From Methanoculleus formosensis (GTDB lineage: Archaea; Halobacteriota; Methanomicrobia; Methanomicrobiales; Methanoculleaceae): a stretch of 64,000 nucleotides of DNA. The translations under genes were made by a program, and so were the position numbers. Each line of letters begins with the position of its first letter. Position 1 is the first letter of the stretch. Below, piece by piece: positions 1 to 64,000 of this stretch. The notes beneath the pieces were generated by a model that was given only the letters and a program-made list of their open reading frames with translations, did not search any database and was not told the origin of the DNA. Location of the stretch: the NCBI RefSeq assembly GCF_025384765.1, contig NZ_VHLL01000001.1:310001-374000 (forward strand), in the 5' to 3' direction.

Positions 1-59
1 ATCCCCCGGGAAGGACTGCGGCGACGCGGGTAGCGATCACTGAAGGCACCGGATGAGCG

Positions 60-2804
60 ATGACGGATCTCTCCCTCACCCCCGACAGGTCGCGGACGAC
101 GCCATGGCACGCCATCCCGGCGGACGACGTAGCCGGGCAGCTCGGCTCGCCGGAGGAAGGGCTCTCCGATGCCGAGGTCGCCCGTCGCCGGGAGATCTTC
201 GGGGAGAACGCCCTCCCGGAGAAGCGTCCTCCAACGGTGATTGAAGTCTTCCTCCGGCAGTTCATGAGCCCGCTCATCTACGTCCTCCTTGCAGCCGGGA
301 TCATCTCGCTCCTCTTCGCCGACTTCACCGACGCCGCCTTCATCTTCGTGGTCATCCTGATCAACGCCGTCATCGGGACGTTCCAGGAGGTGAAGGCGGA
401 GAGGAGCGCGACGGCCCTGCAGCAGATGCTCAAGATCTACGCACGGGTGATACGGGGAGGCCGCGAGGCGACCATCCCGGCGGAAGACCTGGTCCCCGGA
501 GACCGTGTCGCCCTGGAGTCGGGCGACCGGGTCCCCGCCGACATCCGCATCCTCACGACACGGTCCCTCGCCGTCGACGAATCGCTCCTGACCGGCGAGT
601 CCCACGCGGTCAGGAAGGACCCCGAGCCCGTGGATGCAAACCTCCCCCCCAGCGACCGCCTGGGTATGCTCTATGCCGGCAGCACCGTCATGACCGGCCG
701 CGGCACCGGGATCGTGGTCGCGACGGGCCAGCATACCGAGATCGGGCAGATCGCCGAGACGGTCACGACGTCTGAGACGGGCAAACCCCCGCTCGTCCTC
801 CGCATGGAGGATTTCTCCCGGAAGATCAGCATCGCCGTCCTTGCCGCCACAGGACTGCTTGCTATCATCGTCCTCGGCCAGGGGGTCCCTCCCCTTGAGG
901 TCTTCTTCCTCGCCGTCGCCCTTGCCGTCTCGGCGATCCCCGAGGGCCTGCCGGTCGCCCTGACCGTCGCGCTCTCGATCGCGACCTCGCGGATGGCGGG
1001 GCGCAACGTCATCGTCCGGTTCCTCGCCGCCGTGGAGAGTCTCGGGAGCTGCACGCTGATCGCGAGCGACAAGACCGGCACCCTCACCGTGAACCAGCAG
1101 ACCGCCCGGGTGGTTCTTCTGCCCACGGGGGAGGAGATCTCCGTCACGGGTGCCGGGTATGCGGGCGAGGGGGAGATCCTCGACGGGGCGGGTGACCCGG
1201 TGGCCGGCTCCGTCCGTGACCGGGTAGAGAGCCTGGCCCGGGCTGCCACGATCAGCAACGAGGCCGGCCTGGAACGGACCGATGCAGGGGACTGGACACA
1301 CCGGGGCGACGCGATCGACGTGGCGTTCCTCGCGCTCACCTACAAGATGGGGCTTGACCCCGCCGGCATCCGCCAGAGCATGCCTTCTGTTGCCGAGATC
1401 CCCTTCGAGTCCGAGCGCCGGTATGCCGCCGTCTGGTACCGGGACGGCGAGGAGGTGCGGGTGGCGGTCAAGGGCGCCGTCGAGACGGTCCTCCCGTTCT
1501 GCCTGACCATGACCGCGGGAGACGGGAGGGGGGAGCCCCTCGACCCGGACCGGGTGCAGGAGGAGCACGATACCCTCACCTCCCGGGGCTATCGGGTGCT
1601 TGCCGTGGCCGGCGGTCGTGCGGAAGGGCCGGTCTCCGTGGATAATCCGGAGATGCCGCCCCTCGAACTCCTCGGCCTGGTCGGGTTCATGGACCCGATC
1701 CGGCCCGACGTGCCCGATGCCGTGCGGCGGTGCCGCCGTGCCGGGGTCGACGTGGTGATGGTGACCGGAGATCACCCCGCAACGGCCCTTGCCATCGCCC
1801 GGGAGCTTGAGATCACGGACTCCCCCGACCGGGTCGTCACCGGCGCGGAACTGGGGGACCCGGAGGTCTCGACCTACTCCGAGTTCGTCAGCCGTGTGCA
1901 AGGCACCCGGGTCTTTGCCCGGGTGACGCCGTTGCAGAAACTCCGGATCGTCGAGGCGTACCGGGAGAGCGGGGCCTTCGTTGCGGTCACCGGGGACGGG
2001 GTCAACGACGCGCCGGCGCTCCGGAGCGCGAACATCGGGGTCGCGATGGGCTCCGGAACCGATGTCGCCAAGGATACGGCATCGCTGATCGTCACCGACG
2101 ACGACTTCGCCTCGATCGTCGCCGGGATCGAGGAAGGGCGGTATGCCTACGACAACGTCAGGAAGGTCGTCTATCTCCTGATTTCGACGGGGTTCGCGGA
2201 GGTCCTCCTCTTCCTGATCGCCCTCCTCATCGGTCTGCCGCTGCCCCTCCTTGCCGTCCAGCTCCTCTGGCTGAACCTGGTAACGAACGGGATTCAGGGT
2301 GTGGCGCTCGCGTTCGAAGGAGGCGAGCCCGGGGTCATGGATCGGCCGCCGCGAAGGCCGGAGGAGGGGATCTTCAACCGGCTGATGATAGAAGAGACGC
2401 TCCTCTCCGGCGTGACGATCGCCCTGATTGCGCTCGGCGCCTGGCACTGGCTCCTCTCGAATGGATGGGATGAGTTTGCGGCCCGGAACCTGGTCGTCCT
2501 GCTGATGGTGCTCCTCGAGAACTTCCATGTCTTTAATTGCCGGTCGGAGTATCTCTCGGCCTTCCGCATCCCGATAAGCCGCAACTACTTCCTGATTGCC
2601 GGGGTCGTCGCCGCACAGGGCATCCATATCCTCGCGCTCTACGTGCCCTTCCTCCAGGACGTCCTCCAGGTGCAGCCCGTCTCTCCGGTCGAGTGGGTCA
2701 CGCTGCTCGTCCTCGCCTCCTCGGTCGTGGTCGTGATGGAGATCTTCAAGGCGGTCAGGAAGCACCGCCCTCCCGCTCACCAGACCGGGTACGGGGTCGG
2801 GTAG
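60..2804 (+). CDS. P-type cation-translocating ATPase (SERCA/PMA-like)
   Basis: This is a 914-residue P-type (E1-E2) ATPase that should pump a cation across the cytoplasmic membrane at the cost of ATP. The order is canonical: an N-terminal cation-ATPase domain, two membrane helices (about 58-110), an actuator domain with TGES at 178-181, membrane helix 4 with PEGLP at 294-298, the phosphorylation motif DKTGTLT with the phospho-acceptor Asp337, a nucleotide-binding domain, the hinge GDGVNDAP near 645, and six C-terminal helices. In helix 6 the sequence is NLVTNG (739-744), where SERCA Ca2+ pumps have Asp in place of the second Asn, so Ca2+ specificity cannot be assumed. The ATG is preceded by a purine-rich GGATGAGCG stretch; an overlapping ATG at 53 opens another frame. 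Its 3' end overlaps the convergent propeller gene by 28 bases. The family call is firm; the ion is unknown. Confidence 0.93.
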   Translation: MTDLSLTPDRSRTTPWHAIPADDVAGQLGSPEEGLSDAEVARRREIFGENALPEKRPPTVIEVFLRQFMSPLIYVLLAAGIISLLFADFTDAAFIFVVILINAVIGTFQEVKAERSATALQQMLKIYARVIRGGREATIPAEDLVPGDRVALESGDRVPADIRILTTRSLAVDESLLTGESHAVRKDPEPVDANLPPSDRLGMLYAGSTVMTGRGTGIVVATGQHTEIGQIAETVTTSETGKPPLVLRMEDFSRKISIAVLAATGLLAIIVLGQGVPPLEVFFLAVALAVSAIPEGLPVALTVALSIATSRMAGRNVIVRFLAAVESLGSCTLIASDKTGTLTVNQQTARVVLLPTGEEISVTGAGYAGEGEILDGAGDPVAGSVRDRVESLARAATISNEAGLERTDAGDWTHRGDAIDVAFLALTYKMGLDPAGIRQSMPSVAEIPFESERRYAAVWYRDGEEVRVAVKGAVETVLPFCLTMTAGDGRGEPLDPDRVQEEHDTLTSRGYRVLAVAGGRAEGPVSVDNPEMPPLELLGLVGFMDPIRPDVPDAVRRCRRAGVDVVMVTGDHPATALAIARELEITDSPDRVVTGAELGDPEVSTYSEFVSRVQGTRVFARVTPLQKLRIVEAYRESGAFVAVTGDGVNDAPALRSANIGVAMGSGTDVAKDTASLIVTDDDFASIVAGIEEGRYAYDNVRKVVYLLISTGFAEVLLFLIALLIGLPLPLLAVQLLWLNLVTNGIQGVALAFEGGEPGVMDRPPRRPEEGIFNRLMIEETLLSGVTIALIALGAWHWLLSNGWDEFAARNLVVLLMVLLENFHVFNCRSEYLSAFRIPISRNYFLIAGVVAAQGIHILALYVPFLQDVLQVQPVSPVEWVTLLVLASSVVVVMEIFKAVRKHRPPAHQTGYGVG

Positions 2805-4699
2805 GTTTCCCACCGGTAGGGGAGGAGGACCTCGTTTATCCGATTGCCGTCGGCAAGGTTGGTCATGATGACGCTCCTCTTTGAGACGGTGTAGAGGGTC
2901 TCGTCCATGAAGAGCGATCGCTCTACCGCATCGGGCGCGTTCCAGGTGTAGGGGGATCCCTTCTCGGCGTGGGTGACCTTCCCCTCCAGGGAGAACCCGG
3001 AGGCGGGGCTCACCCGGTAGATGTAAGCCCCCTGCCAGGTCGCGGTGCTGTACGAGCCGGGGTATTTCGATGCGGGATTCTCCACCCGCACTATCTCGCT
3101 CACCGGGAGGACGAGGAGGTCCTTCTCTTTCACAAAGAGGAAGGCCTTGTGATCGCGGAGCGCCGCGGAGTCCGTTCCGGCCTCGCCGATCACGACGTTG
3201 TCGACCAGGACGGGTTTGTTCACGTCCGAGACGTCGAAGAGGGCAACCTTGAGACCCCCGACCGAGACGCCGCCCCAGCCGTTCTCTTCCGTCTCCTTCC
3301 CGACGCCGATGATGTGGTCGGCGTCATAGGGGTGGAGGTAGTCGGAGTAGCCGGGGATCTTGAGCTCGCCGAGGATGCCCGGGCGCTTCGGGTCCGAGAG
3401 GTCGATGACGAAGAGGGGGTCGATCTGCTTGAACGTCACGAGGTACAGCCGGTCGCCGATGAACCGGGCGGCGTATATCCGCTCGTCCGGCGCGATATGT
3501 TCGAGTGTCCCGATGGTCTCCATCGCGGGATCGAGGACATAGACGTTGTTGTACTGGATTGACCCCTCGCGCGTCCATCCCTCGACGGTCGTTGCCACCC
3601 GGAGGTTCCCCTCGTACTCGTCGAGCGAGAACTGGTTCAAGAGATGCCCGGGGACCCTCCCCATGGCCTTGTAGTCTATCCTGCCGTCGTCGATCGCGAA
3701 CCGGTGAATGATGGTCTCTTCCCGGCTGCCGGAGCCGTCCGGCGGCACCTCGAAGATCACGTCGCTATAGACCGGCCCCATGTTCCGGTAGCCGATGTAG
3801 AGGTTCTCCTGCGACGCAAAGAGGGTGGTGTCGTAACCGAGGAGGAAGGTCTCGGCGTCGGGAGCGCCCGTGTTGTCCCGGACCGAGAAGCCGCCTGCGG
3901 TGTAGAAGACGTAGTTCTGGAGAGGGCTTCCCGGGCGGTAGACGTCGGGCTGAATCGGCTCGCCGTCGTCCGTCCGCACCTCGGGGAGGGCTATCCTGTC
4001 CCGCACCCAGACCGGGGACTCCTGCGTGATGGTGTAGACGTAGTCCCCGACCATTCGGGCGTCATAGTAGTTCCCGGTGAAGGTCACGTCGCGGATCCGT
4101 TCCGGGTCTTCTCGGTCGCTGATATCGTAGACGTAGGCATGGGTCATCGTCCGCCAGACCGGGACCGGCGTTACGCTCCCCTCCACGGCGGTCATTTCCT
4201 GTTCCGTCGTCGTGGCAAAGACCACCAGGCGGCCGCCGGCGAGGAAGAGCGCCTTCGGGATCCCGTCGATCCGGAGATCAGCGATGATCTTCGCGTCCTC
4301 AGGTGGGAAGGCCTCGATGATCACGAGCCTCTCGCCTGAGATGACGTAGATGTACTTCCCGTCGTTCTTCAGGAAGTCCGCCTCGTCCACGCCCTGCACC
4401 TGTACGTTCGTCGTAGAGTAGTCGCCGGCGGAGGAGGTCGGGGCGGACGTCGCCATCGGTGCCGGGGCGTAATTGACTTCAGGCACGACGCCCCCGGTGG
4501 TGCGCGGGTAGCCGCTGTCGCTCCACCCTCCCCGCGCGTGTTCTTTCAGGAATGCTTCTATCTCTTCTTTCGACGCAAACTTCTGTAAATCCCCGTGGGT
4601 CTCGTTCCCCGCATCCTCCGACGCGAGGGCGGTCCCGATGATCGCGGCGATCACCAGGCAGCCGAGGACGACCACCAGCACCGGACTCCACTTCTCCAT
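2777..4699 (-). CDS. Secreted/membrane-anchored beta-propeller protein
   Basis: This 640-residue protein has one N-terminal hydrophobic segment (about 7-26) that acts as a signal anchor, then a long extracellular part. It matches the archaeal and bacterial family called beta-propeller domain containing protein (COG4880-like). Visible features are repeated blade-like strands with phrases such as GDYVYTI, GDRLYLV and DPKRPGILGEL, where a strand reports a value and the next compares it with DISD or DVSD turns (YDISDREDPERI, FDVSDVNKPVL). No catalytic motif or lipobox was found. The role is unknown; such proteins are thought to be surface interaction or sensing proteins. It converges on the P-type ATPase and overlaps its last 28 bases, so the two transcripts are antisense at their ends. 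Confidence 0.82.
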   Translation of the reverse strand: MEKWSPVLVVVLGCLVIAAIIGTALASEDAGNETHGDLQKFASKEEIEAFLKEHARGGWSDSGYPRTTGGVVPEVNYAPAPMATSAPTSSAGDYSTTNVQVQGVDEADFLKNDGKYIYVISGERLVIIEAFPPEDAKIIADLRIDGIPKALFLAGGRLVVFATTTEQEMTAVEGSVTPVPVWRTMTHAYVYDISDREDPERIRDVTFTGNYYDARMVGDYVYTITQESPVWVRDRIALPEVRTDDGEPIQPDVYRPGSPLQNYVFYTAGGFSVRDNTGAPDAETFLLGYDTTLFASQENLYIGYRNMGPVYSDVIFEVPPDGSGSREETIIHRFAIDDGRIDYKAMGRVPGHLLNQFSLDEYEGNLRVATTVEGWTREGSIQYNNVYVLDPAMETIGTLEHIAPDERIYAARFIGDRLYLVTFKQIDPLFVIDLSDPKRPGILGELKIPGYSDYLHPYDADHIIGVGKETEENGWGGVSVGGLKVALFDVSDVNKPVLVDNVVIGEAGTDSAALRDHKAFLFVKEKDLLVLPVSEIVRVENPASKYPGSYSTATWQGAYIYRVSPASGFSLEGKVTHAEKGSPYTWNAPDAVERSLFMDETLYTVSKRSVIMTNLADGNRINEVLLPYRWETYPTPYPVW

Positions 4700-4793
4700 A
4701 TCTGTTCACCTATCCGTTGAAGGGAGATACACCCGCCAGAGCATCAGGTTTGTGTAACCTACGAATATTTTTGAAGTCTTCCAGCTCATGTTC

Positions 4794-4922
4794 TCACCTG
4801 ATCACCTCGAAGATCAGGGCGATGTAGGCGGCGTAGCCGACGAGCGCCGCGATCGACCACAGCCGGACGCTAGAGCGGATTCTGCGTTTGCCTGCACGGT
4901 TGCGTCGCGGGCCGAAGGGCAT
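4794..4922 (-). CDS. Small basic single-span membrane protein (hypothetical)
   Basis: This is a 42-residue reading frame with a very basic N-terminus (MPFGPRRNRAGKRRIRSS) followed by one hydrophobic span of about 20 residues. A GGAGGGGG Shine-Dalgarno stretch lies just before this ATG, which is why I prefer it to an ATG 54 bases upstream. It lies between the propeller gene and the cysteine-cluster gene. The basic N-terminus predicts an inside-facing tail. I do not recognise a family, and the short length keeps confidence moderate. Confidence 0.45.
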   Translation of the reverse strand: MPFGPRRNRAGKRRIRSSVRLWSIAALVGYAAYIALIFEVIR

Positions 4923-4987
4923 ATCCCCCTCCCCGGCCAACACTGAGACAACGATCCCGGCGTTCGTGCCGGGCACGATGACGGAGG

Positions 4988-5698
4988 CTGCCGGTTACGT
5001 TCACGTTCGATGAAGAGATTGCCGCCCTCAAGGCAGAACGCGATAATCTCCTCCAGTTCCCGGAAGAGGAGTTCATCGAGATCATCCGTGAGGTCGGGTT
5101 CTCCTGCGACTGCTGCGGGCGGTGCTGCACACGGGAGTTCAACGGCCATGTCTTTCTGCTCGAAGAGGACACCGACCGTGTCCGCAGGTTTGCGCCGGAC
5201 GCCCTCATCCCGGCGCCGGACTTCGATGCCTGCGACCAGCAGGGCCGTTTCTACGTATCGGGTTACGCCCTCAGGACGAAGCCGGACGGATCCTGTGTAT
5301 TCCTCGAAAACGGCAGGTGCAGCATCTACGATCAGAGGTTTGCTATCTGCCGGGTCTATCCCTACATGCTCCACCGCGAGGCTGACGAGACGGGTGCCGT
5401 CGACTGGCGGCAGATCGGCGGCTTAAACGAGCACGGCTGCTACAACACCCCGATCGACCCGGAGGAGTGCGCCCGGATCGCCCGGGAGACCCGGGCTTAC
5501 GAGGCGTCGTTCCTCGACCAGGCGGTCCGGTTCCGGCGGGCTCTCCGCGACCTCTTCGCTCAGGAGAACCTCCGCTACGTCCGGCGGACCTACGACCTCC
5601 TGATGCGCGACTTCCGGAAGGGTGCGGAGGTCGAGGTCCGGGTCTTCCACCGCGGCCGGTTTGAGCCGCACCGGGTCACCCGCGCAATTTACGAGTGA
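4988..5698 (+). CDS. YkgJ-family cysteine-cluster protein (start codon uncertain)
   Basis: The frame encodes about 236 residues of a YkgJ/CxxCxxCC-type zinc- or iron-cluster protein: CDCCGRCC near residue 40, then CVFLENGRCSIYDQRFAICRVYPY, then a late GCYN cysteine. These spaced cysteines define the family (PF03692). Its function is unknown. A stop codon closes the frame at 4979-4981, and no ATG, GTG or TTG lies between it and the conserved domain; the first ATG, at 5366, would delete all but one of the cysteines. The only near-cognate codons are CTG at 4988 and ACG at 4997. A GGAGG sits at 4983-4987, spaced well for 4997 but too close to 4988. A non-standard start or a frameshift after the ATG at 4978 are both possible. 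I place the start at 4988 provisionally. Confidence 0.72.
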   Translation: MPVTFTFDEEIAALKAERDNLLQFPEEEFIEIIREVGFSCDCCGRCCTREFNGHVFLLEEDTDRVRRFAPDALIPAPDFDACDQQGRFYVSGYALRTKPDGSCVFLENGRCSIYDQRFAICRVYPYMLHREADETGAVDWRQIGGLNEHGCYNTPIDPEECARIARETRAYEASFLDQAVRFRRALRDLFAQENLRYVRRTYDLLMRDFRKGAEVEVRVFHRGRFEPHRVTRAIYE

Positions 5699-5750
5699 TC
5701 GTCCGGACCCGACCGCATCTATTTCTTCTCACCGCACCTCAGGGTGCCCG

Positions 5751-7538
5751 ATGGAGACCGAGGTCCTCCTCACCCTGCTGGTGCTCTCCGGCGCCGCCGT
5801 CCTCTTCATCACCGGCATCGTCCGGGTTGACGTCGCCGCCGTCCTGGTGACCCTCGCGCTCGCGTGGTTCGGCCTCGTCACCCCGGTACAGGCTCTCTCC
5901 GGCTTTTCGAGCAGCGCGGTCATCGCCATGCTCTCGGTGATGGTTCTCGGCCGCGGGCTCGACCGCACGGGGGTGACCGTCCGGATCGCCCGCGCGATAG
6001 TCGGTCTTGCCGGCCGCGAAGAACGGCGTCTGATCGCCGCCGTCTCGCTCGTCGCCGGCGGACTCTCGGCGTTCATGCAGAGCGTCGGCGCTACCGCCGT
6101 CTTCCTGCCCCTGCTCCTGCGGGTCTCGTCGCTCACGAGGGTTCCGGCATCGCGCCTTCTCCTGCCGGTCGGCTACGCTGCGACCATCGGAGGGACTATC
6201 AGCATGGTCGGGGCGGGGACCCTCATCATCTTGAACGACCTCCTCCGACAGCGGGGGTATGCACCCTTTGAGCTCTTTGCCGTTGCCCCCGTCGGTCTGC
6301 CGCTCCTGCTCATCGCGATCGCCTTCTTCTACTTCTTCGGAGACCGGGTCCTTCCCCGGCAGGGGAAGGTCCGCCCGACCCCACAGGAGGAGTTGATCCA
6401 GACCTGGCGCCTGCCCTGCCGGCTCTCCTACCTGCGGGTCCCTGTGAAAAGCCCCCTTGTCGGGAAGACGCGGGAGGATGTCCGCATGATCTCCCATTAC
6501 GCCCTCCACCTCATCTCCATCGCCGAGGAGGGCGAGATCGTCTACACGCCATGGCGGCATACCCGGTTCGCCGCCGGGCAGGAACTCAGCATCCTCGGGG
6601 AGGATCGGGACGTCAAACGGTTCGAAGACGATTTCGGTCTTGAATGGGTCAGGGTCGGGGAGAGCACCGCAAACGTCATGTCGGACCCGAATGTGGGGTT
6701 CGCGGAGGTGATCGTCCGGCCGTATGCTCCGGTCATCGGGAAGACGCTCCGGGATCTCGAGTTTCGGATCACCTACGGCGCCGAGGTGCTGGTCATCCTC
6801 TCCGGGGAAGAAGAGTTGCGGGAGGGCCTTGCCGACCTTCCCCTCCGGGCAGGCGATGCGATGGTCATTCTGGGCCGCTGGGGACGGCTCCGGGCGTTCG
6901 GGACGAGCCGGAACTTCGTCCTGGCGACTCCCGTCGAGGGGCGGACGGGGGTTCGCAAGCGTGGAGCGGTTGCCGCCGTCCTCTGTTTTGCTGCCGCCGT
7001 CGGTCTCACCTTCACGGACCTCTCGATCCCGATAAGCCTTCTAACGGGGGTGGTCGCGATGGTTCTCCTCCGGGTCATCCCGATAGGCGAGGTCTACCGG
7101 GCCATCGACTGGCGGACACTCGTCCTGATCGCCGGCCTCCTCCCGCTCGGCATCGCCATGGATACGACTGGAACCGCACGGTTTATCGCCGACCGGGTGA
7201 TCGACCTGGTCGCGGGGTACCCGACGATCCTCATCCTCGTCGCCGTCGCCGTTCTCGCGACCGCGTTCTCACTCGTGATCTCGAACATCGCGGCAACCGT
7301 CCTCCTGGTCCCGCTCGCGCTCGTGATGGCGGGCTCGCTCGGGCTCGATCCCCGGGGGCTCGCGCTCCTCACCGGGATCTGCACCTCGAACTCCTTCCTC
7401 CTCCCCACGCACCCGGTGAACGCCCTTCTGATGGGCCCGGGAGGCTACCGGAACCGCGACTACATCGTGGCAGGGGGCGTTCTGACGGTCATCTTCATCC
7501 TCGTCGCCGTCGGGATCGTCTCCCTGCTCTACTTCTGA
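5751..7538 (+). CDS. SLC13/DASS-type permease with two internal RCK (TrkA-C) domains
   Basis: This 595-residue membrane protein has two bundles of transmembrane helices separated by a soluble insert. The insert (about 215-390) holds two TrkA-C/RCK-C-type domains, recognisable from the repeated phrases SPLVGKTREDV and APVIGKTLRDL, each followed by a GQELSILG or GDAMVILG strand. The helical halves carry the paired re-entrant motifs of the divalent anion:Na+ symporter fold (SAFMQSVGATAVFLPLL and VISNIAATVLLVPLA). Family members carry sulfate, phosphate or dicarboxylates with Na+; the substrate here cannot be read from the sequence. The ATG has a weak AGGGTG upstream. It begins 53 bases after the YkgJ-type gene and may be co-transcribed with it. 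Confidence 0.85.
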   Translation: METEVLLTLLVLSGAAVLFITGIVRVDVAAVLVTLALAWFGLVTPVQALSGFSSSAVIAMLSVMVLGRGLDRTGVTVRIARAIVGLAGREERRLIAAVSLVAGGLSAFMQSVGATAVFLPLLLRVSSLTRVPASRLLLPVGYAATIGGTISMVGAGTLIILNDLLRQRGYAPFELFAVAPVGLPLLLIAIAFFYFFGDRVLPRQGKVRPTPQEELIQTWRLPCRLSYLRVPVKSPLVGKTREDVRMISHYALHLISIAEEGEIVYTPWRHTRFAAGQELSILGEDRDVKRFEDDFGLEWVRVGESTANVMSDPNVGFAEVIVRPYAPVIGKTLRDLEFRITYGAEVLVILSGEEELREGLADLPLRAGDAMVILGRWGRLRAFGTSRNFVLATPVEGRTGVRKRGAVAAVLCFAAAVGLTFTDLSIPISLLTGVVAMVLLRVIPIGEVYRAIDWRTLVLIAGLLPLGIAMDTTGTARFIADRVIDLVAGYPTILILVAVAVLATAFSLVISNIAATVLLVPLALVMAGSLGLDPRGLALLTGICTSNSFLLPTHPVNALLMGPGGYRNRDYIVAGGVLTVIFILVAVGIVSLLYF

Positions 7539-7595
7539 CCGGCACGACCGCCCCGGGGTAACCATTATGGCGGTCGGCAGCAACCGTAGCCGCAT

Positions 7596-8966
7596 ATGGA
7601 ACGGGAGTATGACGTCGTCGTTATCGGAACAGGGGTCGCCGGTTCCGACATAGCCTGGCACTGCAGGAAGGCCGGAATGCAGGTAGCGATCGTTGATTCC
7701 CGGGAATACGGGGGGACGTGCGGCCTGCGGGGCTGTGTCCCCAAAAAAGTGCTCGCCGGTGCCGCGGAGGCGGTCTCCCGTGTCCGTGGCCTGCAGGGGA
7801 ACGGCATCCGGGGTGCGGTCTCTATCGACTGGCCGCAGCTGGTCGCCTTTGAGAGGACCTTCACCGATCCCATCCCCCGGCGGAGGGAGGAGAGCTTCCG
7901 GGCGGCGGGGATCCACGCTTATCACGGGTTTGCCCGTTTTGCCGGGCCGGATCGCGTGGTGGTCGGCGGCGATACCCTCATCGCCCGGTACATCGTGGTC
8001 GCCGCCGGTGCGCATGCCCGGCCGCTCGGCGTCCCGGGCGAGGACCTGATGACCCCGAGCGACGACTTCTTCTATCTTGAAGCGCTCCCGGAGCGGATCG
8101 TCTTCGTCGGCGGAGGTTACATCTCGTTTGAGTTCGCCCACGTCGCCGCCGCTGCCGGATCGGCGGTGACCATCCTGCAGCGGGGCGATCGGCCTCTCTC
8201 GGGGTTCGATCCCGATATCGTCGACCGCCTGCTGCTGGCCTCAGTTGAGGCGGGGATCGACGTGCAGACAAATATGCCGCTCGTCTCGGTCGAGAGGGAC
8301 GGCAGTGGCCTCCGGGTCCGGGCCGGGAGGAAGGGGGAGGAGAAGACTTTCGGTGCCGATATGGCGGTCCACGGCGCGGGCAGGGTCTCTGCGCTTGAGG
8401 GCCTCGACCTTGCCGCCGGTGGGATCGAGACCGACCGCCGGGGGATCGCGGTCAATGAGTACCTCCAGAGCGTCTCGAACCCGGCGGTCTACGTCGTCGG
8501 GGATGCAAACGCGAAGAGTCCGCAACTGACGCCGGTGGCGGTGGGGGACGCCCACATCGTCGTCGACAACATCCTGCACGGCAACACCCGCGTCGCGGAC
8601 TACTCCGTCGTCCCGAGCGCTGTCTTCACCAGTCCGCCCATCGCGTCTGTCGGGCTCACGGAGGAGAAGGCGAAGGAGAGGGGAATTCCCTACGTCGCCA
8701 ACGCCGGCGATCTCTCCGGGCGGTTCACCAACCGGAGCATCGGCCAGAAGCACGCCGGCTACAAACTCCTGGTGGACGAGGACTCCCGCCGGATTCTCGG
8801 GGCTCACCTCATCGGGCCGCACGTCGAGGAGGTGATCAACGTCTTCGCCCTCGCGCTCAAACACGGCCTGACAGTGGACGATCTGGCGCTTGACGCCATC
8901 CCCTGGGCCTATCCGAGCCACACCTACGACATCATCCATATGGTGCACCCGCTGGTGAGGAAGTGA
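7596..8966 (+). CDS. FAD-dependent pyridine nucleotide-disulfide oxidoreductase
   Basis: This 456-residue flavoprotein belongs to the glutathione reductase/dihydrolipoamide dehydrogenase class I family. The N-terminus has the FAD motif (VVVIGTGVAGSDIA, residues 8-21) and the redox-active disulfide GGTCGLRGCVPKK (about 41-53). A second dinucleotide fold starts at VFVGGGYISFEFA, a second FAD motif is VYVVGDAN, and the dimerisation domain is C-terminal. In well-known members a catalytic His-Pro pair occurs near the C-terminus; here the aligned stretch reads PWAYPSHTYD, so Tyr appears in place of that His. The substrate is therefore uncertain (a thiol or another electron acceptor). It is likely monocistronic or the last gene of a run with the permease; the 57-base gap has no clear terminator. 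Confidence 0.86.
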   Translation: MEREYDVVVIGTGVAGSDIAWHCRKAGMQVAIVDSREYGGTCGLRGCVPKKVLAGAAEAVSRVRGLQGNGIRGAVSIDWPQLVAFERTFTDPIPRRREESFRAAGIHAYHGFARFAGPDRVVVGGDTLIARYIVVAAGAHARPLGVPGEDLMTPSDDFFYLEALPERIVFVGGGYISFEFAHVAAAAGSAVTILQRGDRPLSGFDPDIVDRLLLASVEAGIDVQTNMPLVSVERDGSGLRVRAGRKGEEKTFGADMAVHGAGRVSALEGLDLAAGGIETDRRGIAVNEYLQSVSNPAVYVVGDANAKSPQLTPVAVGDAHIVVDNILHGNTRVADYSVVPSAVFTSPPIASVGLTEEKAKERGIPYVANAGDLSGRFTNRSIGQKHAGYKLLVDEDSRRILGAHLIGPHVEEVINVFALALKHGLTVDDLALDAIPWAYPSHTYDIIHMVHPLVRK

Positions 8967-9065
8967 GCGATGGGGGCAAAGGGGTGGTATGGCTCTTACA
9001 TATCGAAGGTCGCACCCCAATCCTTGCGCCCGATGGTGATCAAATTCATATCGATCACGTATGCC

Positions 9066-9251
9066 CATCCACGGCTTTCCACCGGTTATCGCCGTGACTG
9101 CCCCCGCCCCCTGGGGCGGGGGAGGAGGCCGGGCGGGGTGGGGTCACAGGTAGAGCCTTATGGGGGTAGAGACAGGGGAGGGGGGATGCTCCCCCCTCCC
9201 CGTCAGCCCCTTCCCCCTGTGGCGATATTCTCACGGTCCAGTGTACGGGAT
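9066..9251. repeat. Dispersed palindromic element, family A, copy 1
   Basis: The left end reads CCACGGCTTTCC then TATCGCC (to 9093), and the right end TGGCGATA (about 9220-9227) then CACGGTCCAGTGTACGGG. Next to the left end is a GC hairpin (GCCCCCGCCCC / GGGGCGGGGG), and a second, perfect 12-bp stem with a 3-base loop occupies 9175-9201. The same ends and first hairpin recur at 54136-54405 and, reversed, at 60150-60305. The orientation here is the same as copy 2. Confidence 0.75.
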
Positions 9252-9333
9252 TTTCTTATAGTTCCGGCTGTTTCAGTAGTTGCGATTGCATGTGCTAACC
9301 TTTTGACCCCCTACCGTTCGATAGTTGCCGGTC

Positions 9334-9353
9334 AAAAAATTGCCAAAAAAAAA
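9334..9353 (-). terminator. U-tract terminator of the ech operon
   Basis: On the minus strand, 37 bases past the echF stop, there is a run of nine T (9345-9353) and then six more T (9334-9339). A short GC inverted repeat (CGGGG/CCCCG) precedes the first run. Archaeal RNA polymerase terminates on such T-runs. Confidence 0.75.
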
Positions 9354-9390
9354 GATCGCGGCGGGGTTTCCTCGCCCCGGCCCCCTCACT

Positions 9391-9783
9391 TCACGCGCCC
9401 GCGCTCTCATCAGCCGGTTTCTTCGCCGGCTTCTCGGGCTTCACGTAGGTGATGGTGTAGCGCTCCACCACATGCTCCACTACCGGCGAGAAGTACTCGG
9501 GCTCCATCGCGAGGCTCCCGAACGGGCAGCTCTCGACGCAGTCGCCGCAGGCGATGCAACGCATACGGTCGATCTCCCAGACCTTCGCCTCCTTGTCGAG
9601 ACGGATCGCCTCGCACGGACACCGTTTCGAGCAGAGGCTGCAGGAGCGGCAGGTGGCCGGGTCGAAGACGACGTGTCCCCGGGTGAGGGGGCCTGTTCGC
9701 GCCGGGACCGCCGGGTACTGCCGGGTGGCGGGCCCGCCGGCAAGGTTCCGGAGAACCGTCTTTGTCATCTGAAATATCCCCAT
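9391..9783 (-). CDS. echF: Ech hydrogenase subunit F, 2[4Fe-4S] ferredoxin
   Basis: This 130-residue polyferredoxin-like subunit carries two [4Fe-4S] motifs, C45-x2-C48-x2-C51-x3-C55 and C76-x2-C79-x2-C82-x3-C86, and matches the NuoI/EchF family. It would pass electrons between the NiFe site (through EchC) and the external ferredoxin. The chosen ATG at 9783 follows echE by seven bases and is preceded by GGAGAGGTGA, while an ATG 54 bases upstream would lie inside echE without such a site. The tail beyond the second cluster is Lys/Pro/Ala-rich. It is the last gene of the echABCDEF operon and is followed by a strong U-tract terminator. Confidence 0.93.
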   Translation of the reverse strand: MGIFQMTKTVLRNLAGGPATRQYPAVPARTGPLTRGHVVFDPATCRSCSLCSKRCPCEAIRLDKEAKVWEIDRMRCIACGDCVESCPFGSLAMEPEYFSPVVEHVVERYTITYVKPEKPAKKPADESAGA

Positions 9784-9790
9784 ACGTTCT

Positions 9791-10870
9791 TCACCTCTCC
9801 GTACAGCTGATGCAGGGGTCGATCGAGAGGACGACAACCGGGACGTCGGCGAGCTGGGCTCCCGGGAGCATCTTCACGAGCGGCGGGATGTTCGCGAGCG
9901 TCGGCGTCCTTATCCGGGCACGGGCAAGGTGCTTCGTGCCGTTGCCCCGCAGGTAGTGAACGACCTCGCCCCGCGGCTGCTCCACGCGGGAGAAGTACTC
10001 GCCGTCGGGCGCTCCCTTGACCTTCACGTCGAGGGATCCTTCGGGCATCTCGCTGATCGCCCGGCGGATCAGGTCGATAGAGGCGTAGACCTCCTTAACC
10101 CGGACGGCGCACCGGGCGTAGCAGTCCCCGGCGGTCTCCACGACCGGCTTGAAGCCGAGATCTCCGTAAGCGGCGTAGCCGGTCTCGCGGTGATCCATCG
10201 CGACCCCGCTCCCCCTGGCGGTCGGTCCGGCCGCCCCGAGGGCGTAGGCCTCGTCCTTTGAGATGACACCAAGGCCCTGGAGGCGGTACTTCACCGTCTC
10301 GTCGTTCAAGAAGACGTCGCCGAGATCCCGGCACTGTGCCTCGAAGGGGTCGAGCGCGCGGTGCATCTCTGCGAGCTTCTCCGCTCCTATGTCGCGCCGG
10401 ACCCCGCCGACCTTGCAGGTCCCCTGGATGACCCGGCCGCCCGTGGTGTCCTCGAGCACGTCGAGCACGCTCTCCCGGAGTTGCCAGGAACGCATGAAGA
10501 GGTTCTCAAAGCCCATAGAGTCCGCAAAGAGGCCGAGCCAGAGGAGGTGAGAGTGGAGACGCGAACACTCCGACCAGATCGTCCGGAGATAGTGCGCCCG
10601 GTCGGGGACCTCGATCTTCATGATCTCCTCGATACCCTGGCTGTAGCAGAGGGCGTGCATGAAACTGCAGATCCCGCAGATCCTCTCTGCCACGTAGACA
10701 TACTCGGTATACTCGCGCTTCTCGATCAGCCGCTCAAGCCCCCGGTGGATGTAGCCGATGGAGGGGACCGCCTCTACCACCGTCTCGTCCTCGAGGACGA
10801 GGTCGAGGTGGATCGGCTCGGGCAGCACCGGGTGCTGCGGCCCGAACGGGACGATTATGCGTTCCGGCAT
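9791..10870 (-). CDS. echE: Ech hydrogenase large subunit (NiFe), EchE
   Basis: This 359-residue protein is the NiFe-bearing large subunit, related to NuoD. The two nickel-binding cysteine pairs are present: RICGIC (Cys65, Cys68) and DPCISC near the end (Cys353, Cys356). Only TER follows the last cysteine, so no long C-terminal maturation peptide is encoded, which differs from most NiFe hydrogenases. It should activate H2 or protons and exchange electrons with ferredoxin. Its start overlaps echD by 16 bases, consistent with translational coupling. Confidence 0.95.
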   Translation of the reverse strand: MPERIIVPFGPQHPVLPEPIHLDLVLEDETVVEAVPSIGYIHRGLERLIEKREYTEYVYVAERICGICSFMHALCYSQGIEEIMKIEVPDRAHYLRTIWSECSRLHSHLLWLGLFADSMGFENLFMRSWQLRESVLDVLEDTTGGRVIQGTCKVGGVRRDIGAEKLAEMHRALDPFEAQCRDLGDVFLNDETVKYRLQGLGVISKDEAYALGAAGPTARGSGVAMDHRETGYAAYGDLGFKPVVETAGDCYARCAVRVKEVYASIDLIRRAISEMPEGSLDVKVKGAPDGEYFSRVEQPRGEVVHYLRGNGTKHLARARIRTPTLANIPPLVKMLPGAQLADVPVVVLSIDPCISCTER

Positions 10871-11235
10871 TGGTCACCCCCCCTTCTCGTGACGCTGAAC
10901 GGATACTTCTCCGCCGTCTTGATGAACGTCCCTTTGAAATCGATGTTTATTCCGTTGACCGGAATCCCGAAGAGGTCGTGCATCTCGTTCTCGTAGACGA
11001 ACGCCCCCCAGTAGATATCGGAGATGCTCGGGACTTCCGTCTCCGGCCCCACCGTCAGGCGCAGGTTCCGGTACTGGTAGCCTCTGTCGAACGAGTAGTT
11101 GACCTCGTAGGCCCCGCCGGTGTCCGTGCACCCGATCTGGACCAGCCGATATCCGTCGGTCTGGAGTGCTTTGACCTCACGGGTGAGGTCCTCCAGCGCG
11201 ACGCCGATAGTAGTCTGCTCTTCGTTAACCGTCAT
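10855..11235 (-). CDS. echD: Ech hydrogenase subunit D (NuoC-like)
   Basis: This 126-residue subunit resembles NuoC/EchD, with the family stretch YWGAFVYENEMHDLFGIPVNG near the middle (the ENEMHDLFG core is diagnostic). It has no cofactor motif and is a structural part of the peripheral arm that holds EchE and EchC. Its ATG overlaps the echC stop by four bases (ATGA), and its end overlaps the echE start by 16 bases. Confidence 0.93.
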   Translation of the reverse strand: MTVNEEQTTIGVALEDLTREVKALQTDGYRLVQIGCTDTGGAYEVNYSFDRGYQYRNLRLTVGPETEVPSISDIYWGAFVYENEMHDLFGIPVNGINIDFKGTFIKTAEKYPFSVTRRGGDQCRNA

Positions 11236-11717
11236 GTGGTCTCACCTGCCGCTTGCCGCGCATCATCTTTTATCTGCGCCGCCCCGGTCATCTTCGCCCG
11301 TTTCTCCTCGAGGATCGAGAGCGCCGTAACAACGCCGTCGATGATCATCTCCGGCCGTGCCGCGCATCCCGGGACATAGACGTCGACGGGGATAATCTTG
11401 TCGACGCCGCCTGCGATGTTGTAGCATTCCCGGAATATGCCGCCGGTCGCGGCGCAGATGCCTATCGCAACGACAACCTTCGGCTCCGGCATCTGCTCGT
11501 AGAGGTTCCTGACCACCGCCCGGTTCAACTCATTGATCCCGCCGGTGATCATCAGGATATCCGCATGCTTCGGGTTTCCGGTGTTGATGATCCCGAACCG
11601 CTCCACATCGTAGAGCGGTGTCAGGCATGCAAGCACCTCGATGTCGCACCCGTTGCAGCTGGATGCATCATAGTGAAGGATCCAGGGCGATCGCTTCAGA
11701 AATGCCATGGTACTCAT
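11232..11717 (-). CDS. echC: Ech hydrogenase small subunit, EchC
   Basis: This 161-residue protein is the small electron-transfer subunit, homologous to NuoB. It has the cysteine pattern for the proximal [4Fe-4S] cluster: C21-x2-C24 (SSCNGCDIEVL), then GICAATGG and VPGCAARP. I chose the ATG at 11717 because it makes the four-base ATGA overlap with the echB stop and is preceded by GGGGGTG; an upstream ATG would extend 90 bases into echB. Confidence 0.94.
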   Translation of the reverse strand: MSTMAFLKRSPWILHYDASSCNGCDIEVLACLTPLYDVERFGIINTGNPKHADILMITGGINELNRAVVRNLYEQMPEPKVVVAIGICAATGGIFRECYNIAGGVDKIIPVDVYVPGCAARPEMIIDGVVTALSILEEKRAKMTGAAQIKDDARQAAGETT

Positions 11718-12574
11718 GCACCCCCAAGCATCATATAGGAGAGGATCGCCAGGTTCACGATCCCAAGGAGCGTTGCAAGCCACCCGCTCTTCAGTGCGGC
11801 CTGCCACCGCGCCCGTGCGGTGACGTTGTCGACGAAGATCTCCGCAAGGTAGGTGACCGCGACCGCGATGATCCCGAGTACCGGATTCCAGGCAAAGAAG
11901 AGGAATACGAACCCGAGGAGGAAGACGTTCTCGTACCAGTGGGCGATCTCGACCTGCGCGAGCGTGGAGCCCGAGAACTCCGTCGTGATCCCCTTGACGA
12001 TCTCCTGGTGCGCGTGGTGCGACGTCGATATGTCGAAGGGGGACTTCCTGAGTTTGATGGTCAGAATTACCACAAAGCCCAGGAAGACGCCGGGGAGGTA
12101 GAGGATCGCCGGCACGGTCGTCGTAACGATATCCGTGACGTAGAAACTCCCGCTGACCATGTAGAGCCCGACGGCCGCGAGGATGATCATCGGTTCGTAG
12201 GCCATCACCTGGATCAGTTCCCGCTCGGCCCCGATGTGGCTGTAGGGCGAGTGGACCGCGTAGGCCCCGAGCACCAGGAAGACATGGGCGAGCGTGAAGG
12301 CAAAGACGATCAGCAAGAGGTCCCCTCCCGCGAAGAAGAGCGCGCCGGAGAGGGCGATGAAGATCAGGTAAGCGAGGACGTAGAAGTTCTGCGCCGTGGT
12401 GACGACCGCCCGTTCCTTCTCGAAGAGCTTGCCGACATCGTAGAAGGGCTGCAGGAGCGGCGGCCCGACTCTTCCCTGCATCCGCGCGGTGATCTTCCGG
12501 TCGATACCGGCGATGAGGCCACCGCCTATGGGCGCGAGGATGAGGAAGAGGACTGCGCCGATGAGCCAGTTCAT
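11714..12574 (-). CDS. echB: Ech hydrogenase membrane subunit B (NuoH-like)
   Basis: This 286-residue integral membrane protein has about eight hydrophobic helices and matches EchB/NuoH/HyfC. Conserved stretches include GRVGPPLLQPFYDVGKLFEKE (about 35-55), typical of the NuoH quinone-site loop, and KSPFDISTSHHAHQEIVKG, with its acidic residues. It forms the heel that couples the redox arm to the ion-translocating subunit EchA. It overlaps echA by four bases and echC by four bases. Confidence 0.94.
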   Translation of the reverse strand: MNWLIGAVLFLILAPIGGGLIAGIDRKITARMQGRVGPPLLQPFYDVGKLFEKERAVVTTAQNFYVLAYLIFIALSGALFFAGGDLLLIVFAFTLAHVFLVLGAYAVHSPYSHIGAERELIQVMAYEPMIILAAVGLYMVSGSFYVTDIVTTTVPAILYLPGVFLGFVVILTIKLRKSPFDISTSHHAHQEIVKGITTEFSGSTLAQVEIAHWYENVFLLGFVFLFFAWNPVLGIIAVAVTYLAEIFVDNVTARARWQAALKSGWLATLLGIVNLAILSYMMLGGA

Positions 12575-14475
12575 AACGCCACCCCCGCGAGGACCCAGGA
12601 GACCAGGATCAGGACGATACAGACCGCCGCCCCCGGCCGGAAGAGCTTTGCCTCACCGAAGTACTCGGTGAGGTAGTAGTTCCGCGTCTGGGCTTCCCGG
12701 GTCAGGCCGAGGGAGCCTGCGAACTGCAGGTCCGGCGTCGAGGGCCTCCCGCCCATGTAGGCCGGGAGGTGTCTTGCGGTCCTCTTGAAGAGGAGGAACG
12801 AGACGGGGAGGACCAGGAGCAGGGCCATCATCAGGAGCATGATGGCGACGTTCGCCTGCTCCATGAGTGCCGTGACCCCGTAGATCGCAAGGACGTAGGG
12901 CTCGATCAGTGCCGAGGAGATGACCGGGAAGAGGAGGACGGCCGCTATCACGAGGCCGGTGATGATGTAGAGGGGGGCCCAGGGTTCCTTGAAGAACCCT
13001 TTCTCGACCCGCTCCGTGTTCCGGGTGACCGTGACGAGTTTGCCCATCCACTTCGCCCAGAAGAAGACCGTGACGGCGCTCCCGTAGGCGAGGATGGCGA
13101 TGAAGACCAGGCCGAAGGGGACCTGGACGAACGCCTCGATAGCCGCCCACTTGGAGATCAGCATACCGAACGGCGCAAGGAACATACCGGCGATCCCGAT
13201 GAACATCATCACCGCCATCTTCGGCATCCGGACGATCAGGCCCTCCATGTCCTCGATGTTACGGCTCCCGGTCCGCTGCTCGATCACCCCGGTCCCGAGG
13301 AAGAGGAGCGCCTTCGCGACGGCGTGGAAGACGATCAGGAGGATCGCTGCCCAGACGAGCATGTATGTCCCGACACCCGCACAGGCGGCTATCAGCCCGA
13401 GGTTTGCTATCGTCGAGTAGGCGAGGACCGACTTCGCGTCGCTCCGTGATATCGCTATCGCGGACGCAACCAGGAAGGTCACTCCGCCGACGAGGCCGAT
13501 GGAGAACCCGGCGAACGTCCCGGCGAAGACCGGCGAGAACCTGACCAGGATGTAGACGCCGGCCTTGACCATGGTGCTCGAGTGGAGCAGGGCCGAGACC
13601 GGGGTCGGGGCCACCATCGCCCCGAGGAGCCAGGAGGAGAAGGGCATCAGCGCGGCCTTCGTGATCCCGGCAAACCCGATCAGGACGGCGGGTATCAGGA
13701 CGATGGCCGTGTCGCCCGAGGCGAGCACCCGGGCGAGATCGATGCCCCCGCTCGTCGGTTCGGTTGCGGCGAGGAGGATGATCGCCACGATGAAGGCGAC
13801 TCCGCCGAGAAGGTTCATCACCAGGGCGCGGAAGGCGTTCTTCGTTGCCTCTTCGGTCTCCGAGTAGCCGATCAGCAGGAACGAGCTGATGGTGGTGATC
13901 TCCCAGAAGAAGAAGATCCACATGAGGTTGTTCGAGAAGACCAGGCCGAACATCGCGGCGAGGAAGGCGAAGATGACGAAGAAGAAGAACGTCTGCCGGT
14001 CGCGCACCTCCGGGTGGTGGCGGTGATACGTCTCCATGTACCTGACCGAGTATACGGCTATGAGGCTCCCGATCAGCCCGATGATCAGGGCCATGATGAT
14101 GGAGAACTGGTCGATGAAGAGGTTGTTCGCCGCGTGAAGGCTCCCCGAGAACGTCATCTCGAGGTATACCACCAGCACCGCCTGGATGGCGGCTAGCAGG
14201 ATTGCCAGGTAATTCCTGAACTTCGCTCCCATGTAGATGATGAAGAGCGCAAGACCCATCTCGATGATCACCATGGCGAGGCCGACCGCCTCCGAAGGCG
14301 CGGCGAAATACACCGCGCCCTCGAATGCATACCGCATGAGCAGGTATATCGATGCCCCGCCGATAGCGAGAGCCGAGAGGGTGACCACCGCGTAGCGAAG
14401 TGTCGTCCGCTTCACGAACAATAAAAGACACGCAACGAGGATGGGGAATACTATTAGGAAGAGCAGCGTCTGCAC
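12571..14475 (-). CDS. echA: Ech hydrogenase antiporter-like subunit A (NuoL-like)
   Basis: This 634-residue polytopic protein, with about 15-16 hydrophobic segments, is the ion-pumping subunit of the hydrogenase, related to NuoL/MrpA. The core of the family is recognisable: the NNLMWIFFFWEITTISSFLL helix with its Glu, and KAALMPFSSWLLGAMVAPTPVSALLHSSTMVKAGVY with the paired Lys and His residues of the proton channel. Expected role: coupling the exergonic or endergonic H2/ferredoxin reaction to H+ or Na+ translocation. It is the first gene of echABCDEF, the same order as in Methanosarcina barkeri (family knowledge). A TATA-like ATTAATTAT lies about 35 bases upstream. Confidence 0.94.
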   Translation of the reverse strand: MQTLLFLIVFPILVACLLLFVKRTTLRYAVVTLSALAIGGASIYLLMRYAFEGAVYFAAPSEAVGLAMVIIEMGLALFIIYMGAKFRNYLAILLAAIQAVLVVYLEMTFSGSLHAANNLFIDQFSIIMALIIGLIGSLIAVYSVRYMETYHRHHPEVRDRQTFFFFVIFAFLAAMFGLVFSNNLMWIFFFWEITTISSFLLIGYSETEEATKNAFRALVMNLLGGVAFIVAIILLAATEPTSGGIDLARVLASGDTAIVLIPAVLIGFAGITKAALMPFSSWLLGAMVAPTPVSALLHSSTMVKAGVYILVRFSPVFAGTFAGFSIGLVGGVTFLVASAIAISRSDAKSVLAYSTIANLGLIAACAGVGTYMLVWAAILLIVFHAVAKALLFLGTGVIEQRTGSRNIEDMEGLIVRMPKMAVMMFIGIAGMFLAPFGMLISKWAAIEAFVQVPFGLVFIAILAYGSAVTVFFWAKWMGKLVTVTRNTERVEKGFFKEPWAPLYIITGLVIAAVLLFPVISSALIEPYVLAIYGVTALMEQANVAIMLLMMALLLVLPVSFLLFKRTARHLPAYMGGRPSTPDLQFAGSLGLTREAQTRNYYLTEYFGEAKLFRPGAAVCIVLILVSWVLAGVAL

Positions 14476-14499
14476 TATTGTCCCTCGTAGGGTACCTAT

Positions 14500-14520
14500 G
14501 CCTTACCTTCATAATTAATC
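14500..14520 (-). promoter_or_regulatory. Probable promoter of the ech operon
   Basis: The minus strand reads GATTAATTATGAAGG here, an AT-rich TATA-like box in an otherwise GC-rich gap. Its centre is about 35-40 bases from the echA ATG, leaving a short leader of about 10-15 bases. Confidence 0.45.
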
Positions 14521-14631
14521 ATTCCAAATGGGCACCCGGGGGATCGGCTGGTGCATGCCTGCTGCCGCTCTGCCGGGCGCGGCGGCACGGTGAGAAACCC
14601 GGGAATTGTGCTCAAAGATCAACGTTCGCCG

Positions 14632-14997
14632 TTACTCCGGTTCGCACGGGAACACGCCCCGAACACCTCCTCCGTGTTCTCCGGCATCTCCCCGGTAGCG
14701 CGGGATGAAATGGATGTGGACGTGCATGACGTTCTGCCCCGCGGCTTCACCGACGTTGACGCCGATGTTGTAGCCGTCGGGGTGCCGTTCGCGGTCGGTG
14801 AGCGTCCGGCAGTCGTCGATGAGCCGGGCAAGAGCCATCTTCTCCTCATCCGTCGTATCGAAGTAACTCGCGACGTGTCGGAATGGGATCACCAGCAGGT
14901 GGCCGGGGTTCGCGGGGTGGATGTCATAGCGGGCGTAGCAGAGGTCGTTTTCGGCAACAATATCTTCGGGGGCCGGGTTGCAGAACGGGCATGGCAT
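14632..14997 (-). CDS. HIT-family nucleotide hydrolase/transferase
   Basis: This 121-residue protein has the histidine triad motif HVHIHFIPR (His92, His94, His96), and a zinc-type pair Cys3/Cys6 (CPFC) at the N-terminus. HIT proteins cleave nucleotide phosphoramidates or dinucleoside polyphosphates; the substrate is not defined by sequence. A TATA-like ATTATATGA sits at about 15052-15062 on the minus strand and a GCAGGGGTC stretch precedes the ATG. It is separate from echA, which is downstream on the same strand, with a 156-base gap between them. Confidence 0.93.
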   Translation of the reverse strand: MPCPFCNPAPEDIVAENDLCYARYDIHPANPGHLLVIPFRHVASYFDTTDEEKMALARLIDDCRTLTDRERHPDGYNIGVNVGEAAGQNVMHVHIHFIPRYRGDAGEHGGGVRGVFPCEPE

Positions 14998-15374
14998 GAC
15001 CCCTGCTCTTTCTCCGATCGTTCATGAGTGTTTTGGCCGGTACTTCGCTGATCTCATATAATCCGATCTTCGCGTTCTTCGCGTGAGTGATTAGTATAGA
15101 TGACGATACGGTCTCACGCGAAGAGCGCGAAGCCGCGAAGGACGGCTTTCCCGAAGGAAAAGGAGTTCGAGCACCGCCAGGTGCGAAGGGGAGTTACAGG
15201 TGATTATACCGGACTTCCCGTTCTTCGCGGCTTCGCGTGCGATATCGACTGCTGATAGTGATACAGTCTCCCTCGAAGAGTGATGGATGGGACATCCGGA
15301 GCATGAGCACCGCAGGTGCGAAGAGCGCGAAGCCGCGAAAAGAAACTGGTGTCCGGGTGTTGCCGGCTTTGTTC
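14998..15374. other. Intergenic gap with the HIT promoter and family B repeats
   Basis: These 377 bases hold no supported gene. The part nearest the HIT gene carries its TATA-like box (15052-15062). The remainder is dominated by inverted and direct repeats of family B, listed separately. Confidence 0.6.
15067..15341. repeat. Family B inverted-repeat cluster, copy 1
   Basis: The first inverted pair is CTTCGCGTTCTTCGCGTGAG (15068-15087) against CTCACGCGAAGAGCGCGAAG (15113-15132), with one mismatch in 20. A second pair is made by TTCTTCGCGGCTTCGCG (about 15220-15237) and CGCGAAGCCGCGAAAAG (about 15325-15341). The phrase GAGCACCGC(C)AGGTGCGAAG occurs twice, near 15169 and 15305. The same words recur in the gaps at 52.2 kb and 60.4 kb. 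Confidence 0.8.
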
Positions 15375-16547
15375 TCACCCGAGCAGGCGGGCGAGGAACC
15401 GCCCGGTGAGGCTCCGCGAGAGGCCGATGGCGTGCTCGGTGCAGATCTCATGACAGCAGTAACACCGGATGCACCGCGCGAGATCGATTGTCGCTCTGCC
15501 TTCGGCGATGGTGACCGCCTGCACGGGGCAGATCCGCTCGCACTTCCCACAGCCGATGCATGGGGGAGCGATCACGCCAGGCCGGGGGGCGTAGGTCCTC
15601 CCGAACCGCCGGACGACGGCCTGGACGACCCGCCGCCAGACGCCTGTCCGGCCGCCGGCGTAGGTCGAGGGTTTCCGGAAGTCCGGGACCGCGAACTCCG
15701 CGGGGTCGTCGCCGACCGTCCGGATACTCTCGGGATCGAGGAGCCCGCGCTCGACGGCGCTTCTCGTGCTCCCGATCTCGAGCGGGTCCATGCCGATGAG
15801 CCGCGCGAGGACGGTGTCGACGGCCGCGTAGTCGCTTCCGGCAAGGATGACCCCGATCGTTCTCGGGCTCCCCGCCTGGGGGCCGTCCCCCTCCATCCCG
15901 ACGACCGCGTCCACGACCTGGAGCCGGGGCTTCATGCACTCGTTGAGATCGACGAGCATCCTGCCGAAGGCGTACTCGTCCTGGAACCGGAAGTGGTAGA
16001 CTGGTTTTTCCAGTCCCGGAATCAGCCCGAAGAGGTTCTTTGCGGCGCCGGTCATCCGCGTCCACATGTGGGTCTTCACCTTCGAGACGACCACGATCGC
16101 GTCGGCCCGGACGGCCGGGGTGATGATCGGGAACTGTTTCACCGCCTCGCCTTCCGGGAACGAGATGGTCTCGGAACCGGTATCGTAGTTCAGGGTGGCG
16201 CCGGTCTCCTCCGCCACAGCGGTAAACCCGCTCCGTGAATATCCCCGCCGCAGGTTCGCCTCGTTGTAGACGATCCCGGCGCCGGGGCTGTCGCCGACGA
16301 CGACCCGGCACCCGTGCTCCACGAGGAGCCGTGCGACGGCGGCGACGACCGCCGGGTGGGTGGTGACGCACCGTTCCGGCTCCTGTCCCTGGAGGAGGTT
16401 TGGCTTGAGGAAGACCCCCTCTTCTGGCGTGACAAACCTCCCGATGCCGCCGATGAGATCGATCGCGCGGCGGACGGCCGCATCGACCGTCTCCGGTGTG
16501 TAATCGTCGCACCGGACGACCGCGACGGTCGCGTCCCTGCCGGCCAC
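15375..16547 (-). CDS. DUF362 protein with C-terminal 2[4Fe-4S] ferredoxin domain
   Basis: This 390-residue protein has an N-terminal DUF362 domain (core FLKPNLLQGQEPERCVTTHP and VVGDSPG) and a C-terminal bacterial-type ferredoxin with two clusters, CIGCGKCERICP and CIRCYCCHEICT. DUF362-ferredoxin proteins are widespread in anaerobes, and their substrate is not established. The start is GTG at 16547, one base beyond the TGA of the RNase III gene, with a GGGGAGGGGTGA Shine-Dalgarno stretch inside the end of that gene, so the two are likely co-translated. Confidence 0.88.
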   Translation of the reverse strand: MAGRDATVAVVRCDDYTPETVDAAVRRAIDLIGGIGRFVTPEEGVFLKPNLLQGQEPERCVTTHPAVVAAVARLLVEHGCRVVVGDSPGAGIVYNEANLRRGYSRSGFTAVAEETGATLNYDTGSETISFPEGEAVKQFPIITPAVRADAIVVVSKVKTHMWTRMTGAAKNLFGLIPGLEKPVYHFRFQDEYAFGRMLVDLNECMKPRLQVVDAVVGMEGDGPQAGSPRTIGVILAGSDYAAVDTVLARLIGMDPLEIGSTRSAVERGLLDPESIRTVGDDPAEFAVPDFRKPSTYAGGRTGVWRRVVQAVVRRFGRTYAPRPGVIAPPCIGCGKCERICPVQAVTIAEGRATIDLARCIRCYCCHEICTEHAIGLSRSLTGRFLARLLG

Positions 16548-16548
16548 C

Positions 16549-17325
16549 TCACCCCTCCCCGAAACGTCCGAGCGCCTCTTTTGCCGCGAGCATCGCTGCG
16601 CCCTGTTTGGTCTTTGCCCTCCCCTCTCCGGACGGAACCCCTCCGACGGTCACCCGTGCGGCCCAGACCGGGCAGTTCCCGGGCCCGGTCTGGCGGAAGG
16701 CGTACTCGAGTTCGCCGAGGTTCTCCCGGGCGACGAACTCCTGGAGCCTCCCGCGGTAGTTCCTGTGGGTGTCGCACTCCGCGATCTCCTCCTCGAATAT
16801 CGCAAGGACCACACCCCGCGCCACGTCGAGGCCGCGATCGAGGTAGATCGCGCCGATCAGGGCCTCGAAGGCGTCGGCGACGATCGAGTCGGTCGGCGCC
16901 TGCCCGTGCCCCCTGACGGCGGCGTCGATGCCGAGGCCCTGCCGCCGCACGATCTCGGCGAGTTTCGTGTTCCTGGTCACCTGGAGCCTCCGGTTCATCT
17001 CGCCCGGCGGGAGGTCGTACTCGCCGTAGAGGTGGTCGGCTATAACGAAGTCGAGGACGTAGTTCCCCAGGAACTCGAGCCGTTCGTTGTCCTCGAACGT
17101 CGCTACCGGGTACTCGCCGTGGTTCACATACGACCGGTGGGTCAGCGCCCGGTCGTAGAGGGGGAGGGCGGTCTCGGTGATATCGGTGATCCCGAACGGG
17201 GAGCGGGCGAGGAGCGCACGCACCTCGCCTTCCCGGTCGAGGGCGACGGGCACCGGGCGTCGGGCGAGTCTCTTCCCGTAAAAGCCGGCGGTGCGGATCC
17301 TGGTCCAGAGGGTGGAGAGTTTCAT
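16549..17325 (-). CDS. rnc: Ribonuclease III family protein with altered metal ligand
   Basis: This 258-residue protein has an N-terminal extension of about 40 residues, an RNase III endonuclease domain and a C-terminal double-stranded RNA-binding domain (about 185-255, ending GEGRAKTKQGAAMLAAKEAL). The signature reads NERLEFLGNYVL: the catalytic Glu of LEF is present (Glu84), but the metal-binding Asp of LGD is Asn88. The second metal pair is intact (Asp151 and Glu154 in ADAFEALIGA). Loss of this Asp greatly weakens bacterial RNase III, so this may be a dsRNA-binding or slow enzyme. It is divergent from a DEDDh-exonuclease-like gene and upstream of DUF362. Bona fide RNase III is uncommon in archaea, which suggests bacterial ancestry (inference). 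Confidence 0.88.
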   Translation of the reverse strand: MKLSTLWTRIRTAGFYGKRLARRPVPVALDREGEVRALLARSPFGITDITETALPLYDRALTHRSYVNHGEYPVATFEDNERLEFLGNYVLDFVIADHLYGEYDLPPGEMNRRLQVTRNTKLAEIVRRQGLGIDAAVRGHGQAPTDSIVADAFEALIGAIYLDRGLDVARGVVLAIFEEEIAECDTHRNYRGRLQEFVARENLGELEYAFRQTGPGNCPVWAARVTVGGVPSGEGRAKTKQGAAMLAAKEALGRFGEG

Positions 17326-17451
17326 CTTCGTAGGATGCAGGGCGCCCTGCCGTCCTTCTCTATAGAATGGCTTATCTCCTGCTGGATAAACCTTTGCCGG
17401 AGAAGGAACAACCGCGAAACCTTTTCGTTGCCGCCGAAGAGATACTTACTC

Positions 17452-18252
17452 GTGGTGCAGCCGGAAGCGGACGAGGCGACCAGACACGTCTACCTGGACA
17501 TCGAGTTCGGTTATGTCTACGGCACCTGCCGGGCGGTCATGATGCCGATCGAGATCGGTGCGGTTGTCTATCGGCCACAGGACGACAGCGTCCGCTACCT
17601 GGGCGAGCAGTTCTGTTACGACGTCGACGTCGAGATATGGAAGAAGGTGACCGACGAGTGCGGCAGGACATCCGGTGTCGCGACGACCGTGGCGAACATG
17701 GGGCGCGGCGAGTACGGGATGCCCTACGATCACTTCTACCGAATACCGGGCGACGGGATATCCGCGGCCGGGGTGACGGCACAAAAAGCGTTTGCCGACC
17801 TCCGCCTCTTCATGGAGTCGCTCGTCTCGGCCGCGGACGTCCCGGCGATCGTCGTCTTTGCCGCCAGCATGGAGAAGCGGGCCTTCCGTGCCGCGGGCTT
17901 CTCGCTCGACGGGTGTATACTGGTCGACCTCCAGCGGGAGATCCGGCGGCATTTCAGGATGAAACAGGTCCTCTCACTCGATCGCCTCGCCCGCCTCATT
18001 GAGTTCTCCGCCGCCGATGGGACAGTCGCCTCGACGCACTTCAGGTACCCTGTCCCGCGGGAGTGCCGCCACCTCCTTGCCGCCCACCGCGGGATGGGCG
18101 ACGCCGTCCGGACGTTCCTGCTCGCGCGTGAGTTCCGGGAGAGGCTCCCCCTGTTCGAGGAGCGAGTCCGCCCCCTGCTGGAGACCTGCGGAGACGACGG
18201 CGAGGAGGAGGACTGCCGGAAGGGTTCGGCCGGCGGTACGGCGGGAACCTGA
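17452..18252 (+). CDS. DEDDh-type 3'-5' exonuclease-like protein
   Basis: This frame encodes 266 residues from GTG at 17452 (a second GTG at 17455 is equally possible). The exonuclease motif I is clear (HVYLDIEFG, Asp16 and Glu18), followed by EIGAVVY as in ExoX/DnaQ-type proteins, and motif III appears as H212-x4-D217 (HRGMGDAVRTF). The expected motif II Asp is not obvious: the aligned stretch reads VVFAASMEKRAF, so one metal ligand may be replaced by Glu. It lies divergent to RNase III, 126 bases apart, suggesting shared control. It could be a DNA- or RNA-directed nuclease, or an inactive relative. Confidence 0.6.
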   Translation: MVQPEADEATRHVYLDIEFGYVYGTCRAVMMPIEIGAVVYRPQDDSVRYLGEQFCYDVDVEIWKKVTDECGRTSGVATTVANMGRGEYGMPYDHFYRIPGDGISAAGVTAQKAFADLRLFMESLVSAADVPAIVVFAASMEKRAFRAAGFSLDGCILVDLQREIRRHFRMKQVLSLDRLARLIEFSAADGTVASTHFRYPVPRECRHLLAAHRGMGDAVRTFLLAREFRERLPLFEERVRPLLETCGDDGEEEDCRKGSAGGTAGT

Positions 18253-18266
18253 GCGCGGCAGTCCCG

Positions 18267-19508
18267 TCAGGTGCTGCCCTTTACGGGAACCGTCTCTTCT
18301 CGATCCCGTGCAGGTTCGCAGACTTCCCCCTGCTCACGGCACTGCCCGGTCAGCAGGATCTCGACCTCGGTGCCCCCGGCGATACTCCCGGTTCCTCTCG
18401 GGACGTGCAGGCAGGCGTTTGCATGCACCAGCGCCATCTGCGGTCCGGCCCCCCGCGGCAGGGGGGTCGCGGCATACCCGTCGCCGGCCCGCGAGACGAT
18501 GATCTGGACGAACTCGTCGTAGCCGGGGTCCGCCGTGACCGTCCCGGCGAGCCGGGCGCGGAGGCGCTCTACCGGCGGGGGAGAGAATCCCCATGCCGCG
18601 AGCAGCGGGAGGGCGAGTTCCCGTGCGGCCGTCAGGGCGGCGATCGGGTAACCCGGGAGCCCGATGGCCGGTTTGCCGTCTATCCGGCCGACTATCGCCG
18701 GTACACCCGGTTTCATCGCGATGCCGCGGACGAGCACCTCCCCGAGTTCGCCGATGACGGTGGCGGTGAAGTCGCGCGTGCCTGCCGACGACCCGGCGGA
18801 GATCAGGAGCATATCGTTTTCATGGACGCCCCGCACGATGGCCTCCCGGAGCAGCACGGGATCGTCGCGGACGATTCCATAGCGGGTGCAGGTGGCGCCC
18901 GCCTCGCCGAGCAGTGCCGCGCTAACGGCGGTGTTGCTCTCGACAGCCCCTCCCGGGCCAGGGAGGCTTCCTGCCGGAACAAGTTCGCTCCCTGTTGGGA
19001 TGAGGCCGACCCTCACCTCCCGCACGTCCACTACGGTAAGCCCGCAGGAGAGGAGCGCCCCGATATCGCAGGGGCGTATCCGGTGCCCGGCCGGGAGGAT
19101 CAGGTCGCCCCGGCGGATCTCGGAGCCGGCAGGAAAGATATGCTCTCCCGGGAGCACCGCTCTCTTCGTGCTCCAGGTGCCGTCTCTCCCCGCGACATCC
19201 TCGATCATGACGACCGCATCGTAGCCGGGAGGGATCGCGTTCCCCGTGTTCACCCTGGAGGGGTTCCTGAGCGGGACGAGGTTCTCGCTACCCGCGGGGA
19301 CGGTCTCGCTGCTCACGACGGCAAACCCGTCTCTTGATGCGATGTCCTCTGCCGGGATCGTCAGGAATGAGGATACGGGCGCTGCCGTCACCCGTCCGGC
19401 AGCCCCGGCGACCGGGAGGGTGGCGATCCGGTCGGGGCACGGGAAGGCCGAGCGCATCATCGCCCGGACTTCTGCAAGCGGTTTCACTGCGAGGCGCCGC
19501 CTCATCAT
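18267..19508 (-). CDS. moeA: Molybdopterin molybdenumtransferase MoeA (paralog 1)
   Basis: This 413-residue MoeA-like protein would insert molybdate or tungstate into adenylylated molybdopterin. The family features are ASRDGFAV (the SxxDG motif near 58), GYDAVVMIEDV, VGLIPTGSELVPAG, the catalytic loop LLISAGSSAGTRD and GLPGYPIAAL. It closely resembles the N-terminal domain of the larger MoeA fusion at 60.9-62.8 kb and is less like the MoeA at 62.8-64 kb. It lies 60 bases behind fwdC, the cofactor-binding enzyme of methanogenesis, though a T7 run separates them. A role in the Mo/W-pterin of formylmethanofuran dehydrogenase is inferred from position. Confidence 0.9.
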   Translation of the reverse strand: MMRRRLAVKPLAEVRAMMRSAFPCPDRIATLPVAGAAGRVTAAPVSSFLTIPAEDIASRDGFAVVSSETVPAGSENLVPLRNPSRVNTGNAIPPGYDAVVMIEDVAGRDGTWSTKRAVLPGEHIFPAGSEIRRGDLILPAGHRIRPCDIGALLSCGLTVVDVREVRVGLIPTGSELVPAGSLPGPGGAVESNTAVSAALLGEAGATCTRYGIVRDDPVLLREAIVRGVHENDMLLISAGSSAGTRDFTATVIGELGEVLVRGIAMKPGVPAIVGRIDGKPAIGLPGYPIAALTAARELALPLLAAWGFSPPPVERLRARLAGTVTADPGYDEFVQIIVSRAGDGYAATPLPRGAGPQMALVHANACLHVPRGTGSIAGGTEVEILLTGQCREQGEVCEPARDREETVPVKGST

Positions 19509-19559
19509 GGCGTCATACCCATATCATCGCCTCTTCCCGGCGACACGGCCGCTTTTGCA

Positions 19560-19568
19560 TAAAAAAAG
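19560..19568 (-). terminator. U-tract terminator at the fwdC stop codon
   Basis: On the minus strand the fwdC stop TAA is followed by C and a run of seven T (19561-19567). This is a typical archaeal intrinsic terminator position and would reduce, but not necessarily abolish, read-through into moeA. Confidence 0.6.
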
Positions 19569-20369
19569 TTAGATCCGGGTGTAGATATTTGCATACACCG
19601 GCTTGCCCTTGGAGACCGGGTGGCGTTCGCCGAGATCCCCGATGTAGTGGGCGAAGCGCCCCTTCACACCGTCGACCTCCTGCTCCACCTCGCCGACCTT
19701 CTGGAATCCCGGGAGCGGGTTCTCGATCTCCCCGAAGACGTAGATGTCGCCTTTCACCATCTGTCCGCCGACACGGCCCTTCGCGTTGCCCTTGATAACA
19801 ACGGTGCCTCCTTCGCCGTGGGTGGAGACGTGGATATCCGCGTCGCCGCCGATGATGATCGTCCCGCCGTTGATGAACGTGGCGGTGTCGTTGCCGACGT
19901 TCCCGGCCACGCGGATCACTCCGCCCTGCATGCCGCGCCACTCGCCCCGGGGGGATGAGCCCAGGTGGTGATAGGCTTCTCCGTCGATGATGAGCTCGCC
20001 GCCTTCCATCCCGATGCCGCAGAACGAGTCGACGTTTCCTTTTACGTGGACTTTTCCGCCCTTCATCCAGCCGCCGATGTACATATCGGCGTCGCCTTCG
20101 ATGACGATCTCGCCGGCGGTCATCTGCTGTCCGACCCTTTTGACGCGGGTGCAGTCCCCGCAGAGGACGATCTTCGTCTCGGCCGCCGTCGCTCCGCCGT
20201 CACCTTCAACGGTGAAGTAGTTCCCGAGCGGCCCCTTCTGTTTGCCTTCCCAGACGTCGAGAGCAGCTATCTCGGCGGCTTTCTTGCCTGCGAAGTTATC
20301 CGGAGTGATGTTCTGTCCCTCGAGCATGAGCTCGGGGGGTTTGGTCAGGGTGAGGGTTACTGTCTTCAT
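19569..20369 (-). CDS. fwdC: Formylmethanofuran dehydrogenase subunit C
   Basis: This 266-residue subunit has the family's repetitive Gly-rich beta-helix, with units such as GGWMKGGKVHVKGNV, GIGMEGGELIIDGEA and GGQMVKGDIYVFGEI, related to the glutamate synthase alpha C-terminal domain. It packs against FwdA and FwdB in the complex that reduces CO2 and binds it to methanofuran. I chose the ATG at 20369, which has GAGGTGATG about seven bases upstream; in-frame GTG and ATG codons 9 and 12 bases earlier overlap that site. It is the last gene of fwdDBAC. Confidence 0.95.
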   Translation of the reverse strand: MKTVTLTLTKPPELMLEGQNITPDNFAGKKAAEIAALDVWEGKQKGPLGNYFTVEGDGGATAAETKIVLCGDCTRVKRVGQQMTAGEIVIEGDADMYIGGWMKGGKVHVKGNVDSFCGIGMEGGELIIDGEAYHHLGSSPRGEWRGMQGGVIRVAGNVGNDTATFINGGTIIIGGDADIHVSTHGEGGTVVIKGNAKGRVGGQMVKGDIYVFGEIENPLPGFQKVGEVEQEVDGVKGRFAHYIGDLGERHPVSKGKPVYANIYTRI

Positions 20370-20382
20370 TTTTCTCATCACC

Positions 20383-22095
20383 TCATTCTGTCGTATTGAC
20401 CTCGATCACCCGCGGGTTGTGGAGGTGTTCCTCGAAGAGGGAGTAGTTGTCAAGTTTCACACTGTAGTGCCGGAGGAAGTGCTCGTAGATGTCTCTCTGC
20501 ACCTGTGCGTTCTCCGGGACCTTCACGTCGACCCAGACCGTCCGCTTTGCGGGCTCCGCGACGACTTCTCCGCCCTGGACGGTCACGGTACCGTCCTTGA
20601 CAAGCCAGGCGCACCGGGAGAAGGCCTTCTCGATCTCTGCCGGGTCGGAGGGCATGTTCTCCGGGTTGAGGCCGTAGATAGCAATATCGGCATCCATGCC
20701 GGGGGCGAGGCCGCCGTAGGTGTTGCTGATGCCGAGCGCCTTTGCCGGCCCTGCACGGGTCATCTGGGCGATCTCGTAGAGCGTGAGTTCGCGGTCGATA
20801 CTGTCGATGGAGGTGGCGTCGATCGTCCGGTCAAGCCACTTGAACGTCTTCATCGTCTCGTCACGTGCGGCCCTGCTCATCAGCCAGGCGATGACCTGCG
20901 GGTAGCGGGTGAACGGCCCGGCGTTCGGGTGGTCGGTAGTGATGAACGTCCGCATCAAGTCCTTCGAGAAGAGGGCCAGTTCCAGGCCGACCGCCCACTG
21001 GATGGTGCAGACCTTGACGTTCGGGCTGTAGATGTAGGGGACGACGCCCGCGGCGGTCTCGAGTTCGACGTCGGTGTTCGCCCACTTCAGGTGGTTGAGG
21101 GAGCAGAGGTGGTGCTCGAACGGCCCGTCGGCGGTCATCGTGGTGGTCTCGTCGAGGGTCACCTGGCCGATATCGACGGTGATGTTGTCGTGGGCGTTGA
21201 CGTAGTCCATCACGTCTTTTGCCCGGGACTCGAAGTTCCCCCAGGAGTCGCCGCCGTAGGAGTGGAACTGCAGGTGCGTGAGGTGCAGCACCTGCTCGCG
21301 GCCGAAGTTGTTCTTCGGGGTGTAGCCCTCGGCGAGTCTGATCGAATCGAGCGTGTCGGTGTAGTTGCCGGGGTTGCCCAGGTTGTTGCAGTGCAGGTGC
21401 ACCGAGTGCGGGAGACCGAGGTGCTCGTTCGTTTCGATGAGGCCCTTGACGATCTGGGCCGGGGTGATGTCGAAGTAGGGAACCGGGTCGTTGATGTTGA
21501 CACAGTTCAGTCCCCATCCCCAGGCTTCGGATCCGCCGGGGTTGACGACCTTGATGCCGAACCCGCGGGTCGCCCGGAGAAGCCAGGCGGTGTACGCGGC
21601 GTTGTTCTCGATCTCGTTGTTCTTAAGATACTCGAGCGTGAACCAGTTGTTCCCGAAGACCGGCATCGCGGCGTTGTCGATGATCGGGGTATCCCGTATC
21701 TCCTCGTGGACGTGCGGGGAGTGGAGCGGGGGCATCGCCGCCTCGTTGACGAAGACGTAGCCCATCCGCGCGTAGTCGTAGCCGGTCTTGAACGTCGAGG
21801 GGACGGAGCAGCCCATCTCCATGCGGCTGCATGTAGGGGATTTGTGGGGGCTCTTGAAGAGTTTGTCCTCCGGCCGGAAGAGCCGGCCGACGTTCACCTT
21901 CGGCCCGACCACGTGGGAGTGAACATCCACGCCGCCCGCCATCACGGCCATGCCCGCAGCGTCGATCGTCTTCGGGGCGCTGAGGGTGCCCGCTTCGACG
22001 ATCTTTCCGTCCTTGACTCCGATATCCATGCGGTCGCCCTTGATCCCCTGCAGGGGGTCGAAGACGAACCCGTTCTTGATCAGTAGTTCTCCCAT
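20383..22095 (-). CDS. fwdA: Formylmethanofuran dehydrogenase subunit A
   Basis: This 570-residue amidohydrolase-type subunit carries a binuclear metal site: His59 and His61 (GVDVHSHVVG) and the Lys of GIKVVNPGG, the position that is carboxylated in family members. It condenses formate with methanofuran to formylmethanofuran, the second half-reaction of the complex; formate travels to it from FwdB through an internal channel (established for this family). A GGAGGAATAAAGC site precedes the ATG, which follows the fwdB stop by three bases. It lacks any membrane segment and is cytoplasmic. Confidence 0.96.
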   Translation of the reverse strand: MGELLIKNGFVFDPLQGIKGDRMDIGVKDGKIVEAGTLSAPKTIDAAGMAVMAGGVDVHSHVVGPKVNVGRLFRPEDKLFKSPHKSPTCSRMEMGCSVPSTFKTGYDYARMGYVFVNEAAMPPLHSPHVHEEIRDTPIIDNAAMPVFGNNWFTLEYLKNNEIENNAAYTAWLLRATRGFGIKVVNPGGSEAWGWGLNCVNINDPVPYFDITPAQIVKGLIETNEHLGLPHSVHLHCNNLGNPGNYTDTLDSIRLAEGYTPKNNFGREQVLHLTHLQFHSYGGDSWGNFESRAKDVMDYVNAHDNITVDIGQVTLDETTTMTADGPFEHHLCSLNHLKWANTDVELETAAGVVPYIYSPNVKVCTIQWAVGLELALFSKDLMRTFITTDHPNAGPFTRYPQVIAWLMSRAARDETMKTFKWLDRTIDATSIDSIDRELTLYEIAQMTRAGPAKALGISNTYGGLAPGMDADIAIYGLNPENMPSDPAEIEKAFSRCAWLVKDGTVTVQGGEVVAEPAKRTVWVDVKVPENAQVQRDIYEHFLRHYSVKLDNYSLFEEHLHNPRVIEVNTTE

Positions 22096-22098
22096 GCT

Positions 22099-23469
22099 TT
22101 ATTCCTCCGCGCGGATGCCCTGTGGGACGGCCTTCGCAGGCCCCTTCGCGGCCTCTTCCGCTTCCAGTTCGCCGAGCCGCTTGAAGATCCGCTCGAAGAC
22201 CTCCTCGTCGCTGAGAACGCCCTCGGGCGGGTCGATGACCTTGCGGTACTGGATCGGGACGTTGTCCATCCGATAGACGATGCCCGGAACCTCGACCCCG
22301 ACGATCCCTACCGGGATGTGGAGATCGGAGATCTCGCTCGCCATGCAGATGTTCGGGTCGATGGTGATCCAGGGGTGCTTCCGGAGGTGCTTGACCGCCT
22401 CGATCGGGAAATGTGCACCGGCGTCCGTCCCTATGTTGATGAAGGCATCCACCTCGTCACGCATGGCAAGGTCGATGGAACTCGTCTCGCCGGGGTTCAT
22501 GTAGGCGATGTCCTTCTTCGTCAGGTCGAGACAGTAGGGGTAGCCGAACTGCCATGACCAGACCGCGCCCGGCCCGGTGATGTTGTAGTGACCCCGCATC
22601 GCCATGATCGTCCACTTGGTGAAGTCGTTTAAGTCGCGGGTCATGCTGATGGCGATGTCCACGTTATGGTTCCGGCCGTCGGAGTGGCAGAGTCCCATCC
22701 CGTAGAAGATGGTGCCGAACCGGGCCTTCTTCATGATCTCGGCGACCTCGAGGATCTGTTCGCGCTTGATCCCGGCAACCTCGGCGGGGATTTCATGGCC
22801 GCGGAGGGCGGTGCGGAACGCGTTGAAGAGGTCGTAGTCGTGCCCCTGCTTCACCTGCAGGTAGATATCCGCCACCTGGGCGGTGTCGGTGTGCCTCGGA
22901 TCGATGACGATGATCTTGCGGCTCTTGTGGCCCTTCCCTGTGAAGAAGCCGCGGGGGAAGATCGAGTAGCGGGACATGTGCCGCGGGTGGGCGTGTGCCG
23001 GGTTTGCGCCCCAGTAGACGATGACATCCGCCCGGTTCTTCGTCTCGCCGAGGGTGCAGCTCGGGTAGCCGTTGTCGAATATCGCAAGGAACGAGGATCC
23101 GTGGCAGATAGACGCACAGTTGTCGAGGACGGCGCCCGCTCTCTCAGCAACCTTGGCCGCGGCGGCCATGCCCTCACAGTTGGTCGACCCGAACCCGTAG
23201 ATCAGGGGCTTCTTCGCATTGTAGAGGACTTTCGCTGCGTAATCGATCGCCTCGTCGTAGGAGATATCCTTATAGGTGCCGTCCGGCTGGCGGAGGCGGG
23301 GTAACTGAATCCTCTTGCCGCGCGTCGCGTGGTGGAAGATCTCGTTCCCGATAGCGCAGGCGTTCTCCACCTCGAGGATCTTCTTTCCGTCGTCCGATAC
23401 GGTCACGACAAGGTCGTCACAGCAGACGCCGCAGTATGGGCATCCGACGTTCTCAACTTTCTTTGGCAT
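22099..23469 (-). CDS. fwdB: Formylmethanofuran dehydrogenase subunit B (Mo/W-pterin catalytic subunit)
   Basis: This 456-residue protein is the catalytic subunit that reduces CO2 to formate at a Mo or W bis-pterin site. The N-terminus has the cysteines for a [4Fe-4S] cluster (Cys10, Cys13, Cys16/17 and Cys38). The metal ligand is expected at Cys118 (DNCASICHG), where some methanogens have selenocysteine; TGC here shows a Cys form. The start ATG shares its A with the TAA stop of fwdD (TAATG), a translational coupling signal. No fwdE, F, G or H gene is in the window, so the ferredoxin-type partners must lie elsewhere. Confidence 0.96.
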   Translation of the reverse strand: MPKKVENVGCPYCGVCCDDLVVTVSDDGKKILEVENACAIGNEIFHHATRGKRIQLPRLRQPDGTYKDISYDEAIDYAAKVLYNAKKPLIYGFGSTNCEGMAAAAKVAERAGAVLDNCASICHGSSFLAIFDNGYPSCTLGETKNRADVIVYWGANPAHAHPRHMSRYSIFPRGFFTGKGHKSRKIIVIDPRHTDTAQVADIYLQVKQGHDYDLFNAFRTALRGHEIPAEVAGIKREQILEVAEIMKKARFGTIFYGMGLCHSDGRNHNVDIAISMTRDLNDFTKWTIMAMRGHYNITGPGAVWSWQFGYPYCLDLTKKDIAYMNPGETSSIDLAMRDEVDAFINIGTDAGAHFPIEAVKHLRKHPWITIDPNICMASEISDLHIPVGIVGVEVPGIVYRMDNVPIQYRKVIDPPEGVLSDEEVFERIFKRLGELEAEEAAKGPAKAVPQGIRAEE

Positions 23470-23882
23470 TATTGATCACCTCTCCACATACCGACGGCCC
23501 CCTGAACGAGTTCGAGCGCACTCTTGCGCCGCTCACCGTTCGCCGGCTCGACCGTCACAGGAAAACCGCTGTACTGGGGTTCCCCGGTCGCCTGGGTTCT
23601 CGGGGGAACGATCTGGTTCGCCCAGACGCCCTGCGGGATGAATGCAAGGCCGGGATAGAGCGACTGGCGCCCCTTGACGACCTTGACGATCACGGTTCCG
23701 CATTCACTTGTTACTTTTACCAGCTGGTTCGGAACCAGCCCGAGCGTCCTGACGTCGTCGTCGTGCATCTCGATGATCGAGCAGGCCTCGAAGTATTCCG
23801 GGGTCGTTTTGCCCTTTTCCATCGCAACGCCTTCTTCGATGGAGCGCTGGGTGATCATGTTCAATGTAATTCTGTTCGCCAT
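23469..23882 (-). CDS. fwdD: Formylmethanofuran dehydrogenase subunit D
   Basis: This 137-residue protein is related to the C-terminal pterin-binding domain of formate dehydrogenases and supplies part of the cofactor pocket to FwdB (family knowledge). It starts MANRITLNMITQRS at the ATG at 23882, preceded by GAGGCAT; an ATG 81 bases upstream opens a longer frame that is not family-like and lies in a structured leader. It is the first gene of the operon fwdDBAC, whose leader is about 215 bases long. Confidence 0.93.
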   Translation of the reverse strand: MANRITLNMITQRSIEEGVAMEKGKTTPEYFEACSIIEMHDDDVRTLGLVPNQLVKVTSECGTVIVKVVKGRQSLYPGLAFIPQGVWANQIVPPRTQATGEPQYSGFPVTVEPANGERRKSALELVQGAVGMWRGDQ

Positions 23883-24098
23883 GGTTATGCCTCGATGTAG
23901 TTGGAATGGCCGGTCCCCCGGTTCTCGTGGGGCCGGCCAGATGGGGTGCGGTAACCCAGGCAACGCCCATTATCGGGTACCCCGATTTTGGAGGATCTGC
24001 CAGGATTCTCCATACCCGGCAAGCAGAGCCTTGCGATATGGTGGGATCCTGCTCGCCCGGGAAAACGAAACACCCGGGCGGAGCGCCGGGATGATCGT
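23883..24098 (-). promoter_or_regulatory. fwdD: Long structured leader of fwdDBAC
   Basis: If transcription starts about 25 bases from the TATA-like TTAAATACAAA (24119-24130, minus strand), the leader is about 215 bases. It contains three inverted repeats: GGCCGG(T)CCCC / GGGGCCGGCC at 23908-23938, ATCGGG-TAC-CCCGAT at 23972-23986, and GGAGGATC / GATTCTCC at 23990-24011. The first lies 26 bases before the fwdD ATG. This suggests RNA-level control or a ligand-binding leader, but no known riboswitch class matches. Confidence 0.35.
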
Positions 24099-24344
24099 TT
24101 TGTCATAACTTGTAATGATTTGTATTTAACAATTCCGCATTTACAATTAACTCAAGGTTACGAGATTTACATCGTGGTGTTTGAAACCAGTTTTTTTTGA
24201 CCTGCCGCGAAAATCCTCGATGTGTTGCAGGTCGCCGCGAGACGGGGGTCGCACGCAGGGTGGCGGGAGAGGGGTATGCCGCCTTCATCGTCCGGAAGAG
24301 GCGGGTTACTGGGGCACTATATAGTTGCTCTCTTTCTATCTCCG

Positions 24345-24594
24345 GTTTTTATCCTGGATATTTGAAAAAAGGGGACTCGGGTATCGACCACTCGGAAAAT
24401 CCTCCCCTCTCAGGGGTAGGATTATATGTCTTTACGCCCAACCTAGGTATTCGGGTACAGTTGGGTACTTTTCAGGTGCAGCAATTTTAATTATTGCTAT
24501 CAGTATTGTTCAGCGTAATATTTAATACGTTCCCTCATTCGACCTCCTCTCCGCGGCGATAACGCCTTACCGGCGTCATTGAGAAACCCTTTTT
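24345..24594 (+). ncRNA. Possible small RNA upstream of mcr
   Basis: A TATA palindrome at 24316-24325 would start transcription near 24345. The segment that follows contains a 10-bp stem with one bulge and a 3-base loop (24399-24422; ATCCTCCCCT / AGGGGTAGGAT) and ends with a stem ACGCC-TTACC-GGCGT (24562-24576) followed by a T-run at 24590-24594. No coding frame is convincing. It may instead be an upstream mcr leader. This is inference from signals only. Confidence 0.22.
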
Positions 24595-24603
24595 AAGGAT
24601 CGA

Positions 24604-24760
24604 GTTCAATCTTTTGAACAATTGAATCCCGATTTTAAAATATCCAATTGGGAATATAATTGGTATTAATATTATTTTTTGCAAAAAATCCCGTCTTATT
24701 TCGCAAATTTTATTAACAACTCTCCTTCTACTCTTATAGTCCCTTTTGGGACGTGCAGTA
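24604..24760 (+). promoter_or_regulatory. mcrB: mcr promoter with palindromic operator candidates
   Basis: The best TATA-like box is CTCTTATAG at 24731-24739, which places the start near 24760 and an 85-90 base leader before mcrB. Just inside it lies GTCCC-TTTT-GGGAC (24739-24752). Upstream are a perfect 16-bp palindrome ATTTTTTGCAAAAAAT (24674-24689), CCAATT/AATTGG (24644-24663) and GTTCAA/TTGAAC (24604-24619). They look like regulator-binding sites, but no regulator is identified. Confidence 0.45.
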
Positions 24761-24848
24761 GCGGCCTTCAGGGATCCGGAACAGATGACTGTCTTGGTCC
24801 CTTTGCATGAACGGAACGTATTGAACAAGGGTAAAAGGATGAAATACT

Positions 24849-26153
24849 ATGGCTAAATACACGGAAACAATCGATCTCTATTCTGATGACGGGAAGCTGC
24901 TCAAGAGCGGCGTCACCCTCGACAGAATCAGCCCGCTGGTTAACCCGGCCACAGGTAAGATCATCGACCTGACCAAGAGAACGATCAGCGTAAACCTTGG
25001 CGGCATCCAGGATGCGCTCAAGGTCGGCAAGCTTGGAAAGGGCAAGATCAAGGGAAGAGAACTCGATCTCCCCATCATGGAGAACAAGGACGCGATCGTT
25101 GCCAAGATCAAGGAGATGATCCAGGTCACCGAGGGCGACGACACCGAGATCCTGGAGTTCAACGGCGGCAAGCTCCTGCTCGTCCAGGTCCCGACGAAGC
25201 GCCTGGTCAACGCGTCCACCTACGACGCCGCGATCACCTCGGTTGCAGCCGCGACCACCTTCTCGATCGTCGACCAGTTCAACGTCGACGCCTTCAATGC
25301 ATCCACCGTCAAGGCGGCCTGCTGGGGCAGCTACCCCCACACGCAGGACATGGAAGGCGCGCTTGTCACGTCGATCCTGACGATCCCCCAGAACAACGAG
25401 GGTATCGGCTACGCGCTCAGGAACATCCCGGTCAACCACACCGTCATGATGACCGGCAGGAACGCCCTGCAGGGTGCAGCACTCGCATCCACCCTCGAGA
25501 CCGCCGGTATCTTCGAGATGGGATCCGCGGTCGGGCCGTTCGAGCGCGCCCAGCTCCTCGCCTACGCTTACCAGGGCCTGAACGCGAACAACATGGTCTA
25601 CGACCTCGTCAAGGCGAACGGCCAGACCGGCACCGTCGGCACCGTCGTCCAGAGCCTGGTCGAGCGCGCCATCGAGGACAAGGTCATCGCTCCGGGCAAG
25701 AAGGGCGGGTACTTCCAGTTCTACGACACGAAGGACCCGATGCTCTGGAACGCCTACGCCGCTGCAGGAACCATGGCAGCCACCATCGTCAACTGTGGTG
25801 CCGGACGGTTCGCCCAGGCGGTCTCCGCGACGCTCCTCTACTTCAACGACCTGCTCGAGCACGAGACCGGTCTCCCGAGCACCGACTACGGCCGTGTCAT
25901 GGGTACCGCCGTCGGGTTCTCGTTCTTCAGCCACTCGATCTACGGTGGTGGCGGCCCCGGTATCTTCAACGGCAACCACGTCGTGACCCGACACGCAAAC
26001 GGTGTGGCTATCCCGTGCGTGGTCGCCGCAGCGGCACTCGACGCCGGAACGCAGATGTTCTCGCCCGAGAGCACCTCCAAGCTCTTCGCCGACACCTACG
26101 GTAAGATCGACGTCTTCAACAAGCCGATCGACCAGATCGCCAACGGAGCCTGA
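24849..26153 (+). CDS. mcrB: Methyl-coenzyme M reductase beta subunit
   Basis: This 434-residue beta subunit (A2B2G2 complex) helps form the F430 pocket that converts methyl-CoM and CoB to methane and the heterodisulfide. It has the family start MAKYTETIDLYSDDGKLL and the conserved C-terminal half with GFSFFSHSIYGGGGPGIFNGNHVVTRH, which lines the substrate channel. The length is normal for the family. An AAGGATG stretch precedes the ATG. It is the first gene of mcrBDGA; mcrC, present between D and G in many methanogens, is missing here. Confidence 0.98.
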   Translation: MAKYTETIDLYSDDGKLLKSGVTLDRISPLVNPATGKIIDLTKRTISVNLGGIQDALKVGKLGKGKIKGRELDLPIMENKDAIVAKIKEMIQVTEGDDTEILEFNGGKLLLVQVPTKRLVNASTYDAAITSVAAATTFSIVDQFNVDAFNASTVKAACWGSYPHTQDMEGALVTSILTIPQNNEGIGYALRNIPVNHTVMMTGRNALQGAALASTLETAGIFEMGSAVGPFERAQLLAYAYQGLNANNMVYDLVKANGQTGTVGTVVQSLVERAIEDKVIAPGKKGGYFQFYDTKDPMLWNAYAAAGTMAATIVNCGAGRFAQAVSATLLYFNDLLEHETGLPSTDYGRVMGTAVGFSFFSHSIYGGGGPGIFNGNHVVTRHANGVAIPCVVAAAALDAGTQMFSPESTSKLFADTYGKIDVFNKPIDQIANGA

Positions 26154-26169
26154 GCGAGCAGAGATTCGA

Positions 26170-26640
26170 ATGACGAATGCCGCATTTCCGCAGGCCCGGA
26201 TTGTGCCCTTACGGATGCTCAAACCCGGGACCGCAGAACGCCTGCTCAATATGCTTGCCGGCATCGCCGGCATCCGCCGGATGATGATTCACGGACCCGG
26301 CCTGCCGAAGACCGTACCTTACGGGCCGGCACGAGGAAGCCCGAACCCTCACTCCGACCGCACAGCAATCCGCGTCGCTGATGCCGAGATTGCGTTGCGC
26401 GTTCAGGTGGGCACGGTCATCCTGGAGGTCGAGGACGCTTCCGTTATCGAGGAGATCCGGTCGCTCTGCGACGATTTCTTTGTGGAGTTCCCCTACCTGC
26501 TCCAGGTGGGAAAGTTCATGAAGACCACCCCGACGCTCGTGGACTACGCGAGGTATGGACCGGACGCCGATGGATCGCTCATCGGTCTCACGGACCCCCG
26601 CAAAGGGGAGAGCCCGGTGATTCTTCGGACGGAACAGTGA
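26170..26640 (+). CDS. mcrD: Methyl-coenzyme M reductase operon protein D
   Basis: This 156-residue protein is McrD, the operon protein thought to assist assembly or F430 loading of Mcr and not part of the mature enzyme (family knowledge). It begins MTNAAFPQARIVPLRMLKP, 16 bases after the mcrB stop. The ATG lies behind a weak GAGCAGAGAT. The typical core KTVPYGPARGSPNPHSDR (about 44-61) is present. The gene is followed by a 90-base gap before mcrG, longer than the other spacings in the operon. Confidence 0.93.
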   Translation: MTNAAFPQARIVPLRMLKPGTAERLLNMLAGIAGIRRMMIHGPGLPKTVPYGPARGSPNPHSDRTAIRVADAEIALRVQVGTVILEVEDASVIEEIRSLCDDFFVEFPYLLQVGKFMKTTPTLVDYARYGPDADGSLIGLTDPRKGESPVILRTEQ

Positions 26641-26730
26641 CATGAGGCGCATAAATTCCGGAAATATGGCTGAAACTCATTCAAGACAGGAAATGGATAA
26701 GATATCAATCACTTTGAGGTGAATGGAAAA

Positions 26731-27495
26731 ATGGCATACAAGCCCCAGTACGGTCCCGGGACATCGATTGTCGCCGAGAACCGGCGCAAACAGATGAACC
26801 CAGGCCAGAAGCTTGAGAAGGTTCGTTCCGTAACGGATGAGGACATCGTGCTGATCCTCGGCCACCGTGCTCCTGGATCGGCATACCCGACGGCTCACCC
26901 GCCGCTCGCCGAGCAGCAGGAAGTCAACTGCCCCATGCGCAAGCTCGTCAAGCCCACCGAGGGTGCAAAGGCCGGCGACCGCGTCCGCTACATCCAGTTC
27001 GCGGACTCGATGTTCAACGCCCCCTCACAGCCCTACCAGCGGACTTACACCGAGATGTACCGCTTCCGCGGTATCGACCCCGGTACGCTCTCCGGCCGTC
27101 AGATCGTCGAGTGCCGCGAGCGTGACCTCGAGAAGTACGCGAAGGACCTCATCGAGACCGAGATGTTCGACCCCGCTCTCGTCGGCATCCGTGGTGCGAC
27201 CGTGCACGGCCACTCGCTCCGTCTCGCTGAAGACGGCATGATGTTCGACATGCTCCAGAGGAACGTCCTCGGCGAGGACGGCATCGTCAAGTACGTCAAG
27301 AACCAGATCGGCGAGCCCCTCGACCGCGCGGTTGCCGTCGGCAAGCCCATGGACGAGAAGTGGCTCAAGGCCCACACGACGATCTTCCACTCGCTCGTCG
27401 GAACCGCCTACCGTGACGACGCCGAGTACGTCGAATATGTCCAGCGCATCCACTCGCTGCGCACGAAATACGGCTTCATGCCGAAAGAGGAGTGA
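26731..27495 (+). CDS. mcrG: Methyl-coenzyme M reductase gamma subunit
   Basis: This 254-residue gamma subunit begins [19 protein letters not shown] and contains the well-known phrase [23 protein letters not shown], followed by [12 protein letters not shown], all family hallmarks near the F430 site. I chose the ATG at 26731 because GAGGTG lies nine bases upstream; a GTG 12 bases earlier would destroy that spacing. The gene ends five bases before the mcrA ATG. Confidence 0.98.
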
Positions 27496-27500
27496 TTACA

Positions 27501-29207
27501 ATGGCAAAGATTGAGAGATCCCAGAAACTGTTCCTGAAGGCACTCAAGGAGAAGTTCCAGGGCCAGGACGTCGAGTCCGAGACCGCTGAGTTCTACAAGT
27601 TCAACGGCGTCCGGCAGTCCCCCCGTAAGATGGAGTTCATGAAGGCGAGCCGCGCCGTCGAGATGGACCGCGGTATCTCCATGTACGACCCCGAGCGCTG
27701 CCACCTTGGCGGTATCCCGATGGGCCAGCGCCAGCTGATGACCTACGAGGTCTCCGGCACCGGCGTCTTCGTGGAGGGCGACGACCTGCACTTCGTCAAC
27801 AACTCCGCGATGCAGCAGATGTGGGACGACATCCGGCGGACCGTTATCGTCGGGATGGACCTCGCCCACCAGACCCTGCAGAAGCGTCTCGGTAAGGAAG
27901 TCACCCCCGAGACGATCAACGAGTACCTCCACATCCTGAACCACGCGATGCCCGGCGGCGCCGTCGTCCAGGAACACATGGTCGAGACCCACCCCGGCCT
28001 TGTCGACGACTGTTACGTCAAGGTCTTCACCGGCGACCAGGAACTCGCCGACGACATCGAGCCCCAGTTCCTGCTGAACATCGAGAAGCTCTTCCCCGCC
28101 AAGCAGGCCGAGGAACTCAAGGGCGAGGTCGGCAAGAGCATGTATCAGGCGATCCACATCCCGACCGCGGTCTCGAGGACCTGCGACGGTGGAACGACCT
28201 CCCGGTGGTCTGCGATGCAGATCGGTATGTCCTTCATCGCTGCCTACCGCATGTGCGCCGGTGAAGCGGCCGTCGCCGACCTCTCCTACGCTGCAAAGCA
28301 CGCAGGCGTCGTCCAGATGGGCTCGATCCTGCCCGCCCGGCGTGCCCGTGGCCCGAACGAGCCCGGTGGCATCAAGTTCGGCCTCTTCGCCGATATCATC
28401 CAGGCGAACCGCAAGTACCCCAACGACCCCGCAAAGGCTGCCCTTGAGGTTGTCGGCGCCGGAACCATGCTCTACGACCAGATCTGGCTCGGTTCCTACA
28501 TGTCCGGCGGTGTCGGATTCACCCAGTACGCAACCGCGGCCTACACCGACAACATCCTCGACGAGTTCACCTACTACGGTATGGACTACATCAAGGACAA
28601 GTACAAGGTCGACTGGCGCAACCCGGGCGCGAAGGACAAGATCAAGCCGACCCAGGAGATCGTCAACGACCTCGCAACCGAGGTTACCCTCAACGCCATG
28701 GAGCAGTACGAACAGTTCCCGACCATGATGGAGGACCACTTCGGCGGTTCCCAGCGTGCCGGTGTCATCGCCGCCGCATCCGGTCTGACCTGTTCCATCG
28801 GTACCGGCAACTCGAACGCCGGTCTGAACGGATGGTACCTCTCCATGCTCCTGCACAAGGACGGATGGTCGCGTCTCGGCTTCTTCGGCTACGACCTCCA
28901 GGACCAGTGCGGTTCCGCGAACTCCCTCTCCATGGAGTCCGACCGCGGTCTGATGGGAGAACTGCGTGGCCCGAACTACCCGAACTACGCGATGAACGTC
29001 GGACACCAGGGCGAGTACGCCGCTATCGTCGGTGGTTCCCACTACGGGCGCGGCGACGCGTTCTGCTACAGCCCGCTCGTGAAGGTCTGCTTCGCCGACC
29101 CGAGCCTGAGGTTCGACTTCGCCGAGCCCCGCCGCGAGTTCGCGAAGGGTGCCATCCGCGAGTTCATGCCCGCCGGCGAGCGCTCGCTCATCATCCCGGC
29201 GCGGTAA
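27501..29207 (+). CDS. mcrA: Methyl-coenzyme M reductase alpha subunit
   Basis: This 568-residue alpha subunit holds the F430 cofactor and the modified residues of the active site. Positions aligning with known modifications are His267 ([10 protein letters not shown]-methyl-His), Arg281 ([12 protein letters not shown]; methyl-Arg), Gly463 (thioglycine, [10 protein letters not shown]) and Cys470 (S-methyl-Cys). The modifications themselves are inferred from the family. The Phe/Tyr-rich loop [21 protein letters not shown] is intact. GAGGAG precedes the ATG at 27501; a GTG nine bases upstream is less likely. The radical SAM enzyme for the Arg methylation (Mmp10) is not in the window. Confidence 0.99.
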
Positions 29208-29218
29208 ACAACTCCATA

Positions 29219-29230
29219 CCCCCTTTTATT
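29219..29230 (+). terminator. Probable mcr terminator
   Basis: The T-rich stretch CCCTTTTATTT follows the mcrA stop by about 15 bases and is the first T-run on the coding strand after the operon. Confidence 0.45.
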
Positions 29231-29237
29231 TGCACGT

Positions 29238-29324
29238 CCTCATAATCCGCGATCGCAAACATTCCTGCCGATCAGACGGAAGAAGGTGGAGCGAGTGGTT
29301 CTCACTCGCCCCCGTATTATGAGG
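29238..29324 (+). other. Nested stem-loop structure downstream of mcrA
   Basis: An outer inverted repeat CCTCATAAT (29238-29246) and ATTATGAGG (29316-29324) encloses a perfect inner hairpin GCGAGTG-GTTCT-CACTCGC (29291-29309). In RNA this would make a long closing stem with a strong tip hairpin. It could stabilise or process the mcr 3' end, or be a separate RNA. Confidence 0.4.
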
Positions 29325-29717
29325 CTGAATGTTCGTATCACAATGTTTGCTTGTTTTCAGTGATTCGTTCGCACTTCTACCCTTCCAAATCTCCGAAATG
29401 CTCTCTTTGGTCATGGAGAGGCGCGCAGTAGGTGTTTGCATCGGAGGTACGCAAACTCAACAAAATAACCTCATACGAAGGGTGATGGGTAGGTTATCTG
29501 AAAGTATCTGTAAACCGTTGCTGCATTTTAGTTGGAATGCCTAAATATGGTACATTCTCACTTGGAGTCATAGCAAAGGTCAGAATGGGGGAAACGCCTA
29601 TCGTTAATGTTTTGTTATCTGGGGGTTGAAAAAAGGACACATCTTCCAGCTAATATGTTTTGGGACAATGTTGGGGGTCATAATATTTAGGCAACAACAG
29701 GTTATTGCATAATTCTG

Positions 29718-29984
29718 TCACTGAAAGTTGCGCCAATAAGCTGTCATACATATCATTGCCAATATAAACCCAATTATGGCACCGAATGCTACTATATAAT
29801 TGAGTATACCCCCTTTGAAACCTATTGCAACAGCCCCAAAATAAGCAACAACAGGCACAGCTATACAAATACAAGCGGCCGCTTCTGATATCTCAGTCAT
29901 TGTCATTACCGATTGTGGGGGCATAAAGCGAAATGGTATTTCCCTAATGATAAATATTATGAAATTGATCGGACACAAATACAT
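29718..29984 (-). CDS. Small AT-rich membrane protein (hypothetical)
   Basis: The 88-residue frame has a hydrophobic N-terminal stretch (PINFIIFIIREIPFRF) and two further strong hydrophobic segments (CICIAVPVVAYFGAVAIGF and YIVAFGAIIGFILAMICMTAY). I do not recognise a family. It begins 28 bases inside the end of the DUF2085 gene, so the two may be co-translated. Base composition is far lower in GC than the window. A later ATG (residues 21 or 27-29) may be the real start. Confidence 0.4.
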   Translation of the reverse strand: MYLCPINFIIFIIREIPFRFMPPQSVMTMTEISEAAACICIAVPVVAYFGAVAIGFKGGILNYIVAFGAIIGFILAMICMTAYWRNFQ

Positions 29985-30349
29985 CCGATTCCGAATAAAA
30001 ATCCTGATATTACTCTAAATACGTTATTGCTTTCACGGCATTCAAATAGTTGAGTGATACCATCAACTATCAATGGTATGATTAAGATTAAACTGACTGA
30101 AATGGGAAAGGTAACTCCTAAAAATCTCAATGGAATACCAATTATTAGACCTGATATTATGCCACAGCACCGAGCACAAAATATCTTTTCAAGGCCGAAA
30201 AACCAAATTGATCGATCTTTTCGGTGATGGCATATGCATAAGTAAAACTGCCTTTTCTTATATCTTACTAAAATTACCGGTCCTAATCCATCAACCCATT
30301 GATATGTAATCTGCATGAGAGAATTTCGCTCTCGGGAAAGAGGCATCAC
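29957..30349 (-). CDS. DUF2085-type membrane protein
   Basis: This 130-residue frame has the pattern of DUF2085 proteins: CHHRKDRSIWFFG, then CARCCGIISGLIIGI, then hydrophobic segments and an EC-x3-N-x2-RVISGFLFG end, with Cys, His and Arg in the usual spacing. Function is unknown. The AT-rich base use, unlike the neighbours, points to acquisition from elsewhere. The first ATG at 30349 has no clear Shine-Dalgarno; the ATG at 30316 is an alternative start and leaves the family part whole. Confidence 0.6.
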   Translation of the reverse strand: MMPLSRERNSLMQITYQWVDGLGPVILVRYKKRQFYLCICHHRKDRSIWFFGLEKIFCARCCGIISGLIIGIPLRFLGVTFPISVSLILIIPLIVDGITQLFECRESNNVFRVISGFLFGIGCICVRSIS

Positions 30350-30893
30350 ACATGGAAATTGTTATGTACCCGTAAAAAACTTGGTGACTGACTGGAATGG
30401 CTTATTTGGACCCATACTAAATCAATGCATTCTACTCTCATATTTTGAAGGCTATGATGCAGTCACCTCATTCTTTGTTGCGCAACCTGCTATGATGTTC
30501 GTCCCAAAACATCTCTGCTGGGAGGAGGTGTCCTCTCCCGGTTCCTCTCCCACCTGGTGAGACCTAGTGGAACGCTGTTTCCCTCCTTGGATCTGGTTCA
30601 GATGGTAGATACCTAGGAGATAAGTGCCCTGTTCAGGACGCATCGAAAGTTCGGAAATCTCTTGAGGTCAATCTCATACGAAAGTCGTCCTAAAAGTAAG
30701 CCGTGACTGTGAATTCGCACGTATCGGTAGAAATGCTTTGGAGTAAACCCTCTATTGGATCTTATCCTCTTTAGCCACCGTCCCGGCCTCATTCGCGATT
30801 GGCTTCACCTTCAGTACCAAGCCCCCCCACCAAACCCCCTATATCGCCCGACCCCCAACACTCTCGTAAGAAACGGGAGGAGGTCTTCATCAA
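30350..30893. other. AT-rich spacer before dinB, no gene supported
   Basis: These 544 bases hold no convincing frame, RNA or family repeat. A short hairpin GAGAG/CTCTC occurs near 30313-30330, overlapping the left edge. Composition rises back to GC-rich near 30790. A GGGAGGAGG stretch near 30875 serves as the dinB Shine-Dalgarno. Confidence 0.5.
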
Positions 30894-31976
30894 GTGACAG
30901 TCAGCGGCAGGATCGTCCTGCACGTGGATATGGACAGTTTCTTCGCCTCCGTCGAGACCCGCCGAGACCCGTCCCTTGCCGGAAAGCCGGTGATCGTCGG
31001 CGCCGACCCGAAAGGAGGGGCGGGCCGCGGGGTCGTGAGCACCTGCTCCTACGAGGCCCGCCGCTACGGAGTGCACTCCGGGATGCCCATATCCCGGGCA
31101 TACGACCTCTGTCCCCACGGCGTCTACCTCCGGGTGGATCACCCGTTCTATTCCAGGGTTTCTGAAGAGATCATGGCGATACTCGCCCGCCATGCCGACC
31201 GCATCGAGCAGGTGAGCATCGATGAGGCCTACCTCGACGTCAGCGGTGCCGGGAGCTTTGCGGCGGCAAACGCGCTTGCCAGAGCGATCAAGCAGGAGAT
31301 CCGCGAAGAAACCGGGCTCACCTGCTCGGTCGGCGTCGCCCCGGGGAAGGTCGTGGCGAAGATCGCCTCCGACTACCGGAAGCCCGACGGCCTGATGGTC
31401 GTCCTCCCGGAAGAGGTCGCCGGATTCCTCGCTCCCCTGCCGGTGGGGAAGGTGCCCGGTGTCGGGAAGAAGACCGGCGAAGAACTCCGGCAGATGGGTG
31501 TCCTGACCGTCGGCGACCTTGCATCCCACGATGTCCAGGATCTCATCGCCCGGTTCGGGAGACACGGCATCCTGATGCACCGCCTCGCCCGGGGGATCGA
31601 CGACCGTGAGGTGCGGGGCCGGGAGGGGTGTAAATCCGTCTCCCGGGAGACGACGTTTGAAGCGGATACCGCCGACCCATCGATCCTCGCGGGAACCCTC
31701 GCCGACCTTGCGGACGACGTCGCCCGGACGCTCCGTGCCGAGGGCCTCCGGTGCCGCACCGTCACGGTCAAGGTCAGGTACCGCGGCTTTCAGACGCACA
31801 CCCGGTCGAAGACGCTCCCGCGGTTCACCACCGATCCCGCGGCGATCCGGGAGGCCGCGTCCGGGCTGCTTGAACCGTTCCTCAACGACGAGCCCGTCCG
31901 GCTCATCGGGGTCAGGCTCTCGACGCTCGAGGGCGGGCGCACCCGGCAGGCGTCGATAGACGAGTTCCTCTCCTGA
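30894..31976 (+). CDS. dinB: DNA polymerase IV (Y-family translesion polymerase)
   Basis: This 360-residue Y-family polymerase carries catalytic residues Asp12 (HVDMDSFFASVE) and Asp110/Glu111 (SIDEAYLD), with Phe17 at the steric-gate position. Palm, fingers, thumb and little-finger regions are all present, with length close to that of Dpo4/Dbh. It should copy across damaged template DNA. It starts with GTG at 30894, with GGGAGGAGG at about 14-20 bases upstream. It lies beside the AT-rich patch and opens a rightward gene series. Confidence 0.95.
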   Translation: MTVSGRIVLHVDMDSFFASVETRRDPSLAGKPVIVGADPKGGAGRGVVSTCSYEARRYGVHSGMPISRAYDLCPHGVYLRVDHPFYSRVSEEIMAILARHADRIEQVSIDEAYLDVSGAGSFAAANALARAIKQEIREETGLTCSVGVAPGKVVAKIASDYRKPDGLMVVLPEEVAGFLAPLPVGKVPGVGKKTGEELRQMGVLTVGDLASHDVQDLIARFGRHGILMHRLARGIDDREVRGREGCKSVSRETTFEADTADPSILAGTLADLADDVARTLRAEGLRCRTVTVKVRYRGFQTHTRSKTLPRFTTDPAAIREAASGLLEPFLNDEPVRLIGVRLSTLEGGRTRQASIDEFLS

Positions 31977-32028
31977 GCCGTCTCGCGAGGCGAACGTTCT
32001 TTATCAGGGTGTGCATTACGCTCCCGGC

Positions 32029-32859
32029 ATGCCCGATCTCTGGACGGTGCTCCTCGTCGCCGTCATCCTCCTTCTCTTCGCGGTGCCGATCGTCCAGCAG
32101 CAGGCGATCCGGGCCCGCCGGATGCGGACGATCCGGGGTCTCGAAGTCGAGCGCCGTACCCGGGTCATCGCCCTCATCCACCGGCAGGAGAGGATCGGCT
32201 TTCTGGGTATCCCGATCTACCGTTATATCGATATCAACGACTCAGAGGAGGTTCTCCGGGCGATCCGGCTCACCACCCCGGAGATGCCGATCGATCTTGT
32301 CGTCCACACCCCCGGCGGCCTGGTCCTCTCCTCGGAACAGATCGCAATGGCGCTCCGGCGCCATAAGGGCAAAGTGACGGTCTTCGTTCCCCATTACGCC
32401 ATGTCCGGGGGGACGCTCCTCTGCCTCGCGGCCGACGAGGTGGCGATGGACGAGAACGCCGTGCTCGGCCCGGTCGACCCCCGGATCGGGGAGTACCCGG
32501 CGGCATCGCTCCTGCGGGTTCCGCACCTTAAACCGCCGGAGGAGATCGATGACGAGACATTCGTCCTGGTCGACATCGCAGCGAAGGCCCAGACCCAGAT
32601 GCGGGAGTTCGTGGCCGATCTCCTCCGGGACCGGATGGACGCCGGGCGGGCCGACCGCCTCGCGCGCCTGCTCTCCGGGGGGACATGGACGCACGACTAC
32701 CCGATCACCTTCGAGCAGGCCCGGGAACTCGGGCTTCCGGTCACTTCCGGGATGCCTGCCGGGATCTACCGGCTGATGGATCTCTTCCCCCAGGCGATGC
32801 CCCGCCGCCCTTCGGTCGCCTATGTCCCGATCCCCTACCGGGAGGAGAAGAAGGAGTGA
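32029..32859 (+). CDS. Clp-fold membrane serine protease (SDH-sah/DUF114 family)
   Basis: This 276-residue protein has an N-terminal membrane helix (about 5-22) and a soluble Clp/crotonase-fold domain. The family sequence YRYIDINDSEEVLRAI, VVHTPGGLVLSSEQIA, then VPHYAMSGGTL with the probable nucleophile Ser126, identifies the SDH family of predicted serine proteases (PF01972). The active site Ser follows PHYAM. Substrate is unknown; archaeal members are thought to be membrane-bound proteases. TATA-like TCTTTATCA near 31999 would place a transcription start close to the ATG at 32029, suggesting a leaderless mRNA; a GTG at 32011 is possible. Confidence 0.85.
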   Translation: MPDLWTVLLVAVILLLFAVPIVQQQAIRARRMRTIRGLEVERRTRVIALIHRQERIGFLGIPIYRYIDINDSEEVLRAIRLTTPEMPIDLVVHTPGGLVLSSEQIAMALRRHKGKVTVFVPHYAMSGGTLLCLAADEVAMDENAVLGPVDPRIGEYPAASLLRVPHLKPPEEIDDETFVLVDIAAKAQTQMREFVADLLRDRMDAGRADRLARLLSGGTWTHDYPITFEQARELGLPVTSGMPAGIYRLMDLFPQAMPRRPSVAYVPIPYREEKKE

Positions 32860-32959
32860 CGTTCCGGCGCACCCCGCGCAGAATCAATTTTTGTGTCCCG
32901 GTGTCAATACTTCTCTGTCCGTATCGCACGCCTGCGGTAGTGCCGGACAGAAGGCAGCA

Positions 32960-33388
32960 ATGACGATTACAACGACAACGCGCCTGGTTCTCGCGTACCT
33001 GCTTCTCGCGGCGGCGCTCCTCGGTGCCGGATGCACCGATGGCGGGCAGTCCGTTACGGGGCCGGCAGCCACAGAGTTCCTGAGCGAGACCGCCTCCTAC
33101 GACGACCGCGTGGAATTTCGGTTCGTCCCGGACTCCGATGGACCGGGAACCTACAGCGCGACCTGCAGGATCGAGCGGAACGTCTCGTGGGGCACGACGA
33201 TCGAGACCCGGGAGAACGTGCAATACGAGGATATCTCCCGTGCGAAACCCATCGAGATCGTCGTCCCGCGCGACGACCCCTCGGACGGTGCAGCGGTCGA
33301 GATCGAGATCCGGAGTCTCGCGGGCGACGTCCTGCACCAGAGCCGGACGTCCGTGGCCCCCGCGACGCCCGTCCCGACCCCACCGTGA
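32960..33388 (+). CDS. Putative lipoprotein, hypothetical
   Basis: This 142-residue frame begins with a signal peptide and lipobox LLGAGC (lipid-attached Cys25). The rest is an acidic beta-rich domain with no recognised family, and a Pro/Thr tail (APATPVPTPP). It is expected to be on the outer face of the membrane. It sits between the Clp-fold protease and the HNH nuclease. I do not assign a function. Confidence 0.7.
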   Translation: MTITTTTRLVLAYLLLAAALLGAGCTDGGQSVTGPAATEFLSETASYDDRVEFRFVPDSDGPGTYSATCRIERNVSWGTTIETRENVQYEDISRAKPIEIVVPRDDPSDGAAVEIEIRSLAGDVLHQSRTSVAPATPVPTPP

Positions 33389-33442
33389 CCGCGGGGTGGG
33401 TGGGACCCTTATCCCGTCCCGAAACCCACCCTCTTTTAGATC

Positions 33443-33874
33443 GTGATCACTGAGATTCAACTCTGCCTGGATGCGTTTGATCGCTCAAATCCTCCTCTCT
33501 GCGGAGACGATCCCGCCCGGAACGGTTTTCGCCGACTCTGCTGCCGGTGCCCGTTTGCCGTGAGGAGGGCGCCCCTCGTCTACTGCGAACGGTTCGAGAT
33601 CTCCATCCGGGCACGGGACAAGTATGGCCTTTCCGCGTGGAAGGAGATTCGGAACGCCGTGCTTGAACGCGACGGGAGCACGTGTACTGTCTGTGGCGGA
33701 GAGCAGGACCTCCACATCCACCACATCGACCACAACCCCACGAACGACGACCCGGAGAACCTCATCACGCTCTGCGGCATCTGCCATGCCCGGGTGCATA
33801 CCGAGCTCCGCCGCGAGGGAGGTGCCGGGCGGGTGGCGCGGGTGCTTCCGGCAGCACGACGTCGCCTCGGGTGA
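33443..33874 (+). CDS. HNH endonuclease domain protein
   Basis: This 143-residue protein has a classic HNH motif in its second half: CTVCGGEQDLHIHHIDHNPTNDDPENLITLCGICHARVH, with paired zinc cysteines CxxC ... CxxC, HH and N. The N-terminal part carries three cysteines (LCCRCP) that may bind another metal. The start is GTG at 33443 and no Shine-Dalgarno is clear. No restriction-modification partner is adjacent. It may act in DNA repair or defence, but this is not shown. Confidence 0.85.
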   Translation: MITEIQLCLDAFDRSNPPLCGDDPARNGFRRLCCRCPFAVRRAPLVYCERFEISIRARDKYGLSAWKEIRNAVLERDGSTCTVCGGEQDLHIHHIDHNPTNDDPENLITLCGICHARVHTELRREGGAGRVARVLPAARRRLG

Positions 33875-33935
33875 CGCACCCAGGAGACCCCCCCTGAAAG
33901 CCGGCGGGTCTACCTCCCGGGCCCTCCCGCCGGGG

Positions 33936-33950
33936 CAACGGTTATATGAT
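33936..33950 (+). promoter_or_regulatory. TATA box of the TPR gene
   Basis: The plus strand reads GGTTATATGATATG near 33937-33950, in a GC-rich gap. A start about 25 bases downstream would be close to the ATG at 33975, giving a short or leaderless mRNA. Confidence 0.5.
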
Positions 33951-33974
33951 ATGCGCGCTACCAGTTGCCTGACC

Positions 33975-34823
33975 ATGGGGGGAATGTCCGGCGTGAGCAT
34001 CACCGAGAGACTCTTCGGCAGGAGCGAGCCCGGGGACCGGGAAGGCTCCAACACTGATTCTGCAGTGAGCAGGAAAGCCGTCTCCCTTGCACAACAGGGG
34101 CGGTTCGGCGAGGCGATCGACTGTTTTGACCGGGTGCTCAGAGACGATCCGGCAAACGTGAAGATGTGGAACAACAAGGGGGTCTTTCTCGACCTTCTGG
34201 GGCGGGACCAGGATGCACTGGGCTGCTGGGAGAAGGCGCTCGCGATCGACCCGGACTTTGCCCCCGCCTGGGTTTCCCGGGGGATGCTCTACCGCCGCCG
34301 CAACCGCCTCGATGAGGCGCTCGCCTGCTACGACCGGGCAGTGGAACTGAGCCCGGACTCTGCGGTCGCCTGGTATAACCGGAGCGGCGTCTTCGTCGCG
34401 ATGCACCGCCTGGACGACGCGATCGCCTGCTACGAGCGTGTTCTCGGGATCGACCCCCACTTCGTGGCGGCCTGGACGGATCTCGGCTACGCTCACTTCC
34501 TCGGGCACCGGCACAAGGAGGCGGTCGACTGTTACGACCGTGCCATCGCCGACGATCCCCGGAGCGCCCGGGTCTGGAGCCTGAAAGGCGGCGCCCTCTA
34601 CGCGCTCGGCGAGTACCGCAAAGCGCTCGAGTGCTTTGATAACGTGCTCTCGATCGACCCGAAGTACGCCGCCGGATGGAGCATGAAGTGCAGCGTCCTC
34701 TACCATCTCGGCATGTACCGCCACGCGCTTGCGTGCGCCGACAAGGCGCTGGAGATTAACCCCTCCTGCGAGCTGACCACCCAGGTCAGAAAGATGCTCC
34801 TCTCTCTTATCCGGGACTGGTGA
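33975..34823 (+). CDS. Tetratricopeptide-repeat protein
   Basis: This 282-residue protein consists of seven consecutive TPR units of 34 residues, with the consensus pattern shown by AWVSRGMLYRRRNRLDEALACYDRAVELSP and related repeats. TPR arrays mediate protein-protein contacts. There is no membrane segment or catalytic motif. The upstream TATA suggests an ATG at 33975; codons at 33951 and 33984 are alternatives. It stands between the HNH nuclease and the MerR regulator. Confidence 0.9.
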   Translation: MGGMSGVSITERLFGRSEPGDREGSNTDSAVSRKAVSLAQQGRFGEAIDCFDRVLRDDPANVKMWNNKGVFLDLLGRDQDALGCWEKALAIDPDFAPAWVSRGMLYRRRNRLDEALACYDRAVELSPDSAVAWYNRSGVFVAMHRLDDAIACYERVLGIDPHFVAAWTDLGYAHFLGHRHKEAVDCYDRAIADDPRSARVWSLKGGALYALGEYRKALECFDNVLSIDPKYAAGWSMKCSVLYHLGMYRHALACADKALEINPSCELTTQVRKMLLSLIRDW

Positions 34824-34968
34824 CGGGCTCCCCCCTCCCGGATCGTTTCGGAAGGTTGACACCTCCCGCCGCCCAACCGCGAATAACTACGCCGGAGGTC
34901 GGGAACTCTCCCCCGGGGGAGACTCCGACCGTCTATTACAGGGCGATGCCAACAGGTGGATGTAATCC

Positions 34969-35829
34969 ATGCCGACCGATCAGCTCCCTATAGGTACGTT
35001 CTCGCGGATCACGCACCTCTCGCAGAAGGCGCTCCGCCTCTACGACGAGCGGGGACTCCTCGTGCCTGCGGCAAGAGACATCTGTACGGGGTACCGCTAC
35101 TACACCTATGTCCAGGTCGAGCGGGGCATCCGTATCCGGCACCTGCTCTGGCTCGGGTTCGGCCTCTCTGAGGTGGAAGAGATCCTTGAGGCGCGGGAAC
35201 GCGGCGATGCCGGGGCGATCCGGGAGCACATCGCAGAGCGTCTCGCTGCGACCGAACGGGAGGTCGGTCGTCTGCATGTGATTGCAGAGGCCCTGCAGAG
35301 ACAGAAGCAGGACCCGCTCAACGGAGAATTGAGTATGTCGATCACCGAACCTCTCATCAAGGACATCCCCACCCAGCGGGTGCTTTCCCGCCGGGAGAAG
35401 GGTGTTTACCATGAAGCGATCCCGAGGATGATCCGGGAACTGTTCACGTATGTCTGTCCCGAAGACGGACGGCAGCCCGCTGCACGGATAGCCGGGCCGG
35501 TCATGTTCATCTGCCACGACGAGGAGTACCGGGAGACGGACGCCGATATCGAGGTGGTGATCCCGATCACCGGCCCGGTCACCCTTGATGGAGGTTCCGT
35601 CGAGGTCAGGACCCTTCCGGGAGGCCGGTTCTTCTCGGTGCTCCACACCGGCCCCTACCCCGGGGTGGGGAAGGCCTACGAGCGCCTCTTCACTGCCATG
35701 AACGAGCGCCGCCTCATGCTGGTCGGCCCCTCGCGGGAACTCTACCTCAACGACCCTGACGAGGTGCGGGAGGAGGAACTCCTGACCGAAGTCCAGTTCC
35801 CGGTGCAGGAGATTCCCCCGTCTCCCTGA
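34969..35829 (+). CDS. MerR-family regulator with GyrI-like domain
   Basis: The 286-residue protein has an N-terminal winged helix-turn-helix of MerR type (about 8-75; IGTFSRITHLSQKALRLYDERGLL) followed by a coiled-coil linker and a GyrI/AraC effector-binding-like domain (about 125-285). Such proteins (BmrR/TipA-like) sense small hydrophobic or drug-like compounds and activate genes by twisting promoter DNA. The regulated genes are not evident; the end lies next to the convergent glycosidase. In an archaeon this is probably a laterally acquired regulator (inference). Confidence 0.9.
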   Translation: MPTDQLPIGTFSRITHLSQKALRLYDERGLLVPAARDICTGYRYYTYVQVERGIRIRHLLWLGFGLSEVEEILEARERGDAGAIREHIAERLAATEREVGRLHVIAEALQRQKQDPLNGELSMSITEPLIKDIPTQRVLSRREKGVYHEAIPRMIRELFTYVCPEDGRQPAARIAGPVMFICHDEEYRETDADIEVVIPITGPVTLDGGSVEVRTLPGGRFFSVLHTGPYPGVGKAYERLFTAMNERRLMLVGPSRELYLNDPDEVREEELLTEVQFPVQEIPPSP

Positions 35830-35835
35830 AGGGGG

Positions 35836-37266
35836 TCATCCCTCCTCTCCCGCGACCTCGAAGACGTGGCGACCCCACCCGGGTATGTCAAGGAACAGGC
35901 CGGGCGAGAGGAGTGCCTCACCGTCCCGGTCGTACCGCGCCGGGCTGATGAGATCCCGGAGGCGGACGGTCTTCCCCGCGAGGTCTCTCCAGGGGAGTGG
36001 GACGTAACACTGGCCCCGGTCGGGGGCGTAGTTGACGGTGACGATGTAGCGCCTTCCCTCATGCTCCCATGCGAAGGCGATGTAGCCGTCGTGTGAGGGG
36101 TTGCCCTCCCAGGCCGGGTTGCAGTCGAGGAACCGCCACTTCCCGTCCTGGAACGCCGGGAGGCGCAGGCAGGCAACGAGCCGCCGGTAGAACTCTTCTA
36201 TCGCCGGGTCGACCGGCTCTTCCGGCTCCCGGCAGAGGTGGACGGAGGTCTTCTTCTGCCGCCCGGAGAACTGCCCTTCGTGAAAGAATCGGAGACCGCG
36301 GGAGAGGAAGGCGAGGATGGCCGCGGCCCGGTGCTGCTCCGGCGAAAAGACCGCCGCCGCCCGGTCCTCGTCGTGGTTCTCGAGGAACCGGACGGACTTA
36401 TCCTGGTATTCGGAATCCGCCCGGAGATGGTCCCGCACCGGCCGTGCTGTTCCGTTCCGGAGTCGGTCATAGAGCCGTTTGTCGTAGGTGTAGTCGAACC
36501 CCTGCTCCTGCAGTGTCCACTCGAGATCCCAGTAGACCTCCGCCATGAAGACGAAATCCGGGTGCTCTCTTCGGACGTTCTCGATCGCGCCGGGCCAGAA
36601 GGGCTCCATCTCCCGCCCCCAGGTCCGGTGAAAGACCTCCGGGAGGACGAGCATCGCCATGTCGCACCGGAGACCGTCGCACTGCCCCGCGATCTTCTGC
36701 ATTTCAGCAGTCATCGCCTCCGCGAGGGCCGGGTTGGCGTAATCGAGCTGCAGGGTGTCGGGCCAGCCGCCGGAGTGGGGGTCCCGGCCGTGGGCGAGGT
36801 TCCCGTCGGTGTCGCGGACGTAGTAGTCCGGGTGGTCGCGCACCCAGGGGTGGTCGGGTGCGGTGTGGTTCGGGACGAGGTCGAGCATGAGGAGGAGGCC
36901 CACTCTGTGCAGGCGTTTCCGGAACTGCACGAGCGCCTCCGGCTCCCCGAGGTCGGGGTGGAGCGAATAGCCACAGACGGCAAAGGGGGAGCCGCAGATG
37001 TCTTCCTCCCGGAGGTCGGGGAGTACGTCCCGGTAGCCGCGGAGCCACTCCTCGTTCGAACCCGAGACCCGCCGCCCGGCCTCCCCGGTCTCCCAGGCTC
37101 CCATGAGGTAGATCCATGAAAAGCCGCACCGGGCGAGTTGTGCGAGCCAGGATTCGGGGATCTCGTCGAGCGTGAGGCGGCGCCCTCGCTCCCTCGCGAG
37201 GCGGCGGAGCAGGACGCGGGCGTTGACCTCGTAGAGAGAGGGGTGGCGTGGGGTGTGAGCGTTCAT
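35836..37266 (-). CDS. GH13 alpha-amylase-family glycosidase
   Basis: This 476-residue enzyme has all four GH13 regions: LDLVPNHT (I), GLRCDMAML (II, nucleophile Asp), FMAEVYWD (III, acid/base Glu) and FLENHDEDR (IV, Asp). It is preceded by a 50-residue (beta/alpha)8 start. It may act on glycogen or maltodextrin stores; the precise bond is not deducible. The ATG at 37266 has GGAAGGTGTC upstream; an ATG 201 bases earlier opens a spurious extension. It is convergent with the MerR gene, six bases apart, and lies downstream of the geranylgeranyl reductase. Confidence 0.92.
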   Translation of the reverse strand: MNAHTPRHPSLYEVNARVLLRRLARERGRRLTLDEIPESWLAQLARCGFSWIYLMGAWETGEAGRRVSGSNEEWLRGYRDVLPDLREEDICGSPFAVCGYSLHPDLGEPEALVQFRKRLHRVGLLLMLDLVPNHTAPDHPWVRDHPDYYVRDTDGNLAHGRDPHSGGWPDTLQLDYANPALAEAMTAEMQKIAGQCDGLRCDMAMLVLPEVFHRTWGREMEPFWPGAIENVRREHPDFVFMAEVYWDLEWTLQEQGFDYTYDKRLYDRLRNGTARPVRDHLRADSEYQDKSVRFLENHDEDRAAAVFSPEQHRAAAILAFLSRGLRFFHEGQFSGRQKKTSVHLCREPEEPVDPAIEEFYRRLVACLRLPAFQDGKWRFLDCNPAWEGNPSHDGYIAFAWEHEGRRYIVTVNYAPDRGQCYVPLPWRDLAGKTVRLRDLISPARYDRDGEALLSPGLFLDIPGWGRHVFEVAGEEG

Positions 37267-37328
37267 GACACCTTCCCGTGTCCGGGTGGGGATAGAGGTA
37301 TCGGCGGTGGGCGTCACACCCGTTGCCT

Positions 37329-38546
37329 TCACCAGACGGTGGAATGCAGGTCGTCGTCCCGCTGGAACCCCCGGAACGACCGGTGTCCCTGGACCGCATC
37401 GATGACCCGGCCGTTCGTCGCCCGCATCATGGCTTCGAGAGGCAGATGTATCCGGGCGTCCAGGCAACCGTAGAGGAAGTCCCGCAACGTCCTCTCCGCC
37501 CGCAGTTCGGGGATGAGGCGGCGGTCGAGAAGGGAGGTGTAGGTCTCGCCGAGCGGCGCACCGGACGCGAGGTGGCGGTCGACGGCGTGGGCGGCGAGTT
37601 CTGCTGTGCGGTGGGCGTAGAAGATCCCTTCGCCGAGGATGGGGCTTGCAAACCCCCCCGCATCGCCGACGAGGAGCGTCCCCTCGTGAACCGGGGAGGT
37701 GATGTAATTGCCGAACGGCAGGGGGTATGCCGCCGGTTTTCGGTCGGCGAACGCTCTCAGGCCGATGGTGTCCAGGAACTCCCGGTATCGCTCGGGCAGG
37801 GTCTTCCGGTTCTTCTGCAGCAGCCCCCCGAGCCCGACGATGATCGCATCACGGTTCGGGAAGACCCACCCGTAACCCCACCGGCAGGCGTCAAGGAAGA
37901 GGTGCGGTGTCGTGAGTTCGGCATCCAGCCGGATCACCCCCTCCCTGTCCATGAGCGCCTGAGCCTCGTCGCGAGGGATTGCAAGTTCCATGGCCCATCC
38001 GAGGTTCTCACGCCACCGGTCATGCTCGAAGACGCTCTCCGGGAGGGAGCGGCGGACCCCGCTGTGAATCCCGTCGGCCCCGATGATGACCCGGCCGGCG
38101 TAGCGGCTCCCATCCGAGGCCGTGACGGTCCGGGTGGCGTGGTCGATTGCGGTGACTTCCATGCCCTCATGTGTCTCCGCCCCGGCATCCGCCGCCTTCC
38201 GGGCAAGGCAGGTGTCGTAACGCTCCCGGTGGGTGAAGTAGAACGGTTCGGCGAGGTCCCCGGCGAGGACGCGGCTGCTCCCGACATAGAGTGCGTAGCC
38301 GGTTCCGGCGGAGTCGAGCAGCCCTTCCTCTTTGAGGGCGGGGATGGGCAGGTCAAAGACCCGGTCGAGGAACCGGATGGACTTCTGGCTGAGGCAGCCA
38401 GCGCAGACCTTCTCCCGTGGATACCTCCCCCTCTCCAGGAGCATCACCCGGTATCCGGACTTCGCGAGGAGGTAGGCGGCGGTGCTCCCGGCGGGCCCGC
38501 CCCCGACAACGATGGCGTCATAAGCCGGCGAATTATCCATATCCAT
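37329..38546 (-). CDS. Geranylgeranyl reductase family FAD protein
   Basis: This 405-residue flavoprotein has the dinucleotide motif VVGGGPAGSTAAYLLA (14-29), the geranylgeranyl reductase hallmark YPREKVCAGCL and GADGIHSGVRR. Family members saturate the isoprenoid chains of archaeal membrane lipids (digeranylgeranylglycerophospholipid reductases) or tail menaquinones. Here archaeol-lipid reduction is the most likely role. It is followed by the glycosidase 62 bases later and preceded by ablB at 32 bases, so the three may share a transcript. Confidence 0.88.
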   Translation of the reverse strand: MDMDNSPAYDAIVVGGGPAGSTAAYLLAKSGYRVMLLERGRYPREKVCAGCLSQKSIRFLDRVFDLPIPALKEEGLLDSAGTGYALYVGSSRVLAGDLAEPFYFTHRERYDTCLARKAADAGAETHEGMEVTAIDHATRTVTASDGSRYAGRVIIGADGIHSGVRRSLPESVFEHDRWRENLGWAMELAIPRDEAQALMDREGVIRLDAELTTPHLFLDACRWGYGWVFPNRDAIIVGLGGLLQKNRKTLPERYREFLDTIGLRAFADRKPAAYPLPFGNYITSPVHEGTLLVGDAGGFASPILGEGIFYAHRTAELAAHAVDRHLASGAPLGETYTSLLDRRLIPELRAERTLRDFLYGCLDARIHLPLEAMMRATNGRVIDAVQGHRSFRGFQRDDDLHSTVW

Positions 38547-38578
38547 ATCTGGATGGCAGTATAGATCCGGGGCTTCCC

Positions 38579-39589
38579 TTATTCTTTTCCCCGTGGGGTC
38601 GCTGCCATTCTCTCGTCGAGCAGTCTGTACCAGATGCTCATATCCTCAAGGGAGCCGCATATGTTGACGCAGCCGGGAACCGTCCCCGCGTGGGTGTAGC
38701 CGGCCCGGGCAAAGACGATGTTTGCCGGGTGTGAACGGGCCCGGGCGATGGCGAATGTGGTCTTTATCCCGATTGAGCGCATCTTCGCCTCCATCTGCCG
38801 CAGGAGGCGGGCTGAAAATCCGCGGCCCCGGTACTCCGGCAACGTCGCAAACCCGGTCATCTCCGCAAATTGCCCCTCCGGGTCGACTGCGGCGGAGGCA
38901 ATCGCAGCGATCTTCTCGCCGTCGCGGATGCAGAAGCAGTGCAGGTCGCGGTGCATCTCCCGTACGAGGTAGGCCGGGTCGTGGACGGGGACAGGGTAGG
39001 TCGCGAAGACCTTCCGGTAGATGGCCGCGAGCGCCGGGGCATCCGCCGGCGTGGCAGGGGTGCAGGTGAAGTTAGGCTCGAGTGCCGGGCTCTCGGCGCC
39101 CTTCCGGCCCTTCTCTTCGGCAACCGCAAGGACGTCATCGATCCCATCCCGCCAGTTGCTCTGGAGGGGGTCACGGTAGGCTGCCATGTAGAAGCCGTCC
39201 ACCTCTCCCCGGTAGAGCCCGGGTATCCGTGCCCGGGGGAGGTACCCGGACGATACGAAGTGGCCGCATGCCGGGGCAGGGACCCGTGCGAATACCCGCG
39301 AGTAGCCCCGGCCTCGTGCAAACGCGAGGAGCCGGCCGGCGATCCCCGGGAAATCTGCCGAATCCAGGCGGAAGAGGTAGGCCCGGTCGTTGAACGGGCC
39401 GTGGTGGACCAGGCTCCCTCCGAGCATCGCGGTGGTGTCGGCATAGGTGCCCTGGTGCGAGCGAGATCCTGTCTGCCCCTGGCGTTCTAAAGGAATGTTC
39501 TTTGCCGGGTGCCGGATTGTGGTCTTCGGGGCACCGGTGCGTGATCGATATACCTTTTGATTTTTCTGATCCTGTAAATGGTCAAACAT
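38579..39589 (-). CDS. ablB: Beta-lysine N6-acetyltransferase
   Basis: This 336-residue protein has a C-terminal GNAT domain (about 190-320; EMTGFATLPEYRGRGFSARLLRQME with the CoA loop RGRGFSA) and the AblB-specific N-terminal part, LGGSLVHHGPFNDRAYLFRLD. AblB acetylates beta-lysine made by lysine 2,3-aminomutase to form the osmolyte N-acetyl-beta-lysine. AblA is not in the window. The first 48 residues are low in complexity and may be outside the family; an ATG at 39430 is an alternative start, and a TATA-like GTATATCGAT at about 39547-39556 lies within that extension. Confidence 0.86.
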   Translation of the reverse strand: MFDHLQDQKNQKVYRSRTGAPKTTIRHPAKNIPLERQGQTGSRSHQGTYADTTAMLGGSLVHHGPFNDRAYLFRLDSADFPGIAGRLLAFARGRGYSRVFARVPAPACGHFVSSGYLPRARIPGLYRGEVDGFYMAAYRDPLQSNWRDGIDDVLAVAEEKGRKGAESPALEPNFTCTPATPADAPALAAIYRKVFATYPVPVHDPAYLVREMHRDLHCFCIRDGEKIAAIASAAVDPEGQFAEMTGFATLPEYRGRGFSARLLRQMEAKMRSIGIKTTFAIARARSHPANIVFARAGYTHAGTVPGCVNICGSLEDMSIWYRLLDERMAATPRGKE

Positions 39590-39710
39590 TGTTTACAGTG
39601 GATACTATTGTTTTCACAATACATAATTGGTTCCCTATATTTTTCTGACCCATTCACTTTCACCCCGCGCCCGGCATCGGTTCTTCCCCCCGCGGGCCGA
39701 TGCTTCCGGT

Positions 39711-40913
39711 ATGTCGACGCAAGAGCAGAAACTCGCCTATCTCACCGCCGCCGGACGGTTCGACATCTGCAGCCCGGGCGAGTGCCTTCAACTCCTCCCG
39801 GTCACGGTCGAGACCCGCAGGAGCTCTCAAGCGCCGGAGATCCTGCCTGTCCCGCTCGATAACCTTCGTTCATCTCAGGAAGCCCTCGACGACCTCGAGG
39901 ACCCGGACGGACGAACCGTTGTCGCTCCCTACATCTCCTACAACCGCCGGACGGGTGGGTGCGGGCGGATGCTCAAGATGCTCCTCAACGGCACCTGCTC
40001 CTACGACTGCGCCTACTGCCCCGTCCGTACCCGGCGTGAGCCGGTGAGTTTCGCCCCGGAAGAGTTCGCCGATACCTTCCTCCGCCTCTGGCGGGACGGA
40101 CTCGTCGAGGGGCTCTTCCTGAGTTCCGGCATCCCCCGGGACGTCGACTGCGTGATGCACGATATCGTGGAGACGGGGGAGATCCTGCGCCGCCGGGGTT
40201 ACGACGGCTACCTTCACCTGAAGATCCTTCCCGGCGCGACCCGGGCGGATATCCACGACGCTGCCCGCGTGGCCGACCGGATCAGCATCAACCTGGAGAC
40301 GACGTCGCCCGACCGTCTCGGGGGCATCGCCGGGGTGAAGGACTACCGGCAGGACATCCTGAAGCGCCAGTCCTGGGTGGCGGAGGAGAAGCCCGGCGGC
40401 CACACCACGCAGTTCGTCATCGGGGCTGCGGACGAGACCGATGCAGAGATCCTCTCCTGTCTCGCCGACCAGTACCGGCGGGTCCGGCCGTCACGGGTCT
40501 ACTTCTCGGCGTTCCACGCCCTTCCGGGGACTCCCCTCGCGCCGCACCCGGACACCCCGGCGTGGCGGGCGCGGCGGTGGTATCAGGCCGACTACCTGAT
40601 CCGCGACTACGGTGTTGCGGCCGACGAGCTCCGGGCCGCTCTCGACGAGAATGAGTTCTTCGGAGACCGTGACCCGAAAACGGTTCTTGCCGCCGGAAGC
40701 GCGCCGGTGAACGTCAACCTCGCCCCACGCCGCGACCTCCTCCGCGTCCCCGGGATTGGGCCGAAGGGGGCGGACCGGATCCTCAACCTGCGGAGGGTGC
40801 GGCCGTTCTCCGGCCCGGCCGATCTGGCGCGTGCCGGTATCCGGGGGAAGGCCGCCGGGCGCCATCTCATATTCAACGACCGGGGGACCGTCCAGACGAA
40901 ACTCTCCTCGTAA
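39711..40913 (+). CDS. Radical SAM protein with C-terminal helix-hairpin-helix (COG4277-like)
   Basis: This 400-residue protein has the radical SAM cluster motif CSYDCAYC and then a C-terminal double HhH (DLLRVPGIGPKGADRIL and PADLARAGIRGKAAGRH). This matches the putative DNA modification/repair radical SAM family (COG4277). The HhH suggests binding to nucleic acid. Its substrate is unknown. It is divergent from ablB, 121 bases apart, and its end meets the T-run terminator of the PRC gene on the other strand. A second HhH radical SAM protein, of another family, lies at 52.3 kb. Confidence 0.88.
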   Translation: MSTQEQKLAYLTAAGRFDICSPGECLQLLPVTVETRRSSQAPEILPVPLDNLRSSQEALDDLEDPDGRTVVAPYISYNRRTGGCGRMLKMLLNGTCSYDCAYCPVRTRREPVSFAPEEFADTFLRLWRDGLVEGLFLSSGIPRDVDCVMHDIVETGEILRRRGYDGYLHLKILPGATRADIHDAARVADRISINLETTSPDRLGGIAGVKDYRQDILKRQSWVAEEKPGGHTTQFVIGAADETDAEILSCLADQYRRVRPSRVYFSAFHALPGTPLAPHPDTPAWRARRWYQADYLIRDYGVAADELRAALDENEFFGDRDPKTVLAAGSAPVNVNLAPRRDLLRVPGIGPKGADRILNLRRVRPFSGPADLARAGIRGKAAGRHLIFNDRGTVQTKLSS

Positions 40914-40928
40914 CTGCCGGTATTCTTC

Positions 40929-40936
40929 AAAAAAAA
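40929..40936 (-). terminator. U-tract terminator of the 40.9-kb PRC gene
   Basis: Eight A on the plus strand (40929-40936) give a T8 run on the minus strand seven bases past the stop of the PRC-barrel gene. It also lies 13 bases beyond the convergent radical SAM gene, where it reads as an A-run. Confidence 0.55.
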
Positions 40937-40942
40937 GTAGGG

Positions 40943-41752
40943 TTACCTGACTTTCCCGAACTCCGTGCTCACGTCCGTGGCCGACTGGTAGGTCCGGTCG
41001 GAGAAGCCCTCGAGCGCTGCGATAACGTCCCCGGGTGCGTCATTCTTCTGGGCATGGGTTATGAGATCCTGTCTCCCCACCGGGTAGTCTATGCCCTTGA
41101 GGTAGACCTGCAGGTCGGCGGCCGAGAGGTGCCCGTGAGCGGGTCCTGTCGTCGTGCGGGTATCCATCGCGGTCGCCGACTCTCTTTTGACCTCCTCGGC
41201 GACGGTCTCCCGGGGCGCCGTCTCGGTGACCGGCGCCGCCATCCTGACCCCTTCCACCTCCTCGGCCGTTATCGGCATCCCTGTGCGGGCGGGCGTCTCC
41301 CTGACCTCCACCCGCTCCGTCGTGACCACCTCGCGGGGCGGCGGCTCCGTCCGGGTCACGGCCCGGGCCTCCTCCTGGCTCGGGGGGCTCATGGGGCGTC
41401 TCGACTCGATCAGGCTCCAGTTCGATTCCTTCGGCCAATCCCCCTCTGAAAACCCGGAGTCGCTGTCGAGGCGGTGTTTGCTGATGTTCGCCACGAAGAC
41501 ATCGTCCCCGGGCCGGTAGACCATAGCCTCGATGGGGATCGCGAAATGTTTTGCTCCAAGACCGAGCATGCCACCGGTCTTGAGCACCGCATACGCCACC
41601 CTTCCCGTGGGCAGGCCGACCCGCAGGCTCGAGATCTCGCCGAGATCGTACCCCTCCGGGTTCTTCACCCGTTTCCCCACGATATCTTCGGATGAGAAGA
41701 ACTCCTGCCCCTCCGTTCTCCGTACCTGCTGTTCCAGAATCGTTTCAGCCAT
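40943..41752 (-). CDS. PRC-barrel protein with one C-terminal DUF2795 domain
   Basis: This 269-residue protein has an N-terminal PRC-barrel (about 20-90; GKRVKNPEGYDLGEISSLRV and AYAVLKTGGMLGLGAKHFAIP) and a C-terminal DUF2795 domain (about 205-265; LSAADLQVYLKGIDYPVGRQ). The middle is rich in Glu, Pro, Thr and Arg and probably disordered. The role is unknown. It is a shorter paralog of the next gene upstream, 195 bases away. I chose the ATG at 41752 (MAETIL); a codon 12 bases earlier is possible. Confidence 0.85.
   Translation of the reverse strand: MAETILEQQVRRTEGQEFFSSEDIVGKRVKNPEGYDLGEISSLRVGLPTGRVAYAVLKTGGMLGLGAKHFAIPIEAMVYRPGDDVFVANISKHRLDSDSGFSEGDWPKESNWSLIESRRPMSPPSQEEARAVTRTEPPPREVVTTERVEVRETPARTGMPITAEEVEGVRMAAPVTETAPRETVAEEVKRESATAMDTRTTTGPAHGHLSAADLQVYLKGIDYPVGRQDLITHAQKNDAPGDVIAALEGFSDRTYQSATDVSTEFGKVR
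40947..41140 (-). repeat. DUF2795 coding repeat in the shorter gene
   Basis: This stretch encodes the fourth copy of the DUF2795 unit. It shares long runs of identical bases with the three copies in the neighbouring gene, for example around the GGTAGTCTATGCCC/GGTAGTCCATGCCC motif, so duplication was recent or the copies are kept alike by conversion. Confidence 0.7.
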
Positions 41753-41947
41753 TGCAACCACCATCTCACTGTTTGAAGGCGATCTTCACCTTCGCGCAGA
41801 GCGGGCGATGCGTGTTGCGACTATTTAACAGTTCCCCGGTTCCGGGGCGGGGCTACCGGCGAAGAGTTCTCCGCCGTAGAATTGACGTGCCGGGGAGGTT
41901 GGGAGGGGTGTTTCCCGGCTGCCGCCCGTAGCGGCGGGTCCTCCCCG

Positions 41948-43540
41948 TCACCTGACCTTTCCGAATTCCGTGCTCACGTCTGCGGCCGACCGGTAAGTCC
42001 GGTCGGAGAAGGTCTCGATAGCCGAAATAACTTCCTCTGGAGCGTTGTTCTTCCGGGCCTGGGCGACGATCTCCTGCCTTCCTGCCGGGTAGTCCATGCC
42101 CTTGAGGTAGACCTGCAGGTCTGCGGCGGAGAGACGGGTGTGGGACGGTACTGTCCTCCTTGCCGCGGGGCCCTCCTCGACCTGGGTTTCAGGCCGGACC
42201 ATCTGCTCTCTCCTGGCCTCCTCCGTGGTGATCCCGGGCTCCCGCCGCGTCTCCATCGTAGTCGACTGCTCCCCGCGGGCCTCTCTCCCGAACTCCGTGC
42301 TCACATCGGCGGCCGACTGGTATGTCCGGTCAGAGAAACCCTCTATAGACGAAATGACTTCCTGCGGTGCGTTGTTCCCCCTGGCATGGGTTACGAGATC
42401 CTGCCTCCCTGCCGGGTAGTCCATGCCCTTGAGGTAGACCTGCAGGTCGGCCGCAGAGAGACGGGTGCGGGGGGGTACCGTTCTCCGGGTCGTGGGTGCC
42501 TCCTCGCGGACCTCCGCCACGGTAGTCTCGCGAACCTCCCGTGCAGGCACCTCGATCCCGGTCGGCTGCCGGGTTCGGGACTCGCTGCCGAACTCCGCGC
42601 TCACATCTGCGGCCGACCGGTAGGTCCGGTCGGAGAAGCCCTCGAGTGTCGTGATCACGCTCTCCGGAGCACTGTTCTTCTGGGCGTGGGTTATGAGGTC
42701 CTGCCTCCCCGCCGGGTAGTCCATGCCCTTGAGGTAAACCTGAAGGTCGGCAGCCGAGAGGCGCCCGGCGGAAGGCCCGGGAGTCATAAGCGATCGTTCG
42801 AGTCCTGTTGCCGGCCGGGCTGCCGGGGGTGCCTCCATCGCGGTCGCCGGCTCTCTCCGGGCCTCCTCGACGACGGTCTCACGGGGCGGCGTCTCGACGA
42901 TGCGCTCCCGGTGAACCTCCCTGACGCCGGTCCCCGTGGGTGGCGGCCCCTCCGTCATCACCGGCCGCTCCTCGACACGCTGTGTCGTCGGCTGCCCTCC
43001 CCATCCGGCTGCGACCGTCTGGACGGGCGGCGGTGTCGGAACGACCCTCTCTCCTGCAGGGGACGTGGTCTCTGCCGGCGCCACGGTCTCCGCCGCCCGG
43101 GACGGCGGAACCTCCCTCTCCGTCACCGGGGCCGCGGGTCTCGCTGCCGTTGCCGTTGCTGCCGCCGCACGTGCCGGGGGGGGTGTCCGGACCAGGCTCC
43201 AGTCCGCCTCGCGCGGCATCCTGTCCCGGGAAAACCCCTGAGCGTTATCCAGCGTCCGCTTATCCGCGTCCACGGTAGCACTCCTCTCCCCCGCGCGGGT
43301 GCGGACCGCCTCCCAGGGGATGGCGAAATGCTTCTCGCCGAACCCGAGGATTCCGCCATAAGAGAGCACGGCATACGCGACGCGGCCGCTGTCGCGGTCC
43401 AGTACGACATCGCTGATATCGCCGAGGTTCTCTCCCTGTGGGTTTCGCACCTTGATGTCCCGGATGTCGTGTGCACGCATCAGGTTCACCCTCTCTTCCT
43501 GCCGGGTCTCCAGCACTGTTCCTGCCTGCTGATCAGCCAT
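41948..43540 (-). CDS. PRC-barrel protein with three DUF2795 repeats
   Basis: This 530-residue protein begins with a PRC-barrel domain (about 20-95), followed by a long Pro/Ala/Thr-rich disordered region, and three DUF2795 units of about 60 residues (about 255-320, 355-415 and 468-530) joined by Glu/Arg-rich linkers. Each starts LSAADLQVYLKGMDYPAGRQ and ends DRTYxSAADVSxEFG. DUF2795 is a small helical domain of unknown role in bacteria and archaea. GGAGGGAGAT precedes the ATG at 43540. The repeated architecture suggests multivalent binding, perhaps DNA or envelope, but this is not shown. Confidence 0.85.
   Translation of the reverse strand: MADQQAGTVLETRQEERVNLMRAHDIRDIKVRNPQGENLGDISDVVLDRDSGRVAYAVLSYGGILGFGEKHFAIPWEAVRTRAGERSATVDADKRTLDNAQGFSRDRMPREADWSLVRTPPPARAAAATATAARPAAPVTEREVPPSRAAETVAPAETTSPAGERVVPTPPPVQTVAAGWGGQPTTQRVEERPVMTEGPPPTGTGVREVHRERIVETPPRETVVEEARREPATAMEAPPAARPATGLERSLMTPGPSAGRLSAADLQVYLKGMDYPAGRQDLITHAQKNSAPESVITTLEGFSDRTYRSAADVSAEFGSESRTRQPTGIEVPAREVRETTVAEVREEAPTTRRTVPPRTRLSAADLQVYLKGMDYPAGRQDLVTHARGNNAPQEVISSIEGFSDRTYQSAADVSTEFGREARGEQSTTMETRREPGITTEEARREQMVRPETQVEEGPAARRTVPSHTRLSAADLQVYLKGMDYPAGRQEIVAQARKNNAPEEVISAIETFSDRTYRSAADVSTEFGKVR
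41950..42136 (-). repeat. DUF2795 coding repeat, C-terminal copy of the longer gene
   Basis: DNA copy encoding the last DUF2795 unit, with the phrase TGCTCACGTCTGCGGCCGAC and the CTGCCGGGTAGTCCATGCCC motif shared with the other copies. Confidence 0.75.
42280..42470 (-). repeat. DUF2795 coding repeat, middle copy
   Basis: Middle DNA copy in the longer gene. It shares the CTGCCGGGTAGTCCATGCCC motif and most of the domain sequence with the flanking copies. Confidence 0.75.
42585..42770 (-). repeat. DUF2795 coding repeat, N-terminal copy
   Basis: First DNA copy in the longer gene, with the same core motif as the other two. Its linker towards the PRC-barrel is the longest. Confidence 0.75.
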
Positions 43541-43689
43541 CGTATCTCCCTCCATCGTCTTCTTCTCGAAGAGGTATCCCTTCAAGGCGGTGGAGTAGAG
43601 GATCGAGGATACTTAAGGGTTTCCGGCCCGGGCAAACCGGGCATTTTCAACCGGGAAGGCGAAGAAAGGAGGGAGTTCCCGCCCATACC

Positions 43690-44997
43690 TTACGGCTGGG
43701 CGTAGCGGAGGATGAGTTCGGTCGCCGCCCTGATATCCTGGCCCTGCTTGCGTGCCTCGGCGAGATACGTGTTGTAGATCTCGTCGGTCACGAGCCGCAG
43801 TTGCGGGCGGAAGAGATCGGCGTGCATCATCAGGTCGAAATACCTTGCCTCGCTCTCGGTGAGGCCGAGCGGACGGTATTCCCCGGTGTGCGGGATGAAT
43901 GCCGGGTTCTTGTCCCGGGGCGTCCTGGCCGCGAGGTCGGCGAGGGGTGTCCCCGGGATGGGTTCGGCACTGCTCACGAAGACGTCGTCGAGGGAGAGTG
44001 CGGCGATGAGATCCTTCGTCGCCTCGTAGTCCCGCTCCGTCTCCCCTGGGTAGCCGACGATGAAACTCCCGGCGACCCGAAGATCGTGCTCCCGGCACCG
44101 CTCCACCGCCTCCTCGACCTGCCGGACGGTCGCACCCTTGCCCATCATCCGGAGCACCCGGTCGCTCCCCGACTCGATCCCGAAGAAGACCCACCCGATG
44201 GTGTAGCGCCGGATAGCGTCCAGAACTTCGTCGGTGATACAGTCCACGCGGATATCGGGGGAAGAGACGTTTCGCGGCCCCATCACCTCCGCCATCGAAC
44301 GAAGGAGGGCGATGAAGGCGTCCGGGTTCATCTCCCCGTTGGTGGAGCCGTAGAGCGATCCCGTCCCCCCGGAGACCGAGAGCCTCGTCGCGCCGTGTGC
44401 CGCAAAGGCCTTCACCTCCTCGATGATGTTCTCAAGCGGTCGGCTCCGGACCGCCCTCCCGAAGAACCGCGGCACCTGGCAGAAGGTGCACCCCCCGATG
44501 CATCCCCGGTGGGTCTCGATGTAGGCGCTTGCGCCCCGGATGCTCTGGCTCCCGATGTCGTCCGGGATGAGGGGGAGCGGCCGGTCGATCGGCGCCGGCG
44601 GTGCGGGCGGCGTCACGACCGGCCGGCCGGCGTCGAGGTACGCGATCCCCAAAAGACCGGGCGAGACCCCCTCCTCGACGAGCCTTACCACCGTCTCCTC
44701 GCCCTCGCCGACGACCACCGCATCGGGGGCGAGCTCCCCGAGCACCATCTCCGGCGCGGCCGAGACCGGGCCCCCGACGTAGACCGTCCCTCCGCGCTCG
44801 CGGTGTGCCCGGATCAGGTCGCGGATCGCGGGATCGAGGAGGTGCTGGGTCGAGAAGAGGCTCATGAGCAGGACCGAATCGCCCGGGGCGGCGGGCGTCC
44901 GGGTGAGGGTCACCCGATGACCCGCGTCGCGGAGGACGCCGCCGATCAGCATGGCGCCGTAGGTATAGATGCCGGGGGAGAGGATCGTGATCTCCAT
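43690..44997 (-). CDS. B12-binding-domain/radical SAM protein (MJ0865-like)
   Basis: This 435-residue protein combines an N-terminal B12-binding-like fold (to about 130; GGVLRDAGHRV, GGTVYVGGPVSAAPE) with a radical SAM core. The cluster motif is CIGGCTFC. Other core phrases are LSVSGGTGSLYGS and FVGYPGETERDYE-type. It matches the MJ0865-type family found in methanogens, of unknown substrate. The ATG at 44997 starts MEITILSPGIYTYG, and the preceding gene on the same strand ends 46 bases upstream, so they may be co-transcribed. Confidence 0.85.
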   Translation of the reverse strand: MEITILSPGIYTYGAMLIGGVLRDAGHRVTLTRTPAAPGDSVLLMSLFSTQHLLDPAIRDLIRAHRERGGTVYVGGPVSAAPEMVLGELAPDAVVVGEGEETVVRLVEEGVSPGLLGIAYLDAGRPVVTPPAPPAPIDRPLPLIPDDIGSQSIRGASAYIETHRGCIGGCTFCQVPRFFGRAVRSRPLENIIEEVKAFAAHGATRLSVSGGTGSLYGSTNGEMNPDAFIALLRSMAEVMGPRNVSSPDIRVDCITDEVLDAIRRYTIGWVFFGIESGSDRVLRMMGKGATVRQVEEAVERCREHDLRVAGSFIVGYPGETERDYEATKDLIAALSLDDVFVSSAEPIPGTPLADLAARTPRDKNPAFIPHTGEYRPLGLTESEARYFDLMMHADLFRPQLRLVTDEIYNTYLAEARKQGQDIRAATELILRYAQP

Positions 44998-45043
44998 GAT
45001 ACAGTATCGCCGGAACAGTATACAAATGGTGGGGATCTGCCGG

Positions 45044-45721
45044 TCAGAGCGGCACGGGATGCCTGAACCGCCGGGCCTCGGCGACGGTATGGGCGCCCCG
45101 GTCCGATGCGGCGATCAACCGCGCCTGGAGCCGCAGGATGTCGGCGATGACGGGCTCGGGGTTCTTCTCCAGCATCTCCTTCACCACGGCGCGGGCCTCC
45201 CGGAACCTCCCCGCTCTCCGGAGCAGATCGGCGAGGAGCGCCTCGTCCGCCCCCTCCGGGGCGGCCAGCCGTTCGCCTTTCTCCCACCCACGCCGCAGGA
45301 GGTCGGCGGCACGTTTCCGGCAGATCCGGGCGGGCACATCCACCCCCTCGTCATCGCAGACCCAGGCGGCATGGAGGGACGCCCACGCGGCCCTGGCCGG
45401 GAGCCCGAGGTCCTCCTGGATGATCGACCAGCAGAGGAAGGTGTTTGCAATTCCAGGGAACTTGCGGGCGTCGAGTTGCCCGCGGTAGCGCGGGAGTTTC
45501 ACCACGTCGGCCGCTCCTTCCTGCGCCTTGCCCGGGTCGGGCGCACAGTAGCCGCAGGACGGGCACCGTTTCACCCACGCGTAGATGGTGGATCGCAGGG
45601 GCTCGGCGGGCCGGGTGTCGAGGTCTCGCGACCCGACGCTGCTCGCGGCCTCGGGGATGGTGAACCGGCAGGTCTCACCGCAGACCGCACAGGTGGTATT
45701 GAGGTGATGGGGGTGGAGCAT
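45044..45721 (-). CDS. Zinc-ribbon protein of unknown function
   Basis: This 225-residue protein has two cysteine pairs, CAVCGETCRF near the start and CPSCGYCAPD at about 50-60, typical of a zinc-binding ribbon resembling DUF2225-like proteins. The remaining helical part (about 100-225) resembles TPR-like repeats (LLRRAGRFREARAVVKEMLEKNP). A TATA-like AAAATATATATC (about 45746-45757) is some 30 bases upstream of the ATG at 45721. An ATG 18 bases earlier is an alternative start. Confidence 0.75.
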   Translation of the reverse strand: MLHPHHLNTTCAVCGETCRFTIPEAASSVGSRDLDTRPAEPLRSTIYAWVKRCPSCGYCAPDPGKAQEGAADVVKLPRYRGQLDARKFPGIANTFLCWSIIQEDLGLPARAAWASLHAAWVCDDEGVDVPARICRKRAADLLRRGWEKGERLAAPEGADEALLADLLRRAGRFREARAVVKEMLEKNPEPVIADILRLQARLIAASDRGAHTVAEARRFRHPVPL

Positions 45722-45743
45722 CGATGGGCTGAATAGCATATCC

Positions 45744-45758
45744 GCCGATATATATTTT
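45744..45758 (-). promoter_or_regulatory. TATA promoter of the zinc-ribbon gene
   Basis: The minus strand reads AAAATATATATCGG here, one of the strongest TATA-like boxes in the window. The expected start is about 45727, leaving only a few bases before the ATG at 45721. Confidence 0.55.
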
Positions 45759-45809
45759 GCCCACGATGGAATACGGCGACGTGGCGACCGGGCGCGAACC
45801 CCTCTCCCC

Positions 45810-46892
45810 TTACCGGGCCTCTGGGGTTGCCTCCCCGACCCGGCGGGCATAGGCCGTTACGCCCCATCCGAGGAGGGCCGTCGCGCCCGCGACCAGTGCG
45901 AGGATCAGCCAGTGGACGGGTCCGACGGTGTCCACCGCTAGCCTGACCATGAGGTTCAAGGGGTTGTAGGGGACAGCCATGACGAGGAGGAAGACCACGA
46001 CGAGCGCGGTCGAGAAGATGAACTGGGCGCTTGTCCGTTCGCGGTAATGGAGCGCCACGAGCGCCCCGAGCAGGATGAGGAAGAGCCCGCCCGCCGAGGC
46101 GTGGAGGAGGATCGCAGCGGCGTTATCGACCGCGATGCCGTTGAATCCGAGGAGGAGGAGCCAGGCCCCGGCCTGAACCGGAACCAGGACCTCACAGGCG
46201 GCAACCTTCCCCCAGACCATCTCCGCGAACGTGACCGGCGTCGACATCAGCGTCTCGAGCGTCCGGCGCTGGTACTCCTCGGTGATGAGGTCGATGATCA
46301 GGGCGGCCGAGACGATCGCCGGGAGGAGGACGAGCAGCGGGATGAGGAGTCCGTAGACGAACTCGAAGAAGTTCTCGCCGCCGCCGGAGTCGGGGAAGTT
46401 CAGTTCGACGGGGAATGCGGTCATCCGGTCGGCCCGGACCTCGCGGAGTTCCTTCTCGTAGCCCTGGAGCACCTCTTTTACCTTGACGTTGATGACGCTC
46501 GACTGCAGGTCGTTCTGGATGAGGTAGAGCGTGACCATGACCGGCCCCTCTGCATCGGGCGGGGTCTCCGGGACGTAGACCACCGCCGAGACTTTCCGAT
46601 CGCGCAGAGCCGCAAGCGCCTGGCTGAGATCCATCCGGTGGAGGATGAGGTCGTCTCTCTTCTCGAACTCACCGATGAGGGCTGAATCCGCTCCGGCGTA
46701 GCCGACGCCATAGGCGACCGTCGAGTAGCCCTCGATCGCCTCCGGGTCGTACATGGCGGTGAGCCCCACCATCAAGAATGACGAGAACATCGCGATGAAG
46801 ACCTGCAGGAGGATCGCAAAGACGATCGTCTTCTCCGACGAGAGCCCCAGGAGTTCTTTCTTCGCGACAAGACCGATATTTCGCGTATTCAC
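45810..46892 (-). CDS. ABC-2-type transporter permease
   Basis: This 360-residue protein has an N-terminal membrane helix, a large extracytoplasmic loop (about 50-180) and about five C-terminal helices, the ABC-2/NatB layout. A central EEYQRRTLETLMSTPV motif is typical of the NatB-like branch. It should pair with the ATPase encoded divergently at 48.8 kb and with the permease that overlaps it by four bases (ATGA), forming an exporter of unknown substrate. Confidence 0.88.
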   Translation of the reverse strand: MNTRNIGLVAKKELLGLSSEKTIVFAILLQVFIAMFSSFLMVGLTAMYDPEAIEGYSTVAYGVGYAGADSALIGEFEKRDDLILHRMDLSQALAALRDRKVSAVVYVPETPPDAEGPVMVTLYLIQNDLQSSVINVKVKEVLQGYEKELREVRADRMTAFPVELNFPDSGGGENFFEFVYGLLIPLLVLLPAIVSAALIIDLITEEYQRRTLETLMSTPVTFAEMVWGKVAACEVLVPVQAGAWLLLLGFNGIAVDNAAAILLHASAGGLFLILLGALVALHYRERTSAQFIFSTALVVVFLLVMAVPYNPLNLMVRLAVDTVGPVHWLILALVAGATALLGWGVTAYARRVGEATPEAR

Positions 46893-48694
46893 TGGAGCGC
46901 CCCCAGAAGGAAGTAGAGGTTATAGAGGCTGTGCACCACGCACGCCGCGACGAGGCCAGGGAGGTAGGCGCGCCGCCCCCAGAGCAGGAGGAAGGTGCCG
47001 GTGATGAGCACTCCCGCGATGTGGAGGAGGAGCGGCATCCAGAGCACCTGGAGGGAGAGGAAGAGGACGCTCCCGAAGATCGACTCGGTGATCTGGGCAA
47101 GCGTGGCGAAGAGGAGGAGTTTTTCGCCGACGAGGAACCCGAACCCGATCGCGACCGCTCCGAGGAGCAGGTTCTTCGGCGTCAGGAACCCGGGCCGCTC
47201 CCGCGCCACCGCGTAAAGCCCGATCGACTTCGCGAACTCCTCGATGAATGCCGCGGAGACGGTCAGGAGGACGAGGGAGAGCGGCATCGGGATGTTGAAG
47301 AAGAGGACGAGCGTCAGCATCTGGGCCATGAAGACGAACGGTATCGTGAAGCCCGCGAGCAGGAAGAGCGAGATGTGCGGGTGATCCCGGCTTATCCCGG
47401 CCGAGACGAAGTCCGCGAGCCTTGATGTGAGGGGTTTCTGCGAAAAAAGGCGCTCCTCGCGGAAGTTCGTGATGCCGACGTAGAAGAGGATGATGCTCGT
47501 TGCAAAGAAGAGGGCGGTCGAGTAAACGAACTCCATGGCGGTGAACCCGTCGCCCTGGATATCGAGGACGACCAGAGTGAGGGGCGATATGATGCTGATG
47601 ACGTGGGTGTTCGCAAAGACCGTCGGGAAGAAGAGGTACGACGTGGCGAGGGTCGAGAAGAAGATCGAGACGAACGAGAGTTCCTTGAAACTCCGGGAGG
47701 CCATCCCGATGATCAGGGCATTTGCGAGGAAGAAGAGGATGACCGGGACGAGCGGGAGGAGGATCGTCATCGGTGCACCGGCAAAGAGGGTGATCGCGAC
47801 GGCGATGAGGATCATGATCGTGAAGTAGGGGAGGGCTTTACCGACGATGATCGCGGCCGGCCCAACAGGGGTGGAGAGGAGTGCCTCCCCGGCCCTTCCC
47901 ACCCGCTCGTTCATCACGCTCATCATGAAGAACTGCGAGGTGAAGTAGAGCGGGAAGATGAAGACGAAGACCAGGATGATTGCATCGAAGGGAAGCGGCG
48001 CCGAGAGTTCCGAGGGCGTCCGGAAATCCCCCATCGCTGAGCCGCCTGAGATGACGCCGGTGTAGCGTTCAAGGGGATGATTGTTCCCCGTGTCCGCAAG
48101 GTGCTCCCGGAGGGTCTCTTCGGAGACGGGCATTGCCGACGCCGGGGGCGTCACCGCCTCGACCGGGCCGGAGGGGGCCGGCGGTCTTCCGGCATCCGTC
48201 GGGGCGCCGACCTGCTGCCCGCTCTGGGTTGCCAGGAAGTCGATCTCGCTCTTGACGTATTGAAGGTCGATCCAGAGCGGGTAGGCGGCGAAGAGGTCGG
48301 GTTCTCCTGCGGCCACGTAGGAGACGTAACCCTCGTAGTCGCGCTCGAGTGTTTTCAGGGCCGCCCGCCCTTTATCCGTGTCGGCGGCGTAGACCTCGCC
48401 CTGCAGGATGACGATGTCGTATGCGAACCGGTTCTCCCAGAGGGCCGCCCCATTATCGAGGTAGGCGGTAAAACGGCCGTCGGGAGCGACGATCCTGGCG
48501 ACCTCGGGGTCGTCGACGCCGATGCGGTACATGCCGTCCTGCATATGGACGCCGCTCTCGGCGGCAAACGCCGTTACCAGCAGCAGGAGGACGAGAAGCC
48601 CCGCCGCAAGCGGGAGGACGCTTCTCCCCATCGTGGTCATCGACCGGTTCATCTCCCAGACGGCGATCGTCCGGATGGAGGAGGCAAGACTCAT
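46889..48694 (-). CDS. ABC-2 permease fused to a PrsW-like intramembrane protease domain
   Basis: The 601-residue protein starts as an ABC-2 permease (helix, extracytoplasmic loop to about 220, then a NERVGRAGEALLSTPVGPA motif and helices to about 390), but the C-terminal part (about 430-600) resembles the PrsW family of membrane metalloproteases. The motif EEFAKSIGLY (EE-x2-K) near 455, GFGFLVGEKLLL and the final HSLYNLYFLLG correspond to the family's conserved Glu, Glu and His/Asn positions. A peptide-exporting or peptide-processing role is thus suggested. It precedes, and overlaps by four bases, the second permease gene. The start has a CAGGGA stretch upstream. Confidence 0.83.
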   Translation of the reverse strand: MSLASSIRTIAVWEMNRSMTTMGRSVLPLAAGLLVLLLLVTAFAAESGVHMQDGMYRIGVDDPEVARIVAPDGRFTAYLDNGAALWENRFAYDIVILQGEVYAADTDKGRAALKTLERDYEGYVSYVAAGEPDLFAAYPLWIDLQYVKSEIDFLATQSGQQVGAPTDAGRPPAPSGPVEAVTPPASAMPVSEETLREHLADTGNNHPLERYTGVISGGSAMGDFRTPSELSAPLPFDAIILVFVFIFPLYFTSQFFMMSVMNERVGRAGEALLSTPVGPAAIIVGKALPYFTIMILIAVAITLFAGAPMTILLPLVPVILFFLANALIIGMASRSFKELSFVSIFFSTLATSYLFFPTVFANTHVISIISPLTLVVLDIQGDGFTAMEFVYSTALFFATSIILFYVGITNFREERLFSQKPLTSRLADFVSAGISRDHPHISLFLLAGFTIPFVFMAQMLTLVLFFNIPMPLSLVLLTVSAAFIEEFAKSIGLYAVARERPGFLTPKNLLLGAVAIGFGFLVGEKLLLFATLAQITESIFGSVLFLSLQVLWMPLLLHIAGVLITGTFLLLWGRRAYLPGLVAACVVHSLYNLYFLLGALQ

Positions 48695-48774
48695 GGTAAT
48701 CCCTGGCGGCGCTAGAGAACCATATCTCTGTGCAGCAATCTATTAGTAGGCATCGCCGACATAAGGGGTACCCG

Positions 48775-49662
48775 ATGATCACGGCCCGCTCTCTCGTCAA
48801 ACATTACGGCGACTTCCCCGCCCTCGACGGTGTCACCTTCGATCTCGACGATGCACGGATACTCGGGGTTATCGGGCATAACGGCGCCGGGAAGACGACG
48901 CTCTTGAAGATCATGGCCGGCCTTATTTCACCGACGGCGGGGAGCCTCGTCGTTGACGGGATCGACGTTGTCAGGAGACCGCTCGACCTGAAAAAGAACC
49001 TGGGTTACCTCCCCGAGGAGTCCCGGCTCTACGAGACGATGACGACGGATGCCTACCTGGCGTTCTTCGGCGAGATCTACGGCCTTTCGAGAGCAACCAT
49101 CCAGGAGCGGGGCGACGAACTCCTCGACTCGCTCGCGCTCGATGCGGAGAAGAAGAAGATCGGGGAACTCTCGAAGGGGATGAAGCGGAAGGTCGCGATC
49201 GCACGGTCGCTGATGCACGATCCCGGCCTCCTCATCTACGACGAGCCCACCTCCGGCCTCGACCCCATGACGTCGCGGTCGGTGCTCGACTACGTCAAGG
49301 ATCTCCGGGACCAGGGCAAGACGGTGATCTTCTCCGCCCACAACCTCTTCCAGGTGGAGGAGGCCTGTGACCTCGTCCTGATCCTGCGCAGGGGGAAGGT
49401 GGTGGCGAAGGGCACCATGCCCGAACTCCGCGAGACCTTCGGTTCGCTCACCTACCAGGTCTTCTTCCGGGTACCCGACCCGGCGACGTTCGCGACGTCG
49501 GTCGATTATGCGGCCTCCGACGGCCGGTACCTTGCCGAGGCGCGTTCCGTCGAGGAGCTGAACCGGACGACCGCAGCGCTTGCGGCCGACGGCGCGACGA
49601 TCGAGCGGATAGAGTCGCATTACCCGACGCTCGAAGAGATGCTCCTGAAGATCGGGCGGTGA
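48775..49662 (+). CDS. ABC transporter ATP-binding protein
   Basis: This 295-residue ATPase has Walker A GHNGAGKTT (about 33-41), the Q-loop, signature ELSKGMKRK, Walker B LLIYDEPTSGLD and the H-loop SAHN. The tail (about 225-295) is the NatA/CcmA-like extension. It energises the two permeases encoded divergently, 80 bases away. I chose the ATG at 48775 (MITARSLVKHYG) because it fits the family start; an ATG 45 bases upstream adds a His/Arg-rich tail with no homologous look. Confidence 0.95.
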   Translation: MITARSLVKHYGDFPALDGVTFDLDDARILGVIGHNGAGKTTLLKIMAGLISPTAGSLVVDGIDVVRRPLDLKKNLGYLPEESRLYETMTTDAYLAFFGEIYGLSRATIQERGDELLDSLALDAEKKKIGELSKGMKRKVAIARSLMHDPGLLIYDEPTSGLDPMTSRSVLDYVKDLRDQGKTVIFSAHNLFQVEEACDLVLILRRGKVVAKGTMPELRETFGSLTYQVFFRVPDPATFATSVDYAASDGRYLAEARSVEELNRTTAALAADGATIERIESHYPTLEEMLLKIGR

Positions 49663-49922
49663 CCGGATCTCTCTACCCTGCGGTGCGGTACTGTGGATCT
49701 CCCGCGGGAGCAGGATTTATATAGCAGCGGCATATATGTGCCTCCGGAACCCTGTTACCATCGCAGCAACCGGCCTCTTGTAAGAAAAAACGGCGCGGGT
49801 TGAGGTTGATGGAGGTTGACCGGACGACCGGGCGCCCCGCCCGCAATGGGGGAAAAGATCTCGATGGTCACCGCTGGAGAATCGATACCGGATGCAAACG
49901 ATGAGAAAAATCGAGAGTTCGA
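49663..49922. other. Intergenic gap with an isolated TATA and palindrome
   Basis: These 260 bases hold no gene on either strand. A perfect 12-bp palindrome CTCCCGCGGGAG (49699-49710) is followed four bases later by TTTATATAG (49716-49724) and then CATATATG. The T5 run on the minus strand (49906-49910) is a possible end signal for the tRNA transcript. Confidence 0.55.
49699..49740 (+). promoter_or_regulatory. Isolated palindrome next to a TATA box
   Basis: The palindrome CTCCCGCGGGAG (49699-49710) abuts a strong TATA-like box TTTATATAG (49716-49724) and a second CATATATG (49731-49738). It points rightwards, but no gene follows before the oppositely oriented tRNA. The palindrome could also act as a terminator hairpin for the ABC ATPase gene. 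Confidence 0.4.
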
Positions 49923-49996
49923 CGGGCCTGAAGGGATTTGAACCCTTGGCCTACGGATTAAGAGTCCGTCGCTCTGCCAAACTAAGCTACAGGCCC
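49923..49996 (-). tRNA. tRNA-Lys (anticodon CTT)
   Basis: The minus strand reads a complete 74-base cloverleaf: acceptor GGGCCTG / CAGGCCC with discriminator G, D arm with GCTTAG...GGCAGAGC, anticodon stem ACGGA/TCCGT with loop CTCTTAA, and T arm GGGTTCAAATCCC. The loop places the anticodon CTT, so it decodes AAG (Lys). No intron and no encoded CCA are present. A TATA-like box lies upstream on the minus strand at about 50027-50038. Confidence 0.97.
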
Positions 49997-50025
49997 ATGT
50001 ATCTGACCTAATAGTGTTGCATGGG

Positions 50026-50040
50026 AAACGGTATAAACTT
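50026..50040. promoter_or_regulatory. Bidirectional TATA between tRNA-Lys and the DHH gene
   Basis: The sequence ACGGTATAAACTTTGTG reads as a TATA-like box on both strands (GGTATAAAC rightwards and AAGTTTATACC leftwards). It lies about 30-40 bases from both the tRNA 5' end (49996) and the likely ATG of the DHH gene (50068), so it may fire in both directions. Confidence 0.45.
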
Positions 50041-50067
50041 TGTGGAACCTCTCTGAAAATCGCCAAA

Positions 50068-51570
50068 ATGGAATCCCTTAATACCATGAGAAGTTACACC
50101 ATTGTACGCATGCCTGAGGCGGTCCAGAACGTTTCGAAGGAACGTATCAAATACATCATTCTTGGGTGCGGGAGCACCGGCTATAATGTCGCCGAGGAGC
50201 TCGAGCAGGAGAGCGAAGATCTCATCATCGTCGATAAAGACCAGAAACGGGTGGAAGACCTCCGCGATCAGAAGTACGAGGCGATCGTTCGCGACCTCCT
50301 TGATCCGAACTTCATGGAAGGGCTGCCCGTGCCGGAGGTCGCGTTCATCCTCGCGAACGACCGGGAGGCCAACCTGGCCGCGCTCAAGACCGTCAAGAAC
50401 CGGTACCCGGCGACCTACGTCATCGCACGCGCCACCGACCCGGTCAGCATCGACCTCCTCCAGCTGGAGGGCGCCGATATCGTCCTCTACCCGCAGGAGG
50501 TAGTTGCGAAGACCGCCATCCACCACATCCGGAAACTCCACTCTTCACGGCTTGCCCTGCGGCTCTACGACATGCTCGCCTCGTGGGAGGGGACGCTCTG
50601 CATCGTCACCCACTTAAATCCCGACCCCGACTCGATATCGAGTGCCATGGCGCTCTCTATGATCGCGCGGCACGCGAGCCACAACAAGCTCAACTGCCGT
50701 CTCGTCTACGAAGGGGATATCGGGCATCAGGAGAACCGGGCGTTCATCAACCTCCTCGATATCAAGCTGGAGCGGCTCACCCCCCAGATCCTCGAGGAAT
50801 GCAACTACATCGCTCTGGTCGACTCGTCAGGGCCCGGCGTGAACAACGAACTCCCCAGGTCGACCCGGGTCAACATCATCATCGATCACCACAAGAACGG
50901 CGAGCACCCGTCCACGGTCGCCGACTTCATCGATATCAGGCCGGGGGTCGGCGCCACGGCGAGCATCATGACCCAGTACCTGATGGAGCTCGATATCCCG
51001 GTGAGCAAGTCGGTGGCAACCGCGCTCCTGTACGGCATCAGGGCCGATACCCGCGACTTCAAGCGGAACGTCACCTCCCAGGACCTCAACTACGCGGCGT
51101 TCCTCCTTCCCCTGACCGACTCGGATCTCCTCGATAAGATCACCTCCCCCTCTATGTCGCTTGAGACGGTGGAGATCATCGGAAACGCCATCCGCAACCG
51201 CCGGATCAAGAGCGGCTACCTCTTCTCCGGCGTCGGCTACATCAGGAACCGCGACGCCCTCCCGCAGGCGGCCGATATGCTGGTCCATCTCGAGGGCGTG
51301 AACACGGCGCTGGTCTACGGCATCAGCGACCAGAATATCATCATATCTGCGCGGAACAAGGATATCAGGCTCCATCTCGGCAACGTTATGGCCGAGGCGT
51401 TCGCCCCTATCGGTGAGGCTGGTGGACACGCCACGATGGCGGCGGCCCTGATACCGCTCAACTACTTCTCCCTGGCAAAGGAGAAGGAGGACCTCCTCGA
51501 TCTCATCATCGACCCGATCCTGAAGCGGTTCGCAACCATCGTCGGCCTGGACGACGAGGATAAGCAATGA
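50068..51570 (+). CDS. TrkA-N domain fused to DHH-family phosphoesterase
   Basis: This 500-residue protein carries an N-terminal NAD-binding TrkA-N fold (about 30-140; IILGCGSTGYNVAEEL) followed by a DHH/DHHA1 phosphoesterase (about 170-480) with the motifs NPDPDSISSAMAL, VDSSGPG and the signature DHH (IIIDHHKNG). The family includes oligoribonuclease/cyclic di-nucleotide phosphodiesterases, so the substrate could be a nanoRNA or a cyclic dinucleotide; neither is shown. The mptE gene begins four bases inside its end (ATGA). The start is uncertain: ATG at 50068 fits the TATA, and 50086 or 50110 are possible. Confidence 0.85.
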   Translation: MESLNTMRSYTIVRMPEAVQNVSKERIKYIILGCGSTGYNVAEELEQESEDLIIVDKDQKRVEDLRDQKYEAIVRDLLDPNFMEGLPVPEVAFILANDREANLAALKTVKNRYPATYVIARATDPVSIDLLQLEGADIVLYPQEVVAKTAIHHIRKLHSSRLALRLYDMLASWEGTLCIVTHLNPDPDSISSAMALSMIARHASHNKLNCRLVYEGDIGHQENRAFINLLDIKLERLTPQILEECNYIALVDSSGPGVNNELPRSTRVNIIIDHHKNGEHPSTVADFIDIRPGVGATASIMTQYLMELDIPVSKSVATALLYGIRADTRDFKRNVTSQDLNYAAFLLPLTDSDLLDKITSPSMSLETVEIIGNAIRNRRIKSGYLFSGVGYIRNRDALPQAADMLVHLEGVNTALVYGISDQNIIISARNKDIRLHLGNVMAEAFAPIGEAGGHATMAAALIPLNYFSLAKEKEDLLDLIIDPILKRFATIVGLDDEDKQ

Positions 51571-52187
51571 GGTTTGCGGACTGGGAGCCTCACTACACTG
51601 CAATTCTGGACTATTTCGGGTTCGAGCGCGAGGCCGACGAGGCGGCCGCCCGGGTGCTCGCGGACCTTGCCGGTCGCGACGACGTCGGGCTGCTTGAGAC
51701 GCTCATCCGGGGGAGAGAGGTGACGGTTTGCGGGAACGCACCCTGCCTTGTGGACGAACTCGACCGGATCGGGGGGACGGTGCTCGCCGCCGACGCGGCG
51801 GCGGAGGTGCTCGCTGATCACGGTATCCGGCCGGCCGCAGTCTTCACCGACCTCGACGGGGCAACGGACGTCTTCATCGACCTCTCGGAGCGGGGGACGG
51901 TGATGGTCGTGCACGCCCATGGCGACAACGTCCCGCTCCTCCGCCACTGGGTCCCGCGCATCGTGGGCCCGCTTGTCGCCACCACGCAGGCGGCGCCGCT
52001 GCCGCACGTCCACAACTTCGGCGGGTTCACCGACGGCGACCGGGCGGTCTTTGCCGCCGACGAACTCGGGGCGGCGAGTATCCGGATCGTCGGGTTCGAT
52101 CTTGCCGACAAAAACGTCGACCCCCTCAAGCGGGGAAAACTCTACTGGGCGGGGGAACTCCTGCGCCTGATCGGGTATGACCTCTAG
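51567..52187 (+). CDS. mptE: 6-hydroxymethyl-7,8-dihydropterin pyrophosphokinase, archaeal type
   Basis: This 206-residue protein matches MptE (DUF115), which transfers diphosphate from ATP to 6-hydroxymethyl-7,8-dihydropterin during tetrahydromethanopterin biosynthesis. Family elements are EVTVCGNAPCLVDEL (glycine-containing motif), VFTDLDGATD, VVHAHGDN and GGFTDGDRAVFAA. It is translationally coupled by ATGA overlap with the DHH phosphoesterase gene. The enzyme lacks similarity to bacterial FolK, as expected for archaea. Confidence 0.88.
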   Translation: MRFADWEPHYTAILDYFGFEREADEAAARVLADLAGRDDVGLLETLIRGREVTVCGNAPCLVDELDRIGGTVLAADAAAEVLADHGIRPAAVFTDLDGATDVFIDLSERGTVMVVHAHGDNVPLLRHWVPRIVGPLVATTQAAPLPHVHNFGGFTDGDRAVFAADELGAASIRIVGFDLADKNVDPLKRGKLYWAGELLRLIGYDL

Positions 52188-52221
52188 TGGACCATCGTAC
52201 CCGGCATCGCATGTGCATCGT

Positions 52222-52312
52222 GGCCTCGCGCGAAGCCGCGAAGGACGCGAAGGGAAGGTACCAGGGGGCATCAATTGCATGGTCTTCGCGGTTTCGCGCT
52301 CTTCGCGTGAGT
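52222..52312. repeat. Family B inverted-repeat, copy 2
   Basis: In the gap between mptE and the radical SAM gene, CTCGCGCGAAGCCGCGAAG (starting at 52225) is followed by GACGCGAAG, and its partner CTTCGCGGTTTCGCGCTCTTCGCGTGAG-type sequence lies at 52284-52311 in inverse order. The arms face each other around a loop of about 30 bases. This short form carries one inverted pair, whereas copy 1 has two. Confidence 0.75.
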
Positions 52313-52337
52313 CTGCCCGGGAGGGGTGAAATCGAAG

Positions 52338-53987
52338 ATGCCGCGATCGACTAACGCCCTCATCATCGACGGCTACGTCGACGAACCCGCGTGCCTCGGC
52401 GTTTCGCCCTACGTCTCCCCGTACATCCGGGAGGTCGCCGGGGTTCTTATCGGGCATGGCTATGCTCCCCGCTACGTCACGATCGACCAGGTCCGGGCCG
52501 ATCCCGCCCTTGCCACCTCGCCCGGCCGCGGCGATCTCGTGGTGATGATCGCCGGCCTGACCGTGCCGGGAGCATACATCGGGGGGAGACCCGCGACCCT
52601 GACGGAGATCCAGCAGATCGGGATCCTGCTCCGGCAGCCGACCACCGCGATCGGCGGGCCGATCGCCTTCGGCTACGCTCCCGGGGGTGGGAAGAAGGCG
52701 ATCCGGCAGGCGATCGCCGGGTTCGACGTCACGCTCTCCGGATCGCCCGCGGTCGCGCTCGACTCCTGGCTCTCGGGCGGGGAGCCTGCCGGCGCGGGCG
52801 ATTACTCCCTGACCGACCCCTGGGCCGCAGCGGGCGCCGGGATCATCGGTGGGCACCCGGCATTCCCCTACGTGATCTGCGAGCTCGAGACCGCGACCGG
52901 GTGTTCGCGGGCGACGGTCGGAGGATGTTCGTTCTGCACCGAACCGTTCTACGGGCTTCCGCGCTACCGGAGCATCGAGGGGATCGCGGAGGAGGTCGCG
53001 GCGCTATATGCGGCGGGTGCCCGCCATTTCAGGCTCGGCCGGCAGCCGGATCTCCTCGCCTACAAGAGCGGCGGCGGGGAGTTCCCGGTCCCCCGCCCCG
53101 AGGCGCTCGCCGAACTCTTCTCGGCCGTCCGGGAGAACGCCCCGGACTTGAAAACCCTGCACATCGACAACATCAACCCGGGCACCATCGCCCGCCACGA
53201 GGACGCGGCACGGGCGGCGCTCGAGGTGATCGTCGCCGGCCACACCCCCGGCGACACCGCGGCCTTCGGGATGGAGACCGCCGATCCCGCGGTTGTCGCG
53301 GCAAACAACCTCAAGGCAATGCCGGATGACGTCTTTCGCGCGATCGAGGTCGTGAACGAGGTCGGGGGGAAGCGGACTCGCGGCATCCCCGAGCTCCTGC
53401 CGGGCCTGAACTTCATCGTCGGCCTCGCGGGGGAGACGCCGGCGACGTTCGACGCAAACGAGGCGTTCCTCCGGCGGGTGCTCGATGCCGGTCTTCTCGT
53501 CCGGCGGGTGAACATCCGGCAGGTGATGCCGTTTGAGGGAACAAAGGCCTACACCGAGAACACCCTCGGGAAGCACGATGCCCGGTTCCGCTCCTTCAAG
53601 GAGTGGACGCGCAAGGAGTTCGACGAGCCGATGCTCCGCCGGGTCTTCCCCGTCGGCACCGTTCTTTCGGAGGTCGTCGTCGAAGTTCCCGGGAAACCGT
53701 CGTTCGGGCGGCAGATGGGCTCCTATCCCATCCTTGTCGGAATCCCGCTCGAACTCCCGGCACGGGCGGTGATCGACACCGTCGTGGTCGACTGGGGGAT
53801 GCGGTCGGTGACGGCGCTCCCCTCTCCGGTCGAGGTCAACACCCTGCCGGCAGCGGCACTCCGGTGGATCCCCGGCGTCGGCAAGAAGAGGGCCGCGACC
53901 ATCGCCGCCCGCCGCCCGTTCGGAAGCGTCGAAGAGTTCCGGGAGGTTGCGGGGGAGACGGGGATCGAGGGCGTGATGAGGTTTTAG
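52338..53987 (+). CDS. Radical SAM protein with C-terminal helix-hairpin-helix (COG1031-like)
   Basis: This 549-residue protein belongs to the COG1031 type of radical SAM enzyme with a C-terminal HhH. An N-terminal part (to about 180) precedes the core with the CSRATVGGCSFC cluster-type motif, LGRQPDLLAY and GMETADPAVVAANN. The end carries HhH-like PAAALRWIPGVGKKRAATIA. The substrate is unknown; the HhH suggests binding to nucleic acid or a nucleotide. GGAGGGGTGA lies eight bases before the ATG at 52338. It differs clearly from the HhH radical SAM protein at 39.7 kb. Confidence 0.85.
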   Translation: MPRSTNALIIDGYVDEPACLGVSPYVSPYIREVAGVLIGHGYAPRYVTIDQVRADPALATSPGRGDLVVMIAGLTVPGAYIGGRPATLTEIQQIGILLRQPTTAIGGPIAFGYAPGGGKKAIRQAIAGFDVTLSGSPAVALDSWLSGGEPAGAGDYSLTDPWAAAGAGIIGGHPAFPYVICELETATGCSRATVGGCSFCTEPFYGLPRYRSIEGIAEEVAALYAAGARHFRLGRQPDLLAYKSGGGEFPVPRPEALAELFSAVRENAPDLKTLHIDNINPGTIARHEDAARAALEVIVAGHTPGDTAAFGMETADPAVVAANNLKAMPDDVFRAIEVVNEVGGKRTRGIPELLPGLNFIVGLAGETPATFDANEAFLRRVLDAGLLVRRVNIRQVMPFEGTKAYTENTLGKHDARFRSFKEWTRKEFDEPMLRRVFPVGTVLSEVVVEVPGKPSFGRQMGSYPILVGIPLELPARAVIDTVVVDWGMRSVTALPSPVEVNTLPAAALRWIPGVGKKRAATIAARRPFGSVEEFREVAGETGIEGVMRF

Positions 53988-54578
53988 GGGGGACTCTTGT
54001 GTCTGGTGTTGTATCTTTTGGCGGTGGGCTGGTGCCTTGCGGTGCCCGGATTCTGACGGTTCTATCCGATTTTCTTTAAATTGGGTTTGATTGACGTTAG
54101 AATTCCTAAATTCTTTTGGATCGTTGTTCAGTAACCATGCACGGCTTCCCGGGGAGTATCGCCACGCACTGCCCGCCCCCCTTAGGGGGGCGGGAGGAGC
54201 GCGAAGCGCGGGTGGTGGGGGGGTTCTGAGGAGGGGCTTGTAGATGCCCACGTAGGAGAGCGCTCCTATCTTGGAAAAGCCGACGGATAACGCCTGAGGT
54301 GTGAGATGGCCGAAGAGTGTGAGACAGGGGAGGGGGGATGCTCCCCCTCCCCGTCAGCCCTACCCCCAATGGCGATATCCCCTAGAAAGCCGTGCACCGG
54401 GAGAACCGATGTTCTGATAGGAAGCAGTTATCTGCAAGACCGAGAGTTTGAGGAGCTGGGAGGCATCTCAAGCCCCCGTCGTTCAGTATATCGCACCTTT
54501 GGTAGGTCGCCAATCGCACCTGGCGGTGCTCCAGGTCCTGCCCATCGGGGAGTCGCATTCCGGAGGAAGATTGCCTGG
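53988..54578. other. Intergenic gap with family A element
   Basis: These 591 bases hold no convincing gene. They contain one 260-base copy of family A, about 54136-54405, and spacer on both sides. A T-rich stretch near 54068-54080 could end the radical SAM transcript. Confidence 0.6.
54136..54405. repeat. Dispersed palindromic element, family A, copy 2
   Basis: The left end is TGCACGGCTTCCCGGGGAGT followed by ATCGCCA (54138-54164). The right end, TGGCGATATCCCC through AAAGCCGTGCA (54370-54396), is its inverted repeat over 27 positions with few changes. The interior holds a first GC hairpin with a GAGCGCGAAGCGCG arm, about 100 bases absent from copy 1, and a second hairpin at 54327-54352. No transposase is encoded. 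Confidence 0.8.
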
Positions 54579-55715
54579 TCATTCCTCTTCCCGCAACTCC
54601 ATCACCCGCAGAACGTCCGTACGGGTCACGATCCCGACCAGGTCGCCATCCACGACCACCGGGATCCTCCCGATGTTCTGGCCGGTTATGATCCGGAGCG
54701 CGTCGATGAGCGACGCCGACGGCGGGAGGGTGGTCGGGTTCCGGGTCATGACGTCGCGCACCTGCATCGCTTCCCGGTCGATCGGCGAGGTCTTGTGGAT
54801 GTCGGCGAGGGCGATGATCCCCACAAGCGACCCCCGCTCCATCACAGGAAAACCGAGGTGCTTCGTCTCATACATCATCTCCACCACCCGGGGCAGCGGC
54901 ATCGTCGGCTCGACGGTAGTTACCGGGCTGCTCATCGCGTCCGCCACCGTGACGTCCTGCAGCAGGATGTTGTAGCGGAGGGAGGTGGCCTCCTGGTTCG
55001 CCCCAATGTAGATGAAGAAGGCGATGAGGATCAGGATCGGGTTCAAGAGCAGGAACCCGACGAGCCCGAAGAGGACGGCAAACCCCTTCCCGACGTCGGC
55101 GGCGATCCGGGTCGCCCGGGAGAGCGGCATCCGGCGGGCGAGCCATGCCCGCAGCACCCGCCCGCCGTCCATCGGAAACGCCGGGAGGAGATTGAACCCG
55201 AAGAGCAGGACGTTCAGGAGCCCCAGGTAGCCGAAGGTGAAGATCAGGACGCCGGCGACCCCCGGGTCCAGATTGATCGCCGCAACGACGTAGACGAGGG
55301 CGGAGGAGACGATGCCGACCCCAAGGCTCGTCAGCGGCCCCGCGAGCGCCATGGGGAGCTCGATCTTCGGGTCCGGCATCGTCTCCTCCATCTGGGAGAC
55401 ACCGCCGAGGATGAGAAGCGTGATGCTGTGGATCTCGATCCCCTTCGCCTTCGCGATGAGCGAGTGGGCCATCTCGTGGATGAAGACGCCGAAGAAGAGG
55501 CCGAGCGCCACGACGGTCCCGAGGATGTAGGGGTTGAAGCCCGCCGTGATCAGCGTCATGTCGATCGGAACACCGAAGAGGACCGCGATCAACTCGGTCG
55601 TGAGCACGATCTGGCTCCCGATGATCCAGGCGAAGAGGGGGATCACCAGAAGGAAACTCCAGTGCAGTTTGACCGGTATTCCGGCCAGGTTTCCAATCTG
55701 TAGCGACGCTTCCAT
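54579..55715 (-). CDS. Site-2 protease (M50) with CBS domains
   Basis: This 378-residue membrane protein is a zinc-dependent intramembrane protease of the S2P/SpoIVFB class. The active site HEMAH (His80, Glu81, His84) lies in a membrane helix, and a second zinc ligand motif NLLPAFPMDGGR follows (about 195-206). The C-terminal 120 residues form a CBS pair (DVTVADAMSSPVTT and MQVRDVMTRNPTTL), often adenosine-nucleotide-binding. Members cut membrane-bound regulators; none is identified. It diverges from the CdpB-like gene, with an AT-rich shared promoter between them. Confidence 0.94.
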   Translation of the reverse strand: MEASLQIGNLAGIPVKLHWSFLLVIPLFAWIIGSQIVLTTELIAVLFGVPIDMTLITAGFNPYILGTVVALGLFFGVFIHEMAHSLIAKAKGIEIHSITLLILGGVSQMEETMPDPKIELPMALAGPLTSLGVGIVSSALVYVVAAINLDPGVAGVLIFTFGYLGLLNVLLFGFNLLPAFPMDGGRVLRAWLARRMPLSRATRIAADVGKGFAVLFGLVGFLLLNPILILIAFFIYIGANQEATSLRYNILLQDVTVADAMSSPVTTVEPTMPLPRVVEMMYETKHLGFPVMERGSLVGIIALADIHKTSPIDREAMQVRDVMTRNPTTLPPSASLIDALRIITGQNIGRIPVVVDGDLVGIVTRTDVLRVMELREEE

Positions 55716-55767
55716 AAGAAAGAGTATCTTTTTATCATTTATAGTAATATACCTTCAGAGGATACCG
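55716..55767. promoter_or_regulatory. Shared divergent promoter region
   Basis: A 52-base AT-rich gap with ATTTATAGTAATATACC near 55736-55752 serves the CdpB-like gene, placing its start close to the ATG at 55768. On the minus strand, TATATTACTATAAATGATAA could serve the protease gene. CAGAGGA may act as a Shine-Dalgarno. Confidence 0.45.
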
Positions 55768-56031
55768 ATGAGAACACAGATCACAGAGATGTTCGGGTTA
55801 CGCGTCTATACCGACAGGGCTGTCTTTATCGGGAATGTTGACGATGTCGTACTCGACGTGGACCAGAAGAAGATCGACGCCCTTGCAGTCGGCGAGCTCA
55901 ACCCCGAGATCGGAGAGGTGAAAGGCTACACCGGGCTGCAGATCCCCTTCCGCATCGTGAAGAGTGTCGGCGATATCGTCATCGTCCGCCACATTCCCGG
56001 GCTCTTCAAATCCCCGACCAAAGAAGACTGA
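55768..56031 (+). CDS. Small PRC-barrel protein (CdpB-like)
   Basis: This 87-residue protein is a lone PRC-barrel: RTQITEMFGLRVYTDRAVFIGNVDDVVLDVDQKK, then a short loop, then YTGLQIPFRIVKSVGDIVIVRH. Stand-alone PRC-barrel proteins of this size with this start resemble the CdpB proteins that act at the archaeal cell-division site (as reported in haloarchaea). A cell-division role here is inferred from that likeness. The gene ends five bases before thg1. Confidence 0.8.
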   Translation: MRTQITEMFGLRVYTDRAVFIGNVDDVVLDVDQKKIDALAVGELNPEIGEVKGYTGLQIPFRIVKSVGDIVIVRHIPGLFKSPTKED

Positions 56032-56036
56032 TCACG

Positions 56037-56798
56037 ATGTCCGGGGCTCCCTGTCGATACAATATGGATACCGGGGATCGCGAGATCTTCTCGAACCTCA
56101 CGATCTTCCCCCCCGTTTTTGTCCGGCTCGACGGTCGAGCCTTCCACCGCCTGACACGTGCGCTCAACCTCAAAAAACCGTTCGATCCCGCCTTCAACGA
56201 GAGCATGCGATCGGTCTGCCGCTACCTCCTCATGGGGAGCGGTCTCTCTCCCGCGTTCGCCTACACCTTCTCCGACGAGATCAGCCTCTACTTCCCGACG
56301 CTGCCGTTCTCGGGGCGCGTGGAGAAACTCGACTCCGTGACCGCCGCGGTCGCGGCGAGCAAACTCACGATCGAACTCGGGTCTGCCGAACCGCTTGCGT
56401 TCGACGCCCGGACGATCCCCGCGGCGGGGGGGTTTGCGGTCGAGTACCTGATCTCGCGGCAGAACGAGGCGTGGCGAAACCACATCAACGCCTACTGCCA
56501 GAACGCACTGATCGAGGAGGGGATGACCTCCCGTCAGGCTGCCGCGGCGCTCCGGGGGATGCAGTCCGGGGCGCTGCACGAGATGATGTTCGAGCGGGGC
56601 ATCAACCTGGCGGAGACGCCGGCCTGGCAGCGGCGGGGAACGCTCCTCTATCGTGAAGAGTGCATAAAAGAGGGGTATAACCCCCTTACGGGGGAGACTG
56701 TGCAGGCTGCAAGAACCTGCATCCGGGAACCGGAGGAGACGCCTCTCTTCTCCACCCCGGAGGGCGAGGCGCTGATCCGGTCACTCACCGGCGCGTGA
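56037..56798 (+). CDS. Thg1-like tRNA 3'-5' nucleotidyltransferase
   Basis: The 253-residue protein matches the tRNA(His) guanylyltransferase family. It has VRLDGRAFHRLT (metal-binding Asp32 with Gly33 and Arg34) and AYTFSDEISLYF (Asp79, Glu80), the polymerase-like metal sites, plus RQNEAWRNHINAY. Members add G to tRNA(His) or repair 5'-truncated tRNAs in reverse. Archaeal forms are usually template-dependent. The gene overlaps ileS convergently by 18 bases. Confidence 0.92.
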   Translation: MSGAPCRYNMDTGDREIFSNLTIFPPVFVRLDGRAFHRLTRALNLKKPFDPAFNESMRSVCRYLLMGSGLSPAFAYTFSDEISLYFPTLPFSGRVEKLDSVTAAVAASKLTIELGSAEPLAFDARTIPAAGGFAVEYLISRQNEAWRNHINAYCQNALIEEGMTSRQAAAALRGMQSGALHEMMFERGINLAETPAWQRRGTLLYREECIKEGYNPLTGETVQAARTCIREPEETPLFSTPEGEALIRSLTGA

Positions 56799-59700
56799 GA
56801 TGCCGATCCGCATCTGCACGCCTTCCACGTCCCAGTCCTTCTCGAGGGCGAAGGCCCCTGCCGATCTCTCACTGCTACGGCGGACGGTGAGGGTTGCCGC
56901 CCGCACCTCGCCGGCGATCTCCTTCTGCCACTCCTCGGTCGCGATCAGCGAGGCCACCCGCTCGTCGGCGACACCCACGGCTGCGACGATGAAGTCGTCG
57001 ACGTTCAGGTCGAGCTGGCGACGCATCTCCTGGACCCGCCGTATCACCTCGCGGGCGTACCCTTCGGCCTCCAGCGCCGGCGTGAGGGTGACGTCGACGT
57101 AGACCGTCGCGTCCTTCATGGGCGCGGCAAAGACCCCCTCGGGGAGGGCTTCCGCGAAGGTGACATGGCGCTCTGTGATCTCGTAACCGTCGAGCTGGGC
57201 CTTTCCGTCCCGCTCGATCGCGGCCTTCAGGGCGGTGCCGTCTGCGTTCTCTATCAGCGCCTTGACCTTCGGCCCTTCCTTCCCGAACTCCGGCCCGATC
57301 GCGCGCATCACCGGTTCGGCCTTCCAGAGGATCCGGTCCCAGGTCCCGGTGACGACCCTGACCGTCCGGGTGTTCGCCCGGCTCAGGGCGAGGTCGTTCA
57401 ACCCCTCAAGAGCCCTCCTCACCTCGCTACTTCCCGTGACCACGACCGTCTCGGAGACCGGCCAGCGGAGTTTCCGTCTCCCGTTCTGCCGGGCGGTGGC
57501 GACCGCGTCGTCGAACGACTGGACGATCTCCATCTCGGCCTCGAGGCGCTGGTCGATCAGGGTGCCGTCCGCCGCCGGCCAGTCGAGCATATGGGCGCTC
57601 TCCGGGTCGCCTGCGAGGCGGAGGTTCTGGTAGATCTCCTCGGCGATATGGGGGGTGAACGGCGCAAGGAGCGCGGTCAGGCGGCGCATGACGTAATAGA
57701 CGGTCTCGTAGGCGTACCGCTTCTCCATTGAGTCCTCTTCGAGCCACATCCTCGGCCGGACGAGCTGGACGTACCAACGGGAGAGATCCTCGAGGATGAA
57801 GGAGGCAAGCGCCCGCGTCACCCTGTGGAGGTGGTACTCCTGCATCTCCCCGCTCGTCGTCCGGGCGAGCGAGTTTACCCGGGAGATTATCCAGCGGTCT
57901 TCCTCGGGCATATCCCTGATATGCGACCGGACGAACGAGTCGTCCCAGCGACCTCCGGCGGATGCCGGCTCGAACGAGTCGAGAACCATGTAGGGGAGCG
58001 GGAACCGGTAGACGTTCCAGAGGATGTTGAGCGTCCGGTGGATGGTCTTGACGCTGTCCCAGTTGAACTTCATGTCGTCCCAGGGAGCGTTCGCCCAGAG
58101 GACGTAGAACCGCAGGACATCGACGCCGAACTGGTTCATCACCTCTTCAGGCGTCACCACGTTGCCGAGACTCTTGCTCATCTTGCGCCCCTCGGCGTCG
58201 AGAGCGAACCCGTGCATCAGGACGCTCTTGTAGGGGGCGCGGCCGAACGCCACGGTGCTCGCCCCGAGCTGGGAGTAGAACCAGCCCCGGGTCTGGTCCT
58301 GCCCTTCGGTGATGAAGTCCGCCGGCCAGAGGCGGTCGAAGGCCTCGCGCTCCCGGGGGAACCCGAGGGTCGCCCACGACGCGACCGCCGAGTCGAACCA
58401 GACGTCGAAGATGTCGGCGACCCGGCGCATCTCCCCGCCGCAGGGGCACGGGATGACGATCTCGTCAACGTAGGGGCGGTGCGGATCGGTAACCTTTGTG
58501 CCCGACCGCTCCTCGAGTTCGGCGATGGTGCCGACGACGACCCTCTCGGCGCACTGCTCGCACTGCCAGATGGGGATGGGGATGCCCCAGTAGCGCTGCC
58601 GGGATATGCACCAGTCTCGGGAGTCCGCGACGAAGTCGTGGAACCGGGCGCTCCCCGCCCAATCGGGGTACCACTTCACCTTCGCGATCTCCTCGAGCAT
58701 CGAGTCGCGGATCTCGGTTGCCTTCAGGAACCACTGTGCGGTCGCACGGTAGATGATGGGGGTCTTGCACCGCCAGCAGTGACCGTAGCGGTGGGTGATC
58801 GTCCGCCGGGCAAGGAGGTAGTCGCCGAGCGCGTCGATGACGAGGTCGTTTGCGTCCCGGACGTACATGTCCTCGAACGCCCCGGCCTCCCGGGTGAAGC
58901 ACCCGCCGGCGTCGACCGGGCAGAAGACCTCGAGTCCTTCCTGGAGGCCGATCAGGTAGTCGTCCCACCCGTGCCCGGGGGCGATGTGGACGAGACCGGT
59001 GTTCTCGAGCGCGACGTAGTCGGCCGCGACGACCCGGTGCCGGATCTCCGCCTGGTGTGGGACCTGGCCGGCGAGCGGCGACGTGTACTCCGTCCCGACG
59101 AGGTCGCTGCCGCTGACCTTCTCAAGGACGGTGTAGTCCTGGTAGCGGCCCATCTTCAGGACGGACTCGACGAGTTCGTCGGCGATCCAGAGGATCTCTT
59201 CGTGGCCGTCCTTCTTCGCCTGCACCCGCGCATAGGTGAACGCGGTGTTGACCGCCACCGCGACGTTTGCGGGGAGCGTCCACGGCGTGGTCGTCCAGAT
59301 CACCAGGTACTCGTTCTCGCGCCCGGTGACCGGGAACTTGACGAAGATGGAGGGGTCGGTCTCGTCCCAGTACTCCACCTCCGAGTCGGCGATCGCCGTC
59401 TCGCACCGGGGGCACCAGTTCACGACCCGGTGGCCGCGTTCGAGGAGACCGCGTTCATTCGCCCGCTTGACCGCCCACCACGCGGACTCGATGTACTCCG
59501 CCTTGATCGTCTGGTAGGGGTCGTCGAAGTCGAGCCAGATACCGAGCTGCCGGAACTGGTCGCTCATGATATCCATGTGCGTCACGGCGAACGTCCGGCA
59601 CTGCTCGATGAACGCGGCGATCCCGTAATCCTCGATATCCTTCTTGGAGGTGAATCCGAGCTGGTGTTCGACCTTCACCTCGATAGGCAGGCCGTGCATA

Positions 59701-59954
59701 TCGTAGCCGGCCCGCTCGATGACGTTCCTCCCCTGCATCCGGTGGTAGCGGAGGATGGTGTCTTTTATGATCTTGTTCCAGGCGGTGCCGAGGTGGATGT
59801 GGCCGGTGGTGTACGGCGGCCCGTCGACGAAAAAGAACGCTTTTCCATCCTTGCGCACCTCCTGAACGCGCGCATAGGTATTCTCCTGTTTCCAGTAATC
59901 CTGGACCCCCGTCTCGAGTTCTCGCGGGTTATAACTGCCGGTGACCTCTTTCAC
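56781..59954 (-). CDS. ileS: Isoleucyl-tRNA synthetase
   Basis: This 1057-residue class Ia synthetase has GHIHLG (51-56, HIGH motif) near the start and KMSKSLGN (KMSKS motif) around 610. Between them lie the editing domain and PPYTTGHIHLGTAWNK-type core, followed by an anticodon-binding part and a C-terminal domain. It charges tRNA-Ile for translation. The length is typical for the archaeal/eukaryotic-type enzyme. Its end meets thg1. Confidence 0.98.
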   Translation of the reverse strand: MKEVTGSYNPRELETGVQDYWKQENTYARVQEVRKDGKAFFFVDGPPYTTGHIHLGTAWNKIIKDTILRYHRMQGRNVIERAGYDMHGLPIEVKVEHQLGFTSKKDIEDYGIAAFIEQCRTFAVTHMDIMSDQFRQLGIWLDFDDPYQTIKAEYIESAWWAVKRANERGLLERGHRVVNWCPRCETAIADSEVEYWDETDPSIFVKFPVTGRENEYLVIWTTTPWTLPANVAVAVNTAFTYARVQAKKDGHEEILWIADELVESVLKMGRYQDYTVLEKVSGSDLVGTEYTSPLAGQVPHQAEIRHRVVAADYVALENTGLVHIAPGHGWDDYLIGLQEGLEVFCPVDAGGCFTREAGAFEDMYVRDANDLVIDALGDYLLARRTITHRYGHCWRCKTPIIYRATAQWFLKATEIRDSMLEEIAKVKWYPDWAGSARFHDFVADSRDWCISRQRYWGIPIPIWQCEQCAERVVVGTIAELEERSGTKVTDPHRPYVDEIVIPCPCGGEMRRVADIFDVWFDSAVASWATLGFPREREAFDRLWPADFITEGQDQTRGWFYSQLGASTVAFGRAPYKSVLMHGFALDAEGRKMSKSLGNVVTPEEVMNQFGVDVLRFYVLWANAPWDDMKFNWDSVKTIHRTLNILWNVYRFPLPYMVLDSFEPASAGGRWDDSFVRSHIRDMPEEDRWIISRVNSLARTTSGEMQEYHLHRVTRALASFILEDLSRWYVQLVRPRMWLEEDSMEKRYAYETVYYVMRRLTALLAPFTPHIAEEIYQNLRLAGDPESAHMLDWPAADGTLIDQRLEAEMEIVQSFDDAVATARQNGRRKLRWPVSETVVVTGSSEVRRALEGLNDLALSRANTRTVRVVTGTWDRILWKAEPVMRAIGPEFGKEGPKVKALIENADGTALKAAIERDGKAQLDGYEITERHVTFAEALPEGVFAAPMKDATVYVDVTLTPALEAEGYAREVIRRVQEMRRQLDLNVDDFIVAAVGVADERVASLIATEEWQKEIAGEVRAATLTVRRSSERSAGAFALEKDWDVEGVQMRIGISRAGE

Positions 59955-60149
59955 CTTATATCCCTCATATTCAGCACTGTGGTGTACCGTTTGTTGTTGG
60001 GGGACAAAGTGTTTCGTACTATGGGGGGTGGTGCAGACTCATGCGAAGCCGTGAAAGGGCGCGACTCGTGACCGCGTGCGATCCCGAGGGGGGATGGTCA
60101 AGTGGGGAACTTGTTGGGGGACGAAGTAAGCGAAGCGAGGGGAAGAACC

Positions 60150-60305
60150 CGGTACACTGGACCGTGGGGGTATCGCCATTTGGGGAGGCGGCTCGCGGGG
60201 TTCCATACCATTCGTCACCCCACTCCGCCCGCGCTTCGCGCTCCTCCCCCGCCCCTCAGGGGCGGGGGCAGTCCGTGGCGATATCCCCTGAAATCCGTAT
60301 ATAGG
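60150..60305. repeat. Dispersed palindromic element, family A, copy 3 (reversed, short)
   Basis: This copy is in the opposite orientation to the other two and lacks the second internal hairpin. It keeps the shared ends: plus-strand GTACACTGGACCGTGGGGG then TATCGCCA near the left, and CAGTCCGTGGCGATAT near the right, with GCGCTTCGCGCTC and CCCCCGCCCC/GGGGCGGGGG between. Confidence 0.75.
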
Positions 60306-60370
60306 GATTGAAATGGGTCCGGTACTTCACTATCATTTTTGAGACTATCCCCGGGAGGTCAAACCCTCGA

Positions 60371-60455
60371 CTTCCCTTCGCGTTCTTCGTGGCTTCGCGT
60401 GAGTTTTCAGTACGGGGCGATGGAGCCTCACGCGAGAGACATGACGCCGCGAAGG
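60371..60455. repeat. Family B inverted-repeat, copy 3
   Basis: CTTCGCGTTCTTCGTGGCTT (60377-60396) with CGCGTGAG and, inverted, CCTCACGCGAGAGAC and GCCGCGAAGG (60426-60455) match the words of copies 1 and 2, with more divergence in the right arm. Confidence 0.65.
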
Positions 60456-60507
60456 CATGTTCGCTTCACCCCACCCCTTTTATCCCCTGCTCCCCGACCT
60501 CTCCCCC

Positions 60508-60990
60508 ATGCAGATCGCAGTCATCGGGAGGGAGGACTGTTCCGCTGAGGAGTATGAAGCGGCTGAGACCATCGGCTACCTCATCGCCGGGAATCACGAG
60601 ACCGTCTGTTGCGGCGGCCTCGGCGGGGTGATGGAGGCCGCCTGCAGGGGCGCAAAAGAGGGCGGCGGAAGGACCGTGGGCATCCTCCCGGATACCGGGG
60701 AGGGGAACCCCTACCTCGACGTCGTCATCCGCACCGGGATGGGCCACGCGAGGAACGTCGTCCTCGTCAACTCGGCCGACGCGGTGATCGCCGTCGGGGG
60801 AGGCTACGGCACGCTCTCGGAGATCGCAGTCAGCCTCAAGACGGACAAGCCCGTCTTTGGCCTTTCGACCTGGAAGATAGAGGGGGTGTTTGTCTGCGCC
60901 ACGCCCGAGGAAGCAGTCATCCTCGCAGTTCGCGCAGTTCGCCTGTCTCGCCCGTCTCGTAGCCCCCGAGATCCCGGAGGACCTTCTTGA
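60508..60990 (+). CDS. TIGR00725-type LOG-like protein
   Basis: This 160-residue protein has the lysine decarboxylase-like/LOG fold: GNHETVCCGGLGGVMEAACRGA (phosphate-binding) and GGGYGTLSEIAVSLKTDKPV. It matches the TIGR00725 group of small LOG-like proteins. Close relatives in plants and bacteria release cytokinin bases from nucleotides, but this group is not proven to do so. It overlaps the convergent moeA fusion gene by 74 bases. An upstream TATA-like box implies a leaderless or short-leader mRNA from the ATG at 60508. Confidence 0.85.
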   Translation: MQIAVIGREDCSAEEYEAAETIGYLIAGNHETVCCGGLGGVMEAACRGAKEGGGRTVGILPDTGEGNPYLDVVIRTGMGHARNVVLVNSADAVIAVGGGYGTLSEIAVSLKTDKPVFGLSTWKIEGVFVCATPEEAVILAVRAVRLSRPSRSPRDPGGPS

Positions 60991-62776
60991 ACGCCTCCGA
61001 GGAGACGGTCTCGATGAGGGCCGTAATGCGCGGGTCGTCAAGCATCTCGCGGTGCATCGCGAGCTCGTAGCGCTCCGTCGCCACCGGGACGAACGCGAGA
61101 TCGAGTGCCTTTGCGGCGCTGTAGACCCCCATCCCCGCGTCGACCTCGCCGGTCCGGACGGCGAGCGCCACCCCCAGGTGCGTCGTCACCTCGCGCTCGT
61201 AGCCACTGATGGAGCCCGGATCGATCCCGCGCTCCGCGAGGTGGTGGTCGAGCAGTATCCTGGTCCCCGACCCCCTCTGCCGGTTGACGAACGTCCGGCC
61301 GGGCAGGTCATCAAACCCGAGGCCGTCGCGGGAGATGACGCCCTGCTGGCGTTCTGCCACGCAGAGGAGGACGAGGTCGGCGCCAGGCAGGTAGCGCTCC
61401 AGGTAATGGGTGTTGTAGGTGCCGTCGGGGGCGAGGAGGTGCATCGGGGCGGCGTGGCACTCCTGCTTTTTGAGCGCGATCACCCCGCCCATGCTCCCGA
61501 CATGGGTGGAGTGGACGTCAACGCCGCGCGGCCGCACCAGGTCGGCGATCTGATCGAGGGCAGGGTCGTGACTGCCGGTGACGAGGACCGCCTCCTGTGC
61601 CTCCGCGCGGGGGACGGTGAGCCGGACGTCCACGGTCTCCCCGGCCTCGACCCCTTCCTTCTGCGATGGGATCTGCATGTAGCCGTTCGCCCGCACCGCG
61701 CTCATCTGGACGCCCGCGCCCCTTGATTGGGGCACCGCCACCCAGCGGTCGCCGATCCTTCCCGCCGAGAGCAGGACGAACTCGTCGGTCCCGATATCGG
61801 AGTGGAGGCTCGTGGTGAGTCTGGCGGCGACGCGCTCGGGCTCGCGGACGAAGAGGCCGTAGCCGGCGACGAGCGGCATGACGATCTCGCGGAGCACCGT
61901 CGCCGCTGCAAGGGGATAGCCGGGGAGCCCGATCACCGGCTTTCCCTCGATCCTGCCGATGATCACCGGCTTTCCGGGTTTGATGGCGACCCCGTGCGCC
62001 AGCACCTCGCCGAGGTCGCGGACGATATCGGCGGTGTAGTCCCGCGTCCCGGCGGAAGACCCCGCCGAGACGAGGAGGATCTCGTTCTCCGCGACGCCGC
62101 GCCGGACCGCCTCCCGGATCTGGTCGTAGTCGTCCACAACGATCCCGTAGCGGTGCGTCTCCACGCCCGCCTCCGCGAGGACGGACGCGGCCATCAGGGT
62201 GTTGCTCTCCACGACCTTCCCCGGCGGGGGCATCTCGCCCGCCGGCACGAGTTCGCTCCCGGTGGGGATCAGGCCGGCGCGGAGATTGATGACCGCAACC
62301 TCCGTGACGCCGTAGTTCGCAAGCGCCCCGAGGTCATGCGGCCGGATCCGGTGCCCCCTCGGGAGGATCATCTCCGTCTCGCCGATGTCCTCGCCGACCG
62401 GGCGGACGTGCTGCCAGGGGCTGACCGGTTTTCGGACGGTGTAGGTCTCGCCGTCGACCCAGACGTCCTCGATCATGATCACTGCGTCGTAGCCGGGCGG
62501 GACGATGTTTCCCGTGTTGACCCGCGCCGCGTCCGGGAGGGTCACCGGGTGCTGCTCGCTCGCGCCGACGGTATCGGCGCTTCTCGCTGCGATACCATCC
62601 ATCGCCGAGAGGTGAATGGCGGGGACGGAGAACCGGGCGAATATCGGCTCTGCGGTGATCCTTCCTACCGCCCCGGCGTCCACCGGGACGCGGACGATGC
62701 CCGGAACCGCCGGGAAAGAGGTCTCAACGAGCGCCCGCGCCTCCGCGAGCGATATGACCGAGAGGTAACGTCTCAC
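60917..62776 (-). CDS. moeA: MoeA fused to a periplasmic-binding-like domain (paralog 2)
   Basis: This 619-residue protein has an N-terminal MoeA (about 1-405) and a C-terminal type 2 periplasmic-binding (LysR substrate-like) domain (about 410-619; DLVRPRGVDVHSTHVGSMGGV, ERYLPGADLVLLC, GIDPGSISGYEREVTTHLGVALAVRTGEVDAGMGVYSAAKAL). The binding domain might sense molybdate, tungstate or a pterin. Motifs for MoeA are LSAMDGIA, MIEDV, GLIPTGSELVPAG, LLVSAGSSAGTRD and IGLPGYPLAA. The GTG start at 62776 overlaps the stop of the moeA upstream (GTGA), so the two are co-translated. It is the closest paralog of the moeA behind fwdC. Confidence 0.92.
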   Translation of the reverse strand: MRRYLSVISLAEARALVETSFPAVPGIVRVPVDAGAVGRITAEPIFARFSVPAIHLSAMDGIAARSADTVGASEQHPVTLPDAARVNTGNIVPPGYDAVIMIEDVWVDGETYTVRKPVSPWQHVRPVGEDIGETEMILPRGHRIRPHDLGALANYGVTEVAVINLRAGLIPTGSELVPAGEMPPPGKVVESNTLMAASVLAEAGVETHRYGIVVDDYDQIREAVRRGVAENEILLVSAGSSAGTRDYTADIVRDLGEVLAHGVAIKPGKPVIIGRIEGKPVIGLPGYPLAAATVLREIVMPLVAGYGLFVREPERVAARLTTSLHSDIGTDEFVLLSAGRIGDRWVAVPQSRGAGVQMSAVRANGYMQIPSQKEGVEAGETVDVRLTVPRAEAQEAVLVTGSHDPALDQIADLVRPRGVDVHSTHVGSMGGVIALKKQECHAAPMHLLAPDGTYNTHYLERYLPGADLVLLCVAERQQGVISRDGLGFDDLPGRTFVNRQRGSGTRILLDHHLAERGIDPGSISGYEREVTTHLGVALAVRTGEVDAGMGVYSAAKALDLAFVPVATERYELAMHREMLDDPRITALIETVSSEAFKKVLRDLGGYETGETGELRELRG

Positions 62777-63975
62777 CACAGGATCACCTCGACCTCTTCG
62801 CCGACCTCGAACCCCTCGCTCGATGCCGGGATCCGCACCAGTCCCTCGCTCCGCACCAGGGTGTTGAGGAGCCCCGACTTCCCGAAGACCGGTGTCGCCT
62901 CCCCGTTGCCGAGACTGACCCGGACGTAGTCCTCCCGCCCGCGGGTGGAAGGGATGTTCTGGGTCAGCCGTGCGCGGACGGTTCGCCGGGAGACGGTGGT
63001 CTCGCGCATCGCCGCGAGGAGGTGGTCGACGATGGCGACGAGGACGACGAAGGCCGAGGCCGGGTGCCCGGGGAGCCCGATGACCGGTTTGCCCCGTGCC
63101 GTCCCGATGATGGTGGGTTTTCCGGGCGCGAGGGCGATCCCGTGGACCAACACCTCGCCGAGTTCCGCGATGACCGCGGCGGTGTTGTCCCGCTCGTCTT
63201 TCGACGAGCCTCCCGAGACCAGGACCGCGTCGCACCGGTCAACCGCGGAAGAGACCGCCCGCTTCAGCACCGCCCGTTCGTCCCTGACGATCCCGAAGTA
63301 GACCGGGTGGCAGCCCCGTTCGGTCACGAAGGCGCCGGCGAGGTAGGAGTTCGCGTCCCGCACCTCGCCCGGCCCGGGGGTCTCGACGACGGGGACGAGT
63401 TCGTTCCCCGTAGAGATGATCCCGATCTTCGGCACCTGCACCACGCTGACCCGGTCGGCGCCGATCGCCGCGGCAACCCCGATCTCGCGGGGGGTCAGCA
63501 CGCGCCCCCGTTCCAGGGCGACCTTCCCCGCCCTGAAATCTTCGCCGCGAACGACCACGTTCTCACCGGGCGCCACCGGGCGATGCACCAGGATGTCGTC
63601 CCCGATCTGCTCGGCGTGCTCGATCATCACCGCCGCGTCCGCGCCCGTTGGGAGCGCTCCGCCGGTGGGGACGTAGAGACAAGACCCCGGGGAGATGCTC
63701 CCGGCATCCGCGCTCCCCATCCCGACCCGGCCCCGGCACTGGAGCATCGCCGGAATGGCCTCGGATGCCCCGGTGGTCTCGGCCGCGGCGACCGCGTAGC
63801 CGTCGACCGTCGAGCGGTCGAACCCCGGGATATCGATATCGGCATGGACGTCCTTCGCGAGAACCCGGGCGAGGGCGTCTTCGAGCGGCACGTCCTCGTA
63901 CCCGAGCGGCGGCGCGATCTTCTGCACCGCCCTTACGGCCTCGGCGACGGATACGACCTCGAGGAAGAGGCTCAT
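62773..63975 (-). CDS. moeA: Molybdopterin molybdenumtransferase MoeA (paralog 3)
   Basis: This 400-residue MoeA has the motifs DRSTVDGYAV, GADAAVMIEHAE, IGIISTGNELVPV, VLVSGGSSKDERDN and IGLPGHPASAFV, closer to the canonical bacterial enzyme than the other two paralogs. It should insert Mo or W into molybdopterin. It starts 25 bases from the window end and its promoter may lie outside. Its stop overlaps the GTG of the moeA fusion gene. The pair may provide separate insertion for different metals or enzymes, as proposed for other multi-MoeA archaea. Confidence 0.92.
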   Translation of the reverse strand: MSLFLEVVSVAEAVRAVQKIAPPLGYEDVPLEDALARVLAKDVHADIDIPGFDRSTVDGYAVAAAETTGASEAIPAMLQCRGRVGMGSADAGSISPGSCLYVPTGGALPTGADAAVMIEHAEQIGDDILVHRPVAPGENVVVRGEDFRAGKVALERGRVLTPREIGVAAAIGADRVSVVQVPKIGIISTGNELVPVVETPGPGEVRDANSYLAGAFVTERGCHPVYFGIVRDERAVLKRAVSSAVDRCDAVLVSGGSSKDERDNTAAVIAELGEVLVHGIALAPGKPTIIGTARGKPVIGLPGHPASAFVVLVAIVDHLLAAMRETTVSRRTVRARLTQNIPSTRGREDYVRVSLGNGEATPVFGKSGLLNTLVRSEGLVRIPASSEGFEVGEEVEVILW

Positions 63976-64000
63976 CTGAAGCAGCCCAGCTGACAGTTGT

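Follow-up and report, generated by a model that had tools for sequence, protein, structure and literature searches.

A genus-restricted leader with excess predicted structure before the Methanoculleus fwdDBAC(-moeA) operon, a candidate 5' UTR acting on translation and/or mRNA stability

CO2 enters hydrogenotrophic methane formation through the reaction of formylmethanofuran dehydrogenase, the genes of which lie on the minus strand of the window (i.e., the whole 64-kb stretch of Methanoculleus formosensis DNA analyzed here) in the order fwdD-B-A-C-moeA. The NCBIfam models TIGR03129, TIGR03121 and TIGR03122 match fwdB, fwdA and fwdC above their cut-offs, and the last gene of the operon, which is moeA-like (18267–19508), has MoeA-type NCBIfam matches below cut-off. 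Among named sequences, those closest to the window's FwdD are from Methanoculleus species. On the opposite strand the mcr operon begins at 24849, and thus the fwd and mcr operons diverge from one intergenic region. The fwdD ATG (23880–23882) is preceded by a leader of about 215–224 nt, with the following arrangement:

18267–23469, minus strand: fwdB, fwdA, fwdC and the moeA-like gene, on the same strand as fwdD, with short gaps
23469–23882, minus strand: fwdD, the first operon gene (NCBIfam FwdD family match at E 7e-25, below cut-off)
23883–24106, minus strand: 5' leader of fwdD as placed by promoter spacing, present in all 28 sequences analyzed
23890–23893, minus strand: Shine-Dalgarno (SD) sequence GAGG of fwdD, conserved in all 28 leaders
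24122–24129, minus strand: fwd promoter, TATA box TTAAATAC directly preceded by a BRE-like GGAAT

No TATA-like sequence was found within the leader, TTAAATAC being the sole TATA-like box, and TTAAATA at this position followed by an ATG 23–24 nt downstream is kept in 28/28 leaders. Given the box at 24122–24129 and the TATA-to-start spacing published for methanogens (19–22 nt in PMC5378194; 20–30 nt in PMC2838876), the start can be estimated at 24098–24106. Judged from these sequence features, the fwdDBAC(-moeA) mRNA is made from a single conserved promoter far upstream of fwdD; a start close to fwdD, which the first-pass annotation had set against its own proposal of a long leader, is not what was found. 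A second match to the combined fwd promoter pattern was not found in the same genome. Conserved across the genus between 24110 and 24175 (minus strand) are TTACAA-like words on either side of the TATA box and TGTAA words upstream of it, which might constitute a regulator site. The ATG at the expected start site (24106, minus strand) is itself unchanged in all 28 leaders, and the frame that it opens begins M(T/I)KRS(A/V/I)RCSAR in many species. An upstream ORF from this ATG was rejected: it stops within four codons in three species (L021, L024, L026), and hence the frame is not a conserved peptide; the differences in leader length also include non-multiples of three.

The 28 leaders (L001–L027 and L035) come from 27 Methanoculleus genomes, including the source genome, and one MAG contig; one further matching genome (L028) ends at a contig edge and was left out. 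The leader is present in 28/28 cases where the sequence before a close fwdD ortholog could be read, and by DNA search in 27 of the 34 other Methanoculleus genomes examined and in 0/26 genomes outside the genus. Among the seven Methanoculleus genomes without it, six carry only FwdD paralogs at 47–49% identity and in the seventh no FwdD was detected; their fwd operons have apparent coding sequence directly upstream, as do the two paralogous fwd operons of the source genome. The leader and the close fwdD ortholog co-occur across the genus. A covariance model built on the P2-to-ATG part of the leader (helices are named below) gave no convincing second copy in the source genome (next best E 0.3), and among 150 genomes of the order it matched only Methanoculleus and the MAG G133, whose strong match coincides in coordinates and score with that of the L035 contig and whose second match is marginal (E 0.008). 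L035 itself (MAG BL5_bin.12) is a Methanoculleus-like contig in a genome assigned to another family and is probably mis-binned. Methanoculleus sp. FWC-SCC1 (L050), with an FwdD at 81% identity, keeps a similar fwd promoter; its leader, about 300 bases before 2501, is also long and GC-rich and is of unrelated sequence.

Conservation along the leader is uneven. It is highest in the promoter plus the leader's first 60 nt, which are mostly 80–93% identical even where the middle fails to align, and in the last 70 nt. The middle varies, such that overall length ranges from 159 to 291 nt among the 28 leaders with both ends conserved, and a central domain is absent from four of them (L016, L019, L021, L027). 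Amid this variable middle, GGAGCACC is conserved in L010–L026, about 70–76 nt before fwdD.

RNAalifold applied to the window's clade (L001–L008, group 1) predicts P1, P2, P3, a P4/P5 arm with P6 and P7, and P8:

24063–24100, minus strand: P1, the conserved 5' hairpin AAACGA...TCGTTT, with inner CATCC...GGGTG
24058–24062, minus strand: P2 5' strand, a potential anti-Shine-Dalgarno, TCCCG here and CCTCG in five sister species
24018–24057, minus strand: P3 hairpin GGCGAGCAG...CTGCTTGCC, from RNAalifold of group 1
23944–24017, minus strand: P4/P5 arm (GGGTATGG/CCGCACCC; AATCCTGGCA/TGCCTGGGTT)
23980–23993 and 23966–23977, minus strand: P6 and P7, respectively, borne on the P4/P5 arm
23907–23939, minus strand: P8 hairpin TGGCCGG...CCGGCCA before the SD, the third stem of the first-pass annotation

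In P1, whose sequence is kept in nearly all 28 leaders, 91.7% of cells are paired and one pair is seen as A-U, G-U and G-C; in P3, 87% of cells are paired and two pairs show double changes. P8 can be made out, with changes in its pairs, in almost all of the 28 leaders; taken alone, its covariation is not significant in an R-scape-like test. The word TCCGCCCGG occurs as a direct repeat of two copies in P1 (24073–24093) of the window's sister species (group 1), and L011 lacks 12 nt in this repeat region, i.e., about one repeat unit. The P1 loop GGTGCTCC is complementary to GGAGCACC in the distant species or to CGGAGTACC in the window's sisters, with Watson-Crick runs of at least 7 in 10 leaders where 1.5 would be expected. 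The sites differ between the two groups and no compensating changes are seen, for which reason this alternative pairing is only a lead; a long-range or alternative pairing of the loop with GGAGCACC is possible on the basis of this complementarity.

The fold so drawn overlaps only in part with the three stem-loops noted from the sequence earlier. All three are physically there: the inverted repeat ATCGGG/CCCGAT (23972–23977 and 23981–23986) exactly as described, GGAGGATC/GATTCTCC (23990–23997 and 24004–24011), which as RNA has a single C-A mismatch, and the GC-rich stem 23907–23939, which ends about 13 nt before the SD. Only the third, P8, is conserved. The ATCGGG/CCCGAT hairpin is particular to the window's species, and the GGAGAATC/GATCCTCC hairpin, which competes with the better conserved P5, is disrupted in L006, L008 and L009, while the conserved P1 had been missed. 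The conserved set consists instead of P1, P3–P7 and P8.

Several lines of evidence bear on whether this structure exceeds chance. The leader taken as 224 nt has an MFE of −97.5 kcal/mol, and a slightly different 233-nt stretch reaches −100.2 with z = −3.2 against dinucleotide shuffles, a z equaled or undercut by 2/160 same-size windows of the 64 kb; by raw energy, 42/160 such windows are equally stable. This z, along with the limits set by the TATA box, fits the long structured leader of about 215 bases proposed earlier. Across L001–L009 the structure z ranges from −2.5 to −5.7, and the four leaders without the central domain show little or no excess structure. In a sequence-based alignment of 17 full-length leaders, 87.0% of cells pair as against 35–53% for slid partners, and 13 pairs change on both sides versus 8.4 ± 1.7 after shuffling. 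Under a tree-aware null with independent columns, the expectations are 79.1 ± 1.9% paired cells (0/1000 simulations as high) and 7.6 ± 2.1 double-change pairs (P 0.014), both results being inflated because the structure was picked on the same sequences. A test free of this choice compares the RNAalifold energy with that of tree-simulated alignments: for the window's clade plus L009 it is −154.2 against −118.5 ± 5.8 (0/100). This null is sensitive to the root sequence from which it starts, reconstructions of which range in energy from −82 to −106. With the most stable of 150 such roots, 1/120 simulations match the clade plus L009 and 11/120 match when L009 is left out. Applied to the more distant species, the test gives no significant result (17/60).

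Single-pair covariation is sparser. In an unbiased sequence alignment no pair falls below E 0.1 in the R-scape-like test; the best pair, in P5, reaches E 0.006 in the full-length subset and 0.13 with all sequences, both in an alignment fitted to the covariance model, and on held-out species a covariance model does not consistently outperform one based on sequence alone. Within the window's clade, 50 cells are G-U against 20 A-C, an excess that favours an RNA read from the leader strand. Taken together, these observations make it very likely that the multi-helix fold exists in the window's clade, to which the claim is confined. The compensating changes anticipated for the stems in relatives are seen within the window's own clade.

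With respect to translation, P2 would pair a 5' CCUCG with the SD-containing CGAGG. The P2-SD pairing probability is 0.88–0.97 in five sister species, L004 (M. sediminis) to L008, and in these and L012 the SD is predicted to be covered by CCTC, with an unpaired probability of 0.02–0.05. In the window, P2 has a C-A mismatch and the SD, with an unpaired probability of 0.50, is about half exposed; P2 is disrupted also in its nearest relatives, L002 and L003, and the predicted exposure is variable in the other species. Averaged over species, the unpaired probability is 0.37, no lower than the 0.30 obtained when the upstream sequence is shuffled. Because the SD is half exposed in the window, the others vary and the mean is no lower, a universal SD-hiding switch is not supported. 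No terminator-like U run was seen in the leader sequence.

On balance, the leader is best modeled as a lineage-specific structured 5' UTR of the Methanoculleus fwdDBAC(-moeA) operon acting on translation and/or mRNA stability, a reading that we favour with some reserve. It would fold into the 5' hairpin P1, the multi-helix domain P3–P7 and P8 just before the SD, and its effect would be exerted post-transcriptionally in cis, on translation initiation, mRNA stability or both. In several sister species, P2 would close this fold and cover the SD. The leader thereby probably tunes the amount of enzyme made; both the transcription of the drawn fold and its regulatory role are our inferences. Any trigger may be a protein, a small RNA, temperature or a ligand, or there may be none. 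Such a leader would be of an ordinary kind and a new member of it, and the chance that it is more than that is modest. Post-transcriptional control of the CO2-entry step has been little studied, and a conserved structured leader in a genus common in digesters would offer a concrete place to seek RNA-level control of methanogenesis.

Parallels exist in other methanogens. In Methanolobus psychrophilus, 24% of mRNAs have a 5' UTR of >150 nt and SD masking has been proposed (PMC5378194), and energy-gene promoters of Methanosarcina acetivorans give leaders of 51–137 nt (PMC2838876). The fwd leader resembles these in running well over 50–100 nt before energy-metabolism genes, with a TATA box about 20–30 nt before the start; SD masking, proposed for some of them, is predicted for the fwd leader in some sister species. 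Unlike the Methanosarcina UTRs, among which no conserved regions were seen in the comparison made (PMC2838876), it is conserved across its genus with a defined, predicted multi-helix fold.

The nearest competitor to a regulatory 5' UTR is a passive one, structured in a manner that protects or insulates the mRNA and answering no signal. The fast turnover of the middle between conserved ends, and structure without a conserved core, are what such a leader might display, and long leaders aid mta transcript stability in a cold-adapted methanogen according to work cited in PMC5378194. Yet a passive leader would not require the strong sequence conservation of P1 or the covering of the SD in some sisters, and we consider it rather unlikely. 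Were it only passive, the leader would still serve to illustrate how lineage-specific 5' UTRs evolve in archaea.

A riboswitch is less probable again. Some translational riboswitches cover the SD, and the Moco RNA motif is a bacterial molybdenum cofactor riboswitch found before molybdenum-enzyme or cofactor-synthesis genes. In the form considered here, a metabolite or oxyanion (Mo, W, molybdopterin, methanofuran or formyl-methanofuran) would bind at the P2-closed junction, stabilise P2 and hide the SD, as could befit the fold of L004–L008, which resembles a junction with the SD in its closing helix, and an operon encoding a Mo/W enzyme along with a moeA-like gene. Like the Moco RNA motif, the leader precedes molybdenum-enzyme genes, and like translational riboswitches its predicted closing helix contains the SD in five sister species; unlike the former, it is confined to one archaeal genus and has no cmscan match to E 5, and unlike the latter, it has no conserved aptamer core and its P2 is not intact in the window's species, L002 or L003. 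The search of Rfam 15 covariance models with cmscan placed no family at the gathering cut-off on the leader region, with no riboswitch family among the matches up to E 5, which bears out the earlier statement that no known class fits; literature searches brought up no publication on riboswitches of Methanoculleus or on leaders of fwd operons. The accompanying suggestion, that molybdate, tungstate, pterin or a pathway product is sensed, fares poorly: in the genomes searched, the element precedes this operon alone and is restricted to Methanoculleus, the central domain is absent from four leaders, and no aptamer-type core of conserved unpaired bases was found, a highly conserved core across distant species being a feature expected of riboswitches. 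We therefore regard ligand binding at the junction as improbable, and marginally more doubtful still is the broader version, a new archaeal riboswitch-like element whose SD-hiding junction would answer Mo/W, a pterin cofactor or a C1 intermediate and would be degenerating or retuned in some species.

Comparably improbable is a DNA site, e.g., an operator over the start site spanning about −65 to +45, with P1 as a by-product of repeats and the remainder drifting. It would suit the promoter and first 60 nt being the best conserved part and the direct repeat in group 1, but leaves the preserved P3–P8 stems of the window's clade and the G-U excess unexplained, and the P1 pair is kept as A-U/G-U/G-C. 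Chance folding of a GC-rich, weakly constrained leader through its composition, despite the unexceptional raw stability (42/160) and the weak signal outside the window's clade, is very hard to reconcile with a z of −3.2, reached by only 2/160 windows, and with structure preserved under the tree-aware nulls in the clade.

Elsewhere in the 64 kb, the windows 42401–42624 and 11601–11824 have structure z-scores below −3.5 (one random strand each).
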